From Terriglobia bacterium (GTDB taxonomy: Bacteria; Acidobacteriota; Terriglobia; Bryobacterales; Bryobacteraceae), in contig JAJPHN010000025.1 in assembly GCA_021325235.1 (NCBI GenBank), forward strand, positions 434,001-498,000: a DNA stretch of 64,000 nt. Reading direction: 5' to 3'. Within the stretch, counting starts at the first letter, position 1; the number at the start of each line of letters is the position of its first letter. The notes under the pieces were generated by a model that saw nothing but the letters and a program-made list of their open reading frames with translations, was not told the origin of the DNA and ran no database searches. Positions 1 through 64,000 of the stretch are shown one piece after another. Position numbers and translations under genes: made by a program.

Positions 1-2220
1 GAAGCCGCGCACGAGCAGGGCATCTGCCATCGCGATCTCAAGCCGAGCAATATTCTGCTCACCTCCGCCGGGCACGCCTGCATCGCCGACTTCGGCCTCG
101 CGCAGACACTTTACACCGAATCTGCTCCCGCCATTGCGGCCGCCGCCGGCTCGGCGGAATCGGTCTCCGTCTCCTCCATGGGCACGCCGCGCTACATGTC
201 GCCCGAGCAGGTCGACGGAGCGCATATCGATCATCGCAGCGATATCTACTCGCTCGGCCTGATCCTCTATGAAATGGCAACCGGCCGCATTCCGTTCAAC
301 GACGAATCGGTCTTCCAGACCATGACAGAGCGGCTCACTGCCACGCCCGTATCGCCCAAGCTCTTCAATCCAGAGCTCTCCGACAAGCTCACGCATATCA
401 TCCTGCGCTGCCTGCAGCGCGAGCGCGAGGCGCGCTACACCAGCGTGAGGGAGTTGCTTGACGATCTGCGCGCGCAGCCTGCTGCTCCGGCGCCTCTGCT
501 CATTGAGCCCGCGCCACCGAAACGCAGCAAAGCCTGGTGGGCCATCGGCGCGCTGGCTGCGCTGGTCCTGGTTGCGCTGGCTGCCTGGTTCGTTTATCAC
601 AGGCGCAACGCTCCCATCGAGCCCCCGCGCAATGGCAAATATGTTGCGGTGCTGCCGTTTGCTCCGCTCGGCGCCGATCCGAACCTGAAGTACCGCGCCG
701 AAGGCATCGCCGATGCGATCTCCTCACGGCTGTCTTCCTTGAGCAGCGTGCATCCGGTCTCGTACGAAGCGCTCAGCAAGACCAGCCTGGCGCAAACGCC
801 GGAAGCGATCGCGAGACAGGTCGGAGCGAACCTGCTGGTGCGCGGCACGGTCCAGCAGGTAGGCGACCGCATAAAGGTGGATGCGAACATCTATAACACC
901 GAAAAGGGCGCGGTCGTGTGGTCGAACGATTATGAAGGACAGGTCGCCGATCTGTTCACGCTCGAAGATCGCATTTCGAGCGACGCCGAGCGCGCCCTGA
1001 AAGTGAACCCGACCATCCAGGATCGCGAGCGTCAGACCAGCGCGCCCACCCAGAATCTGGCAGCCTACGATCTTTATCTGAAGGGCCGCGACATTCTCAA
1101 GAATCATCGCGACGAAGCCAGCGTTCGCAACGCCCTGCAGCTTTTCGAACAAGCCCGGCAGCAGGACGATTCGTTCGCACTCGCCTGGACGGGTGTGGCG
1201 GACGCCAGCCGTCTCCTGTATCGCATGACTCACAACGACATCGACATCTCGCGCGCTCTGTATGCGGCGGAGGAAGCGCGCAGGCGCAACGACCTTCTGC
1301 CCGAGGTCCACTTTGCACTGGGCAGTGTCTACACAGCGACCGGGCGCAATGCTGAGGCCATAAGCCAGATTAAGCGCGCTCTCGAGCTTTCGCCTAATTC
1401 TGACGATGGCTACAACCGCCTGGGCCGCGCCTACATGGCCACCGGCAAAACCGCCGACAGTCTGGCGGCTTATAAAAAAGCAGTCGAACTGAATCCGTAT
1501 TACTGGTACAACCACAATCAGCTTGGTTCCGGCTATCAGAACGCAGGGCGTTATGCAGACGCGCTGAAGGAGTTTCAGGAGCAGGTGAAACAAAATCCGA
1601 CCAGCGAAGACGGTTACCTGAACATCGGCAGTGCTTACCTTGGCTTGAACCAGCCGAAGAAAGCAATTCCAGAGCTACAAAAGGCTATCTCGATGCATCC
1701 CTCCGAGTTGGCTTATTCCAACCTCGCCTCCGCTTACGTTCAGCTCGGCCGCTACAACGAAGCGATTCCTATCTATCAAAAGGCGCTGGAACTCGTGCCG
1801 AACCATGCGGATATCGTGCATAATCTGGCCGATGCTTATGCCCGCGCGGGCCGCCACGCCGAGGCCAACCAGACCTACGATCGCGCGATCGATCTACTCT
1901 ACAAGGAGCTCGACGTCAATCCCAGAGACGCGCATGCACTCGACGCCTTGGCCGGTTGTTACGCCGGCAAGGGCGAATTTGAACGAGCGCACAACCTAAT
2001 CCGGCAGGCGCGCAGCATTCACCCTGATGACGCTGATCTGGCCTACAATGAAGCCGGTATCGACGCGCTCGGGGGGCATCTGAGCGACGGGCTTGCCGCC
2101 TTGAAAGCAGCCTACGAGCTTGGTTTCCCCTTCGAGGAGAGCCTGACGGATCCGGACATAGCCAAACTGCGCGCCGCTCCCGAATTTGCCGAGCTCCGCA
2201 AACAGTTCGGCAAGCGCTGA
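1..2220 (+). CDS. Ser/Thr protein kinase with TolB-like region and TPR repeats (5' end outside window)
   Basis: The frame is open from the first base, so 739 residues of a longer protein are visible. The kinase catalytic loop HRDLKPSN lies at residues 10-17, the metal-binding DFG at 30-32 and the GTPRYMSPEQ activation segment from residue 60. The N-lobe and glycine loop are upstream of the window. A single membrane helix at about 178-199 separates the cytoplasmic kinase from an outer part. That part begins with a TolB/adenylate-cyclase-associated-like segment (VAVLPF, about 215-340) and continues with about eight TPR-like repeats to the end. This is a common architecture in Acidobacteriota. 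The key catalytic residues are present, so it is probably active; substrate and signal are unknown. The next gene starts 138 bases downstream. Confidence 0.92.
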   Translation, partial: EAAHEQGICHRDLKPSNILLTSAGHACIADFGLAQTLYTESAPAIAAAAGSAESVSVSSMGTPRYMSPEQVDGAHIDHRSDIYSLGLILYEMATGRIPFNDESVFQTMTERLTATPVSPKLFNPELSDKLTHIILRCLQREREARYTSVRELLDDLRAQPAAPAPLLIEPAPPKRSKAWWAIGALAALVLVALAAWFVYHRRNAPIEPPRNGKYVAVLPFAPLGADPNLKYRAEGIADAISSRLSSLSSVHPVSYEALSKTSLAQTPEAIARQVGANLLVRGTVQQVGDRIKVDANIYNTEKGAVVWSNDYEGQVADLFTLEDRISSDAERALKVNPTIQDRERQTSAPTQNLAAYDLYLKGRDILKNHRDEASVRNALQLFEQARQQDDSFALAWTGVADASRLLYRMTHNDIDISRALYAAEEARRRNDLLPEVHFALGSVYTATGRNAEAISQIKRALELSPNSDDGYNRLGRAYMATGKTADSLAAYKKAVELNPYYWYNHNQLGSGYQNAGRYADALKEFQEQVKQNPTSEDGYLNIGSAYLGLNQPKKAIPELQKAISMHPSELAYSNLASAYVQLGRYNEAIPIYQKALELVPNHADIVHNLADAYARAGRHAEANQTYDRAIDLLYKELDVNPRDAHALDALAGCYAGKGEFERAHNLIRQARSIHPDDADLAYNEAGIDALGGHLSDGLAALKAAYELGFPFEESLTDPDIAKLRAAPEFAELRKQFGKR

Positions 2221-2358
2221 ACGAGCCCCTTCTCGCCCTCTCGGGCGTCACAGCTTCCCGGTGCCGATTTGTAGGGTCCAGTACTCTGGCATTTCCGTTG
2301 CTCAGCGAAAGCAAAGACAATGGTTGCTGTCCCGAAGTCAACTCACTGGAGGAACATC

Positions 2359-2907
2359 ATGCACTTGCGAAATCTTTTTGTCGTCGTCCTGAGTTGCGCC
2401 CCCGCGCTGCTTGAGGCCCGGAACCCGACGATTCTTATCAAGGACCCGACCACCGGGATCCCGATCACCAGTAACACGTTCGCCTTCGGCGCCGATCCGA
2501 ATGGCGGCGGCGTTCTCGATTTCCAGAATGTCAGCGGTAAAACGTGGAGCACCATCGACGTCACGGCCACGCTGCCGGACCTGACTCCGATCACCTGCGG
2601 ACCGGGGCCATTCCTGACCTGCACCGTTTCCGAGCAGCAGGTTTCCGATGGCTGGTTCTACAACATCCTGTTTGGGCCGACGAAGACCCCGATTCCGAAT
2701 CTGGGCACCTTCGAAGTGGACCTGAACGACACGGGCAACAACCCGGACGGGTCAGGCAGCTGGCCCGCTAGTCAGGACTTCACCGGGTACGCGAACACGA
2801 CGCACGTCAATCCGGCCCCGGAACCGGCCAGCCTACTGCTGCTCGGCGCGGGCGGTCTGCTGATCGGCTTCGGACAGCGGCGGCGGCTGTTCCCGAAGCG
2901 GTCCTAA
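2359..2907 (+). CDS. PEP-CTERM sorting-domain protein, secreted
   Basis: A 182-residue protein. The start is the ATG at 2359, ten bases or less after a strong GGAGGA ribosome binding site; an in-frame ATG at 2320 lacks one. Residues 1-20 form a hydrophobic signal peptide. The middle has no domain I recognise. The C-terminus has the full PEP-CTERM layout: PEPASLLLLG, a short hydrophobic helix and an RRR basic cluster. Such tails are recognised by exosortase and mark export to the envelope or extracellular matrix, often beside exopolysaccharide genes. No exosortase is in the window. It is convergent with the nucleotidyltransferase gene at 2941. Confidence 0.85.
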   Translation: MHLRNLFVVVLSCAPALLEARNPTILIKDPTTGIPITSNTFAFGADPNGGGVLDFQNVSGKTWSTIDVTATLPDLTPITCGPGPFLTCTVSEQQVSDGWFYNILFGPTKTPIPNLGTFEVDLNDTGNNPDGSGSWPASQDFTGYANTTHVNPAPEPASLLLLGAGGLLIGFGQRRRLFPKRS

Positions 2908-2930
2908 CGTTCGGAGAACGTTCCGAAACG
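2908..2930. terminator. Hairpin between convergent genes
   Basis: TTCGGA (2910-2915) pairs with TCCGAA (2922-2927) around a six-base loop, with flanking CG on each side. It begins right after the PEP-CTERM stop codon and lies in the 33-base gap between convergent genes. There is no clear T-run, so an intrinsic terminator role is only suggested by position. Confidence 0.35.
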
Positions 2931-2940
2931 CATCTGGCGG

Positions 2941-3627
2941 CTAGCTGTTCATGGCCGCCAGATCTTCGGGGCGTCCCACGTCGCGCCAAGCACCTTCGAT
3001 CACCGAAATCCGCAGATCCAGGCCGTCGGCGAGCATCGCTTCGAGCGCTGAGGGCAATTCGTATTCGCCTCGTGGCGAAAGCGGGAGTCTGCGCAAATAG
3101 TCGAAGACCAGCGGACGGAAGATGTAGAAACCGGCGCTGTTCCAGCGGGTCGTGGATGTGCCTTTGGGCGGCTTTTCGATGATCCGGGTGATGCGCCCCT
3201 GCGTTTCGTAGACTGCGGCGCCCTGCCAGGGGTCGTCGACGGCTTTCACGGCTACCACGGCGTCGGCTTGAATGGCGATCGCGCGGCTGTATTCGACGGG
3301 TTCGCACAGGATATCGCCGTAGGTCAGCAGGAACGGCTCATTCCCGGCGAAGGATTCGGCCAGGAGCGCCGCCGAGCCGGTGCCATTCACCGGATTTTGC
3401 GAAACGAACCCAATTCCAGGTTCTTCCCCGAAATAGCTTGTGATGGTCTCGCCATGATAGCCGGTGACGATCAGGAATTCCAAAAGGCCCGCTGTGCGCA
3501 GATTGTCGAGGATGTGGGCCAGCATCGGCCTGCCGCGAATTTCGAGCATCGGCTTTGGGATTTCCTGCGTCATGTTGCCCATCCGGGTGCCGCGCCCTGC
3601 TGCCAGGATCACCGCTTTTCGAATCAT
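2941..3627 (-). CDS. Sugar-phosphate nucleotidyltransferase
   Basis: A 228-residue single-domain enzyme of the RmlA/GalU/GlmU-N superfamily, which makes NDP-sugars from a sugar 1-phosphate and an NTP. The nucleotide-binding signature LAAGRGTRMG lies at residues 8-17, followed by the conserved KPM (about 25-27). A metal-binding LLTYGDIL segment occurs near residue 100. It lacks the left-handed helix acyltransferase domain of GlmU. Its start overlaps the stop of the galactokinase gene by four bases (ATGA, 3624-3627), so the two are translationally coupled. The natural reading is that the kinase makes the sugar 1-phosphate and this enzyme activates it. Substrate and nucleotide cannot be read from the sequence. 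Confidence 0.85.
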   Translation of the reverse strand: MIRKAVILAAGRGTRMGNMTQEIPKPMLEIRGRPMLAHILDNLRTAGLLEFLIVTGYHGETITSYFGEEPGIGFVSQNPVNGTGSAALLAESFAGNEPFLLTYGDILCEPVEYSRAIAIQADAVVAVKAVDDPWQGAAVYETQGRITRIIEKPPKGTSTTRWNSAGFYIFRPLVFDYLRRLPLSPRGEYELPSALEAMLADGLDLRISVIEGAWRDVGRPEDLAAMNS

Positions 3628-4733
3628 TCGAGTGCTCCGGCGGAGGGGATCGCTTCGAAGAGATGATTTTGCCGAACGAACTCCGGGCGGTTCGCGTAAA
3701 AGCGGGCGATCAGCTTCTGCTGTAAGGAGATAGATTCTTCGGTGCGGCAGAGAACGAGGACGCAGCCGCCGAATCCGGCACCGGTTACGCGGGCGCCGAG
3801 CGCTCCCGCATCCAGGGCGCAGGCGACGAGCTCTTCGAGCGCGGGATTGCTGACCCGGAGCTCGTCGCGCAGGGATTCGTGGGATTCGACCAGGATTTTG
3901 CCGAACGAACCGGGTTCGTTTTTTCGAATCGCCTCGAGTGCGGCTTGGAGCCGTCGTGCCTCGCTGGTGACGTGCCGGAACGCCGAAAGCTCGGGTTCGG
4001 TCAGATTGGCTTCGTTTTTTCGGATCAGCGTGTCGAGATCCGGCAGGGCCAGAACGTCTTGATAACGGGAGAAGCCAATTTTCTCAAGTGCCTGCTGCCC
4101 GGCGGCGCGGCGGGCGTTGTACTCGGCTTTGAGAGCGCCGGATTTCTGGGCGTAAGTGAGACTGTGGGCCACCAGAAACGTCCAACCGGACGGGATCGGA
4201 ACGGGTTCGATTTTGAAAGGAGCGAATTGGACGAGCAGAGCGCAGCCTGCTTTCGCGCCGACAACGGCGGCATGATCCATACCGCCGCCGCGGGTACCCA
4301 CGAGTTGCTCGCCATCGGGGAGAACTTCGAGCATCTGCGCGATCGAGGGCTCGATTTCGTTGGCTCGGAGGAGGGCGAGAACGATGCCGGTCAGCAGGGC
4401 GGAGGAGGAGGAAAGGCCGGCGGCGGAGGGCAGGTCGGCGGTGATCCGGGCGTCGATGCCGTACCGGAGGGACCAGCGGGAGAGGGCGATCTGAGAGGCG
4501 GCGTAAAGATAAATACCCCAATCTCCAGGACGAAAGTCGGGGTGAGCCGAAATCTCGAACTGGCGTTCGGGATAGGGTCCGGAACGGGCTCGCAGCAGCC
4601 GGTCGGCTCGCGGCTCGAACTCGATGCGGACCCGGCGGTCGAGCGCCATCGGCAGGACGGGCAGATTGTGATAGTCGATGTGCTCGCCGATCAGGTTCAC
4701 GCGGCCGGGGACCGAGACGAAGTCGCGGGACAT
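3624..4733 (-). CDS. galK: Galactokinase-family GHMP sugar kinase
   Basis: A 369-residue GHMP kinase that phosphorylates galactose, or a related sugar, at C1 with ATP. All three family motifs are visible: the galactokinase signature PGRVNLIGEHIDY near the N-terminus (about 9-21), the phosphate-binding PSAAGLSSSSA loop near residues 102-112, and the C-terminal GAGFGGC motif near residue 320. Length is normal for GalK. It is the first gene of a two-gene minus-strand operon with the nucleotidyltransferase and is divergent from the RND adaptor gene. The 141 bases between them hold no other gene. Because no galT or galE accompanies it, the sugar specificity may differ from galactose. Confidence 0.87.
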   Translation of the reverse strand: MSRDFVSVPGRVNLIGEHIDYHNLPVLPMALDRRVRIEFEPRADRLLRARSGPYPERQFEISAHPDFRPGDWGIYLYAASQIALSRWSLRYGIDARITADLPSAAGLSSSSALLTGIVLALLRANEIEPSIAQMLEVLPDGEQLVGTRGGGMDHAAVVGAKAGCALLVQFAPFKIEPVPIPSGWTFLVAHSLTYAQKSGALKAEYNARRAAGQQALEKIGFSRYQDVLALPDLDTLIRKNEANLTEPELSAFRHVTSEARRLQAALEAIRKNEPGSFGKILVESHESLRDELRVSNPALEELVACALDAGALGARVTGAGFGGCVLVLCRTEESISLQQKLIARFYANRPEFVRQNHLFEAIPSAGALE

Positions 4734-4874
4734 GAAGCAATCAGGATGGCATGGAACTTGCGAAAAGCTTCGAACCTTTCGCCGTTCCTTTCGTATTTAG
4801 AAAAATGTGAGGTTCACGGACTATTCTTTTGTGTCAGGATGGGAGATACCCCTGCCGAGTAATCAAGGATCTGT

Positions 4875-6155
4875 GTGCGCGTAAACTTTCCCCGTTCGAG
4901 AGCTGTTGGGTTCGTTTTTTCAATCGTTGTGGCGCTGCTGGCCGTTTCCTGCGGCAAGAAAGAGCCGGCGATGAACCCGATGGCGGCGATGATGATGGCT
5001 CCCGCGCCGGTGCGGGCCGTTCCGGCGGTTGAGGCCGATGTGCCGCTGATGGTGTCGGCGGTCGGCAACGTGGAGTCGATGGCGAGCGTGGATGTGAAGT
5101 CGCGGGTGGCGGGGCAGATTCTGCGGGTTCTGTTCAGCGAGGGGCAGAACGTGGAAAAAGGGCAGCTGCTCTTTGAGATCGATCCGGAGCCGCTGCAGCG
5201 GCAGATCGCGCAGATTCAGGCTGACCTGGCAAAAGATCAGGCAATGGAGCAGCAGGCGCGGGCGAACGTGGAGAAAGACCAGGCCAACATCAAGCAGACG
5301 CAGGCTGCCGCGGACCGGGCGACCGAACTGGCCAAAGAGGGCATCTTTTCCAAAGAGCAGACGGAGCAGGCGGTAGCGACCAACGGTGCGGGACTGGCCA
5401 CGCTGGCAGCCGATCAGGCCGCAGTCGAGAGCGCGGTAGCGGCGACCAAATCCGACCGGGCGCGGCTTTCGCAGACACAGCTGCAACTGCAGTACACCAA
5501 AATCACGGCGCCGATTTCGGGACGCGCCGGAGCGGTCCAGGTAAAAGCCGGGAATCTGATTAAGGATAACGACGCCACGCTGGTGAATATCATGCAGCTG
5601 GCGCCGATTTACGTGAGTTTCGGGATTCCGGAACAGCTGCTGCCGGAGGTGCGCAAATCGAATGCCGAACATCCGCTGGAGATTGAAGCGGTGACGAATG
5701 ACGGGCAGGCGCTCACGGGCAAGCTGAAGTTCATCGATAACACGGTGGACACGACGACGGGCGCGATCAAGCTGAAAGCCGAGTTCGCCAACGCCAATCA
5801 TGTGCTTTGGCCGGGACAGTTCGTGAATGTGGATGCGCGCATCCGGGTGGAGCATGACCGGATCCTGGTGCCCTCGAGCGCTGTCGAGAACGGGCCGCAG
5901 GGCAAGTATGTGTGGGTGATCGACAAGAGTGCGCAGACGGCGGCGATGCGGCCGGTGAATGTGCTGCGGAATTACAAGCCGGCGAAGCAGGTGGAACAGG
6001 CGGTGATTGCGAGCGGATTACAGCCGGGCGACGAGGTTGTAACCGAAGGGCAGATGCGGCTGATGCCGGGCGGGAAGGTGCGGCTGCTGGATAACAAGAG
6101 CGGGACTCAGGTAGGAGACGCAGGCAGCGGTTCCGGGGCGAACGGGGCTAGTTAG
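4875..6155 (+). CDS. RND efflux periplasmic adaptor lipoprotein (membrane fusion protein)
   Basis: A 426-residue HlyD/AcrA-type adaptor that links an inner-membrane RND pump to an outer-membrane channel. Start is GTG at 4875 with AAGGAT a few bases upstream; no ATG fits. The N-terminus has a signal sequence ending in the lipobox LAVSC, giving a lipidated Cys26. A biotinyl-lipoyl-like half-motif, a long Gln/Ala-rich coiled-coil hairpin (about 100-190), the second lipoyl half and the beta-barrel region follow. A low-complexity Met/Ala stretch sits just after the lipobox. It is cotranscribed with the pump gene 58 bases downstream. No TolC-like channel gene is nearby. Confidence 0.9.
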   Translation: MRVNFPRSRAVGFVFSIVVALLAVSCGKKEPAMNPMAAMMMAPAPVRAVPAVEADVPLMVSAVGNVESMASVDVKSRVAGQILRVLFSEGQNVEKGQLLFEIDPEPLQRQIAQIQADLAKDQAMEQQARANVEKDQANIKQTQAAADRATELAKEGIFSKEQTEQAVATNGAGLATLAADQAAVESAVAATKSDRARLSQTQLQLQYTKITAPISGRAGAVQVKAGNLIKDNDATLVNIMQLAPIYVSFGIPEQLLPEVRKSNAEHPLEIEAVTNDGQALTGKLKFIDNTVDTTTGAIKLKAEFANANHVLWPGQFVNVDARIRVEHDRILVPSSAVENGPQGKYVWVIDKSAQTAAMRPVNVLRNYKPAKQVEQAVIASGLQPGDEVVTEGQMRLMPGGKVRLLDNKSGTQVGDAGSGSGANGAS

Positions 6156-6157
6156 AA

Positions 6158-6197
6158 GCCGGAACGAGAACGTCCCGGCGCGGACCTGGAGGTCCGC
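6158..6197. repeat. Tandem GC-rich hairpins between adaptor and pump genes
   Basis: Two inverted repeats sit back to back in the 58-base gap. The first (6158-6179) pairs GCCGG.ACG with CGT.CCGGC around AGAA with one mismatch. The second (6180-6197) is an 8-base perfect palindrome, arms GCGGACCT and AGGTCCGC around GG. No T-run follows, so it is not a normal terminator. REP-like element or mRNA-processing/stability signal are the main options. Confidence 0.6.
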
Positions 6198-6213
6198 CCC
6201 ACGAAGGGAAAAC

Positions 6214-9200
6214 ATGCAGGTAACCGATCTTTTCATACGGCGGGCGATTACGACGACGCTCGTCATGACGGGCATACTCGGCTTTGGATTGCTGAGCTAC
6301 TTTTCGCTGCCCGTAAGCAATCTGCCGAACGTCGAGTATCCGACGATCAATGTGGAAGCATCGCTGCCGGGCGCAAATCCGGATGTGATGGCGTCGTCGG
6401 TAGCGACACCGCTCGAGAACCAGTTTTCGACGATCGCGGGCATCAACAGCATGTCGAGCTCGAGTTCGCTCGGTTCGACCTCCATTACGCTGCAATTTGA
6501 TCTGAGCCGCAACATCGATGCGGCCGCGCAGGACGTACAGGCGGCGATTGCGCGGGCGCAGGGATTGCTGCCGACCGATATGCCCTCGCCGCCTTCGTAT
6601 CAGAAGGTGAATCCGGCGGAGCGGCCCATTCTTTATATCGCGGTCACATCCCAGACGATGGCGCTTTCGGCGCTCGATAACTACGCCGAGCAGACCATGG
6701 CACGGCGCATCTCGATGGTGAGCGGTGTGGCGCAGGTGCAGGTGTTCGGCGCGCAGAAGTATGCGGTGCGGATTCAGGCCGATCCGGCAAAGCTGGCGGC
6801 GCATGGTGTGGATCTCGAGACGGTACGCACCTCGCTTGCTTCGGGCAGTATTCAGTTGCCTGCAGGCGCGCTCTATGGATACACGAAGGCGTACACGGTA
6901 CAGGCCAACAGCCAGTTGACGAATGCTTCGCAGTTCGCGCAGCTGATCGTGACGTACAAGAACGGCGCGCCGCTGCGATTGGACGAACTCGCTAAGGTTT
7001 TTGACAGCGTAGCGAATGACAAGACGCGCTTCTGGATCAACGGACGGCAGAGCGTGGTGCTGGCGGTGAGCAAGCAGCCGGGCTCGAACACGGTGCAGGT
7101 GGCGGATGCGGTGAAGGCGCTGCTGCCGCAGATGAAAGAGTCGATGCCGGCGGGAATCGAGATTCAGCGCGCGTTTGATGCTTCCGATAACATTCGCGAG
7201 TCGATTGCGGATGTGAAGTTCACGCTGATCATCACGATTTGCCTGGTGATCGCGGTGATCTTTTTCTTCCTGAGAAATTTCTCGGCGACATTGATTCCGA
7301 GTCTGGCGGTACCGCTGTCGCTGCTCGGTACGTTTGCAGCGATGAAGCTGCTTGGCTTCACGATCGACATTCTGTCGATGATGGCGATGACGCTGTCGGT
7401 CGGCTTCGTGGTCGACGACGCGATCGTGATGCTCGAAAACATTGTGCGGCACATGGAGATGGGCAAGCCGCGTATGCAGGCAGCGTACGAGGGCGCGCGC
7501 GAAGTCGGGTTCACGATCATCTCTATGACGATTTCACTGGTGGCGGTGTTCATTCCGGTGCTGTTTATGACGGGCATCATCGGACGGCTGCTGCGCGAAT
7601 TTTCGGTGACGATTGCGGTGGCGGTGCTGATCTCGGGATTCATCTCGCTCTCGCTGACGCCGATGCTCTGCAGCCGTTTTCTGCGGCCGGAAGTGCATAC
7701 ACAGGGCGTGTTCTATCGCTGGTCGGAGAAGTTTTTTGTCGGCATGAACAACCTGTACCGGCGTACGCTCGAAAGCGTACTACGGCATCGTTTCGCGACG
7801 TTGATGCTGAGCATCGCGCTGACGGTCGCGACGGTGTATCTGTTCGTGATCATGCCCAAAGGTTTCATGCCGACAGTAGATCAGGGCTTTGCGTTCGGCG
7901 GCGATGAAGCATCGCAGGATACGAGCTTTGACAAGATGGTCGGGCTGCAGGAGCAGGTGAATAAAGTGCTCCAAAAGAATCCCTGGATCGAGAGCTGGGG
8001 CTCGGGTATTGGGATGGAGGGCGATCAGAACCAGGGCTTCATGTTCATGGAGTTCAAGGAAGACAAGCACCGGCCGCGGGTGAACGCGCTGATTGGGCAG
8101 CTCTCGCAGGAATTCATGAAGATCCCCGGGCTGATGGTGTTCCTGCAATCGCCGCCGCTGATCACGCTCGGGCAGAACGAAGGGCGGAGCCAGTACTCGG
8201 TGGCGCTGCAGAGCGCGGATACGCAGGAACTGTACAAATGGGCGCCGGTGCTCGAGATGAAGCTGCACTCGATTCCGGAGCTGACGGATATTTACTCCGA
8301 CTTGCGCCTGGCGAGTCCGCGGCTCGAGGTGCATATTGACCGCAACCTGGCGATGGCGCTCGGAATTAATCCGCAGACGATTGCAAACACGCTGTACGAT
8401 GCGTACGGCAACCGGCGCGTGACCACGATTACGGCGGCTTCGGATCAGTACGACGTGATTTTAGAAGTGCTGCCGCAGTTTCAACGCGACCCGGCGGCGC
8501 TGCGCGATCTCTACATCAAGTCGCCGGACGGCAAGATGGTTCCGCTGGCCGCGGTGACGGATTTGCAGCAGACGGTCGCGCCGCTGAGTGTAAATCACAT
8601 CGGGCAGCTGCCGGCGGTGAATTATCAATTCAATCTGAAGCCGGGCGTGTCGCTGAGCCAGGCGACGAAGCTGATCGACGAAGCGGCGCGGCAGATCGGC
8701 TTGCCGGATACGATGACGTTCAGCTATCAGGGTACGGCAGCGGCGTTCCAGAATTCATTGCGCGATCTGGGGATTCTACTGCTGATTGCGGTGCTGGTGA
8801 TTTATCTCGTGCTGGGTATCTTGTACGAGAGCTTCATTCACCCGATTACGATCTTGTCGGGATTACCGGCGGCTGGTCTGGGCGCGCTGATTACGCTGCT
8901 GATTTTCCATGAGGATCTGAATCTGTACTCGTTTGTCGGCATTATTCTGCTGATCGGCATTGTGAAGAAGAACGCGATCATGATGATCGATTTCGCGCTC
9001 GAGGCGGAACGGAAGGAAGGGAAGTCGCCGCACGACGCGATTTTTGAAGGCTGCATGCAGCGCTTCCGGCCGATCATGATGACCACCATGGCGGCGCTGC
9101 TGGGCACGCTGCCGATTGCGTTCGGAACGGGCGCGGGTGGCGAAGCGCGGCGTCCGCTGGGTATTGCGGTGGTGGGCGGACTGATCGTTTCGCAGCTATT

Positions 9201-9324
9201 AACGCTGTATATCACGCCGGTGATTTACCTGTATCTGGACCGTTTCAACAAGCGGCCGGAGAAGAAGCGGGTGGCGGAACCGGCGGATGTTTGGCCGGGG
9301 CGGGAAGAGTCGCTGGTGCGCTAG
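6214..9324 (+). CDS. RND multidrug efflux pump, inner-membrane permease (HAE1/MdtBC type)
   Basis: A 1036-residue proton-driven pump of the AcrB/MdtB/MdtC family, normal in length, with a GAAGGG ribosome binding site. One N-terminal helix is followed by a large periplasmic porter loop. A first block of helices (about 335-530) contains the family's GFVVDDAIVM segment with the Asp-Asp pair of the proton relay. A second periplasmic loop and a second helix block (about 855-1010) with GIVKKNAIMMIDFA follow. The N-terminal start MQVTDLFIRRAITTTL is typical of the MdtB/C branch. Export substrate is unknown. The stop overlaps the 3' end of the convergent small gene at 9321 by a few bases. Confidence 0.95.
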   Translation: MQVTDLFIRRAITTTLVMTGILGFGLLSYFSLPVSNLPNVEYPTINVEASLPGANPDVMASSVATPLENQFSTIAGINSMSSSSSLGSTSITLQFDLSRNIDAAAQDVQAAIARAQGLLPTDMPSPPSYQKVNPAERPILYIAVTSQTMALSALDNYAEQTMARRISMVSGVAQVQVFGAQKYAVRIQADPAKLAAHGVDLETVRTSLASGSIQLPAGALYGYTKAYTVQANSQLTNASQFAQLIVTYKNGAPLRLDELAKVFDSVANDKTRFWINGRQSVVLAVSKQPGSNTVQVADAVKALLPQMKESMPAGIEIQRAFDASDNIRESIADVKFTLIITICLVIAVIFFFLRNFSATLIPSLAVPLSLLGTFAAMKLLGFTIDILSMMAMTLSVGFVVDDAIVMLENIVRHMEMGKPRMQAAYEGAREVGFTIISMTISLVAVFIPVLFMTGIIGRLLREFSVTIAVAVLISGFISLSLTPMLCSRFLRPEVHTQGVFYRWSEKFFVGMNNLYRRTLESVLRHRFATLMLSIALTVATVYLFVIMPKGFMPTVDQGFAFGGDEASQDTSFDKMVGLQEQVNKVLQKNPWIESWGSGIGMEGDQNQGFMFMEFKEDKHRPRVNALIGQLSQEFMKIPGLMVFLQSPPLITLGQNEGRSQYSVALQSADTQELYKWAPVLEMKLHSIPELTDIYSDLRLASPRLEVHIDRNLAMALGINPQTIANTLYDAYGNRRVTTITAASDQYDVILEVLPQFQRDPAALRDLYIKSPDGKMVPLAAVTDLQQTVAPLSVNHIGQLPAVNYQFNLKPGVSLSQATKLIDEAARQIGLPDTMTFSYQGTAAAFQNSLRDLGILLLIAVLVIYLVLGILYESFIHPITILSGLPAAGLGALITLLIFHEDLNLYSFVGIILLIGIVKKNAIMMIDFALEAERKEGKSPHDAIFEGCMQRFRPIMMTTMAALLGTLPIAFGTGAGGEARRPLGIAVVGGLIVSQLLTLYITPVIYLYLDRFNKRPEKKRVAEPADVWPGREESLVR

Positions 9325-9656
9325 TAGCGGGAGCGGCCACGTTTTACATCGGCTGCGATTGCGCTGGCGAAAGCCATCAGCATGCGCGCGCGCAATTCCG
9401 GTTTACGCTCCGTTGTGGGCGTGATGAGTGATTCCTCGATCGCGGAGGCGGCCTCCTGCAACAGGAGACGGGGCTCGATCTGATTGGCGCGGTCGCCGTA
9501 GCGGCCGATCAGCTTGTTTACAATCTCGCGATGAATGCGCTGGAAGCGCTCGAATCGTTGCTGAAGCGCGCCGTGAAACCTGAGAAGATCGTTGCTTTCG
9601 GGCCAGCTCTGAAATTGGTCCATGTCTGCAGAGGCGCGGCTTTGGCGATGGATCAA
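9321..9656 (-). CDS. Small hypothetical protein
   Basis: Up to 111 residues; an internal ATG at 9623 would give a 100-residue form beginning MDQFQSW. I recognise no family. The protein is charged and predicted helical, without signal peptide or membrane helix, and ends in a basic KRGRSRY. It starts 24 bases after the antitoxin-like gene on the same strand, so it may be the last member of that small operon or an independent remnant. Convergent overlap with the RND pump stop is unusual for an intact gene and lowers confidence. Confidence 0.45.
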   Translation of the reverse strand: MIHRQSRASADMDQFQSWPESNDLLRFHGALQQRFERFQRIHREIVNKLIGRYGDRANQIEPRLLLQEAASAIEESLITPTTERKPELRARMLMAFASAIAADVKRGRSRY

Positions 9657-9680
9657 GTCGAGGCGGACTCGTTCTCTTAC

Positions 9681-10043
9681 TTATACCTCAACCAGAACCT
9701 TATGGACGAGGGGCGTGACCATGGAGATGCGGCCGTGACCTGCGTTCGCGACGTATTTCACGTCCACTAGCCCAATCTTTCGAAGCGCCGTTACGTCACG
9801 ACTAACCGCCTCGCGAGGACGCTTGAGAGTTGACGCAAGCGAGGAGATGCTCACACCATTTTTCGCCCGAACACACTTAAAGACGCGTATTCTCCCGTGG
9901 GTGAGCACCTTCATCGCAGATGGCTGAAGAGTAACGCTGTGCTTCGGCTGCAGGACTTCACCCCGGTCCAGCTTGCGAGCACGTTCCAGCGCGCGTTTGC
10001 GAAAACCTTCGAAGCCGTCTGTGTGGATAACTGTTTTTCTCAC
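9681..10043 (-). CDS. Winged-helix antitoxin-like protein (HVO_A0114/TumA type)
   Basis: A 120-residue DNA-binding protein. The C-terminal half is a MarR-like winged helix: ISSLASTLKRPREAVSRD forms helix-turn-helix with a recognition helix, then ALRKIGLVD and a wing. This layout matches HVO_A0114-family proteins, which usually stand next to DUF6516/TumE-type toxins and act as antitoxin and autorepressor. The GTG start at 10043 overlaps the TGA of the upstream reading frame (GTGA, 10040-10043), showing former translational coupling. That upstream partner is frameshifted (see 10040-10365), so this looks like a solitary antitoxin left after toxin inactivation. The family call is by recognition only. 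Confidence 0.7.
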   Translation of the reverse strand: MRKTVIHTDGFEGFRKRALERARKLDRGEVLQPKHSVTLQPSAMKVLTHGRIRVFKCVRAKNGVSISSLASTLKRPREAVSRDVTALRKIGLVDVKYVANAGHGRISMVTPLVHKVLVEV

Positions 10044-10365
10044 GATTTGCCCTTCTTAAACAATTCAGCTACTTCGTCGCAGAAACGAGTCAGCAGTTTC
10101 TCGTAGCCCGGAAACTCAATGGCTTCTGTTCTGCCCATCCAATGCCGGTGGTGATGGCCGCGAATCGTAGCCGAGTACGCGGCCATTATCCCTCTGGCAC
10201 CTCTCTCTGGTGATCAATAAGCGCAAGATTGTAGCGGACGACCTCTCCGGTCGCATCCTGCCATACTTCTTCGCGCACTTCCGCCGTTCCTATGAAGTAT
10301 CTGGAATCGATCAGCTTGACGTGTTTTGCCTGTACACGTTTCCGCCCCAAAGCTGATGCTATCAC
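10040..10365 (-). pseudogene. TumE-like (DUF6516) toxin gene, broken by two frameshifts
   Basis: Three consecutive reading frames together spell one coherent DUF6516-like protein. Frame A carries KLIDSRYFIGTAEVREEVW and YNLALIDHQ, and stops at 10186-10188. Frame B (10190-10161) reads DNGRVLGYDS. Frame C (10159-10040) reads GHHHRHWMGRTEAIEF and continues to KKGKS before TGA. Skipping one base at 10191 and one at 10160 restores a single protein with the family's Asp-Asn and His-rich centre. The 5' end is uncertain because only weak starts exist (GTG 10365, ATG 10404). The last frame overlaps the antitoxin-like start by four bases. Two separate slips make a single sequencing error less likely than real decay. 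Confidence 0.65.
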
Positions 10366-10425
10366 AGCTGTGAGCAAAAAGGTTACAGCTGTCGCGAGCG
10401 CCATAAGAGGTGTCTTGCTGGGTTG

Positions 10426-11832
10426 CTATTGGCCGCGGCGGATGGGGCGGCCTGGGAAAACGTCCTTTTGTATCTGGCTGTCTTTGACGACCCAGACGCC
10501 ATGGACCATGACGTATGGGATGCCTTCTGAGTATTGGGCCGGATTCTCGAAAGTCGCGGGATCGTTGACACGTTGCGGATCGAAGAGGACGATATCGGCA
10601 TCGGCGCCGACCTGGAGACGACCTTTCGTCGAGAGATTCAGGCGCTGGGCGGGGAGGAAGCTCATTTTGCGAAGAGCGTCCACGAGCGAGAGAACGTGCT
10701 CCTGGCGCACATATTTGCCGAGCACGCGGGCGTAGGTGCCGGCGGCGCGCGGATGGCCTTTGCCGTGGTCGAGAATGCCGTCGCTCGCAATGATGACATC
10801 GGGATCGGCCATCGCGAGGCGGACCATTTCTTCCGGGATGCTGTGGATGGCGACCATGCCGCCCTGTTTGCGATTGCGGGCGAAGGATTCGGCGGTGAGG
10901 CGCTCGCCGGTGGCGGCCCATTGCAGATCGTGGTAGGTGATGCCGCCGTTACGGGCTTGCCAGCCTTCGGAGAAGATGGCCGAGCTGATGTCGGTCATGC
11001 CGGCAGTGTAGGGATACGCTTCGGTGGTGAAGTCGAGATTGTGGCGGGCGGCGCTGTGGAGCATATTGAGCGCGACGGGCGTCTGGCGCAGTTCGGTGCT
11101 GGTGATGTGCACGACATGCAGCGATGCGCCGGCAGCAGCGGCATCGGAGATCACTTCCTGCAGGGCATCGATGCCGCCGGGTTCGACGGGACCGGAGCTG
11201 CGAAGGTGCACATAGACGGGCGTGCGGCGGGCAGCAGCGAGCTGGAACACGCGAAAGATTTCATCGCGCGAGGCGCCCGGAACGTAGGCGATGCCCATGC
11301 CGATGCCGAGTGCGCCCTGGTCGAGGCCCTGGCGAAGCAGGTCGAGGATCGCTTCGAGTTGTTCGGGTGTGGCGGCGGCGTCGACGGCTCGATCGCGCGG
11401 AAGAAAGGTTCCGCTGTCATGCAGGACGGTCATGCGGGCGGGGATATGGCCGACGGTGGCGCCGAAGTTGATTAGCGATTTGCCTTCGCGTGCCTGATAC
11501 CAGGGGTCGACGGGAGAGGCGCCGACTTCCATCTCGAGCGCGGTTGTTACGCCATCGCGTGCTTTGAAGGCGTAGTTTTCCGGAGTCTGGCCGTGCTGAT
11601 GGAGGTCGATGAAGCCGGGGGAGACGACGAGACCGCGGGCATCGACGACGTTGCGGCCTTCCAGCGGAGTTTCGGAGATGGCGATGATTTGGCCGTCGCG
11701 GATGCCGACGTCGCGGATGGCGTCGAGCCGGGTTTCGGGATCCATGACGCGCCCGCGCGAAATGACGGTGTCGTACTGCTGGCCAAAGGCGGCCAGCGCC
11801 AGCGCGTACAAGGCCGGGAGCAGATAGCGCAT
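10426..11832 (-). CDS. Secreted N-acyl-D-amino-acid deacylase / D-aminoacylase-family amidohydrolase
   Basis: A 468-residue amidohydrolase that would cleave N-acyl-D-amino acids or related D-aminoacyl compounds, perhaps from peptidoglycan turnover. The first 18 residues are a signal peptide (LLPALYALALAAFGQ). An N-terminal beta sandwich leads to the TIM barrel metal motif FIDLHQHGQ near residue 75-83. Later come metal-ligand candidates in VVHITS, the IASDGILDHGKGHPRAAGT region with its conserved Asp, and the C-terminal GADADIVLFDP typical of the family. Length is near the usual 480-530. It stands alone on the minus strand; the disrupted toxin gene lies downstream. Export to the periplasm is predicted. 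Confidence 0.88.
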   Translation of the reverse strand: MRYLLPALYALALAAFGQQYDTVISRGRVMDPETRLDAIRDVGIRDGQIIAISETPLEGRNVVDARGLVVSPGFIDLHQHGQTPENYAFKARDGVTTALEMEVGASPVDPWYQAREGKSLINFGATVGHIPARMTVLHDSGTFLPRDRAVDAAATPEQLEAILDLLRQGLDQGALGIGMGIAYVPGASRDEIFRVFQLAAARRTPVYVHLRSSGPVEPGGIDALQEVISDAAAAGASLHVVHITSTELRQTPVALNMLHSAARHNLDFTTEAYPYTAGMTDISSAIFSEGWQARNGGITYHDLQWAATGERLTAESFARNRKQGGMVAIHSIPEEMVRLAMADPDVIIASDGILDHGKGHPRAAGTYARVLGKYVRQEHVLSLVDALRKMSFLPAQRLNLSTKGRLQVGADADIVLFDPQRVNDPATFENPAQYSEGIPYVMVHGVWVVKDSQIQKDVFPGRPIRRGQ

Positions 11833-11862
11833 GGGGTGATTATAGGGAGCGGGCGGGTGGCG

Positions 11863-11896
11863 AAAAGAGACCCGGCCAGGAGACCGGGCTTTTCGT
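11863..11896 (-). terminator. Intrinsic terminator after the second PEP-CTERM gene
   Basis: On the minus strand CCCGG and CCGGG (11888-11884 and 11875-11871) pair around an eight-base loop and are followed by TCTCTTTT. An A-run precedes the stem, so it could also work on the plus strand. It lies about 30 bases past the stop of the gene at 11924. Confidence 0.7.
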
Positions 11897-11923
11897 TCGA
11901 GAGGAAGATCTATGGAACGTCTG

Positions 11924-12616
11924 CTACGGCTTTACCCTGCGGCGCGACAGCAGCGCGAAACTGGCGAGTCCGCCGATTGTCAGGGCAAGACTGGCCGGCT
12001 CGGGCGTGAAGTTGTCGGGGGTACCGTCTGCATGGAAGCGTTCCAACTGGAAGATGATGGTGCCGCCGGCGTCACCGTACGGTGCTATATCGTACGACGG
12101 ATCGTAGTGCCCAATTACAGTAGCGCTCCAGTTGATCTGAGTGAACTGGTTCGCTGGAATGGTTGGGGTGGTGTCGGGAACCGTGTGGGAATCGGGATTG
12201 TTGCCCGGCGAGATGCCTGTCATCGGTCCAAAGGTGTCCTCATACGCCGTAGCTTGGAACGGGTTTCCGTTTGGTCCCTGACCCCATCCATAATCAAACC
12301 AGCCGACGTAGTAATCGCCGGGCGCAGCCTTTGGCAGGACAACGGTGCCCGAATCGCTGAACGTCATCGACTCAGGTGTACCGGTCGGGTCGATCGTCGG
12401 AGCGGTAGTGTCGTATCCGTAGCCAAAATTGTATTGACCGTAGATCGAATTCCCACCGATGCTGAGCTGCATGATGGTCGGTCCGTGATCCAACTGAAAA
12501 ACAGAAGAAGAGCAGGGGATGGCACCAGTTGAGTCGTTGGTGCAGGTCCAGGTAGGAGTACAAAACGCTGCGCTTGAGGCAAGCAGCAGGCCAAGAAGAG
12601 TTTTCATCTGCGTCAT
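11924..12616 (-). CDS. PEP-CTERM sorting-domain protein, secreted
   Basis: A 230-residue exported protein. ATG at 12616 or 12607 starts a clear signal peptide (LLGLLLASSAAFC). The body is Gly/Tyr/Thr-rich without a domain I recognise; it contains CTNDSTGAIPCSSS near the N-terminus, a possible disulphide loop. The C-terminus is a PEP-CTERM tag: TPEPASLALTIGG, hydrophobic helix, then SRRRVKP. It is unrelated in its body to the PEP-CTERM protein at 2359. Transcription probably stops at the hairpin at 11863. Exosortase-dependent surface or matrix location is inferred from the tag. Confidence 0.83.
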   Translation of the reverse strand: MTQMKTLLGLLLASSAAFCTPTWTCTNDSTGAIPCSSSVFQLDHGPTIMQLSIGGNSIYGQYNFGYGYDTTAPTIDPTGTPESMTFSDSGTVVLPKAAPGDYYVGWFDYGWGQGPNGNPFQATAYEDTFGPMTGISPGNNPDSHTVPDTTPTIPANQFTQINWSATVIGHYDPSYDIAPYGDAGGTIIFQLERFHADGTPDNFTPEPASLALTIGGLASFALLSRRRVKP

Positions 12617-12693
12617 TGTAATTACAGCCCAGGTGAAACCTCAAGAACTATTACGCAGATGGAGTACTGCGAATCGGAATCGAGCATTGATCT

Positions 12694-13284
12694 TCATACC
12701 TCGATGCCCAGCTGCCACAATGCGAAGCCGATGGCCTGCTTGAAGTAGAGCCAGTGCAATTCCGTTGAATCGGGTGAGCCGGCGTGGGGGCGGGGCGAGC
12801 CGTAGACGACGATGTTGTGGGCCTGCAGAAAGCGCTTCACGCGATAGATGTGATAGCCGTCGCTCACCACGATACAAGAGTGCAGATTTAGCCGGCGCAT
12901 AGTCCGGGCGGCGGCTTCGAGGCTTTCCGATGTGGTCGCGCCCTGGTTCTCGGTGAGGATGGCGTTCGCGGGAACGCCGTGGCGGGTCAGATATTCGCGG
13001 CCGACATCGCCTTCGGTGAATTGCGGATCGCCGCCTGCGCCGCCGGTGGTGAGGATGTAGGGCGCCATCCCTTTGAGATAGAGCACGAGGGCGTGATTGA
13101 GGCGCGCCTGCAGCACGGGCGAGGGATGGCCGCGATATTCGGCCGCGCCCATGACGATGATGACGTCGGCGGCCCGTGCGTCGTCGGTCGTGGACTGCGC
13201 TTCGATTTGCCGCGCTACATAAAACAGGTAGCCTAGAAGCAGGACAAACGCGACGAGCAGAATCAGCAGGGCGGCGCGCCTCAT
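12694..13284 (-). CDS. YdcF/SanA-family (DUF218) membrane-anchored protein
   Basis: A 196-residue protein with one N-terminal membrane helix (about 4-24) and a DUF218 domain outside the cytoplasm. Family marks are VIIVMGAAEYRGHPS, the central LTTGGAGGDP loop, NQGATTSESLEAA and VVSDGYHIYR. DUF218 proteins such as SanA, ElyC and YdcF are linked to envelope integrity and peptidoglycan or lipid-carrier metabolism, but the reaction is not established. It is divergent from the SpoU methyltransferase gene, with a 71-base shared promoter region. Confidence 0.87.
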   Translation of the reverse strand: MRRAALLILLVAFVLLLGYLFYVARQIEAQSTTDDARAADVIIVMGAAEYRGHPSPVLQARLNHALVLYLKGMAPYILTTGGAGGDPQFTEGDVGREYLTRHGVPANAILTENQGATTSESLEAAARTMRRLNLHSCIVVSDGYHIYRVKRFLQAHNIVVYGSPRPHAGSPDSTELHWLYFKQAIGFALWQLGIEV

Positions 13285-13355
13285 GCCGTCTTATCAGACA
13301 TCCGCATGAATGGATCGTTGAAATTTCCAGTCTACGCCCGAGCGGCCATGAGCGC

Positions 13356-14135
13356 ATGATCGAGCTGGCCAGCATCCACAATCCGAGGCTCCAGGAGATT
13401 CGGAAAGCGGCGCGGGCGGGACGTCCCTTGGAGGACGGGCGGATTGTGGCCGAGGGTCCGCATCTGCTCGAAGATGCGCTCGGAAGCGCGTGGCGAGTGG
13501 AAGAAATCTTTGCAACGGAAGCGGCGCGGGCGCGATTTGGGGAACTGCTCGGGCGGGCGCGGGCGAGTGTGACAGCAGTTTCCGAGCGCGCCATGGCATC
13601 GCTGGCGGCTACTGAAACTTCGCAAGGCATCGTGATGCTGCTCGAGGCGCGGCGCTGGAGCTGGGATGAGCTGTTGCGGGGCGTGCCGCTGGTCGTGGTA
13701 CTGGATGCGGTGCAGGATCCAGGCAATGCGGGAACGGTGATACGATCGGCCGAGGCGTTCGGGGCGAGCGGGATCGTTTTGGGTGAAGGCTCGGTGCGCG
13801 TATCGAACGGGAAACTGTTGCGCGCGGCGGCTGGCTCGCTTTTTCGTATGCCGTTTGTCGAAAACATCAGCGCCGATGAATTGAGAGATCAGCTGGAGTC
13901 GCGCGGGGTGCGGATGTATGGGCTGGCGGCGGACAAGGGCGTGATTATTGGCGAGGCCGATCTGCGCTGCGGGTGCGCGCTGGCGGTGGGCAATGAGGGT
14001 GCCGGGCTTTCGCGCGAGCTGCTGGACGGTGCAGAGCTTGTGCGTATACCGACGCGGCGGGTGGAATCGTTGAATGCCGGCGTGGCGTGCTCGATTGCGC
14101 TGTTTGAAGCGGCGCGGCAGCGAGAGCGGCGATGA
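13356..14135 (+). CDS. SpoU/TrmH-family RNA 2'-O-ribose methyltransferase
   Basis: A 259-residue SPOUT enzyme that transfers methyl from SAM to a ribose 2'-OH in rRNA or tRNA. The start ATG at 13356 gives MIELASIHNPRLQEIRKA, matching the N-terminal substrate-binding domain of the family; longer forms would overlap the divergent gene. The three SpoU motifs are clear: DPGNAGTVIRSAEAFG near residue 128, ALAVGNEGAGLS near 210, and the knot segment IPTRRVESLNAGVACSIALF near 230-250. The target nucleotide cannot be told. The stop overlaps rarA by four bases (ATGA), implying co-translation. Confidence 0.9.
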   Translation: MIELASIHNPRLQEIRKAARAGRPLEDGRIVAEGPHLLEDALGSAWRVEEIFATEAARARFGELLGRARASVTAVSERAMASLAATETSQGIVMLLEARRWSWDELLRGVPLVVVLDAVQDPGNAGTVIRSAEAFGASGIVLGEGSVRVSNGKLLRAAAGSLFRMPFVENISADELRDQLESRGVRMYGLAADKGVIIGEADLRCGCALAVGNEGAGLSRELLDGAELVRIPTRRVESLNAGVACSIALFEAARQRERR

Positions 14136-15469
14136 GCCTGTTCGACACGAGCGCGCCGGAGCTGCTCGAGGAAGATGCGGAACGTCCGCTGGCTGATCGA
14201 ATGCGGCCGAGAACGCTCGAAGAATATGTCGGGCAGGAGCATATTCTGGGGCCGGGCAAGCCGCTGCGGGTGCAGATCGAGAGCGGAAATCTGACATCGC
14301 TGATTTTGTGGGGACCGCCGGGATCGGGCAAAACAACGCTGGCGCGGCTGATTGCGCAGCGCAGCCGGGCCGATTTCGTGCCGTTCAGCGCGGTGCTGAG
14401 CGGGATCAAAGAGATCAAGGCCGTGATGGCCGCTGCGGAGAAGACGCGGCGCTACGGGCGCAAGACGGTGCTCTTTGTCGACGAGATCCACCGCTTCAAC
14501 AAGGCGCAGCAGGATGCGTTTCTGCCGTATGTGGAGCGCGGGGACGTGGTGCTGATCGGGGCGACGACGGAGAATCCATCGTTCGAGGTGGTTTCGGCGC
14601 TGCTGTCGCGAACGCGGGTGTACACGCTGCGGGCGCTTTCCAAAGAGGAGATTGGGGCGATTCTGCGGCGGGCGCTGGAATTGCCCGGGCGCGGACTGGG
14701 ACATTTTCAACTAAAGATTTCGCCGGAACTGGCCGATGAGATAGCAACAGCATCGGATGGGGATGCGCGGGCGGCGCTGAATACGCTCGAGCTTGCCGCC
14801 GGGCTGGCCAGAGACGGGCAGATCGATCGCGAGGCAGTGGCGGATGCGCTGCAGCGGAAGGTGCTGCTCTATGACAAGTCGGGAGAGGAGCATTACAACC
14901 TGATCTCGGCCCTGCACAAATCGGTGCGGTCGAGCGATCCGGACGCGGCGCTGTACTGGCTGGGACGGATGATGAAAGCCGGCGAAGACCGGATGTATTT
15001 GGCCAGGCGGCTGGTGCGGATGGCCATCGAAGATATCGGGCTGGCCGATCCGCGGGCGGTGGAGCAGGGAATGGCCTGTATGCAGACCGTCCATTTCCTA
15101 GGGATACCGGAGGGAGATTTGGCGCTGGCTCAGCTCACGATCTACTTAGCCGTAGCTCCGAAATCGGATGCGGCTTACCAGGCGCTGAACCGGGTAAACG
15201 CGACGATCGAGACGACGGTGGCCGAACCGGTGCCGCTGCACTTGCGGAATGCGCCGACGCGGCTGATGAAGGAGTTGGGTTACGCGAAAGGTTATGAACA
15301 TGCTCACAAAATTGAGCATGCGGTGACGGGGATGGAGTGCCTGCCCGCGGGACTAGCGGGAAGTGTTTTCTATGAACCGACCAACAGGGGCTTTGAACAG
15401 CGGGTGCGCGAACGGCTGGAGTGGCTGCGGAAACAGCGGGCGACAGCGAGCGATCCGGAGCGGGAGTAG
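14132..15469 (+). CDS. rarA: Replication-associated recombination protein A (RarA/MgsA AAA+ ATPase)
   Basis: A 445-residue AAA+ ATPase of the clamp-loader clade, related to WRNIP1/Mgs1, which acts at stalled replication forks. The N-terminus LADRMRPRTLEEYVGQEHIL is the family start. Walker A GPPGSGKT lies at 61-68, Walker B with DEIH at 117-120, sensor 1 ATTENPSFE near 145-153 and arginine-finger SRTRV near 160. The helical C-terminal tetramerisation domain includes HKSVRSSDPDAALYWLGRM. Full length. It overlaps the methyltransferase gene by four bases. It ends 48 bases before the PilZ gene. Confidence 0.95.
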   Translation: MSLFDTSAPELLEEDAERPLADRMRPRTLEEYVGQEHILGPGKPLRVQIESGNLTSLILWGPPGSGKTTLARLIAQRSRADFVPFSAVLSGIKEIKAVMAAAEKTRRYGRKTVLFVDEIHRFNKAQQDAFLPYVERGDVVLIGATTENPSFEVVSALLSRTRVYTLRALSKEEIGAILRRALELPGRGLGHFQLKISPELADEIATASDGDARAALNTLELAAGLARDGQIDREAVADALQRKVLLYDKSGEEHYNLISALHKSVRSSDPDAALYWLGRMMKAGEDRMYLARRLVRMAIEDIGLADPRAVEQGMACMQTVHFLGIPEGDLALAQLTIYLAVAPKSDAAYQALNRVNATIETTVAEPVPLHLRNAPTRLMKELGYAKGYEHAHKIEHAVTGMECLPAGLAGSVFYEPTNRGFEQRVRERLEWLRKQRATASDPERE

Positions 15470-15517
15470 TTTTAATGTGCAAATTGATTGTAATCTTAAA
15501 GATCGGAGTTTTTAACA

Positions 15518-15892
15518 GTGTCCGAGGCGAGTCTTAGCTTGACCAAACGCGGAACGCCAGACGCCCTACCCGGCGAACGGCGGAAATCGAGCCGTTTTCC
15601 TATTGAGCGCGATGTTCGATACAAAACGCTGAACCAGCGAACGGAGACGCTCGTGGGCAGCGGAAAGACGCTGAACATCAGCAGCTCGGGAGTGTTGTTT
15701 ACCTCCGATCACGACCTGCCGGTGGGAACGCGGCTGGAAGTGTCGATCAGCTGGCCGGCACAGTTGAATGACAGGTGTCTGTTGAACCTGGTTGCGCGCG
15801 GACGTGTGACGCGGCACAACAAGGGACAACTGGCGCTGCAGATTCAGCAGTACGAGTTTCGCACTTCGAGCCGGCCGGGAAACGGGAAGTAG
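15518..15892 (+). CDS. PilZ-domain protein, probable c-di-GMP receptor
   Basis: A 124-residue single-domain PilZ protein from a GTG start. The c-di-GMP-binding elements are present: a basic RRKSSRF segment followed by R at about 23-31 (RxxxR type) and the NISSSGVLF motif (N/DxSxxG) near residue 53. A short beta barrel follows. It carries no output domain, so it would act by binding a partner. It is convergent with infC, 36 bases apart, and no terminator-like hairpin is visible there. Confidence 0.82.
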   Translation: MSEASLSLTKRGTPDALPGERRKSSRFPIERDVRYKTLNQRTETLVGSGKTLNISSSGVLFTSDHDLPVGTRLEVSISWPAQLNDRCLLNLVARGRVTRHNKGQLALQIQQYEFRTSSRPGNGK

Positions 15893-15928
15893 AGCTTCAG
15901 CTCACATCCCGTACTCGCCTCGAACTGT

Positions 15929-16546
15929 TTAGGCCGGGGCAGGCGGAGGGGTCGGCAGTTCGCCGGCGCCGTCTTCCTTCTTATCCTTCTTCTTGCTCGT
16001 GGCGGCTTGCTTCACCGGGCTTATGATGACGTGGGCGTTGCGGCCCTCGAGCCGCGGCTGACCTTCGATGGCGCCTACGCCGGTCAGGTCTTCGGCAAAC
16101 TTCAGCAGCAACTTCTTGCCTAAATCGACGTGCGCGATTTCGCGACCGCGGAACTGCACGACGGCCTTCACGCGATTGCCCTCCTTCAAGAAGCGAATGG
16201 CGTGATTTTTCTTGAAGTCGTAGTCGTGATCGTCGGTATTCGGGCGGAACTTCAGCTCTTTGACCTGGATGACGTGTTGCTTCTTCTTGGTCTCGTGCTG
16301 CTTCTTCTTTTGCTCATATTGCCACTGGCCGTAGTCCATCGCCTTGGCGACGGGCGGTTCAGCGGTCGGAGCGATCAGGATGAGATCGAGGCCCAGGTCC
16401 TGGGCTTTGCGCACCGCGGCGGGTGTGGGCATGATCTCGACCGAGCCGTCCGGAAAAACAGCGCGGACCTCACGGGCTCGGATCGCTTCGTTTACGTTTT
16501 CTCGAATTCTGGGCCGACGGGGAGGGTAATTTCTCGGTGGATACAT
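15929..16546 (-). CDS. infC: Translation initiation factor IF-3
   Basis: IF-3 binds the 30S subunit and checks the start codon. The N-terminal domain is seen in RENVNEAIRAREVRAVFPDG, the Lys-rich linker in the middle (QYEQKKKQHETKKKQ) and the C-terminal domain in FRPNTDDHDYDFK through AHVIISP. A Lys- and Pro-rich tail of about 25 residues extends past the usual end. The ATG at 16546 gives 205 residues but has no good ribosome binding site. The frame continues upstream to an in-frame ATT at 16594, and infC often uses ATT, so the true start is open. The usual partners rpmI and rplT are absent here. Confidence 0.9.
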   Translation of the reverse strand: MYPPRNYPPRRPRIRENVNEAIRAREVRAVFPDGSVEIMPTPAAVRKAQDLGLDLILIAPTAEPPVAKAMDYGQWQYEQKKKQHETKKKQHVIQVKELKFRPNTDDHDYDFKKNHAIRFLKEGNRVKAVVQFRGREIAHVDLGKKLLLKFAEDLTGVGAIEGQPRLEGRNAHVIISPVKQAATSKKKDKKEDGAGELPTPPPAPA

Positions 16547-16598
16547 GCCGGCTAGCGGTTGGCGCTGACCCGCGCCCGGGGTTGAGAGGGGAATAACG

Positions 16599-16616
16599 TC
16601 AAATGTTGTACCTCCT
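16599..16616 (-). promoter_or_regulatory. Strong Shine-Dalgarno followed by ATT-TGA upstream of infC
   Basis: AGGAGG (16616-16611) is the strongest ribosome binding site in the region. Six bases on lies ATT (16604-16602) followed at once by TGA (16601-16599), out of frame with infC. The nearest in-frame ATT is 16 bases from the site. It may set an atypical start or a regulatory ribosome stand-by site. Confidence 0.4.
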
Positions 16617-16769
16617 GCTAGTTTACACGGAAATAGAAGGTTTGTGGAACAGGTCCGGCAGGGTCCCTGCAACAACTATTTGGCTGTTGAGATTACGTCG
16701 CAGTGATTTTGCGGGGCAGATTTGTCTGGTGTTTGCGCATATACCAGGTAAAGAGGTTGTACTACGAAC

Positions 16770-17792
16770 ATGCTAAACACGCAGCGGACGTCTGTCCTTT
16801 GTTTCGCCACGATGGCGTTTCTCGGAGTATCGCTATCGCCGGCGCTCGCGCAGAGCACGAGCACGCAGGCAAAATCATCCAAAACGGCCACCGCAAAGCC
16901 GGCGACTAAGCCCGCGACTACGGCAAAACCGGCGGCCAAACCGACCACGACGGCGAAACCGGGTACTGCGACGGCTCAAACGACAGTTGCCAAACCGGTC
17001 AGCACGGCGAATGCTTCGACGGGCACGCCGGCCACGGGCACGACTGCGACGGGGGCGGCTGTGACACCGGGTGCGGCCAATGCGAATGTCGCGAATCAAA
17101 CCGCGACTTCTTCCCAAATAATGCCCAGCACAACCTCAGCTCCGACTTCCGGCGGAGTTGCGGCAGCAGACGGCAACATGCCGGGTGCGACGAACGGCGC
17201 GACGGCGACCAACGGCTTTGCGGCCGGGCTGGGAACTTTTAAGTGGGGAGATCAAACGCTTACCGCATATAACTGTTTGCGCTCCGGGACGCGGGTCTTC
17301 TGCGATTTTGACTATACGAAACAGCAGGTCGCCACGATACCGGCCAGAAATGGGTGGGCGGCTATGCAGCTTGTGGGTAGCAGTGGACGTGTCTTTACCA
17401 GCCACGACTCTTTTTACGTCGACCCGGATGGCACCCCCTTTCCGACGGCGGAAGTGAGCGCGAATGTGCCGGTGCGGATGGTCATCGAATTCGACGATGT
17501 TCCAGCGACATACAACAGCGTCGCCCTCGCCTGGGGAACGACGCGCATCCAATCAGTGCCCGTCACCTTGATTCCGCAGAACCAGGCTGCCAACACAATC
17601 CCGTCGCGGCAGGCAATGGCGCCAACCCAAAGCGGGCAGGCCCAGACGGCAGGGAATGGCGGTGCCGCGAATCCAGCGGCGGCTTCTGATAGCGCGGCAG
17701 GGAAGGCCAATGACGTCATTAATAAAGCCAAAAGCGCGAAATCGAGCTGGCGGGATGTTCTCAAAAATGCCGCGACTATAAAGCAGCAGTAG
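16770..17792 (+). CDS. Secreted Thr/Ala/Pro/Lys-rich protein with a globular C-terminal region
   Basis: A 340-residue protein I do not recognise. A signal peptide ends at about residue 28 (SLSPALAQ). Residues 30-100 are low-complexity, with degenerate repeats of the TAKPA/TTAKP kind that resemble flexible or glycosylated linkers. Residues 155-270 look folded and contain two cysteines in CLRSGTRVFCDFDY, perhaps a disulphide, with many aromatic beta-strand residues. A second Gln/Ala/Gly-rich stretch and a basic helical tail (KANDVINKAKSAKSSWRDV) end the protein. It has its own AAGAGG site and a strong terminator, so it is a single-gene unit between infC and the ATP synthase operon. Confidence 0.75.
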   Translation: MLNTQRTSVLCFATMAFLGVSLSPALAQSTSTQAKSSKTATAKPATKPATTAKPAAKPTTTAKPGTATAQTTVAKPVSTANASTGTPATGTTATGAAVTPGAANANVANQTATSSQIMPSTTSAPTSGGVAAADGNMPGATNGATATNGFAAGLGTFKWGDQTLTAYNCLRSGTRVFCDFDYTKQQVATIPARNGWAAMQLVGSSGRVFTSHDSFYVDPDGTPFPTAEVSANVPVRMVIEFDDVPATYNSVALAWGTTRIQSVPVTLIPQNQAANTIPSRQAMAPTQSGQAQTAGNGGAANPAAASDSAAGKANDVINKAKSAKSSWRDVLKNAATIKQQ

Positions 17793-17835
17793 CGCGCTTT
17801 CAAGCATTCTTTTCAATTCCGAGCGAGAAGCCGAG

Positions 17836-17863
17836 AGGGACCTGCGGGTCCCTTTTTGTTTTT
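17836..17863 (+). terminator. Intrinsic terminator before the ATP synthase operon
   Basis: AGGGACC (17836-17842) pairs perfectly with GGTCCCT (17847-17853) around a four-base loop and is followed by TTTTGTTTTT. It lies 44 bases after the stop of the secreted protein gene. Confidence 0.88.
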
Positions 17864-17985
17864 GGGCGCGGTGCGTTGACCAATAAAAATGCACTATGTT
17901 AGCGTAATCAGTTAGGGAAGTCCGCAGTAACTCAAAGTGTGTTCCCTCGATTGAGCACACTCTTCAGCCCTAAAAACCGGTTTCG

Positions 17986-18435
17986 ATGGAAGCAACGCTC
18001 AAGGCCCTCGCTGACCTCCTGCTCGAAGCAGTTCCAACCATCCTTTTCTTCCTTTTCCTGGCTTGGTTTTTGAAGAAAGTGTATTTCCGGCCGATGGCCG
18101 CGATCTTCGAAAAGCGGCGCGAGGCGACCGAAGGAGTACGCGATCTGGCGCGGCGAGCGCGGGAAGAGGCGGACAAGAAACAGTCGGAGTTTGAGCGCGC
18201 AATTGAGCTGGCTCGTCATCAAATTTATGAGGAGCATGAGCGGCGGCGGCGCGAATGGGCCGAAGAGCAGGCGGCTGCGATCGCCAAGGTGCGTGCGGAA
18301 GTAGATGCGCAGATCGAGAAAGCGAAAGAGCAGATTGCGGCCGAGGCGGCGGCGGCGCAGCGCGATCTGGATGCGCGCGTGGGAATGCTGGGAGATGCGA
18401 TTGTGCGTTCGTTGACCGAGCGGAGAGCGGCGTAA
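17986..18435 (+). CDS. atpF: ATP synthase F0 subunit b (first copy)
   Basis: A 149-residue peripheral-stalk subunit. A single N-terminal membrane helix (about 15-32, VPTILFFLFLAWFLKKVYF) is followed by a long, highly charged coiled coil to the end. This is the b/b' architecture, and the protein is close to normal length. The 122 bases before it follow a terminator and probably hold the operon promoter. TAATG overlap links its stop to the second b gene at 18435. The a and c subunit genes that normally precede it are not in the window. Confidence 0.9.
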   Translation: MEATLKALADLLLEAVPTILFFLFLAWFLKKVYFRPMAAIFEKRREATEGVRDLARRAREEADKKQSEFERAIELARHQIYEEHERRRREWAEEQAAAIAKVRAEVDAQIEKAKEQIAAEAAAAQRDLDARVGMLGDAIVRSLTERRAA

Positions 18436-19025
18436 TGCGGCGCGTGTTGCTTTCCCTGGTTTTTTGCGCGGGGCTGCTGGCGGTTGTGCCGGGGCACGTT
18501 CAGGCGCAGCAGGAATCGCAGGCTGAAGCGCAGGAGACCGCGCTGCTCGATCGGGTTGGGCGCTGGAAGATCATCAATACGGCGATTTTCGCGGTGCTGC
18601 TCGGCTGGTTTATTGCGAAGAAGGCGCCCGGTTTTTTCCAGGCGCGCTCATCCGATATTCAAAGAGCGATACAGGAGGCGACCGGGCTGAAGCTGGAAGC
18701 CGATTATCGTCATTCCGAGATTGATCGCAGGATGGCGAACCTCGCCGGGGAAGTGAAAAAGATCCGGGACGAAGCGAATGCCGAAATGGAGCGCGAGCAC
18801 GGCCGCATGCGGCACGAAACCGAGACCGAGATCGAGCGCATCCGGCATAACGCGCTGAATGAAATTGAAGCTCTGCGGAAGGAAGCCGCCGACCGCGTGC
18901 AATTGCACACCGCACAGCTTGCGCTCGAGCAGGCGGAGCGGCAATTGCGGGAGCGTTTTGCGCGGGGCGAGCAGGCCGGATTGATAGACGATTTTGTGCG
19001 CCTGGTCGAGCGGAGCAACAACTGA
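18435..19025 (+). CDS. atpF: ATP synthase F0 subunit b (second copy, with N-terminal signal-like segment)
   Basis: A 196-residue second stalk subunit starting at the ATG in TAATG. Residues 1-25 are a signal-peptide-like segment (LLSLVFCAGLLAVVPGHVQAQ). A second hydrophobic helix near 46-63 (IINTAIFAVLLGWFIAKK) is the usual b membrane anchor, followed by a charged coiled coil. The extra N-terminal segment may be cleaved so that the helix ends with the correct topology. Two b-type genes suggest a b/b' heterodimer stalk. TGATG overlap couples it to atpH. Confidence 0.87.
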   Translation: MRRVLLSLVFCAGLLAVVPGHVQAQQESQAEAQETALLDRVGRWKIINTAIFAVLLGWFIAKKAPGFFQARSSDIQRAIQEATGLKLEADYRHSEIDRRMANLAGEVKKIRDEANAEMEREHGRMRHETETEIERIRHNALNEIEALRKEAADRVQLHTAQLALEQAERQLRERFARGEQAGLIDDFVRLVERSNN

Positions 19026-19576
19026 TGACGGACGCGCTTTCGAAGCACTACGCCGAAGCGCTGGCGAACGCCGTTTTAGCGCCCAATTCGGGTTTGCCGG
19101 CCGAGCAGGCGAAGGAGCAGATGCGCACGGCTGCTCGGACGGTGACAAGTTCCGATGAGCTGACGAGAGCGCTGCTTTCGCCGGCAGTGAATAAGACGCA
19201 CAAGCAGGCGGTGATCGGAAAGCTGGCGGATGCGCTGGGGCTGCACCGGCTGATCAAGAATTTTTTGCTGGTCGTGATTTCGCACCGGCGCACGCGCGAA
19301 CTGAACGCGATGGCGCGAGAATTTGAGCTGGCTGTGGACGAGCGCACCGGATGGATTCCGGCCGAAATTGAAACCGCGCGCGAATTAACCCCGGAGCAGC
19401 GGCAACAGATTGAAAAAGCGCTGGGCGAGAAGCTTGGCAAGTTTATCCGGGCGGATTACCGGGTGAACCCGGCGCTGATCGGCGGTATACGCGCGCATGT
19501 CGCATCGCGCCAGTATGACGCATCGGTGCGCGGCAAGCTGGAGGGCATGCGCTCGCGCCTGCTGGCTCAGCTTTGA
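19025..19576 (+). CDS. atpH: ATP synthase F1 subunit delta
   Basis: A 183-residue OSCP/delta subunit joining the peripheral stalk to the top of F1. The N-terminal six-helix domain is followed by the conserved region ADYRVNPALIGGIRAHV, the family's signature near residues 142-158. Length is typical. It starts within the TGATG overlap with the second b gene and ends 28 bases before atpA. Confidence 0.92.
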   Translation: MTDALSKHYAEALANAVLAPNSGLPAEQAKEQMRTAARTVTSSDELTRALLSPAVNKTHKQAVIGKLADALGLHRLIKNFLLVVISHRRTRELNAMAREFELAVDERTGWIPAEIETARELTPEQRQQIEKALGEKLGKFIRADYRVNPALIGGIRAHVASRQYDASVRGKLEGMRSRLLAQL

Positions 19577-19598
19577 AAGAAATTTTTTGAAGGATTGA

Positions 19599-23556
<3,958 letters not shown>

Positions 23557-23561
23557 GGCGT

Positions 23562-23969
23562 ATGGCTGATACGTTTCAGCTCGAGATCGCGACGCCGGAG
23601 CAGTTGCTGGTGGATGAGCAGGTGGCGTCCGCCGAACTGCCGGGGAAGGATGGATATTTCGGCGTGCTCGCGGGACACGCCCCGCTGTTGAGCGCGCTGG
23701 GCGCGGGTGTGCTGAGCTTTGAAGGCGGCTCGGGCGGGCGGCAGGTGCTGGCCGTGGACGGCGGGTTTGTCGAAGTATTCGAGAACCATGTACGCGTGCT
23801 GGCCGACAGCGCCGAGTATGCGCGCCAGATCAACGGCGATGCGGCACGGCGTGAGCTGGAAGAAGCGAATCAGAAGCTGAAGACGGCGCACGAAACCGAG
23901 GAATCGGAGGCAGCGCTGCGGCAGGCGGAGCGAGCGCAGGCGCGGCTCGATGCGCTCGCACGGGCCTGA
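23562..23969 (+). CDS. atpC: ATP synthase F1 subunit epsilon
   Basis: A 135-residue shaft-associated regulatory subunit. The N-terminal beta sandwich contains FGVLAGHAPLLSALGAG and the VDGGFVEV strand; the C-terminal helical hairpin is Ala/Glu/Arg-rich and may inhibit ATP hydrolysis. It is the last gene of the operon and is convergent with the broken Uma2 gene, whose stop is three bases away. Confidence 0.94.
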   Translation: MADTFQLEIATPEQLLVDEQVASAELPGKDGYFGVLAGHAPLLSALGAGVLSFEGGSGGRQVLAVDGGFVEVFENHVRVLADSAEYARQINGDAARRELEEANQKLKTAHETEESEAALRQAERAQARLDALARA

Positions 23970-23971
23970 GC

Positions 23972-24513
23972 TTACTCGAAAATTTCACTCACGGCAAGGT
24001 GATCGGCCCCGAACTCGACAAGCGGAATAGCATCGGTCTTCTGATACATCGTAGTTGAGCCGTTGCGGGCGGCGACGGTGACGGTCTCGCGTTTTGGATC
24101 GACGATCCAGAATTGCAGAGCGCCAGTGGAAAGACAGAGCGCAGAATTTTCGCGCATTTCTTTTGGCGTGTTTGAAAGCGAGAGGACTTTAATTACGAGC
24201 TCTGGGGAGCCGTGGAGATTGTCGTCGTCCGGAATTTCGTCCCAGCGTTTTTGACTGACGAAAGCACGTCAGCGCCGCGCAATTCGTATTCGGGAAGAGC
24301 GCGGAAGGGAATTTCGGTTCCAACGATACCGAATTTCCCAAGCTGCCGGCCAAGCAAATCTCTCAGACGCAGTTGCAGCTTGATGTGCCTGCTTTTCGGA
24401 TGACTCAATTGAACCGGTTGTCCCCAATGTAGTTCCTCGATGCAGTCTTCGCGGTTGGGAAGGCGGCGATATTCCTCGACGGTCATGAGGAGCGGTTCGA
24501 GAGCGGCGGCCAT
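23972..24513 (-). pseudogene. Uma2-family (DUF820) putative restriction-like endonuclease, single frameshift
   Basis: The first part (24513 to about 24265) reads MTVEEYRRLP, IEELHWGQPVQLSHPKS and FRALPEYELRGADV, a Uma2 N-terminus. After GACGTG at about 24264 the matching continuation is one frame away: FVSQKRWDEIPDDDN, SPELVIKVLS and MRENSALCLSTGALQFWIV to EIFE. The loss of one base from an Ala codon between V and F explains the shift. Joined, the protein would be about 180 residues, the family's usual length, with the PD-(D/E)XK-like elements (GADV, ELVIKVLS) on opposite sides of the break. It is probably inactive unless the shift is a sequencing error. Confidence 0.78.
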
Positions 24514-24588
24514 GCGGTCTCGTTTTCAATTATGCGCGCTTTTGGGCGCTGTTGCTGATAGCGTATACACCAGGAGGCGAGCGCTCGG

Positions 24589-25209
24589 ATGGCGGGACAG
24601 AATTTTGAACGGCGCGAGATCTTGCGTGTGTTGTCGCTGGCGGCGGCTGCGGGACAGTTCGGAGTATTTGAGCGATGGGCGTTTGCGTGTCCCGATCATC
24701 CCGACAGCGGTTTGGTTCCGGCTCCGACGACCCCATACAAGCCCAGCTTTTTCACGGCGGAAGAATATGAAACCGTCGAAGTTCTGGCTGATCTGATCAT
24801 TCCGAACGATGGGCGCGCCGGTGCCAAAGATGCAGGCGCCAGCGAGTTCATCGACTTCATGGTGGGGAGCGATCCGGCGGTGCAGACGCGCTTTCGATTT
24901 GGTCTGGCGTGGCTCGACGCACGTGCGCGGTATTTTCATCGCGCGCCGTTTCGAGAGGTCGCGCGGGAACTGCAGATCGAGCTGCTATCGCATCTGGCGT
25001 ACAAGGACATATACCGGGCAGGCGAAGAAGAGGGGCGGGAATTTTTCGAGCTGATGCGCGAATACACGGTGATGGGTTTCTACACTTCTCGCGCGGGACT
25101 GGAAGAAATCGGCTTTCCGGGATTGAAACAGATGTGGGATCACGATCCGATGGGCTGTCCGCATGAAGACGATCGTGAGCATGCCCGGTTGAAGCCGGTG
25201 GTGGAGTAG
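24589..25209 (+). CDS. Gluconate 2-dehydrogenase subunit 3 family protein
   Basis: A 206-residue protein with a twin-arginine-like start (ERREILRVLSLAAAAG). The DUF1338-unrelated subunit-3 fold is recognised from FFTAEEYETVEVLADLIIPND and GASEFIDFMV, followed by GREFFELMREYTVMGFYT and GFPGLKQMWDHDP. In characterised systems this small subunit travels with a GMC-type dehydrogenase through the membrane as a complex. The GMC gene follows after four bases, so they surely form one enzyme. An AGGAGG site lies upstream. No cytochrome c subunit gene follows. Confidence 0.88.
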   Translation: MAGQNFERREILRVLSLAAAAGQFGVFERWAFACPDHPDSGLVPAPTTPYKPSFFTAEEYETVEVLADLIIPNDGRAGAKDAGASEFIDFMVGSDPAVQTRFRFGLAWLDARARYFHRAPFREVARELQIELLSHLAYKDIYRAGEEEGREFFELMREYTVMGFYTSRAGLEEIGFPGLKQMWDHDPMGCPHEDDREHARLKPVVE

Positions 25210-25213
25210 AGCG

Positions 25214-26884
25214 ATGCCGAAGAAAGTGTACGACGTGATCGTGGTGGGCACAGGCGCGGGCGGCAGCACAGCGATGAAGACGCTGTGCGAAGCGGGGTTG
25301 AATGTGCTCGCGCTCAACTCGGGGCGGCGCACGAATCCGGCCAAGGACTACGGCAACCACCGTCAGCGATACGAGCTGAAGTACCGGGCGTTCGGCGATC
25401 CGAAAACGCGATCCCAGCGGCAGGGCGATTGCGAGCAGGAGGTCACGTGGGATCTCTTCGAGCACGACATCACGTACACGGTCGCGCCAGGGACGAAATG
25501 GAAGTGGACGCGCTGTAAAGGCACGGGCGGAAAGGCGAATTTCTGGGGACGATCGTCGGCGCGCTTTTCCGAAATCGATTTTCGCGCGGCAAGTCTGGAT
25601 GGACACGACGTCGACTGGCCGATTACATATGAGGAGATTGCGCCGTATTACACGCGGGTTGAGCGCATGATCGGCGTAGCGAGCACGGTGCAGAACCGGC
25701 CGAGCAACCCGGATGGTGATTATCTGCCGCCGTTTAAACTGCGCTGTCTCGATTACATCCTAAAAGCTGCGTGCGATGAGATGGGCATTCCGTATTTGCC
25801 GGATCGCTGCGCGCAACTGACGGTGCCGCATAATCATCATCCGGCTTGTCATTATTGCGGCTCGTGTACGACGGGCTGCGATGTGGGTGCGTTTTTTTCG
25901 CCGACATGGTATTTCATTCCGGATGCGGAGAAGACGGGCAAGCTCGAGCTGCGTACGAATGCGCATGTGAAGAACGTGATCGTGCGCGAGGATGGCAAGG
26001 CGGCGGGCCTGGCGTATATCGATCGCGCGACGCGGCAGGAGGTGGAGGTGTACGCGAAGGTGGTCGTGCTGGCGGCTTCGTGCTGCGAGACGGCGAAGAT
26101 CATGCTGAATTCGAAGTCGCGGCACTGGCCGACGGGCATTGCGAATTCGAGCGGACAGCTGGGACGCAATCTGGTGGATCATCTGTACGCGACACCGGTG
26201 TATGGATACTTGCCGAAGCTGGTTGGGCAAGCGCCGCATCCGGACAGCGTGGCGGATTCGACCGTGGTGTGGATGCCGCGCTGGCAGAATCTCAGGAATC
26301 CGTTCGAAGAAAAATTCATCCGGGGCTACTCGGTATATCCGGGCGGAGGCTGCGGCGGTTATCCGTATTATTGGAACCAAATTGAAGGATTCGGGACGGA
26401 GTTCAAGCGCTCGATACGGAAGTATTATCCGTCGCCGGTTGGATTTTTATTGCAGGCGCCATCACTGGTGAGCGAGAAAAACTTCATCGACATCGATCCC
26501 GAGGTGAAAGACATTTTCGGCATTCCGGTGGCACGTTTTCACTACCAATGGGGGCCGAATGAGCTGATGATGCTGGAGCATTCCATTGAAGTTTGCTCGG
26601 AGATCATGCGCCGCGCAGGCGGCGAGATCTGGGGGACAGCGGTGGAGCCGGACCCGCCGGGCCACAGCTTGCACGAAACGGGACCATGCCGCTTCGGAAA
26701 CGATCCGAAAAAATTTGTGCTCGATCGATTCAGCGCTTGTCACGACGTGCCGAATTTGTACGTGGCGGATGCGAGCATGTTCCCCACGCCGACCGACAAG
26801 ACGACGACGCTCTCCATACTCGCGTTCACGCTGCGGTCGTGCGAACACATGCTCGAGAAGTTCCGGCGCGGTGAGTTCGCGTGA
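25214..26884 (+). CDS. GMC-family FAD-dependent oxidoreductase with cysteine cluster
   Basis: A 556-residue large subunit that oxidises a sugar or alcohol. The FAD-binding GTGAGG lies at 12-17. A cysteine set C212, C215, C218 and C222 (CX2CX2CX3C) resembles the iron-sulphur-binding segment of bacterial FAD sugar dehydrogenases. The C-terminal active-site region reads GHSLHETGPCRFG and later FPTPTDKTTTLSILAF, with the first catalytic His present. The second position that is usually Asn or His appears replaced. It pairs with the subunit-3 gene upstream and overlaps the SIS gene by four bases (GTGA). Substrate is unknown. Confidence 0.9.
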   Translation: MPKKVYDVIVVGTGAGGSTAMKTLCEAGLNVLALNSGRRTNPAKDYGNHRQRYELKYRAFGDPKTRSQRQGDCEQEVTWDLFEHDITYTVAPGTKWKWTRCKGTGGKANFWGRSSARFSEIDFRAASLDGHDVDWPITYEEIAPYYTRVERMIGVASTVQNRPSNPDGDYLPPFKLRCLDYILKAACDEMGIPYLPDRCAQLTVPHNHHPACHYCGSCTTGCDVGAFFSPTWYFIPDAEKTGKLELRTNAHVKNVIVREDGKAAGLAYIDRATRQEVEVYAKVVVLAASCCETAKIMLNSKSRHWPTGIANSSGQLGRNLVDHLYATPVYGYLPKLVGQAPHPDSVADSTVVWMPRWQNLRNPFEEKFIRGYSVYPGGGCGGYPYYWNQIEGFGTEFKRSIRKYYPSPVGFLLQAPSLVSEKNFIDIDPEVKDIFGIPVARFHYQWGPNELMMLEHSIEVCSEIMRRAGGEIWGTAVEPDPPGHSLHETGPCRFGNDPKKFVLDRFSACHDVPNLYVADASMFPTPTDKTTTLSILAFTLRSCEHMLEKFRRGEFA

Positions 26885-27936
26885 CGCAGTTTCTGAAGGA
26901 CATTCTGCGGCAGCCGAAAGAACTCGAGCGCTCGCTGGCGTTTTTGACAGGTGATGGTACGGAGCTGCTCGAACGCGCGGTTTCGCTGGCACGCTCGGCG
27001 TCGCAGGTAGTTCTGACAGGCATTGGCAGCAGCTGGCATGCGGCGATGAGCGCTGGAACGGTTTTTCAACGCTCGGGGAAGCCGGTGCAGCTGATCGATG
27101 CAGCGGAGCTGCTGCATTTTGCCGAAATCCCACAAGGTGCAGCGGTGATTATGCTGTCGCGCACAGGCCGCAGTGTCGAGATTGTGCGGCTGATCGAGAA
27201 GGTGCACGCAAGCGGCGGGAAGGTGATCGGCGTGACGAACGCCCGGGATGGCGCATTGGCACAGGATTCGGATGTTGCGCTGCTGCTCGAAGTAGCGTTC
27301 GATCATGCCATTTCGGTGAACACCTATTCGACGCTGGCGCTGGCGGCGGGCGTGCTGGCGGCGCAAGTAGTGGGTCGGTTTGAAGGGCATACGGCGCGCG
27401 AGCTGCAAAACGGGATTTGCGCGACGGCCGAGCGGATGGATAGTTGGCGCGATCAAGTGGACGCAACCGACTGGCTCGAGCCTGCGGCCGCGTACTATTT
27501 TCTGGCGCGAGGGGCGAGTCTCGGGAGTTGTCACGAAGCGCGGCTGTTGTGGGAAGAAGGTGTGAAGCAGCCGGCGACGGCGATGGGCACGGGCGGCTTC
27601 CGGCACGGGCCGCAGGAGATTGTTACGCGCGGGATGCACTTCGGGATCTGGATCGATGCGCAAAGAATGCGGGAAGAAGATCTTGCGGTGGCACGCGATC
27701 TGACGCACATGGGCGCACGCGTCGCATTGATCGGGCAAGGTGTTTCGGACGTGAGTGCGGAAGCGGCGTTCGAGATTCCGAAGATTCCGGCCGAGTGGCA
27801 GTATGTTGTCGATCCGATTCCGGCGCAGTTGTTAGCCGAACGTTTGTCGCGGCTGGCGGGTGTGGATTGCGATTCCTTCCGGTACTGCTCATTCATCGTG
27901 GAAGACGAAGGCGGCCTACTCGAAACGAAGTCCTGA
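26881..27936 (+). CDS. Double SIS-domain protein (GlmS isomerase-like)
   Basis: A 351-residue sugar-isomerase-domain protein like the C-terminal half of GlmS or AgaS, without a glutaminase domain. The first SIS domain shows LTGIGSSWHAAMSAG near residues 40-54 and MLSRTGRSVE near 90. The second contains ARGASLGSCHEARLLWEEGVK. A C-terminal His-Glu pair region typical of GlmS (GFRHGPQEI) is present. It would isomerise or deaminate an amino-sugar phosphate. Translation starts at a GTG inside the GMC stop (GTGA), so it is coupled to the oxidoreductase. Confidence 0.82.
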   Translation: MTQFLKDILRQPKELERSLAFLTGDGTELLERAVSLARSASQVVLTGIGSSWHAAMSAGTVFQRSGKPVQLIDAAELLHFAEIPQGAAVIMLSRTGRSVEIVRLIEKVHASGGKVIGVTNARDGALAQDSDVALLLEVAFDHAISVNTYSTLALAAGVLAAQVVGRFEGHTARELQNGICATAERMDSWRDQVDATDWLEPAAAYYFLARGASLGSCHEARLLWEEGVKQPATAMGTGGFRHGPQEIVTRGMHFGIWIDAQRMREEDLAVARDLTHMGARVALIGQGVSDVSAEAAFEIPKIPAEWQYVVDPIPAQLLAERLSRLAGVDCDSFRYCSFIVEDEGGLLETKS

Positions 27937-27964
27937 AGTTGGCATGGACGAAACTGGTGGATGT

Positions 27965-29500
27965 ATGCAGCTTTCGATTGCGAATGAACCGATCGAGAAG
28001 GTGAGCGCAGACGCGCTGGCGGTGATCTGCTTTGAAGCGGAAGAGAATGAGACGCAACAGGCAGCGCACGTGGGAGTGGCGCCGAAGGTTTCGGATCCGG
28101 AAGTAGCAGGACAGTCAGGCTGGCTGGCGGAGATGCGGCTGGCGGGCGAATTCACCGGCAAGCTTTACGAAACGATTGTGCTGCACAAACCGCAGAGGAT
28201 CGCGGCCAGACGATTGGTGGTGATTGGCGGCGGTAAGCGCGAAAAGCTTTCCCCGGTTGAGCTGCGGCGCGCGGCCGGCGTGCTGGTGCGCAGCTTAAAG
28301 CCGAAGGGCGTGCACAGCATTGTTCTGCAATTGCCGGAGGGAGCGGATGCAAGTGCGGTGCAGGCGGTAGCGGAAGGCGCGGTTCTGGGAGCGTGGGAAG
28401 CGGACAAGTACAAGTCGGATCCGAAGCGAGAGCGCAAGCATGTCGACACATTTGTGCTGGCGGTGAATGGCGCGCCGGCGAATCATCTGAACCAGGCGCT
28501 CGAGCGGGGCCGAGTGATTGCCGAGGCCCAGAACCTCACGCGGGACCTGGTGAACGAGCCGGCAAACAAACTGACTCCGGCGGCGCTGGCGGAGGCGGCT
28601 CAGAAGGTTGCTGCCGAGCACGGGCTCGAGTACAAGGCGTTGGATCGGGATGCGATGGCGGAGCTCGGCATGGGTGCGCTGCTCGGGGTGGCGCGCGGCA
28701 GCAGCAATCCACCGTTTCTGATTTCGCTCCAATACCGACCGCCGCAGACGATGGGGCGCGATCATCTGGCGCTGGTTGGAAAAGGCGTCACGTTTGATAC
28801 GGGCGGCATCTCGATCAAGCCGAGCGACGGCATGGAGAAGATGAAGTACGACATGGCCGGTGCGGCGGCGGTGATCGGCGCGATGCGCGCCATTGCGCAG
28901 TTGAAGCCATCGATTCCGGTGACGGGCTATGCGCCTTTGGTTGAAAACATGGTCAGCGGCGATGCGCAGCGGCCAGGCGATATTGTGACGGCGCTTTCCG
29001 GCAAAACGATCGAAGTGTTGAACACGGACGCGGAGGGAAGGCTGATTCTGGCGGACGCGCTGACCTATGCCAAGCGGAACGGCGCGACGCATCTGGTGGA
29101 TGCAGCCACGCTCACGGGCGCAATCGGCGTGGCGCTCGGGCATTACAACATGGGCGCATTCACCAACGACGAAGCGTTCCTGCAGCGATTGCTCGCGGCT
29201 TCGCGAATCGCCGGCGAAAAGGCGTGGCAGCTGCCGATGGACGAGGAGTACAAAGAGTATCTGAAATCGGCATTTGCCGATATCCCGAACATTGGCGGCC
29301 GCTACGGCGGATCGATTACAGCGGCATGGTTCTTGCGCGAGTTCGCCGATCCGACGCCCTGGATCCATTTGGATATCGCTTCGACCGCCTGGCTGGACGA
29401 AGGCAAGGCATGGCTTTCCAAAGGACCTTCGGGCGTGGCGGTGCGCTCGTTTGTGCAACTGGCGCTCGACTGGACGCAATCAGCGGGCCCGGCAAAGTAG
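27965..29500 (+). CDS. pepA: Leucyl aminopeptidase (M17)
   Basis: A 511-residue cytosolic aminopeptidase that removes N-terminal residues and needs two metal ions. Metal and active-site segments are GKGVTFDTGGISIKPSDGM, MKYDMAGAAAV and the family signature NTDAEGRLILADAL. The N-terminal macro-like domain is present. I chose ATG 27965 (MQLSIANEPIEK), which fits the family; ATG 27944 upstream adds seven residues. Length is usual. It follows the SIS gene by about 28 bases and is probably cotranscribed. Confidence 0.94.
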   Translation: MQLSIANEPIEKVSADALAVICFEAEENETQQAAHVGVAPKVSDPEVAGQSGWLAEMRLAGEFTGKLYETIVLHKPQRIAARRLVVIGGGKREKLSPVELRRAAGVLVRSLKPKGVHSIVLQLPEGADASAVQAVAEGAVLGAWEADKYKSDPKRERKHVDTFVLAVNGAPANHLNQALERGRVIAEAQNLTRDLVNEPANKLTPAALAEAAQKVAAEHGLEYKALDRDAMAELGMGALLGVARGSSNPPFLISLQYRPPQTMGRDHLALVGKGVTFDTGGISIKPSDGMEKMKYDMAGAAAVIGAMRAIAQLKPSIPVTGYAPLVENMVSGDAQRPGDIVTALSGKTIEVLNTDAEGRLILADALTYAKRNGATHLVDAATLTGAIGVALGHYNMGAFTNDEAFLQRLLAASRIAGEKAWQLPMDEEYKEYLKSAFADIPNIGGRYGGSITAAWFLREFADPTPWIHLDIASTAWLDEGKAWLSKGPSGVAVRSFVQLALDWTQSAGPAK

Positions 29501-29553
29501 CGAATATATACTCGTTTAGGCGACGGAATTTTCCGCTCGGAGGAAGTTGATCC

Positions 29554-30807
29554 ATGCAGCTTCGCGTATTGGCGTTCGTACTCGCCGGCGGTAAGGGTAC
29601 CCGGCTTTATCCGCTCACCAAGGAGCGGGCGAAACCGGCCGTGCCGTTCGGCGGCCGCTACCGGATTGTCGATTTCGTGCTCAGCAATCTGGTGAATTCG
29701 GGAATTTACTCGATTTACGTACTCATCCAGTTCAAGAGCCAATCTCTGCTACAGCATTTGCGTGAGGGCTGGGAAGTGAGCGGGCTGCTTAAGAACAATT
29801 TCATCATCCCGGTGCCGGCGCAGATGCGTTCGGATAAAGAAGACTGGTACCTGGGGACGGCCGATGCCATTCATCAGAACATCAATCTCATCGAGCAGGC
29901 CGACCCGCATGTGGTGATCATCTTCGGCGCCGATCATATCTACCGGATGAATATCCGGCAGATGGTGGAGTTCCACGTCGAGAAGCGAGCGAATGTCACG
30001 GTAGCGGCGATTCCCGTTCACAAGCAATACGCGAGCGAGTTCGGCGTGATCGAGACGGCGCCCGATCACAGCATCATCGGCTTCCATGAAAAAAAGCATG
30101 ATGCGCCGACCATGCCCGACGATCCGGACCGGGTGTACGCGTCGATGGGCAATTATGCGTTCTCGACCGAAGTGCTGTTGCGCGAGCTGTATGCCGACAG
30201 CAAGAACGAAAACAGCTCGCACGATTTCGGAAAAGACATTTTGCCGTCGCTGATCGGGCGCACGGACATGTACGCCTACGATTTCAATACGAACGTGATT
30301 CCCGGCGATCCCATCGGGCAAAAGCAATACTGGCGCGATGTAGGGACGCTTGATGCCTATTACGAAGCGAGCATGGATCTGCGGCGTGTTTCGCCCGAGC
30401 TGAACTTATACAACCGGCAATGGCCGCTGCGAACGGCGAGTTACTACGATGCGCCGGCGAAGTTTGTGTTCGATGAGGCGGGACGGCGTGGCATGGCGGT
30501 GGATTCGATCATTGCGGGCAGCTCGATCGTTTCGGGCGGATTTGTGAAGTGCTCGGTGCTGGGACGCGGCGTGCGCGTGCATACAGGAGCGCACGTAGAA
30601 GAATCGGTCATCTTCGATAACTGCGATATAGGCCGGCATGCGAAAGTGCGGCGCGCGATTCTGGACAAGAATGTCAAGGTGCCGCCCGGAGCCGAAATTG
30701 GATACAATCTCGACGAAGATCGCAAGCGATATCACGTGAGCGAAAGCGGCATTGTGGTGATCGAGGGGCATCAGTCGACCGTCGATATCGCCACGGTGCA
30801 GATCTGA
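29554..30807 (+). CDS. glgC: Glucose-1-phosphate adenylyltransferase
   Basis: A 417-residue enzyme making ADP-glucose from ATP and glucose 1-phosphate, the first committed step of glycogen synthesis. The nucleotide loop LAGGKGTRLYPLTKERAKPA occurs near residues 9-28. FGADHIYRM and the glucose 1-phosphate-binding region FHEKK are visible, and the C-terminal left-handed beta-helix includes VSGGFVKCSVLGRG. A strong GGAGGA site precedes the ATG. No glycogen synthase or branching gene is adjacent. Confidence 0.95.
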   Translation: MQLRVLAFVLAGGKGTRLYPLTKERAKPAVPFGGRYRIVDFVLSNLVNSGIYSIYVLIQFKSQSLLQHLREGWEVSGLLKNNFIIPVPAQMRSDKEDWYLGTADAIHQNINLIEQADPHVVIIFGADHIYRMNIRQMVEFHVEKRANVTVAAIPVHKQYASEFGVIETAPDHSIIGFHEKKHDAPTMPDDPDRVYASMGNYAFSTEVLLRELYADSKNENSSHDFGKDILPSLIGRTDMYAYDFNTNVIPGDPIGQKQYWRDVGTLDAYYEASMDLRRVSPELNLYNRQWPLRTASYYDAPAKFVFDEAGRRGMAVDSIIAGSSIVSGGFVKCSVLGRGVRVHTGAHVEESVIFDNCDIGRHAKVRRAILDKNVKVPPGAEIGYNLDEDRKRYHVSESGIVVIEGHQSTVDIATVQI

Positions 30808-30826
30808 GACCGGGAAAGGAGCAGGC

Positions 30827-31441
30827 GTGCGGATTCTGAGAGGCGGAATTTTTCTGGTAGTGGCGGCGATAGCGTTCGCCCAGTCACCCGACGACGAACA
30901 TCGATTCACGGTGAGCAGTACGACTTTTGCGAACGACACGGTCATGCCGTTGAGCACGATTCACAACAACGTTGTGAACGGCGTGAACACCTGCACGGCA
31001 AACGGCGCTCCGGGCGGGAATCAATCGCCCGAGCTGTTCTGGAAAGGCGCGCCGCCGGGTACCCAGACCTTTGCCGTGGTGCTGTATGACACGACTGCGG
31101 CCTTTACGCACTGGGGCATTTATAACATTCCGGGGACAGCGACTGGGTTGCCTGAAAACGCCGGTGTAAGCGGAAGTAAGTACGGACCGCAGATTTTGAA
31201 CGACTTCGGGATTGGAAACGAGTACGATGGTCCGTGTCCTCCGGCTAATGTCGCTCCCGATACGCATCATTACGTCTTCACTGTTTACGCGCTGGACGTC
31301 AGTCTGAAGCTGCCATCGTCCGCGAATTTTCCGGCCAATGCCGAGACGCTTTATCATGCGCTGCTGCGGGCCGGACGGGAGCACCATATTTTGGCAAGCG
31401 CGAGTATCACCGGGCTCTACTCGTCCACTCCCAGTAAATAG
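30827..31441 (+). CDS. YbhB/YbcL-like (PEBP family) secreted protein
   Basis: A 204-residue protein from a GTG start with AAAGGA upstream. Residues 1-20 form a signal peptide (GIFLVVAAIAFAQ). The phosphatidylethanolamine-binding-protein fold is supported by SPELFWKGAPPGTQTFAVVLYD, the ligand-pocket THWGIYNIP and the HHYVFTVYALD strand. The family binds anionic ligands and has no settled bacterial role. It lies in the same direction after glgC with a 19-base gap. The following oxidoreductase begins 24 bases on. Confidence 0.87.
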   Translation: MRILRGGIFLVVAAIAFAQSPDDEHRFTVSSTTFANDTVMPLSTIHNNVVNGVNTCTANGAPGGNQSPELFWKGAPPGTQTFAVVLYDTTAAFTHWGIYNIPGTATGLPENAGVSGSKYGPQILNDFGIGNEYDGPCPPANVAPDTHHYVFTVYALDVSLKLPSSANFPANAETLYHALLRAGREHHILASASITGLYSSTPSK

Positions 31442-31465
31442 TGTTTGATTACATTGCGCAGCGGC

Positions 31466-32587
31466 ATGCATCGAATCAGCGTGCCGCAATCCGCACTGTT
31501 TCAACCACTGCGCATCCGCAATCTCGAGCTGGCAAATCGTGTTGTGATCGCGCCGATGTGCCAGTATTCCGCCGAGGATGGCTGCATGACGGACTGGCAT
31601 CTGATCCATCTCGGCCAGCTCGCGCTCTCGGGTGCGGGGCTGCTGACGATCGAAGCGACGGCGGTTCTTCCCGAAGGACGCATCACGTACGCTGACGTTG
31701 GTCTTTGGAACGATGAGACGGAAGCGGCCATCGCGCGCACGCTGAAAAGCGTCCGGCGGTGGTCGGAGATGCCGATTGCGATTCAACTGGCGCACGCGGG
31801 GCGCAAGGCATCGACCGATCTTCCATGGAAAGGCGGACGTCAATTTGCTCCCGGTGACCGGCACGGCTGGCAGGCGGTCGCACCATCCGCGATTCCTTTT
31901 TCCGACGGCGAAGTTGCTCCCGCCGCGCTCGACACGGACGGACTGAGAAGAGTTCGCGACGCCTTCGCTGCAGCGGCTGGTCGGGCAGCGCGACTGGGGC
32001 TTGATGCGGTTCAAATTCACGCCGCTCACGGTTATCTCCTGCACGAATTTCTGTCGCCGCTTTCAAATCAGCGCAAAGACGAATACGGCGGTTCGCTTGA
32101 AAACCGGATGCGCTTTCCGTTGGAGATTTTTGAAGCCGTCCGGAATGTCTTTCCGGCGGAGAAACTGGTATCGGTACGCGTATCCGCGACAGATTGGGTG
32201 CCGGGCGGCTGGGAAATCGAGCAGACGATTGCGTTCGCCCGAGAGCTCGAGAGGCGCGGCTGCGATGCGATCAATGTTTCAAGCGGCGGACTCTCGCCGG
32301 CGCAGCGTATTCCGATTGGGCCGAGCTATCAGGTGCCGCTGGCGCGTGCCGTGAAAGCGGCGGTGCGGATGCCGGTGGTTGCGGTCGGTCTGATCACCGG
32401 CTTTGAGCAGGCGGAAGCGATTGTCGGCACCGGCGATGCGGATCTGATCGCGCTTGCCCGAACCATTCTCTACAACCCGCGCTGGCCCTGGCACGCGGCG
32501 GCTGAATTAGGCGGCAAGGTACGTGCGCCGAAACAGTATCTTCGTTCTCAGCCGGGCCGGTTCAAGGACTTGTTTGAGAGCGAATGA
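31466..32587 (+). CDS. Old-yellow-enzyme family FMN oxidoreductase (YqjM/XenA type)
   Basis: A 373-residue flavin NAD(P)H oxidoreductase of the OYE family that reduces activated alkenes. ATG 31466 gives MHRISVPQSALFQPLRIRN; a TTG at 31445 would add seven residues. The YqjM-type N-terminus VVIAPMCQYSAEDG carries the Cys used by that subgroup. Flavin and substrate residues lie in QLAHAGRKAS and HAAHGYLLHEFLSPLSN, followed by NQRKDEYGGS. Full length. Its 3' end overlaps the 3' end of the convergent symporter gene by 26 bases. Confidence 0.92.
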   Translation: MHRISVPQSALFQPLRIRNLELANRVVIAPMCQYSAEDGCMTDWHLIHLGQLALSGAGLLTIEATAVLPEGRITYADVGLWNDETEAAIARTLKSVRRWSEMPIAIQLAHAGRKASTDLPWKGGRQFAPGDRHGWQAVAPSAIPFSDGEVAPAALDTDGLRRVRDAFAAAAGRAARLGLDAVQIHAAHGYLLHEFLSPLSNQRKDEYGGSLENRMRFPLEIFEAVRNVFPAEKLVSVRVSATDWVPGGWEIEQTIAFARELERRGCDAINVSSGGLSPAQRIPIGPSYQVPLARAVKAAVRMPVVAVGLITGFEQAEAIVGTGDADLIALARTILYNPRWPWHAAAELGGKVRAPKQYLRSQPGRFKDLFESE

Positions 32588-34253
32588 GAGCACCGGTGCG
32601 GGGACGCACACCGAGGGAACACAGTAGCCCTACCGCGACGACCACCAGGCAGCCGATCACGTTGTACCAGAGGAACGAGATGCTGGTGAACGCGGCGACC
32701 GCGAAGATCACCGCTTCGCCCGCGAGTACTCCGATGAAAGCGGCGGTGCCGCCGACCCATTTGCAGAAGAAGGCGAGCACGAACACGCCGAGCAGCCCGC
32801 CATAGAAGAGCGAACCGACGATATTGACCCGTTCGATGAGCGCACCGAAGCCGCGCGCGCCGAGTGCGGCAAAGGCCACCGCGTAAGCTCCCCAGAAGGT
32901 GGTGAAGAGGCGCGAGGCGATCAGGTAATGACGGTCCGGGCGGTTGCGGACGAGGAAGCGGCGGTAGATGTCGACTACGGAAACGGTTGCGAGCGAGTTG
33001 ATTTCGCCCGAAGTCGAGCCCATGGAGGCGGAGAAGATGACGCCGATCACGAGACCGACGAGCCCGATGGGCAGATACTGCTTCACGAACGAAAGGAAGA
33101 TGTAGTTGGTGTCGTCGTAATTGGAGGCGTGGTGTTCGCGAGCGACGAGTTTGAGCGCGGCCTGGCGAGTCTGGGAGAAAGAGGCCTGCGCGCGGCGGAA
33201 AGCGGCCGTTGAGCCGGGATCGCGGTGCTGGGCAAAATCGAAAGCAGCGGCACGGCGCGCTTCAAAGGCACGGTTGTAGTTGGCTTCGGCTTGTTTCCAT
33301 TCGGCCGTTTGCGCGAAATGCTCGGCCTCGCGGGGCTGAAACACCATGGGCTGCGGCACAAAGAGCGACAGCACAAACGCCATGGCGCCGATAAACAGGA
33401 TGAAGAGCTGCATGGGCACTTTCACGGTCGCGTTGAAGAGGAGGCTCAGACGGCTCTGCGCGACGGAACGGCCGGTGAGATAGCGCTGGACCTGGCTCTG
33501 ATCGCAGCCAAAATAAGCGAGCGCGAGGAAACAGCCGCCGATGAGCCCGCTCCAGAGGTTGTAACGATCGCTCAGATCCCAGCGCAGATCGACGATATTG
33601 AGCCGTCCGGCCGCACCGGCCAGATGCAGTGCATGGTTGAAGGAAATCTGCGCGGGCAGCGCGTGCAGGATCATGGTGAGGCTCACGACCAGCGCGATGA
33701 AGATCATGGTCATCTGCTGTACGTCGGCCCAGGTGAGAGCTTTGATCCCGCCGGTCGCGGTATAGAGTACGACGAGCGTGCCGATGATGACGGTGATGAG
33801 ACGATCGGACCAGCCGAGCACTCCAGCCAGCGCGACGGCGGGCGCATAGAGACCGATGCCGGCTGCGAGCCCGCGCTGTATGAGAAAGACCAGGCTGACG
33901 AGTGCGCGCGTTTTGGGATCGAAGCGATTTTCGAGGTATTCGTAGGCAGTGTAGACCTTGGCCCGATGGAAGATCGGCACGGCGGTTGCGGACAGGATGA
34001 CCATGGCGAGCGGCAGGCCGAAATAGAACTGAACGAAGCGCATGCCGTCGACAAAGCCCTGGCCTGTGGTGGAGATAAATGTGATGGCGCTGGCCTGAGT
34101 GGCGAGGATGGAAAGGCCCATGGCGTACCAGGGCATGCTCTTGCCGGCGAGCAGGTATTTGGTGACGGTGTTGCTGCCCCGCCCGCGATAGAGGCCATAG
34201 CTGACCAGCGAGATAAGCCAGGCAAAGAAGACCACCCAATCGAGCGGTCTCAT
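32562..34253 (-). CDS. Sodium:solute symporter (SSS family)
   Basis: A 563-residue membrane transporter with about 13 hydrophobic helices. The start LDWVVFFAWLISLVSYGLYRG and the KYLLAGKSMPWYAMGLSILATQAS segment are typical of the SSS family and its LeuT-like sodium site. A hydrophilic insert of about 80 residues (around 310-390, many Ala, Arg and Gln) lies between two helices. Substrate is unknown; sugars, amino acids and organic acids are all possible. It is the last gene of an operon with the 43-aa membrane protein and cutC. The start overlaps the cutC stop by four bases. Confidence 0.9.
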   Translation of the reverse strand: MRPLDWVVFFAWLISLVSYGLYRGRGSNTVTKYLLAGKSMPWYAMGLSILATQASAITFISTTGQGFVDGMRFVQFYFGLPLAMVILSATAVPIFHRAKVYTAYEYLENRFDPKTRALVSLVFLIQRGLAAGIGLYAPAVALAGVLGWSDRLITVIIGTLVVLYTATGGIKALTWADVQQMTMIFIALVVSLTMILHALPAQISFNHALHLAGAAGRLNIVDLRWDLSDRYNLWSGLIGGCFLALAYFGCDQSQVQRYLTGRSVAQSRLSLLFNATVKVPMQLFILFIGAMAFVLSLFVPQPMVFQPREAEHFAQTAEWKQAEANYNRAFEARRAAAFDFAQHRDPGSTAAFRRAQASFSQTRQAALKLVAREHHASNYDDTNYIFLSFVKQYLPIGLVGLVIGVIFSASMGSTSGEINSLATVSVVDIYRRFLVRNRPDRHYLIASRLFTTFWGAYAVAFAALGARGFGALIERVNIVGSLFYGGLLGVFVLAFFCKWVGGTAAFIGVLAGEAVIFAVAAFTSISFLWYNVIGCLVVVAVGLLCSLGVRPRTGALIRSQTSP

Positions 34254-34942
34254 TGCAGAATGTTTCGCAGGCGCTCGACCAGTCCGCGCTCGACGGTCCC
34301 GGCGACGGAATGCTGGGCGCGGGCAGCCCGGCCGACATGGATTTCGCGCAATTCAGGTGTTCGGGCGAGATCGCGAAGCACATCGCCCGACAAACCGGCG
34401 CCCACCATCAGCGAAATTTCGGGCGAGGCGGCACCTTGCAATGCGAGAAGACGCGCTTTACGCCGGCTCCAGTCGCCATGGCCGCCGCTGGTGAGGATGC
34501 GGTCGATCCGGGGGAAGCGCTTCAGCTCGGCCAGCGCGAGTTCGGCATTCGGAAGCTCTTCAAAAGCGCGGTGAAAGGTGAAGCGGCACTCGGGAGCACA
34601 GCGGAGCACGGATTCGAGCGCAGATTGGTCGATTGCGCCATCGCGAATGAAGCCGAGCACGATCCCATCCAGCGGCAGCTGGGCGAAATGGCTCGCTGCG
34701 CTCTGGAGCCGCTGCAATTCCTGGCCGTTCCGGACGGACATGGTGGCCGATTCACGCAGCATGACGCGCACCGGTATGCGTACGGCGTCGAGTACGGCGG
34801 AGACGACTTCGAAATCGGGTGTCAAACCGCCATGTGCCAGGTCGCGCACCAATTCCAGGCGATCGGCACCGCCCGCTTCGGCTTCGATAGCCTCGGCAGG
34901 CGAGGTAACAATCACCTCGAGCACTTTGCGCATGCAAGTCAA
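34250..34942 (-). CDS. cutC: CutC family protein
   Basis: A 230-residue TIM-barrel protein of the CutC family. The N-terminal LEVIVTSPAEAIEAEAGGADRLELV and GGLTPDFEVV are the family signatures. The family was linked to copper handling, but the biochemical function is not settled. ATG 34942 or 34933 may start it. It overlaps the symporter by four bases, so the two are coupled, which fits a role in use of the transported compound more than metal homeostasis. That link is inference. Confidence 0.9.
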   Translation of the reverse strand: MTCMRKVLEVIVTSPAEAIEAEAGGADRLELVRDLAHGGLTPDFEVVSAVLDAVRIPVRVMLRESATMSVRNGQELQRLQSAASHFAQLPLDGIVLGFIRDGAIDQSALESVLRCAPECRFTFHRAFEELPNAELALAELKRFPRIDRILTSGGHGDWSRRKARLLALQGAASPEISLMVGAGLSGDVLRDLARTPELREIHVGRAARAQHSVAGTVERGLVERLRNILQ

Positions 34943-34980
34943 GTATGTCAGGCGGGTGGAAACGGGAACGGGCTGGGAAG

Positions 34981-35112
34981 CTAGCTCCTGAAGGAGCGGG
35001 TGATCAGATAGAGAACGGCGATCAGGACAGCACAGTAGAGCAGGACGGCGGTATAGACGCGCTTCCAGGTCCGGAGAAACGGAGGCGGCTCGCTGTCGTG
35101 GTCAATTGTCAT
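34981..35112 (-). CDS. Small single-helix membrane protein (43 aa)
   Basis: A 43-residue reading frame starting ATG at 35112 and ending TAG. It begins MTIDHDSEPPPFLRTWKR, continues with one hydrophobic helix (about 19-37, TAVLLYCAVLIAVLYLI) and ends TRSFRS. The PPPF-x-x-W pattern before a single helix resembles small proteins I know next to sodium:solute symporters. It lies 38 bases upstream of cutC on the same strand, so it would be the first gene of that operon. No strong ribosome binding site is visible. It would be an accessory or stabilising subunit of the symporter. Confidence 0.6.
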   Translation of the reverse strand: MTIDHDSEPPPFLRTWKRVYTAVLLYCAVLIAVLYLITRSFRS

Positions 35113-35203
35113 GCCGTTCGGCAACTCGGAAACTATCGAGTGGCGTAGGATACAGAGTAAATACTAAAATACTGGATTCGGTCATTTCGGTTTAAGATTA
35201 TGA

Positions 35204-35242
35204 GCGCCCGGCGAAGTACGGACTCCGGGCGTCTTTTTATTT
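35204..35242 (+). terminator. Terminator-like hairpin just before the response regulator
   Basis: CGCCCGG (35205-35211) pairs with CCGGGCG (35225-35231) around a 13-base loop and is followed by TCTTTTTATTT. It ends only seven bases before the GTG start of the response regulator. No plus-strand gene precedes it within the 136 bases after the small membrane protein start, so it may end a leader transcript or small RNA. Confidence 0.7.
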
Positions 35243-35248
35243 ACGTGA

Positions 35249-36712
35249 GTGTGCACATTGGGAACATCCACTGAGTCTCGTCAGGCCGAGTCTCGTCAAG
35301 TTGGATCGCGGCAACCGGTTCATGTGTTGATCGTTGATGACGAGGAATCGCAGCGGGCGCCGCTGGCGTCGATGATCTCGGGCTGGGGTTTCCGGGTGGA
35401 AACCGCGGCGGACGGGCAGGAAGCCCTGGAAAAGCTCGGCGAGTTCCATGCAAACGTCATCGTTACGGATTTGATGATGCCGCGCATGGACGGTTTCGAG
35501 CTGATGAAACGGCTGGCGAGCAATGGCGGAATGCCGCCCTCGATTGTGCTGACGGCCTTCGGCAATATCGAAACGGCGATCCAGACGATTCACGATCTGG
35601 GCGCGTTCTGGTTTCTGGAGAAGCCGATACAACCGGCGGCGTTGCGCGTGCTGCTCGACCGGGCAGCCTCGCAAAGCCGCCTGGCGGAGGAAACGGAGCG
35701 GCTGCAGCGGCAACTGGCTAATTCGGGTGTGCTGGTCGACATGGTCGGCACCTCGCCGCAGATGCAGCAGGTTTTCCACACCATCCAGCAGGTCGCGCCG
35801 AGTAAAGCGGCTGTGCTGGTCACAGGCGAGAGCGGCACTGGCAAGGAACTGGTGGCGCGCGCGATTCACCAGCTGAGTCCGCGCCGGACGGGACCGTTTG
35901 TGGCCATCAACTGCGCGGCCATGCCCGAGACGCTGATGGAAAGCGAGCTCTTCGGGCATGAGAAAGGTGCCTTTACCGGGGCGCTCGAGCGGCGCGCCGG
36001 GTGTTTCGAATTAGCGCAACACGGGACGCTGCTGCTCGATGAACTGGCCGAGATGCCTTCGGGGACACAGGCGAAACTGCTGCGCGTGCTGGAAGACTCG
36101 CGCGTGCGGCGGCTGGGCGGCAAGAGCGAGATCTCGGTCGATGTACGGGTGATCGCGGCCACCAACCGCAACCTGGACGAAGCGCTGAAGAAAGGCGATC
36201 TGCGCGAAGATCTCTTCTACCGGCTGAACGTGTTCCAGATCCATCTGCCGCCGCTCCGTCAGCGTCTAAACGATCTGCCGATCCTGACCGAAACGCTGAT
36301 TGCGCATCTGAACCGGAAGCATGGCTCGAACGTGACGTTTGCCAGTCCGGAGGTGCTCGAAGCGTTCCGACGGCATAGCTGGCCCGGCAATGTCCGCGAA
36401 CTGCGGAACGTGCTCGAGCGGGCGGTGATCATGGCGGGCGAAGGCGCGATCCACATGGCGCATCTGCCGTATGATTTCGGCGCGGCGCCGGGGTCGCGTC
36501 CGGCGGCACAGGTTTTCGAGCCCGACGGCGTACGGTTGCCGGTAGGAACCACGGTGGGCGAAGCCGAGAAAGCGTTGATTCAACTGACGCTGCAGCATAC
36601 CAAGAACAACAAGACGCGGGCCGCCGAAATTCTGGGTATCAGCCTGAAGACGTTGTTCAACAAGCTGAAAGAGTACGGGGCGGCGGAGTCGGCCGAGACA
36701 GTAGTCGGTTAG
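35249..36712 (+). CDS. NtrC-family sigma-54-dependent response regulator
   Basis: A 487-residue two-component regulator. The receiver domain has the acidic pair DDEE and phospho-acceptor Asp74 in VTDLMMP, plus the conserved Lys of EKPIQP. The AAA+ domain has Walker A GESGTGKE (193-200), the sigma-54 contact loop GAFTGA (240-245) and GTLLLDELAEM. A Fis-type HTH (about 455-480, NNKTRAAEILGISLKTLFNKL) ends the protein. The GTG at 35249 has no ribosome binding site and begins with the repeated ESRQ; a later GTG at 35324 would start directly at MLIVDDE. No sensor kinase is adjacent. It directly precedes pstS. Confidence 0.93.
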   Translation: MCTLGTSTESRQAESRQVGSRQPVHVLIVDDEESQRAPLASMISGWGFRVETAADGQEALEKLGEFHANVIVTDLMMPRMDGFELMKRLASNGGMPPSIVLTAFGNIETAIQTIHDLGAFWFLEKPIQPAALRVLLDRAASQSRLAEETERLQRQLANSGVLVDMVGTSPQMQQVFHTIQQVAPSKAAVLVTGESGTGKELVARAIHQLSPRRTGPFVAINCAAMPETLMESELFGHEKGAFTGALERRAGCFELAQHGTLLLDELAEMPSGTQAKLLRVLEDSRVRRLGGKSEISVDVRVIAATNRNLDEALKKGDLREDLFYRLNVFQIHLPPLRQRLNDLPILTETLIAHLNRKHGSNVTFASPEVLEAFRRHSWPGNVRELRNVLERAVIMAGEGAIHMAHLPYDFGAAPGSRPAAQVFEPDGVRLPVGTTVGEAEKALIQLTLQHTKNNKTRAAEILGISLKTLFNKLKEYGAAESAETVVG

Positions 36713-36741
36713 GCTGGCGAGGGCGGTACGGAACGTGTTCG

Positions 36742-36770
36742 CTGTAACGCGTTCGTAATGCAACTGTCAT
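36742..36770 (+). promoter_or_regulatory. Pho-box-like array upstream of pstS
   Basis: Three heptamers lie 11 bases apart: CTGTAAC (36742), TCGTAAT (36753) and CTGTCAT (36764). The last matches the PhoB half-site exactly and the spacing is that of tandem PhoB binding. The array ends about 60 bases before the pstS start, consistent with phosphate-starvation control. Confidence 0.7.
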
Positions 36771-36831
36771 GCTGCGTTGATGACGGCGCGTCACTCTGGG
36801 AAGGCGCCATTGGCGCGCCTCCCATAAACAG

Positions 36832-37872
36832 ATGACCCTAACTCCCGCTTTTCGCAATGTCTTAAAAGCTACGATTCTGCCTTTCCTGGCCGCCGCGCTG
36901 CCGCTCGCTGCTCAGACCAGCCTGACGGGCGCGGGCGCGACTTTTCCGGCGCCGATTTACACCAAGTGGTTCGCGGAATACCAGTCCGTCGGAAACGTTC
37001 AGATTAACTATCAGGCAAACGGTTCGGGCGGGGGAATCAAGGCGATCACGGACGGCACGGTCGATTTCGGCGCGAGCGATATGCCGCTGACGGACGAACA
37101 GATCAAGACCTTCAAGGAGCGCAACGGCGGGACGAACATTCTGCTGTTCCCGACCGTGCTGGGGGCTGCGGTTCCCAGCTACAACGTGCCGGGCGTGACG
37201 GGCGATCTGAAGTTCACCGGGAAAGCGCTGGCGGGGATCTTCCTCGGAAGCATCAAGAAGTGGAACGATCCGGAGATTGCGAAGGCGAATCCGGGTGTGA
37301 AGCTGCCGGACGATAACATTGTCGTTGTGCATCGTTCCGACGGAAGCGGCACCACTTTTTGCTGGACCGATTATCTTTCGAAAGTGAGCCCGGAATGGAG
37401 TTCGAAAGTAGGCAAGAATACGTCCGTGAACTGGCCGGCGGGGCTGGGCGCGAAAGGTAATGACGGTGTAGCCGGTTTGATCAAGCAGCAGAAGGGCTCG
37501 ATCGGCTACGTGGAGCTGATTTACGCGGTGAAAAATCACCTGGCGTATGGCAGCGTGCAGAACAAGTCGGGGCAGTTTGTGAAGGCGGATCTGAAATCCG
37601 TAACGGCGGCCGCGGCTGCGGTGAAGACGATTCCGGCGGATTTCCGCGTTTCGATTACGGATCAGCCGGGCAGCGGGGTTTACCCGATTTCGACCTATAC
37701 GTGGCTGCTGGTTCCGGCGAAGATCTCCGATGCAGCCAAGCGGCAGGCGCTGACAGGGTTTTTGAAGTGGGCCATCACCAAGGGCCAGGACCTGGTGGAA
37801 CCGCTCGACTACGCGCGGCTGCCGCAGGCCGTCGTGGCGAAAGAGGAGAAGCAGATCGCGCTGATTCATTAG
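36832..37872 (+). CDS. pstS: Phosphate ABC transporter substrate-binding protein
   Basis: A 346-residue periplasmic phosphate receptor. The signal peptide ends near residue 28 (AAALPLAAQ). Phosphate-ligand segments are GAGATFPAPIYTKW, ANGSGGGIKAI with its Ser, GASDMPL and the HRSDGSGTTF loop. Length is usual. It opens the pst operon and follows the Pho-box-like array. It captures inorganic phosphate and passes it to PstC/PstA. Confidence 0.95.
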   Translation: MTLTPAFRNVLKATILPFLAAALPLAAQTSLTGAGATFPAPIYTKWFAEYQSVGNVQINYQANGSGGGIKAITDGTVDFGASDMPLTDEQIKTFKERNGGTNILLFPTVLGAAVPSYNVPGVTGDLKFTGKALAGIFLGSIKKWNDPEIAKANPGVKLPDDNIVVVHRSDGSGTTFCWTDYLSKVSPEWSSKVGKNTSVNWPAGLGAKGNDGVAGLIKQQKGSIGYVELIYAVKNHLAYGSVQNKSGQFVKADLKSVTAAAAAVKTIPADFRVSITDQPGSGVYPISTYTWLLVPAKISDAAKRQALTGFLKWAITKGQDLVEPLDYARLPQAVVAKEEKQIALIH

Positions 37873-37897
37873 CGCAGGGCCCGTTTTTCAAGGCTGA

Positions 37898-38872
37898 ATG
37901 GCCAGTACCACGCACATTGCCGATGTTCTGCGCCGCCGGAACAACCGCTCGTTTTTCGAGCGACTGGCCGGGGGCGACGAGATTGCATATTCCATTACGC
38001 TGATTGCGGCGGTTGCAATTCTGGCGATCGTCGCGCTGATCGTGCTCGAGCTGTGGACGCATTCGACGCCGACGGTGAAAACGTTCGGCTTCGGATTTCT
38101 GACGAGTTCGGCATGGGATCCGAACTCGGGCAAATTCGGTGCGCTGCCTTTCATCTACGGTACGTGCCTCACATCGTTCCTGGCGCTGCTGATCGCGGTT
38201 CCGCTCGGTGTCGCGGCTTCTGTTTTTCTGGCCGAGATGGCGCCGCCGAAATTATCGGACGTGCTGACTTTCCTGATCGAGCTGCTGGCTGCGGTTCCGA
38301 GCGTGATCTACGGGCTGATCGGGATTTTCATTCTGGTACCCGCGATACGCGACTACCTGGTACAGCCGCTCAAAGCAGTATTCGGCTTTCTGCCGATTTT
38401 TCAGGGCGATTTCTATGGGCTGAGTTTTCTCTCGGCGGGCATTGTGCTCTCGATCATGGTGGTGCCGTTCATCATTTCGGTCTCGCGCGAGGTGCTGCTG
38501 GCGGTTCCGACCGAGCTGCGGGAAGCGGCGCTGGCGCTCGGTGCAACGAAGTGGGAAGCGACCTGGCAGATTGTGCTGCCGGCGGCGAGTACGGGCATCA
38601 TCGGCTCGGCGTTTCTGGCGCTGGCGCGCGCGCTCGGCGAGACCATGGCGGTAACAATGGTGGTGGGAAACACGCCTAAGATTACGGCTTCGCTGCTTTC
38701 GCCCGGTTATTCGATTGCGGCCGTGATTGCGAACGAATTTGCCGAGGCGAGCGGCGATCTGTATGTTTCTTCGCTGATCTTTCTGGGCCTGGTGCTGTTC
38801 GGTTTGACGATTGTGATCAACGCGCTGGCGCGCATTCTGATTCTAACCACGACTCGCAGGGGCATGAAATGA
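37898..38872 (+). CDS. pstC: Phosphate ABC transporter permease
   Basis: A 324-residue inner-membrane permease with six hydrophobic helices. The coupling-helix EAA-type segment REAALALGATKWEATWQIVLP near residue 208-228 contacts PstB. The long periplasmic loop after the first helix (SSAWDPNSGKFGALPFIYG) is typical of PstC. It starts 26 bases after pstS and overlaps pstA by four bases. Confidence 0.94.
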   Translation: MASTTHIADVLRRRNNRSFFERLAGGDEIAYSITLIAAVAILAIVALIVLELWTHSTPTVKTFGFGFLTSSAWDPNSGKFGALPFIYGTCLTSFLALLIAVPLGVAASVFLAEMAPPKLSDVLTFLIELLAAVPSVIYGLIGIFILVPAIRDYLVQPLKAVFGFLPIFQGDFYGLSFLSAGIVLSIMVVPFIISVSREVLLAVPTELREAALALGATKWEATWQIVLPAASTGIIGSAFLALARALGETMAVTMVVGNTPKITASLLSPGYSIAAVIANEFAEASGDLYVSSLIFLGLVLFGLTIVINALARILILTTTRRGMK

Positions 38873-39723
38873 CGCTCGAAATTTCACCCCGGCGGCGCGT
38901 CATCAATTTCGTCATGCTCTCGCTTTCGGGCGTCTGCACGGTGCTGGTGATTGCGGTCCTGTTCTTCATACTGGGCTATTTGTTCGTACACGGCGCGCGT
39001 TCGCTCAACTGGAACTTTTTCACGAAGCTACCCAAGCCGGCGGGCGAAACGGGCGGCGGTATGGCGAACGCGATTGTGGGCAGCGGGAAGGTGCTGCTGC
39101 TGGCGACGGTGGTGGGTGTGCCGGTCGGATTTCTGGCGGGTGTGTATCTGGCCGAGTACAGTGGAAAAACCTTTGCGTTTGTGATCCGCTACGTAGTCGA
39201 TCTGCTGAACGGCGTGCCGTCGATCGTAATTGGCATCGTGGGCTACGCGCTGGTGGTGCGGCCCATGCATCATTATTCGACTCTGGCGGGCGGGATCGCG
39301 CTGGGCATCATGATGATTCCGATTGCGGTGCGCACGACCGAAGAATTTCTGCGCGCTGTGCCGAACTCGATGCGGGAGGGCGCGATGGCGCTCGGGGCGA
39401 CGAAAGCACAGACGGTTTTTACGGTGGTGGTGCCGGCGGCCGCCTCGGGACTGATGTCGGGCATGATGCTCAACCTGGCGCGCGTGGCGGGAGAAACGGC
39501 GCCGCTGCTGTTTACCGCGCTTGGCAACATGTTCTGGAGCAAGGGCTGGCTGGCGCCGATTGCGACGCTGCCGGTGATGATCTACAATTACGCGATTGCG
39601 CCGGATGAAGATCTGCACCAGCAGGCGTGGGCGGCTGGATTCGTGCTTCTGCTTTTGATATTGGTGGTCAATGTGACTGCCCGGATGATCATCGCGCGAG
39701 GACCAGCGTCCTCCAGGAGATAA
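38869..39723 (+). CDS. pstA: Phosphate ABC transporter permease
   Basis: A 284-residue permease that pairs with PstC. Six helices are visible, with the EAA loop MREGAMALGATKAQTVFTVVVP near residue 167-188. The start overlaps the pstC stop in ATGA. The stop is immediately followed by pstB. Confidence 0.94.
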   Translation: MTLEISPRRRVINFVMLSLSGVCTVLVIAVLFFILGYLFVHGARSLNWNFFTKLPKPAGETGGGMANAIVGSGKVLLLATVVGVPVGFLAGVYLAEYSGKTFAFVIRYVVDLLNGVPSIVIGIVGYALVVRPMHHYSTLAGGIALGIMMIPIAVRTTEEFLRAVPNSMREGAMALGATKAQTVFTVVVPAAASGLMSGMMLNLARVAGETAPLLFTALGNMFWSKGWLAPIATLPVMIYNYAIAPDEDLHQQAWAAGFVLLLLILVVNVTARMIIARGPASSRR

Positions 39724-40554
39724 ATGCTCGTGGCTACTCAGGGACAGCCGGTGTTGAATCCGGCAGCATCGTTACCGGCACAGGCTCCGGCTCCAAAGAC
39801 ACAGCCGGCGAGCAAGCTCATTGCGCGCAACATTAATTTCCACTACGGCTCCTTCCAGGCGCTGCACGACATCAGCCTGGAGATACCGACGCATCGCATT
39901 ACGGCGTTCATCGGTCCATCGGGCTGCGGAAAGTCGACGTTTCTGCGGACCATGAACCGCATGAACGAGACGCTGCGCAATACACACGTAGACGGCGAGC
40001 TGCTGCTGGATGGAGAGAACCTGCTGACGCTCGATGTGACGGATGTGCGGCGGCGGGTCGGGATGGTGTTTCAGAAATCGAACCCATTCGCCAAAACAAT
40101 TTTTGACAACGTGGCGTACGGGCTGCGCGTGAACGGGATTCGCAAGAAGTCGATCATCGACGAGGCGGTGGAACGCAGTCTGACGCATGCCGCGCTCTGG
40201 AGCGAAGTGAAGGACAAGCTGCAGAAGCCGGCGTCGGCGCTTTCGGGCGGCCAGCAGCAGCGCCTGTGCATTGCGCGCGCGCTGGCAGTCGAGCCGGAGG
40301 TGCTGCTGCTGGACGAACCCTGTTCGGCACTCGATCCGATCGCAACACTGAAGATCGAAGAGCTGCTGTTTCAGCTGAAGGAAATGACGACCATCGTGAT
40401 CGTCACGCATAATATGCAGCAGGCGGCGCGGCTGGCGGATCGGACTGGCTTTTTCCTGCTGGGGCGGCTGATCGAGCTCGACGATACGCGCAGGATTTTT
40501 CAGAATCCCGGCAAGAAAGAGACCGAAGATTACGTGACGGGTCGCTTCGGCTGA
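39724..40554 (+). CDS. pstB: Phosphate ABC transporter ATPase
   Basis: A 276-residue ATPase driving phosphate uptake. Walker [10 protein letters not shown], the signature [18 protein letters not shown] and Walker [14 protein letters not shown] are all in place. About 25 Pro/Ala/Gln-rich residues precede the usual start near [12 protein letters not shown]; an in-frame later start is possible, but ATG 39724 follows the pstA stop directly. Complete and presumably active. Confidence 0.95.
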
Positions 40555-40598
40555 TTCCGGAGCGAATGGGGGTGGGGGTTGGAGAAGCGAGGTAGAAG

Positions 40599-41273
40599 TT
40601 GCGCCACTTTGAACAAGAACTCGAGAAGCTGAAAGCAAAGCTGCTCGAGATGAGCGCCCTGGTAGAGAGCGCGATTTATCGCAGTGTGCAGGGAGTTGTC
40701 GAAAAGAGCGAGGACCTGGCGCAGCAGGTGCTTCGCAACGAGGCGCGCGTTAATCAGCTCGAAATCGAGATCGATGATATGGCGATCAGCCTGCTTGCAC
40801 TGCAGGCCCCGCTGGCCATCGACCTGCGGTTGATTACCGCGGCGATCAAGATCAATAACGATTTGGAGCGCATGGGCGATCTTTCCGCCAGCATTGCACA
40901 GAGCGCGCTGGCGCTGATGCGGGAGCCGGTGATCCGGCCCATGATCGATATTCCGCATATTGCGGGACTGGCGCAGAGCATGGTTCGCAAGGCGCTGGAT
41001 GCGTTCGTCAATCGCGACGCTGAGATGGCGCGCAGCGTGCTGGCATCCGATGACGCAGTGGACAACATGCGCACGGCGAGCTTCCATGAGCTGATGAGCT
41101 TCATGGAGAAGAACCCGCAGCAGATTCCGCAGGCGCTGTGGCTGCTATCGGTGATCCGGAATCTGGAGCGGATTGCGGATCATGCAACGAATATTGCCGA
41201 GGATGTGCTGTTTATGGTGAAGGGCATTGACGTGCGGCACCATAACGAAGAGCGCACGGCAGTGAATCAGTAG
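40599..41273 (+). CDS. phoU: Phosphate transport regulator PhoU
   Basis: A 224-residue all-helical protein with two three-helix PhoU repeats; family marks are LEIEIDDMAISLLALQAP, the RIADHATNIAEDVLFMVKG ending and the internal repeat NDLERMGDLSASIA. PhoU normally damps Pst and the Pho regulon. Translation starts at TTG 40599 with GAGG upstream. It is the last gene of the operon, followed by a strong hairpin. Confidence 0.93.
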   Translation: MRHFEQELEKLKAKLLEMSALVESAIYRSVQGVVEKSEDLAQQVLRNEARVNQLEIEIDDMAISLLALQAPLAIDLRLITAAIKINNDLERMGDLSASIAQSALALMREPVIRPMIDIPHIAGLAQSMVRKALDAFVNRDAEMARSVLASDDAVDNMRTASFHELMSFMEKNPQQIPQALWLLSVIRNLERIADHATNIAEDVLFMVKGIDVRHHNEERTAVNQ

Positions 41274-41274
41274 A

Positions 41275-41306
41275 GTGTGGGGCAGGATCGGAGTGCTGCC
41301 CCACAC
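41275..41306. terminator. Eleven-base-stem hairpin between convergent phoU and TonB-receptor genes
   Basis: GTGTGGGGCAG (41275-41285) pairs perfectly with CTGCCCCACAC (41296-41306) around a ten-base loop. It sits between the two stop codons and would serve both strands. It lacks a T-run, so it is a weak intrinsic terminator or an RNA 3' protector. Confidence 0.7.
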
Positions 41307-41314
41307 GCATCCCA

Positions 41315-44300
41315 TCAGAAGTAGAACTTGAAGACGAACTGAACGCTACGTGCGCCGTAGAGGTAATCGGCGAAGCCGAAGTTCTTGTTCGTGAGCTTGC
41401 CGGTGCTGTCGAAGCTCAGGATCAGGTTCGAATCGTTTGATCCGGCCGCTGGGCTGAAGGCCGTGAGCGGATGATTGATGAAGTTGTACGCCGAAACCCG
41501 GAACTGAATCTTCTTGTACTCGGAAAGCTGAAAGTTCTTGAAGAGCGAAATGTCCGTATTCCAGAACGCTGGCGTCTTCACATATGGAAGAACGAATGAT
41601 CCGTTGTGGCCCGGCGACGGCGGAGCGAGGCAATTGCCATTGATGAACTGGTTGCTCTTCAATCCTTTGCGCGGATCGCAGGTCACCACCGGCTGAGCGC
41701 TGATGTTCGGTGTTCCGGTTATATCCTGAGCCGAGACTCCGAGTCCGCTGATATCGAGCCCGTTCGGCAGCACTGAGCCGGGTGAGCCGGGCAGTATCGT
41801 TCCGCTCATACCGAAGTTCGAGCTGACCTGTCCTTGCAGCGGCGTCCCGCTTTCAATCTGGGTCACACCCGAGATCTGCCACCCGTTGACGACACCTTTC
41901 AGCAGCCGGTTGCCGTGAATGGGGTCGGGTAGCTGAATGATGTAAGCGGCGTTGAAGACCTGTGTGCGGTCGTTCGGGAGGACGCCATAGCTGTTATTGA
42001 TATTGACCTGATCGCCGACTCCATTGTTTCCGCCCTCACCACGAATACCGAGCGCTTTACTAAAGGTGTAGTTCACCAGGTAATTCACTCGTCCGCTCTG
42101 CTTGTTCCAGCTGGCCTGCAGCGAGTTGTAGTTCGAGTAGAGGGTGTGGATGATTTCGTGGATTGAACCATAAAGCGGATAGGGCTGCAGGGTTGTAGTG
42201 GCCGGAGAGTTCGAGACGCAGTCCGCTTTGGTTTTTCCGCCGGCCATACAGGCTGCGACGCTCGCAGGCGTCCCGAAGAGGCTTAGATTCTGCGGGGTGA
42301 AGAGCGTTCCGTAGGGTAGCGCGTTCAGGTTGCCGAAGTTATTGTTCCAGTTATTGAGATAGCGGGCCTGATTGCCGACGTAGGATATCTCGAACAGTGA
42401 AGACCAGGGCATGCGCTGCGAAATGGTGAAGCTGTAGCTCCGGGTTTCCGGCTGCTGGTTGTCGTGCGGATCGAGCGAAGTGGTTCCTGGAACGGCGGTG
42501 CCCGGCGTCAGAGTCGCGAGCGAGGCGAAAGTAAGCGGCTGGTTATTCGCCGGATTTGGCACAGAGTAAGTGAACGAGCCCGCCGAGGTGCCGAAACCTG
42601 CCGCCTGCACGTTCTGTTCGTCGTGGTAACGATACCAGCCGACGCCACCGCGCACTACGGTCTTTCCGCTGCCAAAGATATCCCAGGCGAAGCCAAAGCG
42701 AGGATTGTAGAAGAAGGCGCGCGAGCCGGTGCCTGAATTCGGGATGCTCGAATCCTTGGCGTGCCAGGTAAAGCCGGTCAGCGAGGCTGCCGTGGATTTG
42801 GGATCGTACAGGCTCGGGATGAAGACCGCCGCGCCTACGTTGTTGTCCTCCGTCCACGGGCCAAGATGATCGAAACGCAGGCCATAGTCGAGCGTGAAGC
42901 GGCGCGTGACCTTCCAGGAATCCATGCCGAAGAAGGCGACGGACGTGTAGTGCATCGGCAGAATGTAGTCGTAGTTCGATTCGTTGTAGCCAGTGATGAT
43001 GCCGGTCAGCATGTCGGCGTAGGCATTGCCGGTGCTGCCCTGGTTCCAGTTGGCAAACTGGAATTCGCCGTTCTGGTAGCTGTCGCTCGGCTGCTGGTTC
43101 TTAGTGTGCTCCCAGTAGTAGCCGAACTTCATGGTATGGGTGCCTTTCACCCAGGAGACGTTGTCGGCGATGGTCGGCAGCCACTTGTTGGCGTACAGGT
43201 TGCCGTTGGCGGCCTGGAAGCCGCTGGGATTCAGCATATTGGCCACACCGTCGCTCCAGCCGGTCATCACCGGAAGTACGGTGTGCGGCTGGTTGTTGAA
43301 CAGGTAGTGATAGTTGATGCCAACGTTCTTGGGATCGACCTTAGCCGGATCCACGAAGGTGTTCGGGACGTACAGGTTGGTGTACGTGAAGATGAATTCG
43401 TTCGTCAGCGTCGGCGTGAAAACTTTGGTCAGGTTGGCCGAGATCGAATCGGACGTGTTGCCTTCCTGCAGCGGTGACGGATAGGGAACGGTCGGATTGG
43501 TGCCCCACCATTCCGTGCTGTTGTTGTGGTTCAGCTCGCGCTGGCCGTTGTAGCTGACAAACAGCTTGGTGTTGTCGTTGATGCTCCAGTCAATGCGGGG
43601 CCGAATCTGCCACATGTTGTCGGAGTGAGTGGTGGCGTAGATGTAGTTATAGCCGCCCGGGTTGCTGCTGGCGCTGGTGTTGGGCAGCGCGTACAGGTTC
43701 ATCATCGCCAGGCCGGTCGGGTTGATTCTGTTAGCCGGAATCTGTCCGGTCGGCGTTCCGTAAATCCCACTGGTGGCCGCTCCTGTGATTGCATAGCCGG
43801 ATGCCGAGGTCGTGACGCTGTTCAGATAGGACTGGGTGAAGTTGCCGGCGCGCATTTCCGCGGTAGGCACAAAAGAACTGAAGATGTCGTGGCTCGGATC
43901 CTGCGTCTGCTGCCGGTAATATTCATACGCGAAGAAGAAGAACAGTTTGTCGCGATTGCGGTTGAACCGGGTGTGCGGAATCAGCACCGGACCGCTGATG
44001 TTGCCGCCGGGATAGTAGAAGTAAGTGTCGGGTTTGGGACCGATCTTGGTTCCGTTGGCGTAATAGCCGAGGGAGTTGTCGTAGGCATTGTTGGCGTCGA
44101 AGACGCTGTTGCGCGCATAGAGGTAGGCTTCACCGTGGAACTGGCTGCCGCCGGATTTGCCGACGGCGGAAATGACCACCGGCCCCTTGGCGTTATCAGC
44201 GCCGAAGTTCGAGGTCAGAACCTTGAGCTCCTGCGTCATGTCGGCCTGGGTATTCACGGCCTGACCGCAATTGCAGCCCGGATCGACGATGTGCGCGCCA

Positions 44301-44932
44301 TCGGAAGTGATGTCGAGCGCAGCCGTCCGCAGTCCGTTGGCGGAAAAGCTGCCGACCGGGCCGGAGCCGGTACCCTGCACCTGCCCGTTATAGGCGGAGG
44401 GGTTCAGCGAACCTCCCTGCGAGAAGCCCGGCAAAATCTTGATGAACTCGGCCGCGTTCTGCCCCTGGATTTGAACGTTCTGGATCAGGTTGGAGTTGAT
44501 GACCATCGACTTCTCGCCCGAGTCGACCGGGGTGATCGATTCGGCGACGCCGGTGACCATTACTGTTTCGGTGGCGGCGCCGACCTGCATGGTCAGATCC
44601 GAGAGGTTGCGGCGGTCGCCGGCATCGAAGTGGACTCCGGTGCGCTGCAGTTTCTGAAAACCCTTGGCTTCGACAGTTACGATGTAGTCGCCCGGCGGAA
44701 CGGCATTGATGGAGAAGAATCCATCATTATTGGTTACCGTGCGGCGCTCATCGCCGGCTGCGACCGCATTTGTCAGCACCACGGTCGCGTTGGGAATCAC
44801 CGCGCCGGAGGCATCGGAAACGGTGCCGGTGAGGGTGCCATTGGTGCTCTGGGCGTTGAGAGCAGTGTTCGCGATCAGCAAAGCGCAGACCGGGAGCGCC
44901 ATTCGACAGACTCGCTTGAGGGTTTTCAACAT
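41315..44932 (-). CDS. Oar-like TonB-dependent receptor with carboxypeptidase-regulatory domain
   Basis: An approximately 1205-residue outer-membrane barrel protein. The signal peptide ends near residue 28. A carboxypeptidase-regulatory-like (CarboxypepD_reg) domain follows: GTLTGTVSDASGAVIPNATV and GFFSINAVPPGDYIVTVEAKGF. The TonB plug and a large beta barrel occupy the rest, rich in Asn, Tyr and Gly, ending in an aromatic VFKFYF typical of outer-membrane insertion. ATG 44932 is favoured; GTG 44950 is possible. The family in Acidobacteriota probably imports or binds large glycans and peptides. It is divergent from the malectin regulator. Confidence 0.92.
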   Translation of the reverse strand: MLKTLKRVCRMALPVCALLIANTALNAQSTNGTLTGTVSDASGAVIPNATVVLTNAVAAGDERRTVTNNDGFFSINAVPPGDYIVTVEAKGFQKLQRTGVHFDAGDRRNLSDLTMQVGAATETVMVTGVAESITPVDSGEKSMVINSNLIQNVQIQGQNAAEFIKILPGFSQGGSLNPSAYNGQVQGTGSGPVGSFSANGLRTAALDITSDGAHIVDPGCNCGQAVNTQADMTQELKVLTSNFGADNAKGPVVISAVGKSGGSQFHGEAYLYARNSVFDANNAYDNSLGYYANGTKIGPKPDTYFYYPGGNISGPVLIPHTRFNRNRDKLFFFFAYEYYRQQTQDPSHDIFSSFVPTAEMRAGNFTQSYLNSVTTSASGYAITGAATSGIYGTPTGQIPANRINPTGLAMMNLYALPNTSASSNPGGYNYIYATTHSDNMWQIRPRIDWSINDNTKLFVSYNGQRELNHNNSTEWWGTNPTVPYPSPLQEGNTSDSISANLTKVFTPTLTNEFIFTYTNLYVPNTFVDPAKVDPKNVGINYHYLFNNQPHTVLPVMTGWSDGVANMLNPSGFQAANGNLYANKWLPTIADNVSWVKGTHTMKFGYYWEHTKNQQPSDSYQNGEFQFANWNQGSTGNAYADMLTGIITGYNESNYDYILPMHYTSVAFFGMDSWKVTRRFTLDYGLRFDHLGPWTEDNNVGAAVFIPSLYDPKSTAASLTGFTWHAKDSSIPNSGTGSRAFFYNPRFGFAWDIFGSGKTVVRGGVGWYRYHDEQNVQAAGFGTSAGSFTYSVPNPANNQPLTFASLATLTPGTAVPGTTSLDPHDNQQPETRSYSFTISQRMPWSSLFEISYVGNQARYLNNWNNNFGNLNALPYGTLFTPQNLSLFGTPASVAACMAGGKTKADCVSNSPATTTLQPYPLYGSIHEIIHTLYSNYNSLQASWNKQSGRVNYLVNYTFSKALGIRGEGGNNGVGDQVNINNSYGVLPNDRTQVFNAAYIIQLPDPIHGNRLLKGVVNGWQISGVTQIESGTPLQGQVSSNFGMSGTILPGSPGSVLPNGLDISGLGVSAQDITGTPNISAQPVVTCDPRKGLKSNQFINGNCLAPPSPGHNGSFVLPYVKTPAFWNTDISLFKNFQLSEYKKIQFRVSAYNFINHPLTAFSPAAGSNDSNLILSFDSTGKLTNKNFGFADYLYGARSVQFVFKFYF

Positions 44933-44950
44933 GGAAATAGAAGACTCCAC

Positions 44951-45157
44951 CTTTTGGGCTACTTTTTCTCTGGAGTATAGGTGGAAAAGTTGCCGCTCGT
45001 TAGGTTACTTTCGTTACGCCGACGACGCAAAAAAGCAGCAGGGGATCTAACCTAAGTGCCTTTGTTTCCCGAAAAGTACCGCTCCGTACGGGTCTATCCG
45101 GGTTTGTAACCGTTACACCCCAATGAGGCTCCGTGAGGTGCCATTGTTGCCGCGGGT
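44951..45157. promoter_or_regulatory. Divergent intergenic region with CGTTAC-type repeats
   Basis: TGTAAC-C-GTTACA (45105-45117) is a perfect palindrome. CGTTACACC occurs at 45111-45119 and again at 45175-45183, just inside the downstream gene, and CGTTAC also at 45012-45017. The region holds no gene of its own and separates the TonB receptor from a winged-helix regulator, so these are candidate operators. Confidence 0.5.
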
Positions 45158-46831
45158 ATGATATACCAGACTTACGTTACACCTATGAGGAGTCTTGTCT
45201 CGCCTTCCGTCGAGCGGGAGCGGGCGGCGCTCGAAGCTGTTTTAGCCTCCGAACGATTTGCTCGCTCCCCGCGACTGGCCCGGCTGCTGGCGTATCTGTG
45301 TCAAAAGAGCTTTGATGGCGAAGCGGACCAGATCAAGGAGTACAACATCGCCACCGAAGTGCTCGGACGGCCGGTAGAGTTCGATCCGAGCCAGGATGCT
45401 ATCGCGCGAGTGGAAGCGCACCGGCTGCGGAAGAAGCTGAAGGAGTACTACGCGGAAGAGGGCTCCGGCGACGAAATACGGATTGTGCTGCTGCCGGGCA
45501 AATATGTCCCGGAATTCGTGCGGGCTCGTCATTCTTCCGGCAATGGCTGCGGGCAGCCGTCCGAAGCTGCATTTGCAGAACCAACCGTTGTGCTGCCGGC
45601 GGAGCCCGAAGCTATCTCTGAGCCTGAGCCGCCGGCTGAGCCGGAGCCCGTTCGAGTGGCTTCGTTTTTACAAATCGTCGAAACCGAGCAGCCGCCCTCA
45701 CCGCGCAGGAGCTGGCGTCGCTGGCTCTATTGGGGTTTGGCTGCGTGCCTGGCGCTCGCGGTCGTCCCGCTCTGGAAGCTTTCGAGGGGTCATACGGTCG
45801 CGCTGGCGGGTGCCTCGCCGCGGCCACTGGTGAGCGGCATTCCATCCGGGTATATCGATGCACAGCAGCCGGTGCGTCTGCTGGCCGGCTCAAGCCGAAG
45901 CAGCCACATCGACCGTATGGGAAACGTGTGGCAGGCCGACCGCTATTTCAGCGGCGGCAGCACGTCCGAATGCCCGCATGAATTTTTCGCCCGCACCAAT
46001 GATCCGATGCTGTTCGCAAGTTATCGCAACGGCGGCGAGTTTTCTTACAGCATTCCGCTTGCGCCCGGAACGTACGAGATGCATCTGTTTTTCGTCGAGA
46101 CGGTCTATGGGCCGGGGCTGGTGACGGGCGGCGGCGAAAACAGCCGGACCTTCGGCGTGGTGCTGAACGGTAAGCTCTTGCTCGACAATTTCGACATCGT
46201 CTCGGATGCGCGCGGGCCGAACATTGCAGACGAGCGCGTCTTCCGCGACGTCCATCCCGACAAAGATGGCAAGCTGCATCTGCAGTTTTATAGCGAGCGA
46301 GGGCAGGCGGTGGTGAGCGCCATCGAAATCCTCCCCGGACTGGAAAACCGGCAGCTTCCGATCCGTCTCGTGGCGCAGGAGAACTCGGTCACCGATCACC
46401 TGGGCCACGTGTTTGCGCCCGATACGTACTACAGCGGCGGCCAGACTTCGATTCACCGCGTGGCCATCACCGGTACGGAGGATCCGGATCTCTATGCCGG
46501 CGAACGCTACGGAAATTTCAGTTACGCCATTCCGGCCGATACACGCGATCTGTACAGCGTGACGGTGCATCTGGCCGAAGCGTACTGGGGCGGACCGCTC
46601 GACCAGACGCATGGCGGTCCCGGGAGCCGCCTTTTCAACGTAGATTGCAACGGCGTACGGCTGCTCGAAAACTTCGACATTTACAAGCAGGCGGGGGGCG
46701 GGTTTCGCGCGCTCACCAAGACGTTCCACCGGCTGAAACCGAATGCGCAGGGCAAGCTGGTGCTGTCGTTTGAGCCGGTGGAGAACTACGCTTCTCTTTA
46801 CGCGCTCGAAGTGGAGGATGAAGGCCGCTAG
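45158..46831 (+). CDS. Winged-helix-like / single-TM / double-malectin protein
   Basis: A 557-residue protein. An N-terminal cytoplasmic domain (about 20-125) has the pattern found in membrane-bound acidobacterial and rhizobial regulators: RLARLLAYLCQKSF, EYNIATEVLGRP, FDPSQDAIARVEAHRLRKK. A Pro/Glu linker leads to one membrane helix at 189-207 preceded by Arg residues, which puts the N-terminus inside. Two malectin-like carbohydrate-binding domains follow outside (about 240-385 and 395-550, with WQADRYFSGGS and FAPDTYYSGGQ). It could be a one-component, CadC/ToxR-like glycan-responsive regulator. ATG 45185 is an alternative start. DNA binding is predicted only. Confidence 0.75.
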   Translation: MIYQTYVTPMRSLVSPSVERERAALEAVLASERFARSPRLARLLAYLCQKSFDGEADQIKEYNIATEVLGRPVEFDPSQDAIARVEAHRLRKKLKEYYAEEGSGDEIRIVLLPGKYVPEFVRARHSSGNGCGQPSEAAFAEPTVVLPAEPEAISEPEPPAEPEPVRVASFLQIVETEQPPSPRRSWRRWLYWGLAACLALAVVPLWKLSRGHTVALAGASPRPLVSGIPSGYIDAQQPVRLLAGSSRSSHIDRMGNVWQADRYFSGGSTSECPHEFFARTNDPMLFASYRNGGEFSYSIPLAPGTYEMHLFFVETVYGPGLVTGGGENSRTFGVVLNGKLLLDNFDIVSDARGPNIADERVFRDVHPDKDGKLHLQFYSERGQAVVSAIEILPGLENRQLPIRLVAQENSVTDHLGHVFAPDTYYSGGQTSIHRVAITGTEDPDLYAGERYGNFSYAIPADTRDLYSVTVHLAEAYWGGPLDQTHGGPGSRLFNVDCNGVRLLENFDIYKQAGGGFRALTKTFHRLKPNAQGKLVLSFEPVENYASLYALEVEDEGR

Positions 46832-46864
46832 CACGCGATTTGCGTGTTAGGATAAAGCACATTC

Positions 46865-47974
46865 GTGAAGTACCGTCTAGCATTGGCCGTAGTGTGGGCC
46901 GGCCTTTTATGCGGACAAGCCCGGCAGTCCCCGCAAGAGCTTTTGAAGGAAGCGATCGCGTTCCAGCAACAGGGCAAGCTCGATCAGGCGATCCACGACT
47001 ACGAGCTGTTCCTGGATATGTACCCGAAGGTAGCCGAGGTGCGCTCGAATCTGGCGGCGGCGCTGGTGGGCAGCGGGCGCTACGCCGAAGCGATTGAAGA
47101 ATACCAGCGCGCGCTCGAGACCAAGCCCGATCCGGCGGTGCGCCTGAACCTGGCGCTGGCGTACTACAAGGCGGCCAATTACCCGAAAGCGGCCGAAGAG
47201 CTCGATAAAGTACATGCCGCGGAGCCGGCCAATTCGCAGGCGCTGCTGCTGCTGGCCGATTGCAATCTGCGCATGGGCCGGAATAAGCGAGTGATCGAGT
47301 TGTTGAATCCGTTTTATACGGCGAACCCCGGCAATCTGGGGGCGGCGTATTTGCTCGGCACAGCGCTGGCGCGCGACGGACAGACCGTGGCCGCACAGCC
47401 GGTGATCAATCAGATTACGAGCCGGGGCGATTCGGCCGAAGTGCGGCTCTTGATGGGCACGGCCAAATTCACGGGCCGCGATTTTCACGGCGCGTTGGAC
47501 GATCTGAAGAAAGCCGTGGATATGAATCCGAATCTGCCCGATGTTTATTCTTATTACGGCATGGCGCTGCTGCTGACCGGCGATCAAAACGGCGCGCGGC
47601 AGGCGTTTGAAAAAGAGCTCCAGCACGACCCGAATAATTTCGACGCCAATCTGCGCATGGGTTTCCTGCTGCGCAACGATCAGGATTACGATCAGGCGCT
47701 GCCGTATCTGGAGCGGGCGCTGAACGTACGGCCGGGCGATCTGGCGGTACGATTTCAGATTGCCTCGGTTCATCTCGGCCAGGGCAAGGAAGACCTGGCG
47801 CGCGGCGAATTGGAGAAGATCGTGAAAGAAGCGCCGTCGTTTCTCGAAGCGCACGTGACGCTGGCCACGATTTACTATCGCGAAAAGCGGAAGCAGGACG
47901 GCGATCGCGAGCGTGCCATCGTGGACAAATTGAATGCGGAACGGCAGGCGCAGCAGGTCGAGGCGGGCAAATGA
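46865..47974 (+). CDS. Secreted TPR-repeat protein
   Basis: A 369-residue protein from a GTG start with a signal peptide (LALAVVWAGLLCGQ). Nearly the whole mature part is TPR, about nine repeats, with consensus residues in each (for example AIEEYQRALETKP, AAYLLGTALARDGQ, ALPYLERALNVRPGD). TPR domains form protein-binding scaffolds; no enzyme domain is seen. It opens a three-gene operon with another TPR protein and a multiheme cytochrome; ATGA overlap at 47971. Confidence 0.85.
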   Translation: MKYRLALAVVWAGLLCGQARQSPQELLKEAIAFQQQGKLDQAIHDYELFLDMYPKVAEVRSNLAAALVGSGRYAEAIEEYQRALETKPDPAVRLNLALAYYKAANYPKAAEELDKVHAAEPANSQALLLLADCNLRMGRNKRVIELLNPFYTANPGNLGAAYLLGTALARDGQTVAAQPVINQITSRGDSAEVRLLMGTAKFTGRDFHGALDDLKKAVDMNPNLPDVYSYYGMALLLTGDQNGARQAFEKELQHDPNNFDANLRMGFLLRNDQDYDQALPYLERALNVRPGDLAVRFQIASVHLGQGKEDLARGELEKIVKEAPSFLEAHVTLATIYYREKRKQDGDRERAIVDKLNAERQAQQVEAGK

Positions 47975-49140
47975 TGCGTTGCGCGGTACGGACCATCATT
48001 GCGGCGGCCGGGCTCGTGGCGGCCGCGCTGGCGCAAACACCGAACAAGCCGGCTGCAGGTGGCAGCAGCTTCGAACGGCTTGCGAAACAGGCCGACGCGG
48101 CGCGAACAGCGAATCAGGTGGACGATGCCATTCGCCTCTACAAGCAGGCATTGCGCATCAAGCCGTCCTGGGAAGAAGGCTGGTTCAGTCTCGGGATGCT
48201 GAATTATCAGCTCGATCAGTATGAGGAAGGGCGCGATGCTTTCCGGCACCTGACGGTGATCAACCCGAACGTGGCGGTGGGCTGGGCGATGCTCGGCCTT
48301 TGCGAATTTGAGACGAAGCAATACGCCGAAGCGCTGCGGCACCTGGAGAAAGGCAATACGCTCGGGCTCGGGCAAAGCGAGCAGATCGCGGATGTGACGA
48401 CCTATCATCTGGCGATGCTGCTGACGCGCTACGAGCGCTACGAAGAGGCCATGAAGCTGCTCACGCAGTTTTCGCAGCATGGCAAAGACACGCCGGATTA
48501 CGTGCAGGCGATGGGTATTGCAGCATTGCGCAAGCCGCTGCTGCCATCGGAGGTGCCGCCCACCGAACATGAGCTGGTGATGGATGTCGGGCGCGCGATG
48601 TTCGATGCCACGGCGCTGCGTATGAGCGAGGCCGCCAGCGAATTTCGCCGGCTGATCGAAAAGTATCCGAAAGAATCGAATATTCATTACCTGTTCGGAA
48701 CATTTCTGCTTTACAGCGACGCCAACCAGGCGCTCGATCAGTTCAAGCAGGAGCTCGAGATTACGCCGAATCATGTGCCGACGCTGGTCACGATGGCGGG
48801 CGAGTATGCGCAGCGCGAGGATTACAAGACCGGGCTGGTCTATGCGGAGCGCGCCGTGGAAGCGTCGCGCGATTCGTTTGCGGCGCACGCCGTGCTGGGG
48901 CGGATTCTCATGGCCGGCGATATCAATCTCGAGCAGGGCATTAAGGAACTCGAAACGGCGCGGCGGCTCGAGCCCGGAAGCCCGCAGGTGCATTTCTTTC
49001 TGGCCACTGCCTATGGCAAAGCGGGGCGCAAGGAAGACGCGGCGCGCGAGCGCGAAGAGTTCATGAAGCTGCGCAAAGAGTTCGACGAGAGTACTGCGGC
49101 AGCCGAGCGGCGCAGCGGTCCTAAGTCCGATCAGCCATGA
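47971..49140 (+). CDS. Secreted TPR-repeat protein
   Basis: A 389-residue protein with a signal peptide (IIAAAGLVAAALAQ) and about eight TPR-like repeats, such as AIRLYKQALRIKPSWEEGW, YLFGTFLLYSDANQALDQFKQ and HFFLATAYGKAGR. It is a paralogue in layout of the gene before it. It overlaps both neighbours by four bases (47971-47974 and 49137-49140), so the three products are made together and may form a periplasmic complex. Confidence 0.85.
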   Translation: MMRCAVRTIIAAAGLVAAALAQTPNKPAAGGSSFERLAKQADAARTANQVDDAIRLYKQALRIKPSWEEGWFSLGMLNYQLDQYEEGRDAFRHLTVINPNVAVGWAMLGLCEFETKQYAEALRHLEKGNTLGLGQSEQIADVTTYHLAMLLTRYERYEEAMKLLTQFSQHGKDTPDYVQAMGIAALRKPLLPSEVPPTEHELVMDVGRAMFDATALRMSEAASEFRRLIEKYPKESNIHYLFGTFLLYSDANQALDQFKQELEITPNHVPTLVTMAGEYAQREDYKTGLVYAERAVEASRDSFAAHAVLGRILMAGDINLEQGIKELETARRLEPGSPQVHFFLATAYGKAGRKEDAAREREEFMKLRKEFDESTAAAERRSGPKSDQP

Positions 49141-50174
49141 CGGTGCGGGCGGCGATTTGCGCCGGATGGCTGCTGGCCGGAGTCTTGTTTGCGCAAACAC
49201 CGGCGCATAACTTCCGCGATGTGCGCAATTGCGCGACGTGTCATCCGGCGCAGGCGAAGTTCCATCCGGAGACCTCGATGGCCCACGCCATGGAGACGGT
49301 GGCCGAATGCAGCATTCTACAGAAGCATCCTGTCATGACCGTGCAGCTCGATCGTTACTCCTACCGCATCGAACGGCGCGGGGAGCAGAGCATCTACACG
49401 GTCACGGACGGAATCGAGACGTTTACGATTCCGCTGGGCTGGGCCTTCGGACTGGGCGCGGCGGGGCAGACGTATGTCTTCGAGAAAGACGGCGCGTTTT
49501 ATGAGAGCCGGGTGAGTTATTACCGGCAGATCGATGCGCTCGACATCACGATGGGCGGCCAAAAGCTGCATCCGACCAACATTCTCGAAGCGGCCGGACG
49601 CTATATGGGGCCGCGCGAAGCCGCGCTTTGTTTTGGCTGCCACAGCACCAATGGCGCGACCAAGACCGACGTGACGCTCGCGAGCATGACGCCGGGCGTG
49701 CAGTGCGAACGCTGCCATGGCGATACCGAGCATCATCTGGAGGGATTGAAACGCGGCGATCCCACGCTGTTTGCGATGAAAAAGCTCACCGGCATGAGTA
49801 CGGAGGATACCTCGAATTTCTGCGGGCAGTGCCACCGGACATGGGCGCAGATTGCCATGAACGGGCCGCACGGCACGGCCAACGTGCGCTTCCAGCCATA
49901 CCGGCTGGCGAACAGTAAATGCTACGACGCCGAAGACAAGCGGATTGCGTGCACGGCGTGTCATGATCCGCACCGCGAGGTCGATCACAACCTGGCCGAT
50001 TATGACGCGAAATGCCAGGCGTGCCATGCAGGAGGCAAGCCGGCGGCGAAGGCGTGCAAGGTCGCGACCAGCAATTGCGCTTCCTGCCACATGGTGAAAG
50101 TGGAATTACCCGGAGGCCATCATAAGTTCACCGACCACGATATCCGGCTGCCTGGTACCAGCTATCCGGATTAG
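49137..50174 (+). CDS. Seven-heme c-type cytochrome
   Basis: A 345-residue secreted cytochrome. A signal peptide (ICAGWLLAGVLFAQ) is followed by seven CXXCH heme-attachment motifs: CATCH, CFGCH, CERCH, CGQCH, CTACH, CQACH and CASCH. One sits near the start, then a non-heme segment of about 125 residues, then six within the second half. The arrangement resembles cytochrome c554-like and other multiheme electron carriers. It would move electrons in the periplasm; donor and acceptor are unknown. It ends the TPR operon. Confidence 0.9.
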   Translation: MTVRAAICAGWLLAGVLFAQTPAHNFRDVRNCATCHPAQAKFHPETSMAHAMETVAECSILQKHPVMTVQLDRYSYRIERRGEQSIYTVTDGIETFTIPLGWAFGLGAAGQTYVFEKDGAFYESRVSYYRQIDALDITMGGQKLHPTNILEAAGRYMGPREAALCFGCHSTNGATKTDVTLASMTPGVQCERCHGDTEHHLEGLKRGDPTLFAMKKLTGMSTEDTSNFCGQCHRTWAQIAMNGPHGTANVRFQPYRLANSKCYDAEDKRIACTACHDPHREVDHNLADYDAKCQACHAGGKPAAKACKVATSNCASCHMVKVELPGGHHKFTDHDIRLPGTSYPD

Positions 50175-50230
50175 GATGTAACCTTTCCCCCGAATGCGAC
50201 GTTGTGTGAAAGAATAGCGGGACGAAACGT

Positions 50231-52390
50231 ATGAACCGAGTATGGAAGGCGGCGCTTTGGCTCGCCGCAGCCGGCAGCTGTTATGCTCAGGCGACTCAAA
50301 ATGCCCCTGCGGCTGGCGGTCAGGAGCCGACGTTCAAGGCGGGCGGGGAAGAAGTCGTGCTCGACGTGGTGGTGCGCGACAAGAAGAATCACCCGCTGAA
50401 CGATCTGAAGGCGCAGGATTTCGAAGTTTTCGATAACGGTGCAAAACGTCCGATCAAATCATTCCGCCTGGTGCAGGGGAATGAAGCGGTGAGCGCGGAG
50501 GGCACGCGGACGCCGCTCGATCCGCTGCGGCAGATCCGGTTGTTGACGCTGATCTTCGACGGCCTGGACAACAACGGGCGGCGGCTCTCGCGCGATGCGG
50601 CCATGAGCCTGGTGAAGAGCGAACTGCAGCCGAATGTCTATATCTCAGTGCTGGCCATCGATCAGACGCTCGAGGCGATTCAGCCCTTTACGAACGATCG
50701 CGATCTGCTGAAGAAGGCCATCGATCGGGCGACCAGTGGCGCTCTGAATTTCGCTTCTGATACGGCGCGGGTGCGGGCGCAGCTCGAGCAGATGGTAGGT
50801 CCGAACCAGGCGGGGCAGGGAATGGCGGACCAGGTGGCCTCGATGTCGGATGGAAGCAACGGGCAGAGCGGTCCGGCGGGAGCGCCGAACCATGCCGCCG
50901 CCGCCAATGCCGCCATGGCGAAAATGATGCTGCGTACGCTCCAGACGAGCCAGCTCGACGTTTCCACCGAGCGCGGGCGGCAGGTGATTGCGGCGCTGCT
51001 ACAGGCGGTGAAAGAGCAGTACAGTTTGCCCGGACGAAAGAGCATTCTCTATTTCACGCCCGGATTTCAGATTCCGCAGGGCATGGAGCAGCCGTTTCAG
51101 GCAGTGATCAGCATTGCGAACCGCTCGAATGTGAGTTTCTACGCGCTCGATGCAAGCGGCCTGGGAATCGACGCGAAGAACGATATGTCGAATTCGGAGC
51201 TGAAGGATTCGGTCGGCGCAGCGGCGCAGAATATGCACCGCGGCAACGTGAGTTTTGAAAACGCACGCTCCGCCGATACGGCGATTGAGGCAGGACGCGC
51301 CAATGTGCAGGACACGCTGGCGATTCTGGCGGATTCCACCGGCGGCACTCTCATCGCGAATACCAACGATTTCACCGGCAAGCTGAAGCGCCTGACGGAA
51401 GATCTGGAAACCTATTACGAAATCACCTACGACCCGCAGATCGCTACCTACGACGGCTCGTTTCGTAAAGTGAGCGTGCGGACCGATGTGGCCAATGCGC
51501 GCATCCAATCGCGCTCGGGATATTTTGCGCTGCCGCCCGCCATGCGCACACAGGCTGTGCTCGCGACCTACGAAGTGCCTCTGCTGAAAGCGCTGAGCAC
51601 GCCGCCACTGCCGCGCAGCTTCGGTTTTGAAACGGCCGCACTGCACTTCAAGGGTGCGAATAATACGTCGGATTGCGTGCTGGTGCTCGATATCCCGATC
51701 GGAAACCTGACCGTGCAGAAGGATCCGGCAACGAACCAGTATGCGGCGAAATTTGCCTACGTGGTTTTGGTGAAGGACAGCAAAGGCGAGATCATCAAAA
51801 AACTGCACAGCGAGGTGCCGCTGAAACTCGATCCCGCGAAGGTGGAAGCGATCAAAGCGGCGAGCCACTTCATCGATGTGCAGAATTTTGAACTGCAGCC
51901 CGGGCGCTATACGCTCGAGTCGGCTGTGCTCGACAGCGACGGCAATCGCATCAGCGCGCGCAAATCCGTGTTTATCATCCCCTCCGCCAGCGATTCGCTG
52001 AGCATCAGCAGCGTGGCGCCCATCCGCGACATGAAACCGAAGGGTGATACGCCACCGACGAATCCGCTGCTGATGGAGAACCAGGTGGTCTCGCCGATGA
52101 TCAATCCGACGGTGAAAAAGGCCGACACCAAGACGTTGTCGTTCTACGTAGTGATCTATCCGGGCAAGGCGAGCAGCGAGAAGCCTACTCTGCAGATGGA
52201 ATTCAGCAAGGACGGACAGGTGCTGGGCGGAGGTTCGCCGCCGCTCGGAAACGCCGATGCGCAGGGGCGGATTCAGTATGTGGCAACGGTGCCGCTCGAG
52301 CAGCTTCCGGCCGGCAACTACCAGGTTCGCTTCGTGGCAAAGCAGGGTACAGAGGCGAGCGACGAATCGGTGACGTTCACGGTCGAATAG
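50231..52390 (+). CDS. VWFA-related Acidobacterial-domain protein
   Basis: A 719-residue exported protein with a signal peptide (AALWLAAAGSCYAQ). Its first half carries a von Willebrand A-like domain of the type restricted largely to Acidobacteriota: VVLDVVVRDKKNHPLNDLKAQDFEVFDNG, LTLIFDGLDNNGRRLS and later GRKSILYFTPGFQIPQG. The MIDAS-like DGLDN is modified relative to classic DxSxS. The second half consists of beta-rich segments of unknown fold. It follows the cytochrome gene by 56 bases on the same strand. Surface adhesion or assembly is a guess. Confidence 0.88.
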   Translation: MNRVWKAALWLAAAGSCYAQATQNAPAAGGQEPTFKAGGEEVVLDVVVRDKKNHPLNDLKAQDFEVFDNGAKRPIKSFRLVQGNEAVSAEGTRTPLDPLRQIRLLTLIFDGLDNNGRRLSRDAAMSLVKSELQPNVYISVLAIDQTLEAIQPFTNDRDLLKKAIDRATSGALNFASDTARVRAQLEQMVGPNQAGQGMADQVASMSDGSNGQSGPAGAPNHAAAANAAMAKMMLRTLQTSQLDVSTERGRQVIAALLQAVKEQYSLPGRKSILYFTPGFQIPQGMEQPFQAVISIANRSNVSFYALDASGLGIDAKNDMSNSELKDSVGAAAQNMHRGNVSFENARSADTAIEAGRANVQDTLAILADSTGGTLIANTNDFTGKLKRLTEDLETYYEITYDPQIATYDGSFRKVSVRTDVANARIQSRSGYFALPPAMRTQAVLATYEVPLLKALSTPPLPRSFGFETAALHFKGANNTSDCVLVLDIPIGNLTVQKDPATNQYAAKFAYVVLVKDSKGEIIKKLHSEVPLKLDPAKVEAIKAASHFIDVQNFELQPGRYTLESAVLDSDGNRISARKSVFIIPSASDSLSISSVAPIRDMKPKGDTPPTNPLLMENQVVSPMINPTVKKADTKTLSFYVVIYPGKASSEKPTLQMEFSKDGQVLGGGSPPLGNADAQGRIQYVATVPLEQLPAGNYQVRFVAKQGTEASDESVTFTVE

Positions 52391-52405
52391 AGTTCCGCAA
52401 ACAAA

Positions 52406-52873
52406 TCAGTAAAGCACTTTGCTGGCTGAGGCGGACCATTCCCGGAACGGTTCCAGACGGTTTCCGGCGTCCACGTGGTAGCCGGGCACGCCGCGCTGGG
52501 CTGGCGGAAGCGCGATTTCGCTATAGATGAACTTGTCGTCAAAACCCGCCTCGGCCGCCTCGTCCCTTGTGCAGGCGTAGTAGCAGGCGCTAAGCCGGGC
52601 CCAATACAGCGCGCCCAGGCACATGGGGCACGGTTCGCAACTGCAATAAATTTCGCAGCCCTGAAGCTCGAAAGTTCCAAGCGCCTGGCAGGCGGCGCGG
52701 ATCGCCACAATCTCGGCATGTGCGCTCGGGTCCTTGGCCGTAGTGACGAGATTTACGCCGGTGGCCAGAAGCCGGTCATCTTTTATGACGACTGCACCGA
52801 ACGGTCCGCCACGGCTGGAGCGCACGTTTTCGACCGCGAGCTCGATGGCCCGCCTGATCCAAGCTTCTTTCAC
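52406..52873 (-). CDS. guaD: Nucleoside/guanine deaminase (CDA fold)
   Basis: A 155-residue zinc deaminase. The zinc and proton-shuttle motif HAE lies at 52-54 and the second zinc pair PCPMC with Cys82 and Cys85. The C-terminal EAAEAGFDDKFIYSEIALPP is shared with Bacillus guanine deaminase, favouring guanine to xanthine; tRNA adenosine deaminase is a less likely alternative. Length fits GuaD. It is isolated on the minus strand, convergent with the VWFA gene and divergent from ispH. Confidence 0.82.
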   Translation of the reverse strand: MKEAWIRRAIELAVENVRSSRGGPFGAVVIKDDRLLATGVNLVTTAKDPSAHAEIVAIRAACQALGTFELQGCEIYCSCEPCPMCLGALYWARLSACYYACTRDEAAEAGFDDKFIYSEIALPPAQRGVPGYHVDAGNRLEPFREWSASASKVLY

Positions 52874-52993
52874 AATTCAGCGCAAACTACATTCTGACCG
52901 GCGGCACTTCGAGGAACCGGCCGAATCACCTTCCGGATGTGCCTTATCCCGCTCTTCGGCAGGAATAACATCCAAATCGCTGCATCTGATTGT

Positions 52994-52999
52994 TATAAT
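52994..52999 (+). promoter_or_regulatory. Candidate -10 element for ispH operon
   Basis: A perfect TATAAT occurs 24 bases before the ispH ATG in otherwise GC-rich sequence. No convincing -35 is visible at standard spacing. It is the best core-promoter match ahead of the isoprenoid/hopanoid operon. Confidence 0.35.
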
Positions 53000-53017
53000 T
53001 CGGGCATAAGTCTTTTT

Positions 53018-54037
53018 ATGGCACCCATAAGTCTCGCCGACGACGTTACGGCTTCCAACCCGGTCCCGGCAGACCGGGCCGCCAAGAAAATCATACTTCT
53101 GAAGCCCCGCGGATTTTGTGCCGGGGTGGTGCGTGCCATCGACGTGGTCCGCATTTCGCTTGATCTTTACGGCGCGCCGATTTATGTCCGCAAAGAAATT
53201 GTCCATAACCGGCATGTAGTCGACGAGCTTCGCGCGGCGGGCGCCATCTTCGTGGAAGAGCTCAGCGAAGTACCGGAAGGCGCTCGTGTGATCTTCAGCG
53301 CCCACGGCGTTTCGCCTGCTGTTCGCTCCGAAGCAAAGGAGCGCCGGCTACAAGTGATCGACGCCACCTGTCCGCTGGTCACCAAGGTTCACCTGGAGGC
53401 GGTTCGTTTCGCAAAACAGGGCTACACGATCGTGCTGATCGGGCATCGCGATCACGATGAAGTGATCGGAACTCTTGGAGAAGCCCCGGAAAGTACGAAA
53501 CTTGTTTCCGATGTGGCCGATGTCGACCGCTTGCAGATTCCCGATCCGAATCGGGTTGTTTACCTGACGCAGACCACGCTCTCGCTGGATGAAACCAGCG
53601 ATATTGTGAAGCGGCTGCGCGAGCGTTTCCCGAATATCATCGGGCCCAAGACGCAGGACATCTGCTACGCAACCGAGAACCGGCAGCTGGCCGTCAAAGC
53701 AGTAGCGCCGCTTTGCCAGTCGTTGCTGGTGGTCGGGTCACAAAACAGCTCCAATTCGCGACGGCTGGTAGAAGTTTGTGAGAAGGCGGGAGTTCCGGCG
53801 TATTTGCTGGATGATTCGAGCGAAGTTCGTGCGGAAATGCTCGAAAATGTGGATACAGTAGCGGTAACAGCGGGTGCTTCGGCCCCCGAACATCTGGTGC
53901 AGGAGCTGATCGCGCATCTGAAGAGCCACGGCTACCACGAGCTCGAAGAGGCCGAGATCAAAGAGGAAGATGTACGTTTTACGCTGCCGGCGGATCTGGA
54001 GAGTTTCACGCCCCGGCTGCATACGGTGCGCGCCTGA
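53018..54037 (+). CDS. ispH: 4-hydroxy-3-methylbut-2-enyl diphosphate reductase
   Basis: A 339-residue [4Fe-4S] enzyme, last step of the MEP pathway, giving IPP and DMAPP. ATG 53018 follows the TATAAT; a longer frame from 52937 lacks support. The three cluster ligands are Cys34 (KPRGFCAGV), Cys118 (DATCPLV) and Cys216 (QDICYAT). The conserved HNRHVV and SAHGVSP are present, as is the C-terminal VTAGASAPEHLV. It begins a run that ends with the squalene/hopanoid genes five bases downstream, supplying their precursors. Confidence 0.95.
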   Translation: MAPISLADDVTASNPVPADRAAKKIILLKPRGFCAGVVRAIDVVRISLDLYGAPIYVRKEIVHNRHVVDELRAAGAIFVEELSEVPEGARVIFSAHGVSPAVRSEAKERRLQVIDATCPLVTKVHLEAVRFAKQGYTIVLIGHRDHDEVIGTLGEAPESTKLVSDVADVDRLQIPDPNRVVYLTQTTLSLDETSDIVKRLRERFPNIIGPKTQDICYATENRQLAVKAVAPLCQSLLVVGSQNSSNSRRLVEVCEKAGVPAYLLDDSSEVRAEMLENVDTVAVTAGASAPEHLVQELIAHLKSHGYHELEEAEIKEEDVRFTLPADLESFTPRLHTVRA

Positions 54038-54042
54038 GCGAT

Positions 54043-56139
54043 GTGCCAGTCGATCGAGAAACGATGAAGTTGAGCGCTCAAATTGACGATTTGCTAGGTT
54101 TTGCCGTTGGGGATGCCATCCGAAAAGCATCCTCGGCGCTGCTCGCCAAGCAAGCGCCGGAGGGCTACTGGTGGGCGGATCTGCGGGCGGACACGACGCT
54201 CGAATCCGACTACATCCTCATGGAGCTCTGGCTCAATCCGCCGGTCAACGGAGTCTGGAATCCGCCCACGCGCGGCAAGATCATGCGCGCGGTCGATTCG
54301 ATTCTCGCGCGTCAGTTGGACGATGGCGGCTTCAATATCTATCTGCACGGCCCGTCCGAAGTCAACGCTTCGATTAAGGCGTATTTCGCGCTGAAAGTGG
54401 CCGGGCTGCCAACGGCCGATGAACGCATGCGCAAATTGCGCGAGCGAATCCTGGCGCTCGGCGGTTTGCAGGCGGCCAACAGCTACGTCCGGACCAACCT
54501 GAGCCTGTTCAATCTGTTTCCGCGCGACGCCTGCCCCTCGATTCCGCCGGAAATCATCCTGCTGCCCTTCAAGTTCATCTACCAGATGTCTTCCTGGACG
54601 CGGGCCATTGTTCTTTCGCTTTCGATTGTTCACGCGGCCAATCCGGGGCGTCCGGTGCCGGCGGGATTCACGCTCGACGAGCTCTTTGTGCCGGGCGCTC
54701 CGCTCACGCCGCCGCGCGATAAGAAGCTTTTCAGCTGGCGCAATTTCTTCCTGCTGCTCGACCGCATGCTCAAGGCCTGGGAAAAGCTGGGCCTGCATTT
54801 CGTTCGCGAGCGCGCTACAAAAAAGTGCCTGGAATGGATGATCGAGCACTTCGAGGCCTCCGATGGCTTGGGCGCAATCTATCCGTCGATGCAGTACGCC
54901 ATCATGGCGCTCGATGTGATGGGTTATCCTCCCAATCATCCGCTGCGCGCTGAAGCGGAAAAGCACTTCAACTATCTGATGGTGGACGACGAGCGCGGCT
55001 TCTACATGCAGCCCTGCTTTTCGCCCGTATGGGATACCGCGATTGCGAGCTTTGCCTTAGCCGAAGCCGATACCGCTCCTGCCGACAAGCTGCGCCGTAC
55101 AGCGGACTGGCTGATCTCGAAAGAGATCCGGCGTAAGGGCGACTGGTCGGTGAAACGTCCCGATGCTGAGCCCTCGGGCTGGGCGTTCGAGTTCAACAAC
55201 GGGTTTTATCCTGACGTTGACGATACGGCCATGGTGCTGCTGGCGCTGCAAGGTCTTGAAGCCAGCGACACCGCTGCCCAGCGCGCCTGCATCAAACGCG
55301 CGATCGACTGGCTGCTCACGATGCAAGGCAAAGACGGCGGCTGGGCGGCTTTCGATGTCGACAACGACTGGAAGATTCTGAGCCATGTGCCGTTCGCCGA
55401 TCACAATGCCATGCTCGATCCGTCATGCCCGGATATCACCGGACGCGTACTCGAAGCGCTGATCGGTGCGGGTTTGCCGAAAACGCATCCGGCCATCCGC
55501 CGCGGTGTGGAGTATTTGCTCGGGGTGCAGGAAGCCGATGGTTCCTGGTACGGGCGCTGGGGCGTTAATTATCTCTACGGTACATTCCTCGCGCTGCGCG
55601 GCCTGCGCGCCGCCGGCCTGAGCGAAAATGAACCACCAATTCAGCAGGCCATCGAATTCGTGCGCGCTTATCAGAACCGCGACGGCGGCTGGGGCGAGAG
55701 CTGCTCGAGCTACGACGAGGGCCGCTTCATGCCAAATCCGAGCACTCCGTCGCAAACCGCCTGGGCGATTCTGGCGCTGCTGGCCGGAGGCGATACCCGC
55801 AGCGAAAGCCTGCACAACGGCGTGGATTATCTGGTCCGCACGCAGCGCGCCGATGGCAACTGGAACGAAGAGTACTGCACCGGCACCGGTTTCCCGCGCG
55901 TGTTCTATCTCGAGTACACCGATTACCGGCACACCTTCCCGCTGCTGGCGCTTTCGCAGTATCGCAAAGTAATGTCCGAATCGCCCGAACGGCTGGCCAC
56001 CGGTATGGCCGCCGGGACATCCAGCTTCTCGCGCTCGCGACGGGAAGAAGTTCCCTCCTACGCGCGCGCGTTCGACGCCTCCGCGGCGCCGATCGCTACA
56101 CCCGGTTTCCCACCTCTTTCGAAATCCGCGAACGTATGA
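54043..56139 (+). CDS. shc: Squalene-hopene cyclase
   Basis: A 698-residue membrane-associated terpene cyclase that folds squalene into hopene or hopanol. The catalytic acid motif DVDD lies at 391-394 in YPDVDDTAMV. Several QW-type repeats are visible (for example GDWSVKRP, KDGGWAAFD, RDGGWGES, ADGNWNEE). N- and C-terminal halves have normal length; a 40-residue Ser/Arg-rich tail extends the usual end. Start GTG 54043 or ATG 54064. Five bases follow ispH. Confidence 0.96.
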   Translation: MPVDRETMKLSAQIDDLLGFAVGDAIRKASSALLAKQAPEGYWWADLRADTTLESDYILMELWLNPPVNGVWNPPTRGKIMRAVDSILARQLDDGGFNIYLHGPSEVNASIKAYFALKVAGLPTADERMRKLRERILALGGLQAANSYVRTNLSLFNLFPRDACPSIPPEIILLPFKFIYQMSSWTRAIVLSLSIVHAANPGRPVPAGFTLDELFVPGAPLTPPRDKKLFSWRNFFLLLDRMLKAWEKLGLHFVRERATKKCLEWMIEHFEASDGLGAIYPSMQYAIMALDVMGYPPNHPLRAEAEKHFNYLMVDDERGFYMQPCFSPVWDTAIASFALAEADTAPADKLRRTADWLISKEIRRKGDWSVKRPDAEPSGWAFEFNNGFYPDVDDTAMVLLALQGLEASDTAAQRACIKRAIDWLLTMQGKDGGWAAFDVDNDWKILSHVPFADHNAMLDPSCPDITGRVLEALIGAGLPKTHPAIRRGVEYLLGVQEADGSWYGRWGVNYLYGTFLALRGLRAAGLSENEPPIQQAIEFVRAYQNRDGGWGESCSSYDEGRFMPNPSTPSQTAWAILALLAGGDTRSESLHNGVDYLVRTQRADGNWNEEYCTGTGFPRVFYLEYTDYRHTFPLLALSQYRKVMSESPERLATGMAAGTSSFSRSRREEVPSYARAFDASAAPIATPGFPPLSKSANV

Positions 56140-56194
56140 TCCGCCGCTTCCGGAACCCACGGCGGCATTGTGCGCCCGTTTTCGACGGGGCGCC

Positions 56195-57259
56195 TTGAGC
56201 GGTCCTCTCACGCTGGTTACAGGCGCGACTGGCTTCATTGGCTGGCATATTGCGCGCCTGCTCACCGAACGGGGACACCGGGTTCGTGCCCTCTGCCGGC
56301 CCTCCAGCCGCCTGCGCGAGCTGAGCGTGGAACGAGTGAACGGCGACTTGCGCGATCCCACCTCGCTGGCCGAGGCCGCGCGCGATTGCCGTTTCGTTTT
56401 CCACGTTGCCGCCGATTACCGCCTCTGGTCTCCCGATCCCAAGCAGATGTACGAGACCAACGTGCAGGGCACTCGCAATCTGCTTGAAGCTGCCGAGCGC
56501 GCCGGAGTCGAGCGCATCGTGTACACCAGCACGGTGGGCTGCATCGGGATGCCGCAGGATGGCATCGGCGATGAACAGAGTCCTGTTTCGATAGCCGACA
56601 TGAGCGGCCACTACAAGCGATCGAAGTGGCTGGCCGAGCAGGTGGCGCTCGAGCAGGCCCGGGCCGGTGCCCCGGTCATCATCGTCAATCCGACCGCCCC
56701 TGTTGGCGACCACGACTGGCGTCCTACGCCGACCGGCAACATCATCCTGAATTTCCTGCGCGATAAACTGCCGGCATTTGTCGATACCGGCCTCAACCTG
56801 GTCGACGTGCGCGACGTGGCCCGCGGACACCTGCTCGCGCTCGAACGCGGGCGTGTCGGCGAGCGCTATATTCTCGGCTGCGAAAACCTTACGCTCGAGA
56901 GGATTCTCGAACGGCTGGCCGCGCTTTCGGGCAAAGCCGCGCCACGGCTGCGGATTCCGTATGCGGTTGCGTACATCGCCGGCCTGCTGAGCACGGCGTG
57001 GGCAAACGTGAGCCGCCGCGAGCCGCTGGCCTCGATCGAAGCGGTTCGCATGTCGCGCAGCAAAATGTTTGTGAGCCATGCCAAAGCTGTCGCCGAGCTC
57101 GGTTATTCACCGGGTCCGGTGGACGACGCCTTCCTGCGCGCGATCGCCTGGTTCTCGGAGAACGGCTATGTGCCGTCCGCGAGTCAAGTTCATGCTCCGG
57201 TGGCGGCGATCCGAACCTCCGCCGTGCGAGAGGGAACTCCCACCCAGCCTCATCACTGA
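56195..57259 (+). CDS. hpnA: Hopanoid-associated sugar epimerase
   Basis: A 354-residue NAD(P)-dependent short-chain epimerase/dehydratase-like enzyme of the HpnA type. TGATGFIG gives the nucleotide loop near residues 8-15, and the YxxxK pair is in YKRSKWLAEQ. The PTAPVGDHDWRPTPTG segment is typical of HpnA. Only TTG or GTG-like starts exist: TTG 56195 (MSGPLTLV) or TTG 56168. Its role in hopanoid biology is only loosely known. The hpnG start overlaps its stop in TGATG. Confidence 0.85.
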   Translation: MSGPLTLVTGATGFIGWHIARLLTERGHRVRALCRPSSRLRELSVERVNGDLRDPTSLAEAARDCRFVFHVAADYRLWSPDPKQMYETNVQGTRNLLEAAERAGVERIVYTSTVGCIGMPQDGIGDEQSPVSIADMSGHYKRSKWLAEQVALEQARAGAPVIIVNPTAPVGDHDWRPTPTGNIILNFLRDKLPAFVDTGLNLVDVRDVARGHLLALERGRVGERYILGCENLTLERILERLAALSGKAAPRLRIPYAVAYIAGLLSTAWANVSRREPLASIEAVRMSRSKMFVSHAKAVAELGYSPGPVDDAFLRAIAWFSENGYVPSASQVHAPVAAIRTSAVREGTPTQPHH

Positions 57260-58026
57260 TGGCCATTCTTTATATCGCTGCCGAAGCGGCCGAGCTAAAA
57301 CCCTTTGCCGAGCGGCTTACCGGACTTCGCAAACTGAAGTGGCCGGTCGACTACGCCGCCGAAGGTGTTCTCGAAAGCCGCCGCATTCTGCTGGCCGCTA
57401 ACGGTGCGGGGCCGAAGCTCGCGGCTCAGGTAGTGGAAATCGCGCTGCGCGCGGCCATGGTGGCGGAGTTGTCTTCTTCGCGGTTGGAAGCCGTGGTCAG
57501 CACCGGGTTTTGCGGCGCGCTGGATCCGGCGCTGCGCGAGCTGCAGATCGTGGTTGCAAACGAAGTGCGCTCGCCTGAAAATACCGAATCGTTTGCCTGT
57601 ATTCCGGTTCATTCGGGAATGGCGTGCGTTTCGGGCCCGCTGCTCTCCGACGATCGCATTGCCAACGATGCTGCTGCGAAAAGCGAGCTGTTCGCCCACG
57701 GTGCGCTCGCCCTCGACATGGAATCGGCCGGTGTGGCCGCCCGCGCGCGCAAAGCCGGCCTGCCTTTTGCCTGTATCAAGGTCGTCAGCGATCGCGCGGA
57801 CGAATCGTTCCCGTTCGACCTGAACGCCATGCGGACGCCCGAAGGCAGGATCGCGCGTGGGAAAATCATAGTACACGCTCTTGGGCATCCGAATACGCTT
57901 CCCGCTTTGTTCAAACTCAAGCGCCGCGCCGAGGATGCTGCCAAAACTCTAGGGGACTTTCTTGTCGCAAGCAGACTTATTGCCGAATCCGGTGCTCCCG
58001 AAAGCGGAGAACCAGCCGCGCGCTGA
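57259..58026 (+). CDS. hpnG: Hopanoid-associated nucleoside phosphorylase (HpnG)
   Basis: A 255-residue member of the purine-nucleoside-phosphorylase/MTA-nucleosidase superfamily. HpnG releases adenine from adenosylhopane on the way to C35 bacteriohopanepolyols. GFCGALDPAL and the DMESAG purine-binding segment, and KVVSDRADE with the catalytic Asp, are visible. ATG 57259 lies in the hpnA stop. The adenosylhopane-forming HpnH is not in the window. The following dehydrogenase begins inside the hpnG 3' end. Confidence 0.83.
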   Translation: MAILYIAAEAAELKPFAERLTGLRKLKWPVDYAAEGVLESRRILLAANGAGPKLAAQVVEIALRAAMVAELSSSRLEAVVSTGFCGALDPALRELQIVVANEVRSPENTESFACIPVHSGMACVSGPLLSDDRIANDAAAKSELFAHGALALDMESAGVAARARKAGLPFACIKVVSDRADESFPFDLNAMRTPEGRIARGKIIVHALGHPNTLPALFKLKRRAEDAAKTLGDFLVASRLIAESGAPESGEPAAR

Positions 58027-59101
58027 GGCGGTGGATGTTCCCCGCCAGATGCGCGCCGCTGTTTACGTCGGCCAGCAACGTGTCGAGGTGCAAACCGTTC
58101 CCACGCCTGAGATCGGCCCCGGCGAAGTACTCCTGCGCGTGGAGACCTGCGGAATCTGCCATACCGATCTGAAAAAAATCGAGTATGATCTGCTGCCCGG
58201 GCCGCGCATTTACGGTCATGAAACCGCGGGCGTCGTGGCGGCCGTCGGTAAAGGAGTGACGAAATTTCAGCCGGGCGACCGCGTGATTGCGTTTCATCAC
58301 ATTCCCTGCAAGAACTGCTTTTATTGCGAGCGCCGGTTGTACGCGCAATGCGCCGTCTATAAGAAAGTGGGCATTACCGCAGGTTTCGAGCCGGCGGGCG
58401 GCGGCTTTGCTCAGTATGTGCGCGTGCTGGATTGGATCGTCGAGCGTGGCCTGGAGCGCATTCCCGAAGGCGTCTCGTTCGATCAGGCGTGCTGGGTTGA
58501 GCCGGTGAATACCTGCGTGAAGGCGGTCGATCAACTGAAAGTTCGCTCCGGTGATGTGATCGCCGTGCTGGGCCAGGGCCCGATCGGCCTCGTCTTTACC
58601 ATGCTTCTGCGGCGCGGGGGCGCGCAGGTTTTTGCTACGGACGGCATAGAATTTCGCCGCTCGCTGGCCGCGCGCTTCGGCGCGCGCTCATTCGATCCGC
58701 GCGATGGGCAATTCGAAACCGCAATCCGCGATGCGACGAACGGACGCGGTGCCGACGCCGTGGTTCTTGCCACCAGCGTGCCCGGACTCGTCGAACAGGC
58801 GCTGCGGATCTCACGTGCGGGCGCGAAAATTCTGCTTTTTGCGCAAACTTCGGCGAAGGAAAGAGTCGAATGTGCCGGCGCGGACATCTGTGTAGGAGAA
58901 CGCATGCTCTTTGGCTCCTACAGCTCCGATGTCGATTTGCAGGCGGAATCGGCGCGCCTCGTCTTTAGCGGCGAATTGCCGCTCGAAGAGCTCATCTCCG
59001 ATCGTCTGCCGCTCGATGCGATTGAGCGGGGCATTGCGATCGCGCAGCGGCCTTCGCCCCAATCTCTCAAAATCGTGATTCATCCACAGGAGCGGAACTG
59101 A
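57962..59101 (+). CDS. Zinc-dependent MDR alcohol dehydrogenase (first of two)
   Basis: A 379-residue medium-chain dehydrogenase. TTG 57962 is preceded by AGGGGA at six bases, so it overlaps hpnG by 65 bases; ATG 58049 would be the next start. Catalytic zinc is suggested by the Cys in TCGICHTD and GHETAG, structural zinc by four Cys in CKNCFYCERRLYAQC. The NAD(P) loop is GQGPIGL. Substrate unknown. Its translation is tightly tied to HpnG. Confidence 0.85.
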   Translation: MSQADLLPNPVLPKAENQPRAEAVDVPRQMRAAVYVGQQRVEVQTVPTPEIGPGEVLLRVETCGICHTDLKKIEYDLLPGPRIYGHETAGVVAAVGKGVTKFQPGDRVIAFHHIPCKNCFYCERRLYAQCAVYKKVGITAGFEPAGGGFAQYVRVLDWIVERGLERIPEGVSFDQACWVEPVNTCVKAVDQLKVRSGDVIAVLGQGPIGLVFTMLLRRGGAQVFATDGIEFRRSLAARFGARSFDPRDGQFETAIRDATNGRGADAVVLATSVPGLVEQALRISRAGAKILLFAQTSAKERVECAGADICVGERMLFGSYSSDVDLQAESARLVFSGELPLEELISDRLPLDAIERGIAIAQRPSPQSLKIVIHPQERN

Positions 59102-60214
59102 ATGCCGCTTACACTTGACACAAGCAACACCAATCTCGTAAGCATTCCACTTGACAGCCGCATGCAGGCGGCAGTTCTCTACGGACAGGAAGATGTGCGT
59201 CTGGAAACGGTGCCGATTCCATCGCTGGCAGCCGGCGAACTGCTCGTCCGCGTGCGCACTGCGCTCACCTGCGGTACTGATGTGAAGGTCTATCGCCGCG
59301 GTTATCACGCCAAAATGATCCAGCCGCCCGCGCTCTTCGGCCATGAGCTGGCGGGCGACGTGGTTGCGCTCGGCGACGGTATCGTCGGCTTCCGTCCCGG
59401 CGATCGCGTGGTAGCGGCAAATTCCGCACCCTGCGACGAATGCTTTTACTGCCGCCGCGGACAGCAGAACCTCTGCGAAGACCTGCTCTTCAACAACGGC
59501 GCCTATGCCGAATACATCCGCCTTCCCGAGCGCATCGTCCGCAAGAACACTTATCGCATTCCGGACGCGCTTTCTTACAAAGACGCTGCGCTGGTCGAGC
59601 CGCTCGCCTGTGCGCTGCGCGGTCTGGACGAAGCGAATGTTCGGCCGGGCGATTCGGTTGTAGTGCTCGGTCTCGGCCCCATCGGGCTCATGTTTGTGCG
59701 CCTTGCCAAAGCGGTCTATGATGCACGCGTCATCGCCGTCGCACGCCGCCGCGAGCAGATCGAACGCGCGCTCGAACTCGGAGCCGATGAGGGCGCTGCC
59801 ATCGATCGAAGCGTCGAGCTTTCCAACGACCGCGCACTCATTCGCCAGATCAAAGCCTTAACGGCAGGGCGCGGCGCCGACATTGTCTTTGAAGCGATCG
59901 GCCGTCCCGAATCCTGGGAGCTCTCTACCCAGCTGGTCCGCAAAGGCGGTCTGATCAACTTCTTCGGCGGCTGCCCGGCCGGCACCAAGGTCGGTCTCGA
60001 CACGGGCCTGCTGCACTACTCCGAGATCACCTGCAAAGCGTCGTTCCATTTCACGCCGTTTCACATCCGCCGCGCGCTGCAGCTGTTGTCGGATGGCTAC
60101 ATCAACGCCAAGCATCTGGTCACTCACGAGCAGCCGCTGAGCGAGCTGCCGCATGTGCTCCATGAACTAGCGCATCGCGGGAGCGGCCAGATCAAAACGG
60201 CCATTATCCCGTAA
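59102..60214 (+). CDS. Zinc-dependent MDR dehydrogenase (second of two)
   Basis: A 370-residue sorbitol/threonine-dehydrogenase-like MDR enzyme that starts directly after the first. Zinc ligands are indicated by TCGTDVK and GHELAG (catalytic) and by CDECFYCRRGQQNLC (structural). The nucleotide loop is GLGPIGL. An internal ATG at 59162 (MQAAVLYG) also fits. Two dehydrogenases in a row between hpnG and hpnC suggest a heteromer or consecutive oxidoreductions in side-chain synthesis. Confidence 0.85.
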   Translation: MPLTLDTSNTNLVSIPLDSRMQAAVLYGQEDVRLETVPIPSLAAGELLVRVRTALTCGTDVKVYRRGYHAKMIQPPALFGHELAGDVVALGDGIVGFRPGDRVVAANSAPCDECFYCRRGQQNLCEDLLFNNGAYAEYIRLPERIVRKNTYRIPDALSYKDAALVEPLACALRGLDEANVRPGDSVVVLGLGPIGLMFVRLAKAVYDARVIAVARRREQIERALELGADEGAAIDRSVELSNDRALIRQIKALTAGRGADIVFEAIGRPESWELSTQLVRKGGLINFFGGCPAGTKVGLDTGLLHYSEITCKASFHFTPFHIRRALQLLSDGYINAKHLVTHEQPLSELPHVLHELAHRGSGQIKTAIIP

Positions 60215-60224
60215 GAGCTGCCTT

Positions 60225-61139
60225 TTGCCGGTCGCCCGTTTACAACCGAAAGAGTACATTCAGCGCACCGGCGCGGAAAGCGCGTTCTATACAGAAGCCG
60301 AGGCGCTCGAGTACACGCGCTGGCTCGCCACGCATCACTACGAAAATTTCAACGTCGTCAGTTTTCTGCTGCCCAAAGAGCTGCACCAGGATTTCTACAA
60401 CGTCTATGCCTACTGTCGCTGGGCCGATGATTTGGGCGACGAAATCGGCGATACGGCGGAAAGCCTGCGCTTGCTCGCCTGGTGGCGCCGCGAACTCGAG
60501 GCCGTGTATCGCGGCGAGGCGGCTCATCCCGTGTTCATCGCGCTGCGGGGCACAGTGGCGCGCCACGCTATTCCGATCGAGCCCTTCGATCGCCTGATTC
60601 GCGCTTTCGAACAGGATCAGACCGTTACCCGCTACCGAACTTTCGACGACGTATTCGGATACTGTGTCAACTCAGCCAATCCGGTCGGCCATCTCGTGCT
60701 TTATCTTTGCGGTTATCGCGATGCCGAGCGCCAGCGCCTCTCCGATTACACTTGTACGGCTCTGCAGCTGGCCAATTTCTGGCAGGACGTAACAGTCGAT
60801 CTCAAGAAGGATCGCATCTATCTGCCGCTCGCTCTGTTCGAAAAATACGGCTACACCGAAGCGGATCTCTTCGCGCATCGCTTCAATGACGCGTTTCGCA
60901 AGGTCATGATCGAAGCGGTCGATGTCGCGCAGGATTTGTTCGAGCGCGGGCTGCCGCTGGTGGGGATGGTGAATCGACGGCTCGCGCTCGATCTCGATCT
61001 TTTCAGCCGCGGGGGCATGAAAGTGCTCGATAAAATCCGCACACAAAACTACAACGTGCTCGAAGCGCGCCCCGCCATCTCCAAACCGGAACGCATTCTC
61101 ATTCTTCTACGGAGTCTTCGGCGTCTGCTGCCGCTTTAG
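60225..61139 (+). CDS. hpnC: Squalene/phytoene synthase family protein, HpnC (hydroxysqualene synthase)
   Basis: A 304-residue trans-isoprenyl-diphosphate synthase-fold enzyme from a TTG start with AAGAG upstream. First Asp-rich motif DDLGD at 68-72, second region ANFWQDVTVDLKKDR. In known systems HpnC turns presqualene diphosphate into hydroxysqualene. The hpnD gene follows without a gap. Confidence 0.9.
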   Translation: MPVARLQPKEYIQRTGAESAFYTEAEALEYTRWLATHHYENFNVVSFLLPKELHQDFYNVYAYCRWADDLGDEIGDTAESLRLLAWWRRELEAVYRGEAAHPVFIALRGTVARHAIPIEPFDRLIRAFEQDQTVTRYRTFDDVFGYCVNSANPVGHLVLYLCGYRDAERQRLSDYTCTALQLANFWQDVTVDLKKDRIYLPLALFEKYGYTEADLFAHRFNDAFRKVMIEAVDVAQDLFERGLPLVGMVNRRLALDLDLFSRGGMKVLDKIRTQNYNVLEARPAISKPERILILLRSLRRLLPL

Positions 61140-61988
61140 ATGACGGTCGCTCAGTCGTATCAATACTGCGAGCGCATCGCGAAAGCGCGCGCCAAAAACT
61201 TCTATTATTCATTCCTGCTGCTCGACAAGCATCAGCGTGGTGCAATGTGCGCCGTCTACGCCTTCATGCGTCACTGCGACGATCTGAGCGACGATCCCGG
61301 CATGGATCTCTCCAAACGTTGGCAAGCCATCGCCGAATGGCGCCTCCAGCTCGATCGCGCCCTCGCCGGCGAGACCGATGCGCACGCCATCTGGCCCGCC
61401 TTCCACGCATCCGTCCAGCGCTACAAGATTCCTCATCGCTACTTCCACGAGATGATCGACGGCGTGCTCTCGGACCTGGAAACGGTTTCGATCAGAACGT
61501 TTGAAGAGCTGTACCAGTACTGTTACCGCGTCGCATCCGTTGTGGGTTTAACGGTGGTGCATATCTTCGGCTTCCGCTCGACCAAAGCGCTTATCCTGGC
61601 CGAGAAGTGCGGCATTGCATTCCAGCTCACGAATATCCTGCGCGATGTGCGCGAAGACGCCGAAATGGGCCGCTATTACATACCGGAAGAAGATCTGGCG
61701 CGCTTCGGCGTGACTCGAGAGCAGCTTCGCGCCGGCTGCGAAGACGACCGCTTCCGAGCGCTGATGCGTTTTGAAGCCGACCGCGCCCGCTCGTATTACG
61801 AAGTCTCCGCGCCGTTGCTCGATCTGATCAGTCCGAAAAGCCGCCGCTCGCTCTGGGCGCTCCGGGCGATTTATATGAAGCTGCTCGATAAAATTGAGCG
61901 ATCCGGCTATTCGGTCCTGACGAAGCGGATCAGCGTCTCAAAATCCGGCAAAATCGCCCTGCTTCTACGTGCTCTCCTGCCAAAGTAG
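61140..61988 (+). CDS. hpnD: Presqualene diphosphate synthase, HpnD
   Basis: A 282-residue synthase that condenses two farnesyl diphosphates into presqualene diphosphate. Asp motif DDLSD at 47-51 and a second one in LTNILRDVREDAEMGRYY. The start ATG follows the hpnC stop directly. It is the last gene of the operon. HpnE, the oxidoreductase that finishes squalene, is not present downstream. Confidence 0.9.
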   Translation: MTVAQSYQYCERIAKARAKNFYYSFLLLDKHQRGAMCAVYAFMRHCDDLSDDPGMDLSKRWQAIAEWRLQLDRALAGETDAHAIWPAFHASVQRYKIPHRYFHEMIDGVLSDLETVSIRTFEELYQYCYRVASVVGLTVVHIFGFRSTKALILAEKCGIAFQLTNILRDVREDAEMGRYYIPEEDLARFGVTREQLRAGCEDDRFRALMRFEADRARSYYEVSAPLLDLISPKSRRSLWALRAIYMKLLDKIERSGYSVLTKRISVSKSGKIALLLRALLPK

Positions 61989-62286
61989 CTGCTTTCTGAG
62001 GAGGGCAATCTGCTGACCGCTCCTTACAGTCGCGGCTCTGCAAGCAGCTCGCAATATTGGAAGCGCTAACTGAGCCGCGCGCGTAGCAAGCGGTTTTCCG
62101 GATTCCGCAGCGAACACTAGCTAGACGCGGCTTAAGAGTTGGTAAGACAGCACCAAAACCATCAAAGTCAAAAAGAATTGATTCAGAACTCGCATGATGA
62201 CTAGCTGAGGCGAATTCCCATTGAATCAAAAAAATGTCTCGGGACACGAGGGATTAGGGAGTTTTCAGGTAACAGAACTCCACGGT
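61989..62286. other. Gene-free spacer after the hopanoid operon
   Basis: About 300 bases with lower GC in the second half. I see no coding frame, RNA gene or clear terminator. It separates hpnD from the convergent permease gene. Confidence 0.6.
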
Positions 62287-64000
62287 TTACTCGTTGCGCA
62301 GCGCCACCGCCGGATTCACGGCCGCCGCCCGGATGGCCGGAATCAAACACGCCAGAACCGTAACCGAAACGATGCCGGCAGCGGCCGCGGCGATTGAAAC
62401 CGGGTCGTTCGGCGTCAGGCCATACAGCATGGAGCGCAGAACCCGGGTCGCCGCAAGTGTAAGCGGAAGCCCGATCAGCACTCCAAGCGCGCACAGCTTT
62501 AGACCCTCGCTCAGGATCATTCGGAGAATGCGGCGGCGCTCCGCCCCAAGCGCCATCCGGATTCCGAGTTCTGATGTCCGGCGCCCCACGTTGTACGCCG
62601 TGGTTCCATATAAGCCGGTCGCGACGAGCACCCCGGCGAGCAATCCGAAAAACATCGCCAGCCGCGCTATCAAACGTTCATCCTCTATACCTTTGTCGAA
62701 CTGTTCCATCTGCGTCATCGGTTGCAGCGGAGCCAGATCGGGCGAGAAGCCGAGCAGGATTTGCTGGATGTGCGGCAGCAGGACTTTCGGATTGCCGCGT
62801 ACGCGCAGCTCAAAGTGCATCGCGCTCAGGTCGCCCACCTGCTCATAAGGGAACCAGGCCATCGGTATCGGCTTCTCGGTAACGCCGCGATACTTGCTGT
62901 CGGCGGCCACGCCGACGATGGTGTACGAAAACCGATCGGTAAACGAGGTCGTGTGACCCAGCGGCGAGCGGCCTTTAAAATAACGGTCTGCAAATGTCTT
63001 ATTCACCACCGCCACTTTCGCGCTTTGGGCTGTATCGCTGTCGTTAAAGTCTCGCCCGAAAAGAATGCTGATGCCGAGAGTTCGAAAATAATCCGGGCCG
63101 ACGTTATTCCAGCGCAGCGGAGACTGCTCGAAATCTCCCAGATTTTTGTTATCGACAATGGCGGTGGTATTATTCGCCCAGCCCGAGCCGACGCGATTAC
63201 CCATCAGCGTCGCCGAGTCCACCCCCGGCAGCGATCGCAGCTGCACGAGCAGGGCACGGTAAAACGCGCGTGTCTTGTCTTCGGACTTTGCTTCCACATG
63301 CGGGCTTACGCCGAAAACCAGCAGACCTCCCGGACGGATGCCGAGATTCACATGCTCCAGATTGTTGAGCGTGCGAACCAGCAGCGCCGTGCCCGCCAGC
63401 AGCACCAGGCAGAGGGCGACTTGCAGCACGGTCGTGATACGCCCCAGCCGTGATTTGCCCTTATCGCGAAATGCGGTCGCGCCAGACGTCTTCAGGACCG
63501 CTCCAACGGGTACGCGCGCGACTCGCAGCAGAGGGAGAAAGCCGAACGCGAGCGCGGCAAGAATCGCGAGGGCCAGCGTGAATCCGAGCACGCGCCGGTC
63601 CGGCGTAAGGCTCGCCTCGATACCGGCCCAATTTGCGAGTGCCCGTGTGGCGGATAGGGCGAAGATCCACGCCAGCAAGGCGCCTGCAAAAACGAGCAGA
63701 GCGCTCTCGGCCAGCAACTGCCGGAACAGCCTTGCCCGGCTTCCACCGAGTGCCACCCGAATGGCAAATTCGCGTGCTCGCGCCATATTGCGCGCGGCGA
63801 GCAGCATCGACACGTTACCGCACGCGATGATCAGAATCGCCGCCACCATCGCAAACAGAATGGTGAGCGGTTTCTGGTAGCCCTCGCGATAACCGGCGAG
63901 CCCGCGCGCTGCAACGAGTTGCAGGGTGGGCGGTTTCTCGCCTTTCTGCGGCTTGCCGCCGAGATGCGCATACGCGGCATGCAGGAAGGTTGATGCGGCG
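62287..64000 (-). CDS. MacB-like ABC permease, Acidobacterial duplicated orphan permease type (5' end outside window)
   Basis: The frame is open to the last base, giving 570 residues of the C-terminal part. Two FtsX/MacB permease blocks are present: a first with FAMVAAILIIACGNVSMLLAARNMARAREFAIR and a second near the C-terminus with AYNVGRRTSELGIRMALGA. A MacB-type periplasmic domain lies between them, with GVDSATLMGNRVG and LGISILFGRDFND. No ATPase gene is visible. This duplicated permease without its own ATPase is frequent in Acidobacteriota. Substrate unknown. Confidence 0.88.
   Translation of the reverse strand, partial: AASTFLHAAYAHLGGKPQKGEKPPTLQLVAARGLAGYREGYQKPLTILFAMVAAILIIACGNVSMLLAARNMARAREFAIRVALGGSRARLFRQLLAESALLVFAGALLAWIFALSATRALANWAGIEASLTPDRRVLGFTLALAILAALAFGFLPLLRVARVPVGAVLKTSGATAFRDKGKSRLGRITTVLQVALCLVLLAGTALLVRTLNNLEHVNLGIRPGGLLVFGVSPHVEAKSEDKTRAFYRALLVQLRSLPGVDSATLMGNRVGSGWANNTTAIVDNKNLGDFEQSPLRWNNVGPDYFRTLGISILFGRDFNDSDTAQSAKVAVVNKTFADRYFKGRSPLGHTTSFTDRFSYTIVGVAADSKYRGVTEKPIPMAWFPYEQVGDLSAMHFELRVRGNPKVLLPHIQQILLGFSPDLAPLQPMTQMEQFDKGIEDERLIARLAMFFGLLAGVLVATGLYGTTAYNVGRRTSELGIRMALGAERRRILRMILSEGLKLCALGVLIGLPLTLAATRVLRSMLYGLTPNDPVSIAAAAAGIVSVTVLACLIPAIRAAAVNPAVALRNE

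Follow-up and report, generated by a model that had tools for sequence, protein, structure and literature searches.

Which enzyme completes bacteriohopanetetrol (BHT) is the question raised by this locus. A 2025 paper (PMC12583986) calls the enzyme for the conversion of ribosylhopane into BHT "not yet established", in agreement with the original prediction, which had taken this reductase to lack an established gene and had proposed two zinc-dependent medium-chain dehydrogenases (MDR1 and MDR2) for the step. The same paper cites Bodlenner et al. 2015 for ribosylhopane-reducing activity in a cell-free system of Methylobacterium organophilum; this is the reaction proposed for the MDR pair.

An eight-gene run with two adjacent dehydrogenases

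The window (the whole stretch of 64,000 nucleotides that was analysed) contains a run of eight genes, all on the + strand (52937–61988), in the order ispH-shc-hpnA-hpnG-MDR1-MDR2-hpnC-hpnD, with intergenic gaps of at most 28 nt by ORF coordinates. The run is headed by ispH, for an isoprenoid precursor enzyme (52937–54037; NCBIfam TIGR00216, 329.6 bits, above the cut-off of 187.85), followed by shc for squalene-hopene cyclase (54043–56139; TIGR01507, 662.4 bits, cut-off 431.1) and hpnA for the hopanoid-associated sugar epimerase/SDR (56168–57259; TIGR03466, 460.4 bits, cut-off 367.65). Downstream of the MDR pair are hpnC, for squalene synthase HpnC (60225–61139; TIGR03464, 337.3 bits, cut-off 250.45), and hpnD, for presqualene diphosphate synthase (61140–61988), whose best match, TIGR03465, scores 266.9 bits, slightly below its cut-off of 278.6. 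This wider run, with ispH-shc-hpnA before hpnG-MDR1-MDR2 and hpnC-hpnD after, was absent from the original prediction.

The ORF at 57259–58026, with its stop codon at 58024–58026, encodes a putative adenosylhopane phosphorylase/nucleosidase. Its best NCBIfam match is the HpnG family TIGR03468, at 128.7 bits below the curated cut-off of 187.1, so the name hpnG rests on best match and context: the ORF sits between hpnA and MDR1 within a C35 hopanoid cluster. None of 149 Acidobacteriota genomes has a TIGR03468 match over the cut-off.

MDR1 (57962–59101) and MDR2 (59102–60214) follow directly. The claim that the first of them starts inside hpnG holds if translation begins at TTG 57962, which has an AGGGGA-like site just 5′ of it, but fails for the alternative starts GTG 58031 and ATG 58049, both of which lie 3′ of the hpnG stop. 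In the start-region alignments, which comprise 18 of 20 MDR1 and 19 of 26 MDR2-like sequences found, the invariant columns of MDR1 start at M30, that is, at ATG 58049. The ATG of MDR2 abuts the MDR1 stop without a gap, as had been stated, and conservation among its relatives starts at M21.

Conserved active sites and opposite cofactor motifs

Both proteins match Pfam ADH_N and ADH_zinc_N above the gathering scores, and thus have the domains of zinc-dependent MDR enzymes. We counted residues in sequences with at least 40% identity and a stop-free aligned piece of at least 300 residues: 89 MDR1 and 91 MDR2 from 98 acidobacterial loci (four hold MDR2 only), 13 of 17 MDR1 and 16 of 16 MDR2 from a second phylum (see below), and both window proteins. 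The zinc-ligand positions of MDR1, which we take to be those of the catalytic site and the four-cysteine structural lobe, are conserved in 103 of 103 sequences; in MDR2, C57 is kept in 105 of 108 and the other checked positions in all 108. Asp227 of the NAD-type motif is found in 100 of 103 MDR1 sequences and Arg216 of the NADP-type motif in 101 of 108 MDR2 sequences, and the opposition between the two is kept across both phyla. The original description of intact zinc and NAD(P) motifs is thereby confirmed. By the general rule, MDR1 would presumably prefer NAD and MDR2 NADP, a preference read off the motif alone.

Bile-acid hydroxyls are epimerised by NAD/NADP enzyme pairs. On this model, MDR1 could oxidise a hydroxyl in the side chain of BHT or ribosylhopane to a ketone, which MDR2 would re-reduce with opposite stereochemistry, for example at C34 (R/S). 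We regard such a redox epimerase as unlikely; the opposite motifs kept in two phyla speak for it, and against it counts that the motif is the sole source of the cofactor preferences. BHT is on record as 34R and 34S isomers (PMC12583986), but in a limited literature search on BHT isomers in Acidobacteria no report for these acidobacteria was seen.

The solved profile relatives are enzymes of polyol metabolism in several cases. The NADP(H)-dependent ketose reductase 1e3j is similar over most of the length (8e-53 for MDR1, 1.3e-58 for MDR2), the sorbitol dehydrogenases 1pl6 and 3qe3 are relatives of both proteins, and the xylitol dehydrogenase 7y9p appears in the MDR1 list only; the top MDR1 match is the putative zinc-binding dehydrogenase 4ej6 (1.6e-53). 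MDR1 and MDR2, themselves 32% identical, differ from zinc-dependent MDR polyol enzymes in that MDR1, and less firmly MDR2, forms a clade of its own: the MDR1 clade is separate and well supported and the MDR2 clade weaker, in trees whose members include no characterised enzyme. The best NCBIfam matches of both proteins are scyllo-inosose 3-dehydrogenase IolM and L-threonine 3-dehydrogenase, with best-match scores of 127–168 bits against cut-offs of 380–458. The scores for IolM (156.4 and 168.4 bits, cut-off 450) and threonine 3-dehydrogenase (tdh, TIGR00692; 126.9 and 162 bits, cut-off 458.35) are so far below these values that we assign neither protein to either family. A third MDR gene, beside hpnH in the same genome (G000:C51:53706-54716), was considered for a functional tie to the pair and rejected; its product is 27% identical to MDR1 and lies outside the MDR1 clade.

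Gene order among relatives

From at least 591 pattern matches, at least 535 relatives were confirmed; the best 80 of these were kept, so the set favours orthologues. Within these best 80 of at least 535, MDR2 comes directly after MDR1 in all 78 readable loci, some hpn gene is present at 78 of 80 loci, hpnC or hpnD is next in 65 of 69, and hpnG is the gene immediately before MDR1 in 57 of the 71 with enough sequence. HpnH is present in 27 of 30 relative genomes tested, all drawn from the same best 80 of at least 535. The order hpnG-MDR-MDR, whose conservation had been put forward as a check, is therefore well conserved in this set, but one family (f28) has the pair with hpnG absent between hpnA and MDR1. 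Apparent MDR1-MDR2 fusions in two genomes (G356 and G380) were rejected, each being a long frame that overlaps MDR1 in GC-rich DNA.

As genes, MDR1 and MDR2 are not new. Sinninghe Damste et al. 2017 (PMC5462960) noted two unknowns, ug1 and ug2, in acidobacterial hopanoid clusters. We equate ug1, which comes after hpnA-hpnG, with MDR1 by position, and ug2, which comes before hpnC and in many cases bears the annotation Zn-binding alcohol dehydrogenase (~350 aa), with MDR2 by position and description. Those parts of the 2017 paper that deal with ug1 and ug2 give no function for them, leave the ug1 product unstated and propose hpnA for the BHT step; the second phylum and the NAD/NADP cofactor split found here are not mentioned there.

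The constant adjacency of the two genes in the best 80 would suit an epimerase, yet they are apart in 8 of the 20 Acidobacteriota genomes that carry MDR1. In the four split-pair genomes examined, MDR1 stays with hpnG, and when clusters split MDR2 goes with hpnC-hpnD or with hpnD. The movement of MDR2, together with more distant MDR tandems found outside hpn clusters, would fit a pair that merely rides along in the operon while working in the squalene branch (hpnC-hpnD-hpnE) or in general polyol metabolism. We consider this improbable: HpnC, HpnD and HpnE already account for squalene, a role described as established by expression in E. coli (PMC5462960), and the distribution of MDR1 given below also argues against it.

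Distribution in Acidobacteriota

MDR1, MDR2, HpnH, HpnG and the cyclase were surveyed in 149 Acidobacteriota genomes, MDR1 orthologues being defined by at least 45% identity and at least 332.6 bits (the next full-length match has 199.8 bits). Orthologues occur in 20 of 36 genomes with squalene-hopene cyclase and in none of the 113 without; 19 of the 20 also have HpnH, and every one of them has MDR2, which would suit an epimerase pair. Counted by family, MDR1 is present in 5 of 13 cyclase-positive versus 0 of 51 cyclase-negative families (P = 1.7e-4, Fisher; 64 families are taken, this being the highest label seen, f64). In the control group, the 45 genomes whose MDR matches are all of other kinds, 13 are cyclase-positive. 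Partial matches in two cyclase-negative genomes (G145 and G003; 39–45% identity) fall outside the MDR1 clade and were rejected as MDR1.

In these genomes MDR1 was found only together with the cyclase, which is in keeping with the hopanoid-only distribution by which the original prediction was to be judged. MDR2 is not so restricted: relatives of it (52–54% identity) occur in four cyclase-negative genomes (G132, G159, G165 and G166), a point for the passenger reading. Class II aldolase and HAD-like genes lie divergent from the MDR2 relative in G132; a tie to methionine salvage was rejected since they were not seen beside those of the other three.

MDR1 is absent from 16 of the 36 cyclase-positive Acidobacteriota, so that, if the cyclase marks BHT makers, MDR1 is not common to all of them, which counts against a general reductase; such a non-universal distribution would fit the accessory modification that an epimerase performs. 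Chloracidobacterium thermophilum is reported to make BHT while lacking ug2 (PMC5462960), the gene equated with MDR2. Beside hpnG in the MDR1-less lineages, no shared replacement oxidoreductase was seen by ORF similarity or by eye. One MDR1-less genome has a luciferase-like oxidoreductase beside hpnG.

In 8 of the 16 MDR1-less cyclase-positive genomes (including locus L193) hpnA adjoins hpnG; in the other eight, it was not mapped there with the limited ORF calling applied. HpnA, proposed for the BHT step in PMC5462960, could itself be the ribosylhopane reductase in these bacteria, with the MDR pair tailoring the side chain otherwise or supplying an intermediate. We hold this to be doubtful, to the same degree as the epimerase, since evidence cited in that paper makes hpnA dispensable for BHT in Burkholderia cenocepacia, and Rhodopseudomonas-like BHT producers are described there as having no hpnA.

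A second phylum and other bacteria

MDR1 also occurs in a second phylum, probably Armatimonadota, of which 151 genomes were surveyed. HpnH is present in 14 of 17 MDR1 genomes versus 16 of 134 others (raw genome counts, not corrected for ancestry), and in 13 of those 14 it lies on a different contig from MDR1. The hpnH loci were mapped in 20 of the 30 HpnH-positive genomes; hpnA stands beside hpnG in these clusters both with and without MDR1, as it might if HpnA were the reductase. MDR1 and MDR2 are neighbours in 16 of 17 genomes, which again would suit an epimerase. Three MDR1 genomes have no cyclase or HpnH match at the limits used, and two of the three carry hpnD or hpnC-D near the pair, as expected if it served the squalene branch; these two genomes may, however, be incomplete.

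Within ~12 kb of hpnH, relatives of MDR1 or MDR2 (1e-5) were found at none of six loci from other bacteria (Azospirillum, Mycetohabitans, Cupriavidus, Roseomonas, Methylobacterium and Streptomyces), a further departure from presence in all BHT makers. No plasmid record matched MDR1 at 1e-60.

A candidate module for the hopanoid side chain

The conserved gene order and the co-occurrence of MDR1 with hopanoid genes in two phyla make it very likely, on genomic grounds, that MDR1 serves hopanoid synthesis. That the MDR1-MDR2 pair acts as a module for redox chemistry on the C35 side chain of hopanoids, most likely at the step after HpnG, is a reading to which we give not quite an even chance. Ring-opened ribosylhopane would be the substrate and reduction the direction: ring opening would expose an aldehyde at C35, to which the zinc-bound MDR active site would pass a hydride from NAD(P)H, giving BHT. 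We infer from the sequences that the pair is a good candidate for this reaction. MDR1 would be the better candidate for the reductase by distribution and MDR2 by its NADP-type motif. A single reduction suffices to make BHT, but as a rule both enzymes are retained, which tells against a simple reductase. It is conceivable, if slightly less probable than the epimerase as such, that at least two phyla share a dedicated hopanoid module of two enzymes and two cofactors, in which MDR1 and MDR2 oxidise the polyol side chain and reduce it again and so set BHT stereochemistry.

The reductase that finishes BHT is a gap in the pathway to bacterial membrane lipids that are also molecular fossils, and a pair with a hopanoid-linked distribution in two phyla makes this gap directly testable by enzyme assay or deletion. 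Should the epimerase reading be true, the BHT stereoisomers that geochemists measure as biomarkers would gain a gene-level origin.

Two dehydrogenases in a hopanoid gene run

Eight genes follow one another on the + strand of the window, with intergenic gaps no longer than 28 nt: ispH, shc (squalene-hopene cyclase), hpnA, hpnG (57259-58026), MDR1 (57962-59101), MDR2 (59102-60214), hpnC, and hpnD. MDR1 and MDR2 share 32% identity, and their domains and ligands are those expected for zinc-dependent medium-chain dehydrogenases (MDRs). The original prediction placed the start of one MDR inside hpnG; this holds only with the TTG start of MDR1, the GTG and ATG starts falling past the hpnG stop. The hpnG reading frame scores 128.7, below the curated cut-off of 187.1, and is named from its best match and its position; the HpnG profile exceeds its cut-off in none of 149 Acidobacteriota genomes. 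The sole HpnH match over the cut-off in the window's genome sits on a different contig from the run. At G000:C51:52175-54716 (locus L191) of this genome, hpnH has nearby a third, distant MDR on the opposite strand (27% to MDR1).

In a tree of 255 MDRs, 103 sequences from Acidobacteriota and a second phylum (probably Armatimonadota) form an MDR1 clade with support of 0.996. MDR2 sequences cluster more weakly (0.549) and include relatives from four genomes (G132, G159, G165, and G166) in which we found no cyclase match. Zinc ligands are invariant in MDR1 and kept in 105-108 of 108 MDR2 sequences; Asp227 of MDR1 occurs in 100 out of 103 (Glu in the remainder), and Arg216 of MDR2 in 101 out of 108. 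The zinc and NAD(P) motifs are intact in both enzymes, in agreement with the original prediction. Judged by the motif, Asp227 would be NAD-type and Arg216 NADP-type. The class to which G132 belongs also has remoter MDR tandems (~33% and ~43%), located away from hpn clusters and present in cyclase-positive and cyclase-negative genomes alike.

Gene order among relatives

When an MDR1 alignment was scanned against the genome_contigs collection, at least 591 pattern matches and at least 535 confirmed relatives were obtained, and the best 80 of these relatives were analyzed. Since this choice favors orthologues, the following counts among the best 80 of at least 535 reflect a stable context and not exclusivity: MDR2 lies immediately 3' of MDR1 in all 78 loci of sufficient length (in L242 with an internal stop), the gene after MDR2 is hpnC or hpnD in 65 out of 69, hpnG is immediately upstream of MDR1 in 57 out of 71 and elsewhere in the locus for eight of the other 14, and at least one hpn gene is present in 78 of the 80. 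The order hpnG-MDR1-MDR2 is kept in most of these relatives. One hopanoid cluster near those of Bryobacteraceae (L214) carries the record title Bordetella parapertussis, which probably reflects a mislabeled metagenome bin.

Distribution in Acidobacteriota

Full-length MDR1 matches in the 149 Acidobacteriota genomes fall into two groups: 20 genomes have a match at ≥45% identity (≥332.6 bits), and the next match scores 199.8 bits. Partial matches at contig ends in G145 (45% over 166 residues) and G003 (39%) were rejected as MDR1, falling outside its clade. MDR1 occurs in 20 of the 36 cyclase-positive genomes (16 lack it) and in none of the 113 cyclase-negative ones; with families as the unit, the comparison is 5 out of 13 versus 0 out of 51 (P = 1.7e-4, Fisher). 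As a control, 13 of 45 genomes with other MDR matches only are cyclase-positive. Among these 149 genomes MDR1 is seen only with cyclase (20 out of 20); MDR2, with relatives in four cyclase-negative genomes, does not show the predicted hopanoid-only distribution.

HpnH exceeds its cut-off in 35 of the 149 genomes; G113 is the sole cyclase-positive genome without it and has MDR1. HpnH scores form two groups (450-558 and 331-386 bits), MDR1 mostly accompanying the higher one, with G066 an exception in the lower; intermediate or low scores also occur in some relatives' genomes and in the second phylum.

MDR2 is present at ≥50% identity in all 20 MDR1 genomes and adjoins MDR1 in only 12; the other eight (G036, G049, G061, G094, G103, G112, G130, and G147) carry these genes on separate contigs or ≥11 kb from each other. 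In all four split-pair genomes mapped, MDR1 adjoins hpnG (in G061, G036, and G094 also hpnA), and MDR2 neighbors hpnC-hpnD (G061, G094, and G130) or hpnD (G036). The cyclase-positive G066 has the MDR pair away from its hpn cluster. Nor is the pair always next to hpnG: in family f28 (G037, G085, G113, and G122) hpnA is followed by MDR1-MDR2-hpnD without an intervening hpnG. Weak HpnG-profile matches lie on other contigs in three f28 genomes; none was found in G037. The order hpnA-MDR1-MDR2-hpnD, with no hpnG or hpnC mapped in the cluster, was seen at L156, L160, L164, and L165 (one acidobacterial family) and L276, in genomes that all have the cyclase and, except G113, HpnH.

Among the 16 cyclase-positive genomes without MDR1, hpnA adjoining hpnG was mapped in eight, and ORF similarity and inspection by eye revealed no common replacement oxidoreductase beside hpnG. 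One genome rated 100% complete (G007) has cyclase and HpnH in an ispH-shc-hpnH cluster (G007:C102, L190), only a weak MDR2 match, and no MDR1 or HpnG match; the contig stops ~2.4 kb past hpnH.

Second phylum and other bacteria

One relative (L260) belongs to the second phylum. Seventeen of 151 genomes of that phylum have MDR1-clade matches of ≥382 bits (two further matches are weak); HpnH exceeds its cut-off in 30 and cyclase is found in 28. HpnH is present in 14 of the 17 and cyclase in 13, G298 having HpnH without cyclase; at the limits used, G328, G357, and G435 lack both. For co-occurrence of MDR1 and HpnH, P = 3.5e-9 (Fisher, uncorrected for ancestry). These two genes are on separate contigs in 13 of the 14 genomes and ~73 kb apart on one contig in G349. 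Sixteen of the 17 genomes have MDR1 and MDR2 as neighbors: in 15 the genes adjoin, and in G458 an open frame separates them; G328 has MDR1 without MDR2. Close to the pair we found hpnD or hpnC-D in six genomes and no hpnG-like ORF in the surrounding stretches. The hpnH clusters (20 loci) are mostly shc-hpnH-hpnA-ispH-like-hpnG, whole or in part, with hpnG in 10 of 12 MDR1-positive versus four of eight MDR1-negative genomes. The link to hopanoid genes thus survives loss of linkage to hpnG. The IspH-like gene between hpnA and hpnG (L402-L411, L414, L418, L420, and L421) has ~30% identity to the window's IspH.

On plasmids, 31 plasmid or megaplasmid records have hpnH, and no MDR1 match was found in the collection at 1e-60. 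In six of these 31 records (from Azospirillum, Mycetohabitans, Cupriavidus, Roseomonas, Methylobacterium, and Streptomyces), the hpnH locus with 12 kb on either flank contains no MDR1 or MDR2 relative at 1e-5.

Discussion

We consider it very probable that MDR1 has a role in C35 hopanoid synthesis. PMC12583986 calls the enzyme converting ribosylhopane to bacteriohopanetetrol (BHT) not established, in agreement with the original prediction, and we found no assignment of this step to an MDR in the titles and abstract openings of matching openly licensed papers. PMC5462960 places two genes of unknown function, ug1 past hpnA-hpnG and ug2 ahead of hpnC, the latter frequently annotated as a Zn-binding alcohol dehydrogenase; by position, and for ug2 also by description, we equate them with MDR1 and MDR2.

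Position after hpnG, enzyme class, and the open step all fit one of the two MDRs being the ribosylhopane reductase, and we favor this as a tentative reading with somewhat less than even chances. Absence of such an MDR from many likely hopanoid makers argues against it, as do the presence of a second enzyme and cofactor motifs that are conserved and opposite. PMC5462960 proposes hpnA for the BHT step and states that ug2 is missing from C. thermophilum, for which BHT and its cyclitol ether were reported. BHT itself is reported as 34R and 34S (PMC12583986). That MDR1 and MDR2 together form a redox epimerase pair seems to us unlikely. The step from ribosylhopane to BHT, though not closed by this finding, is now directly testable.
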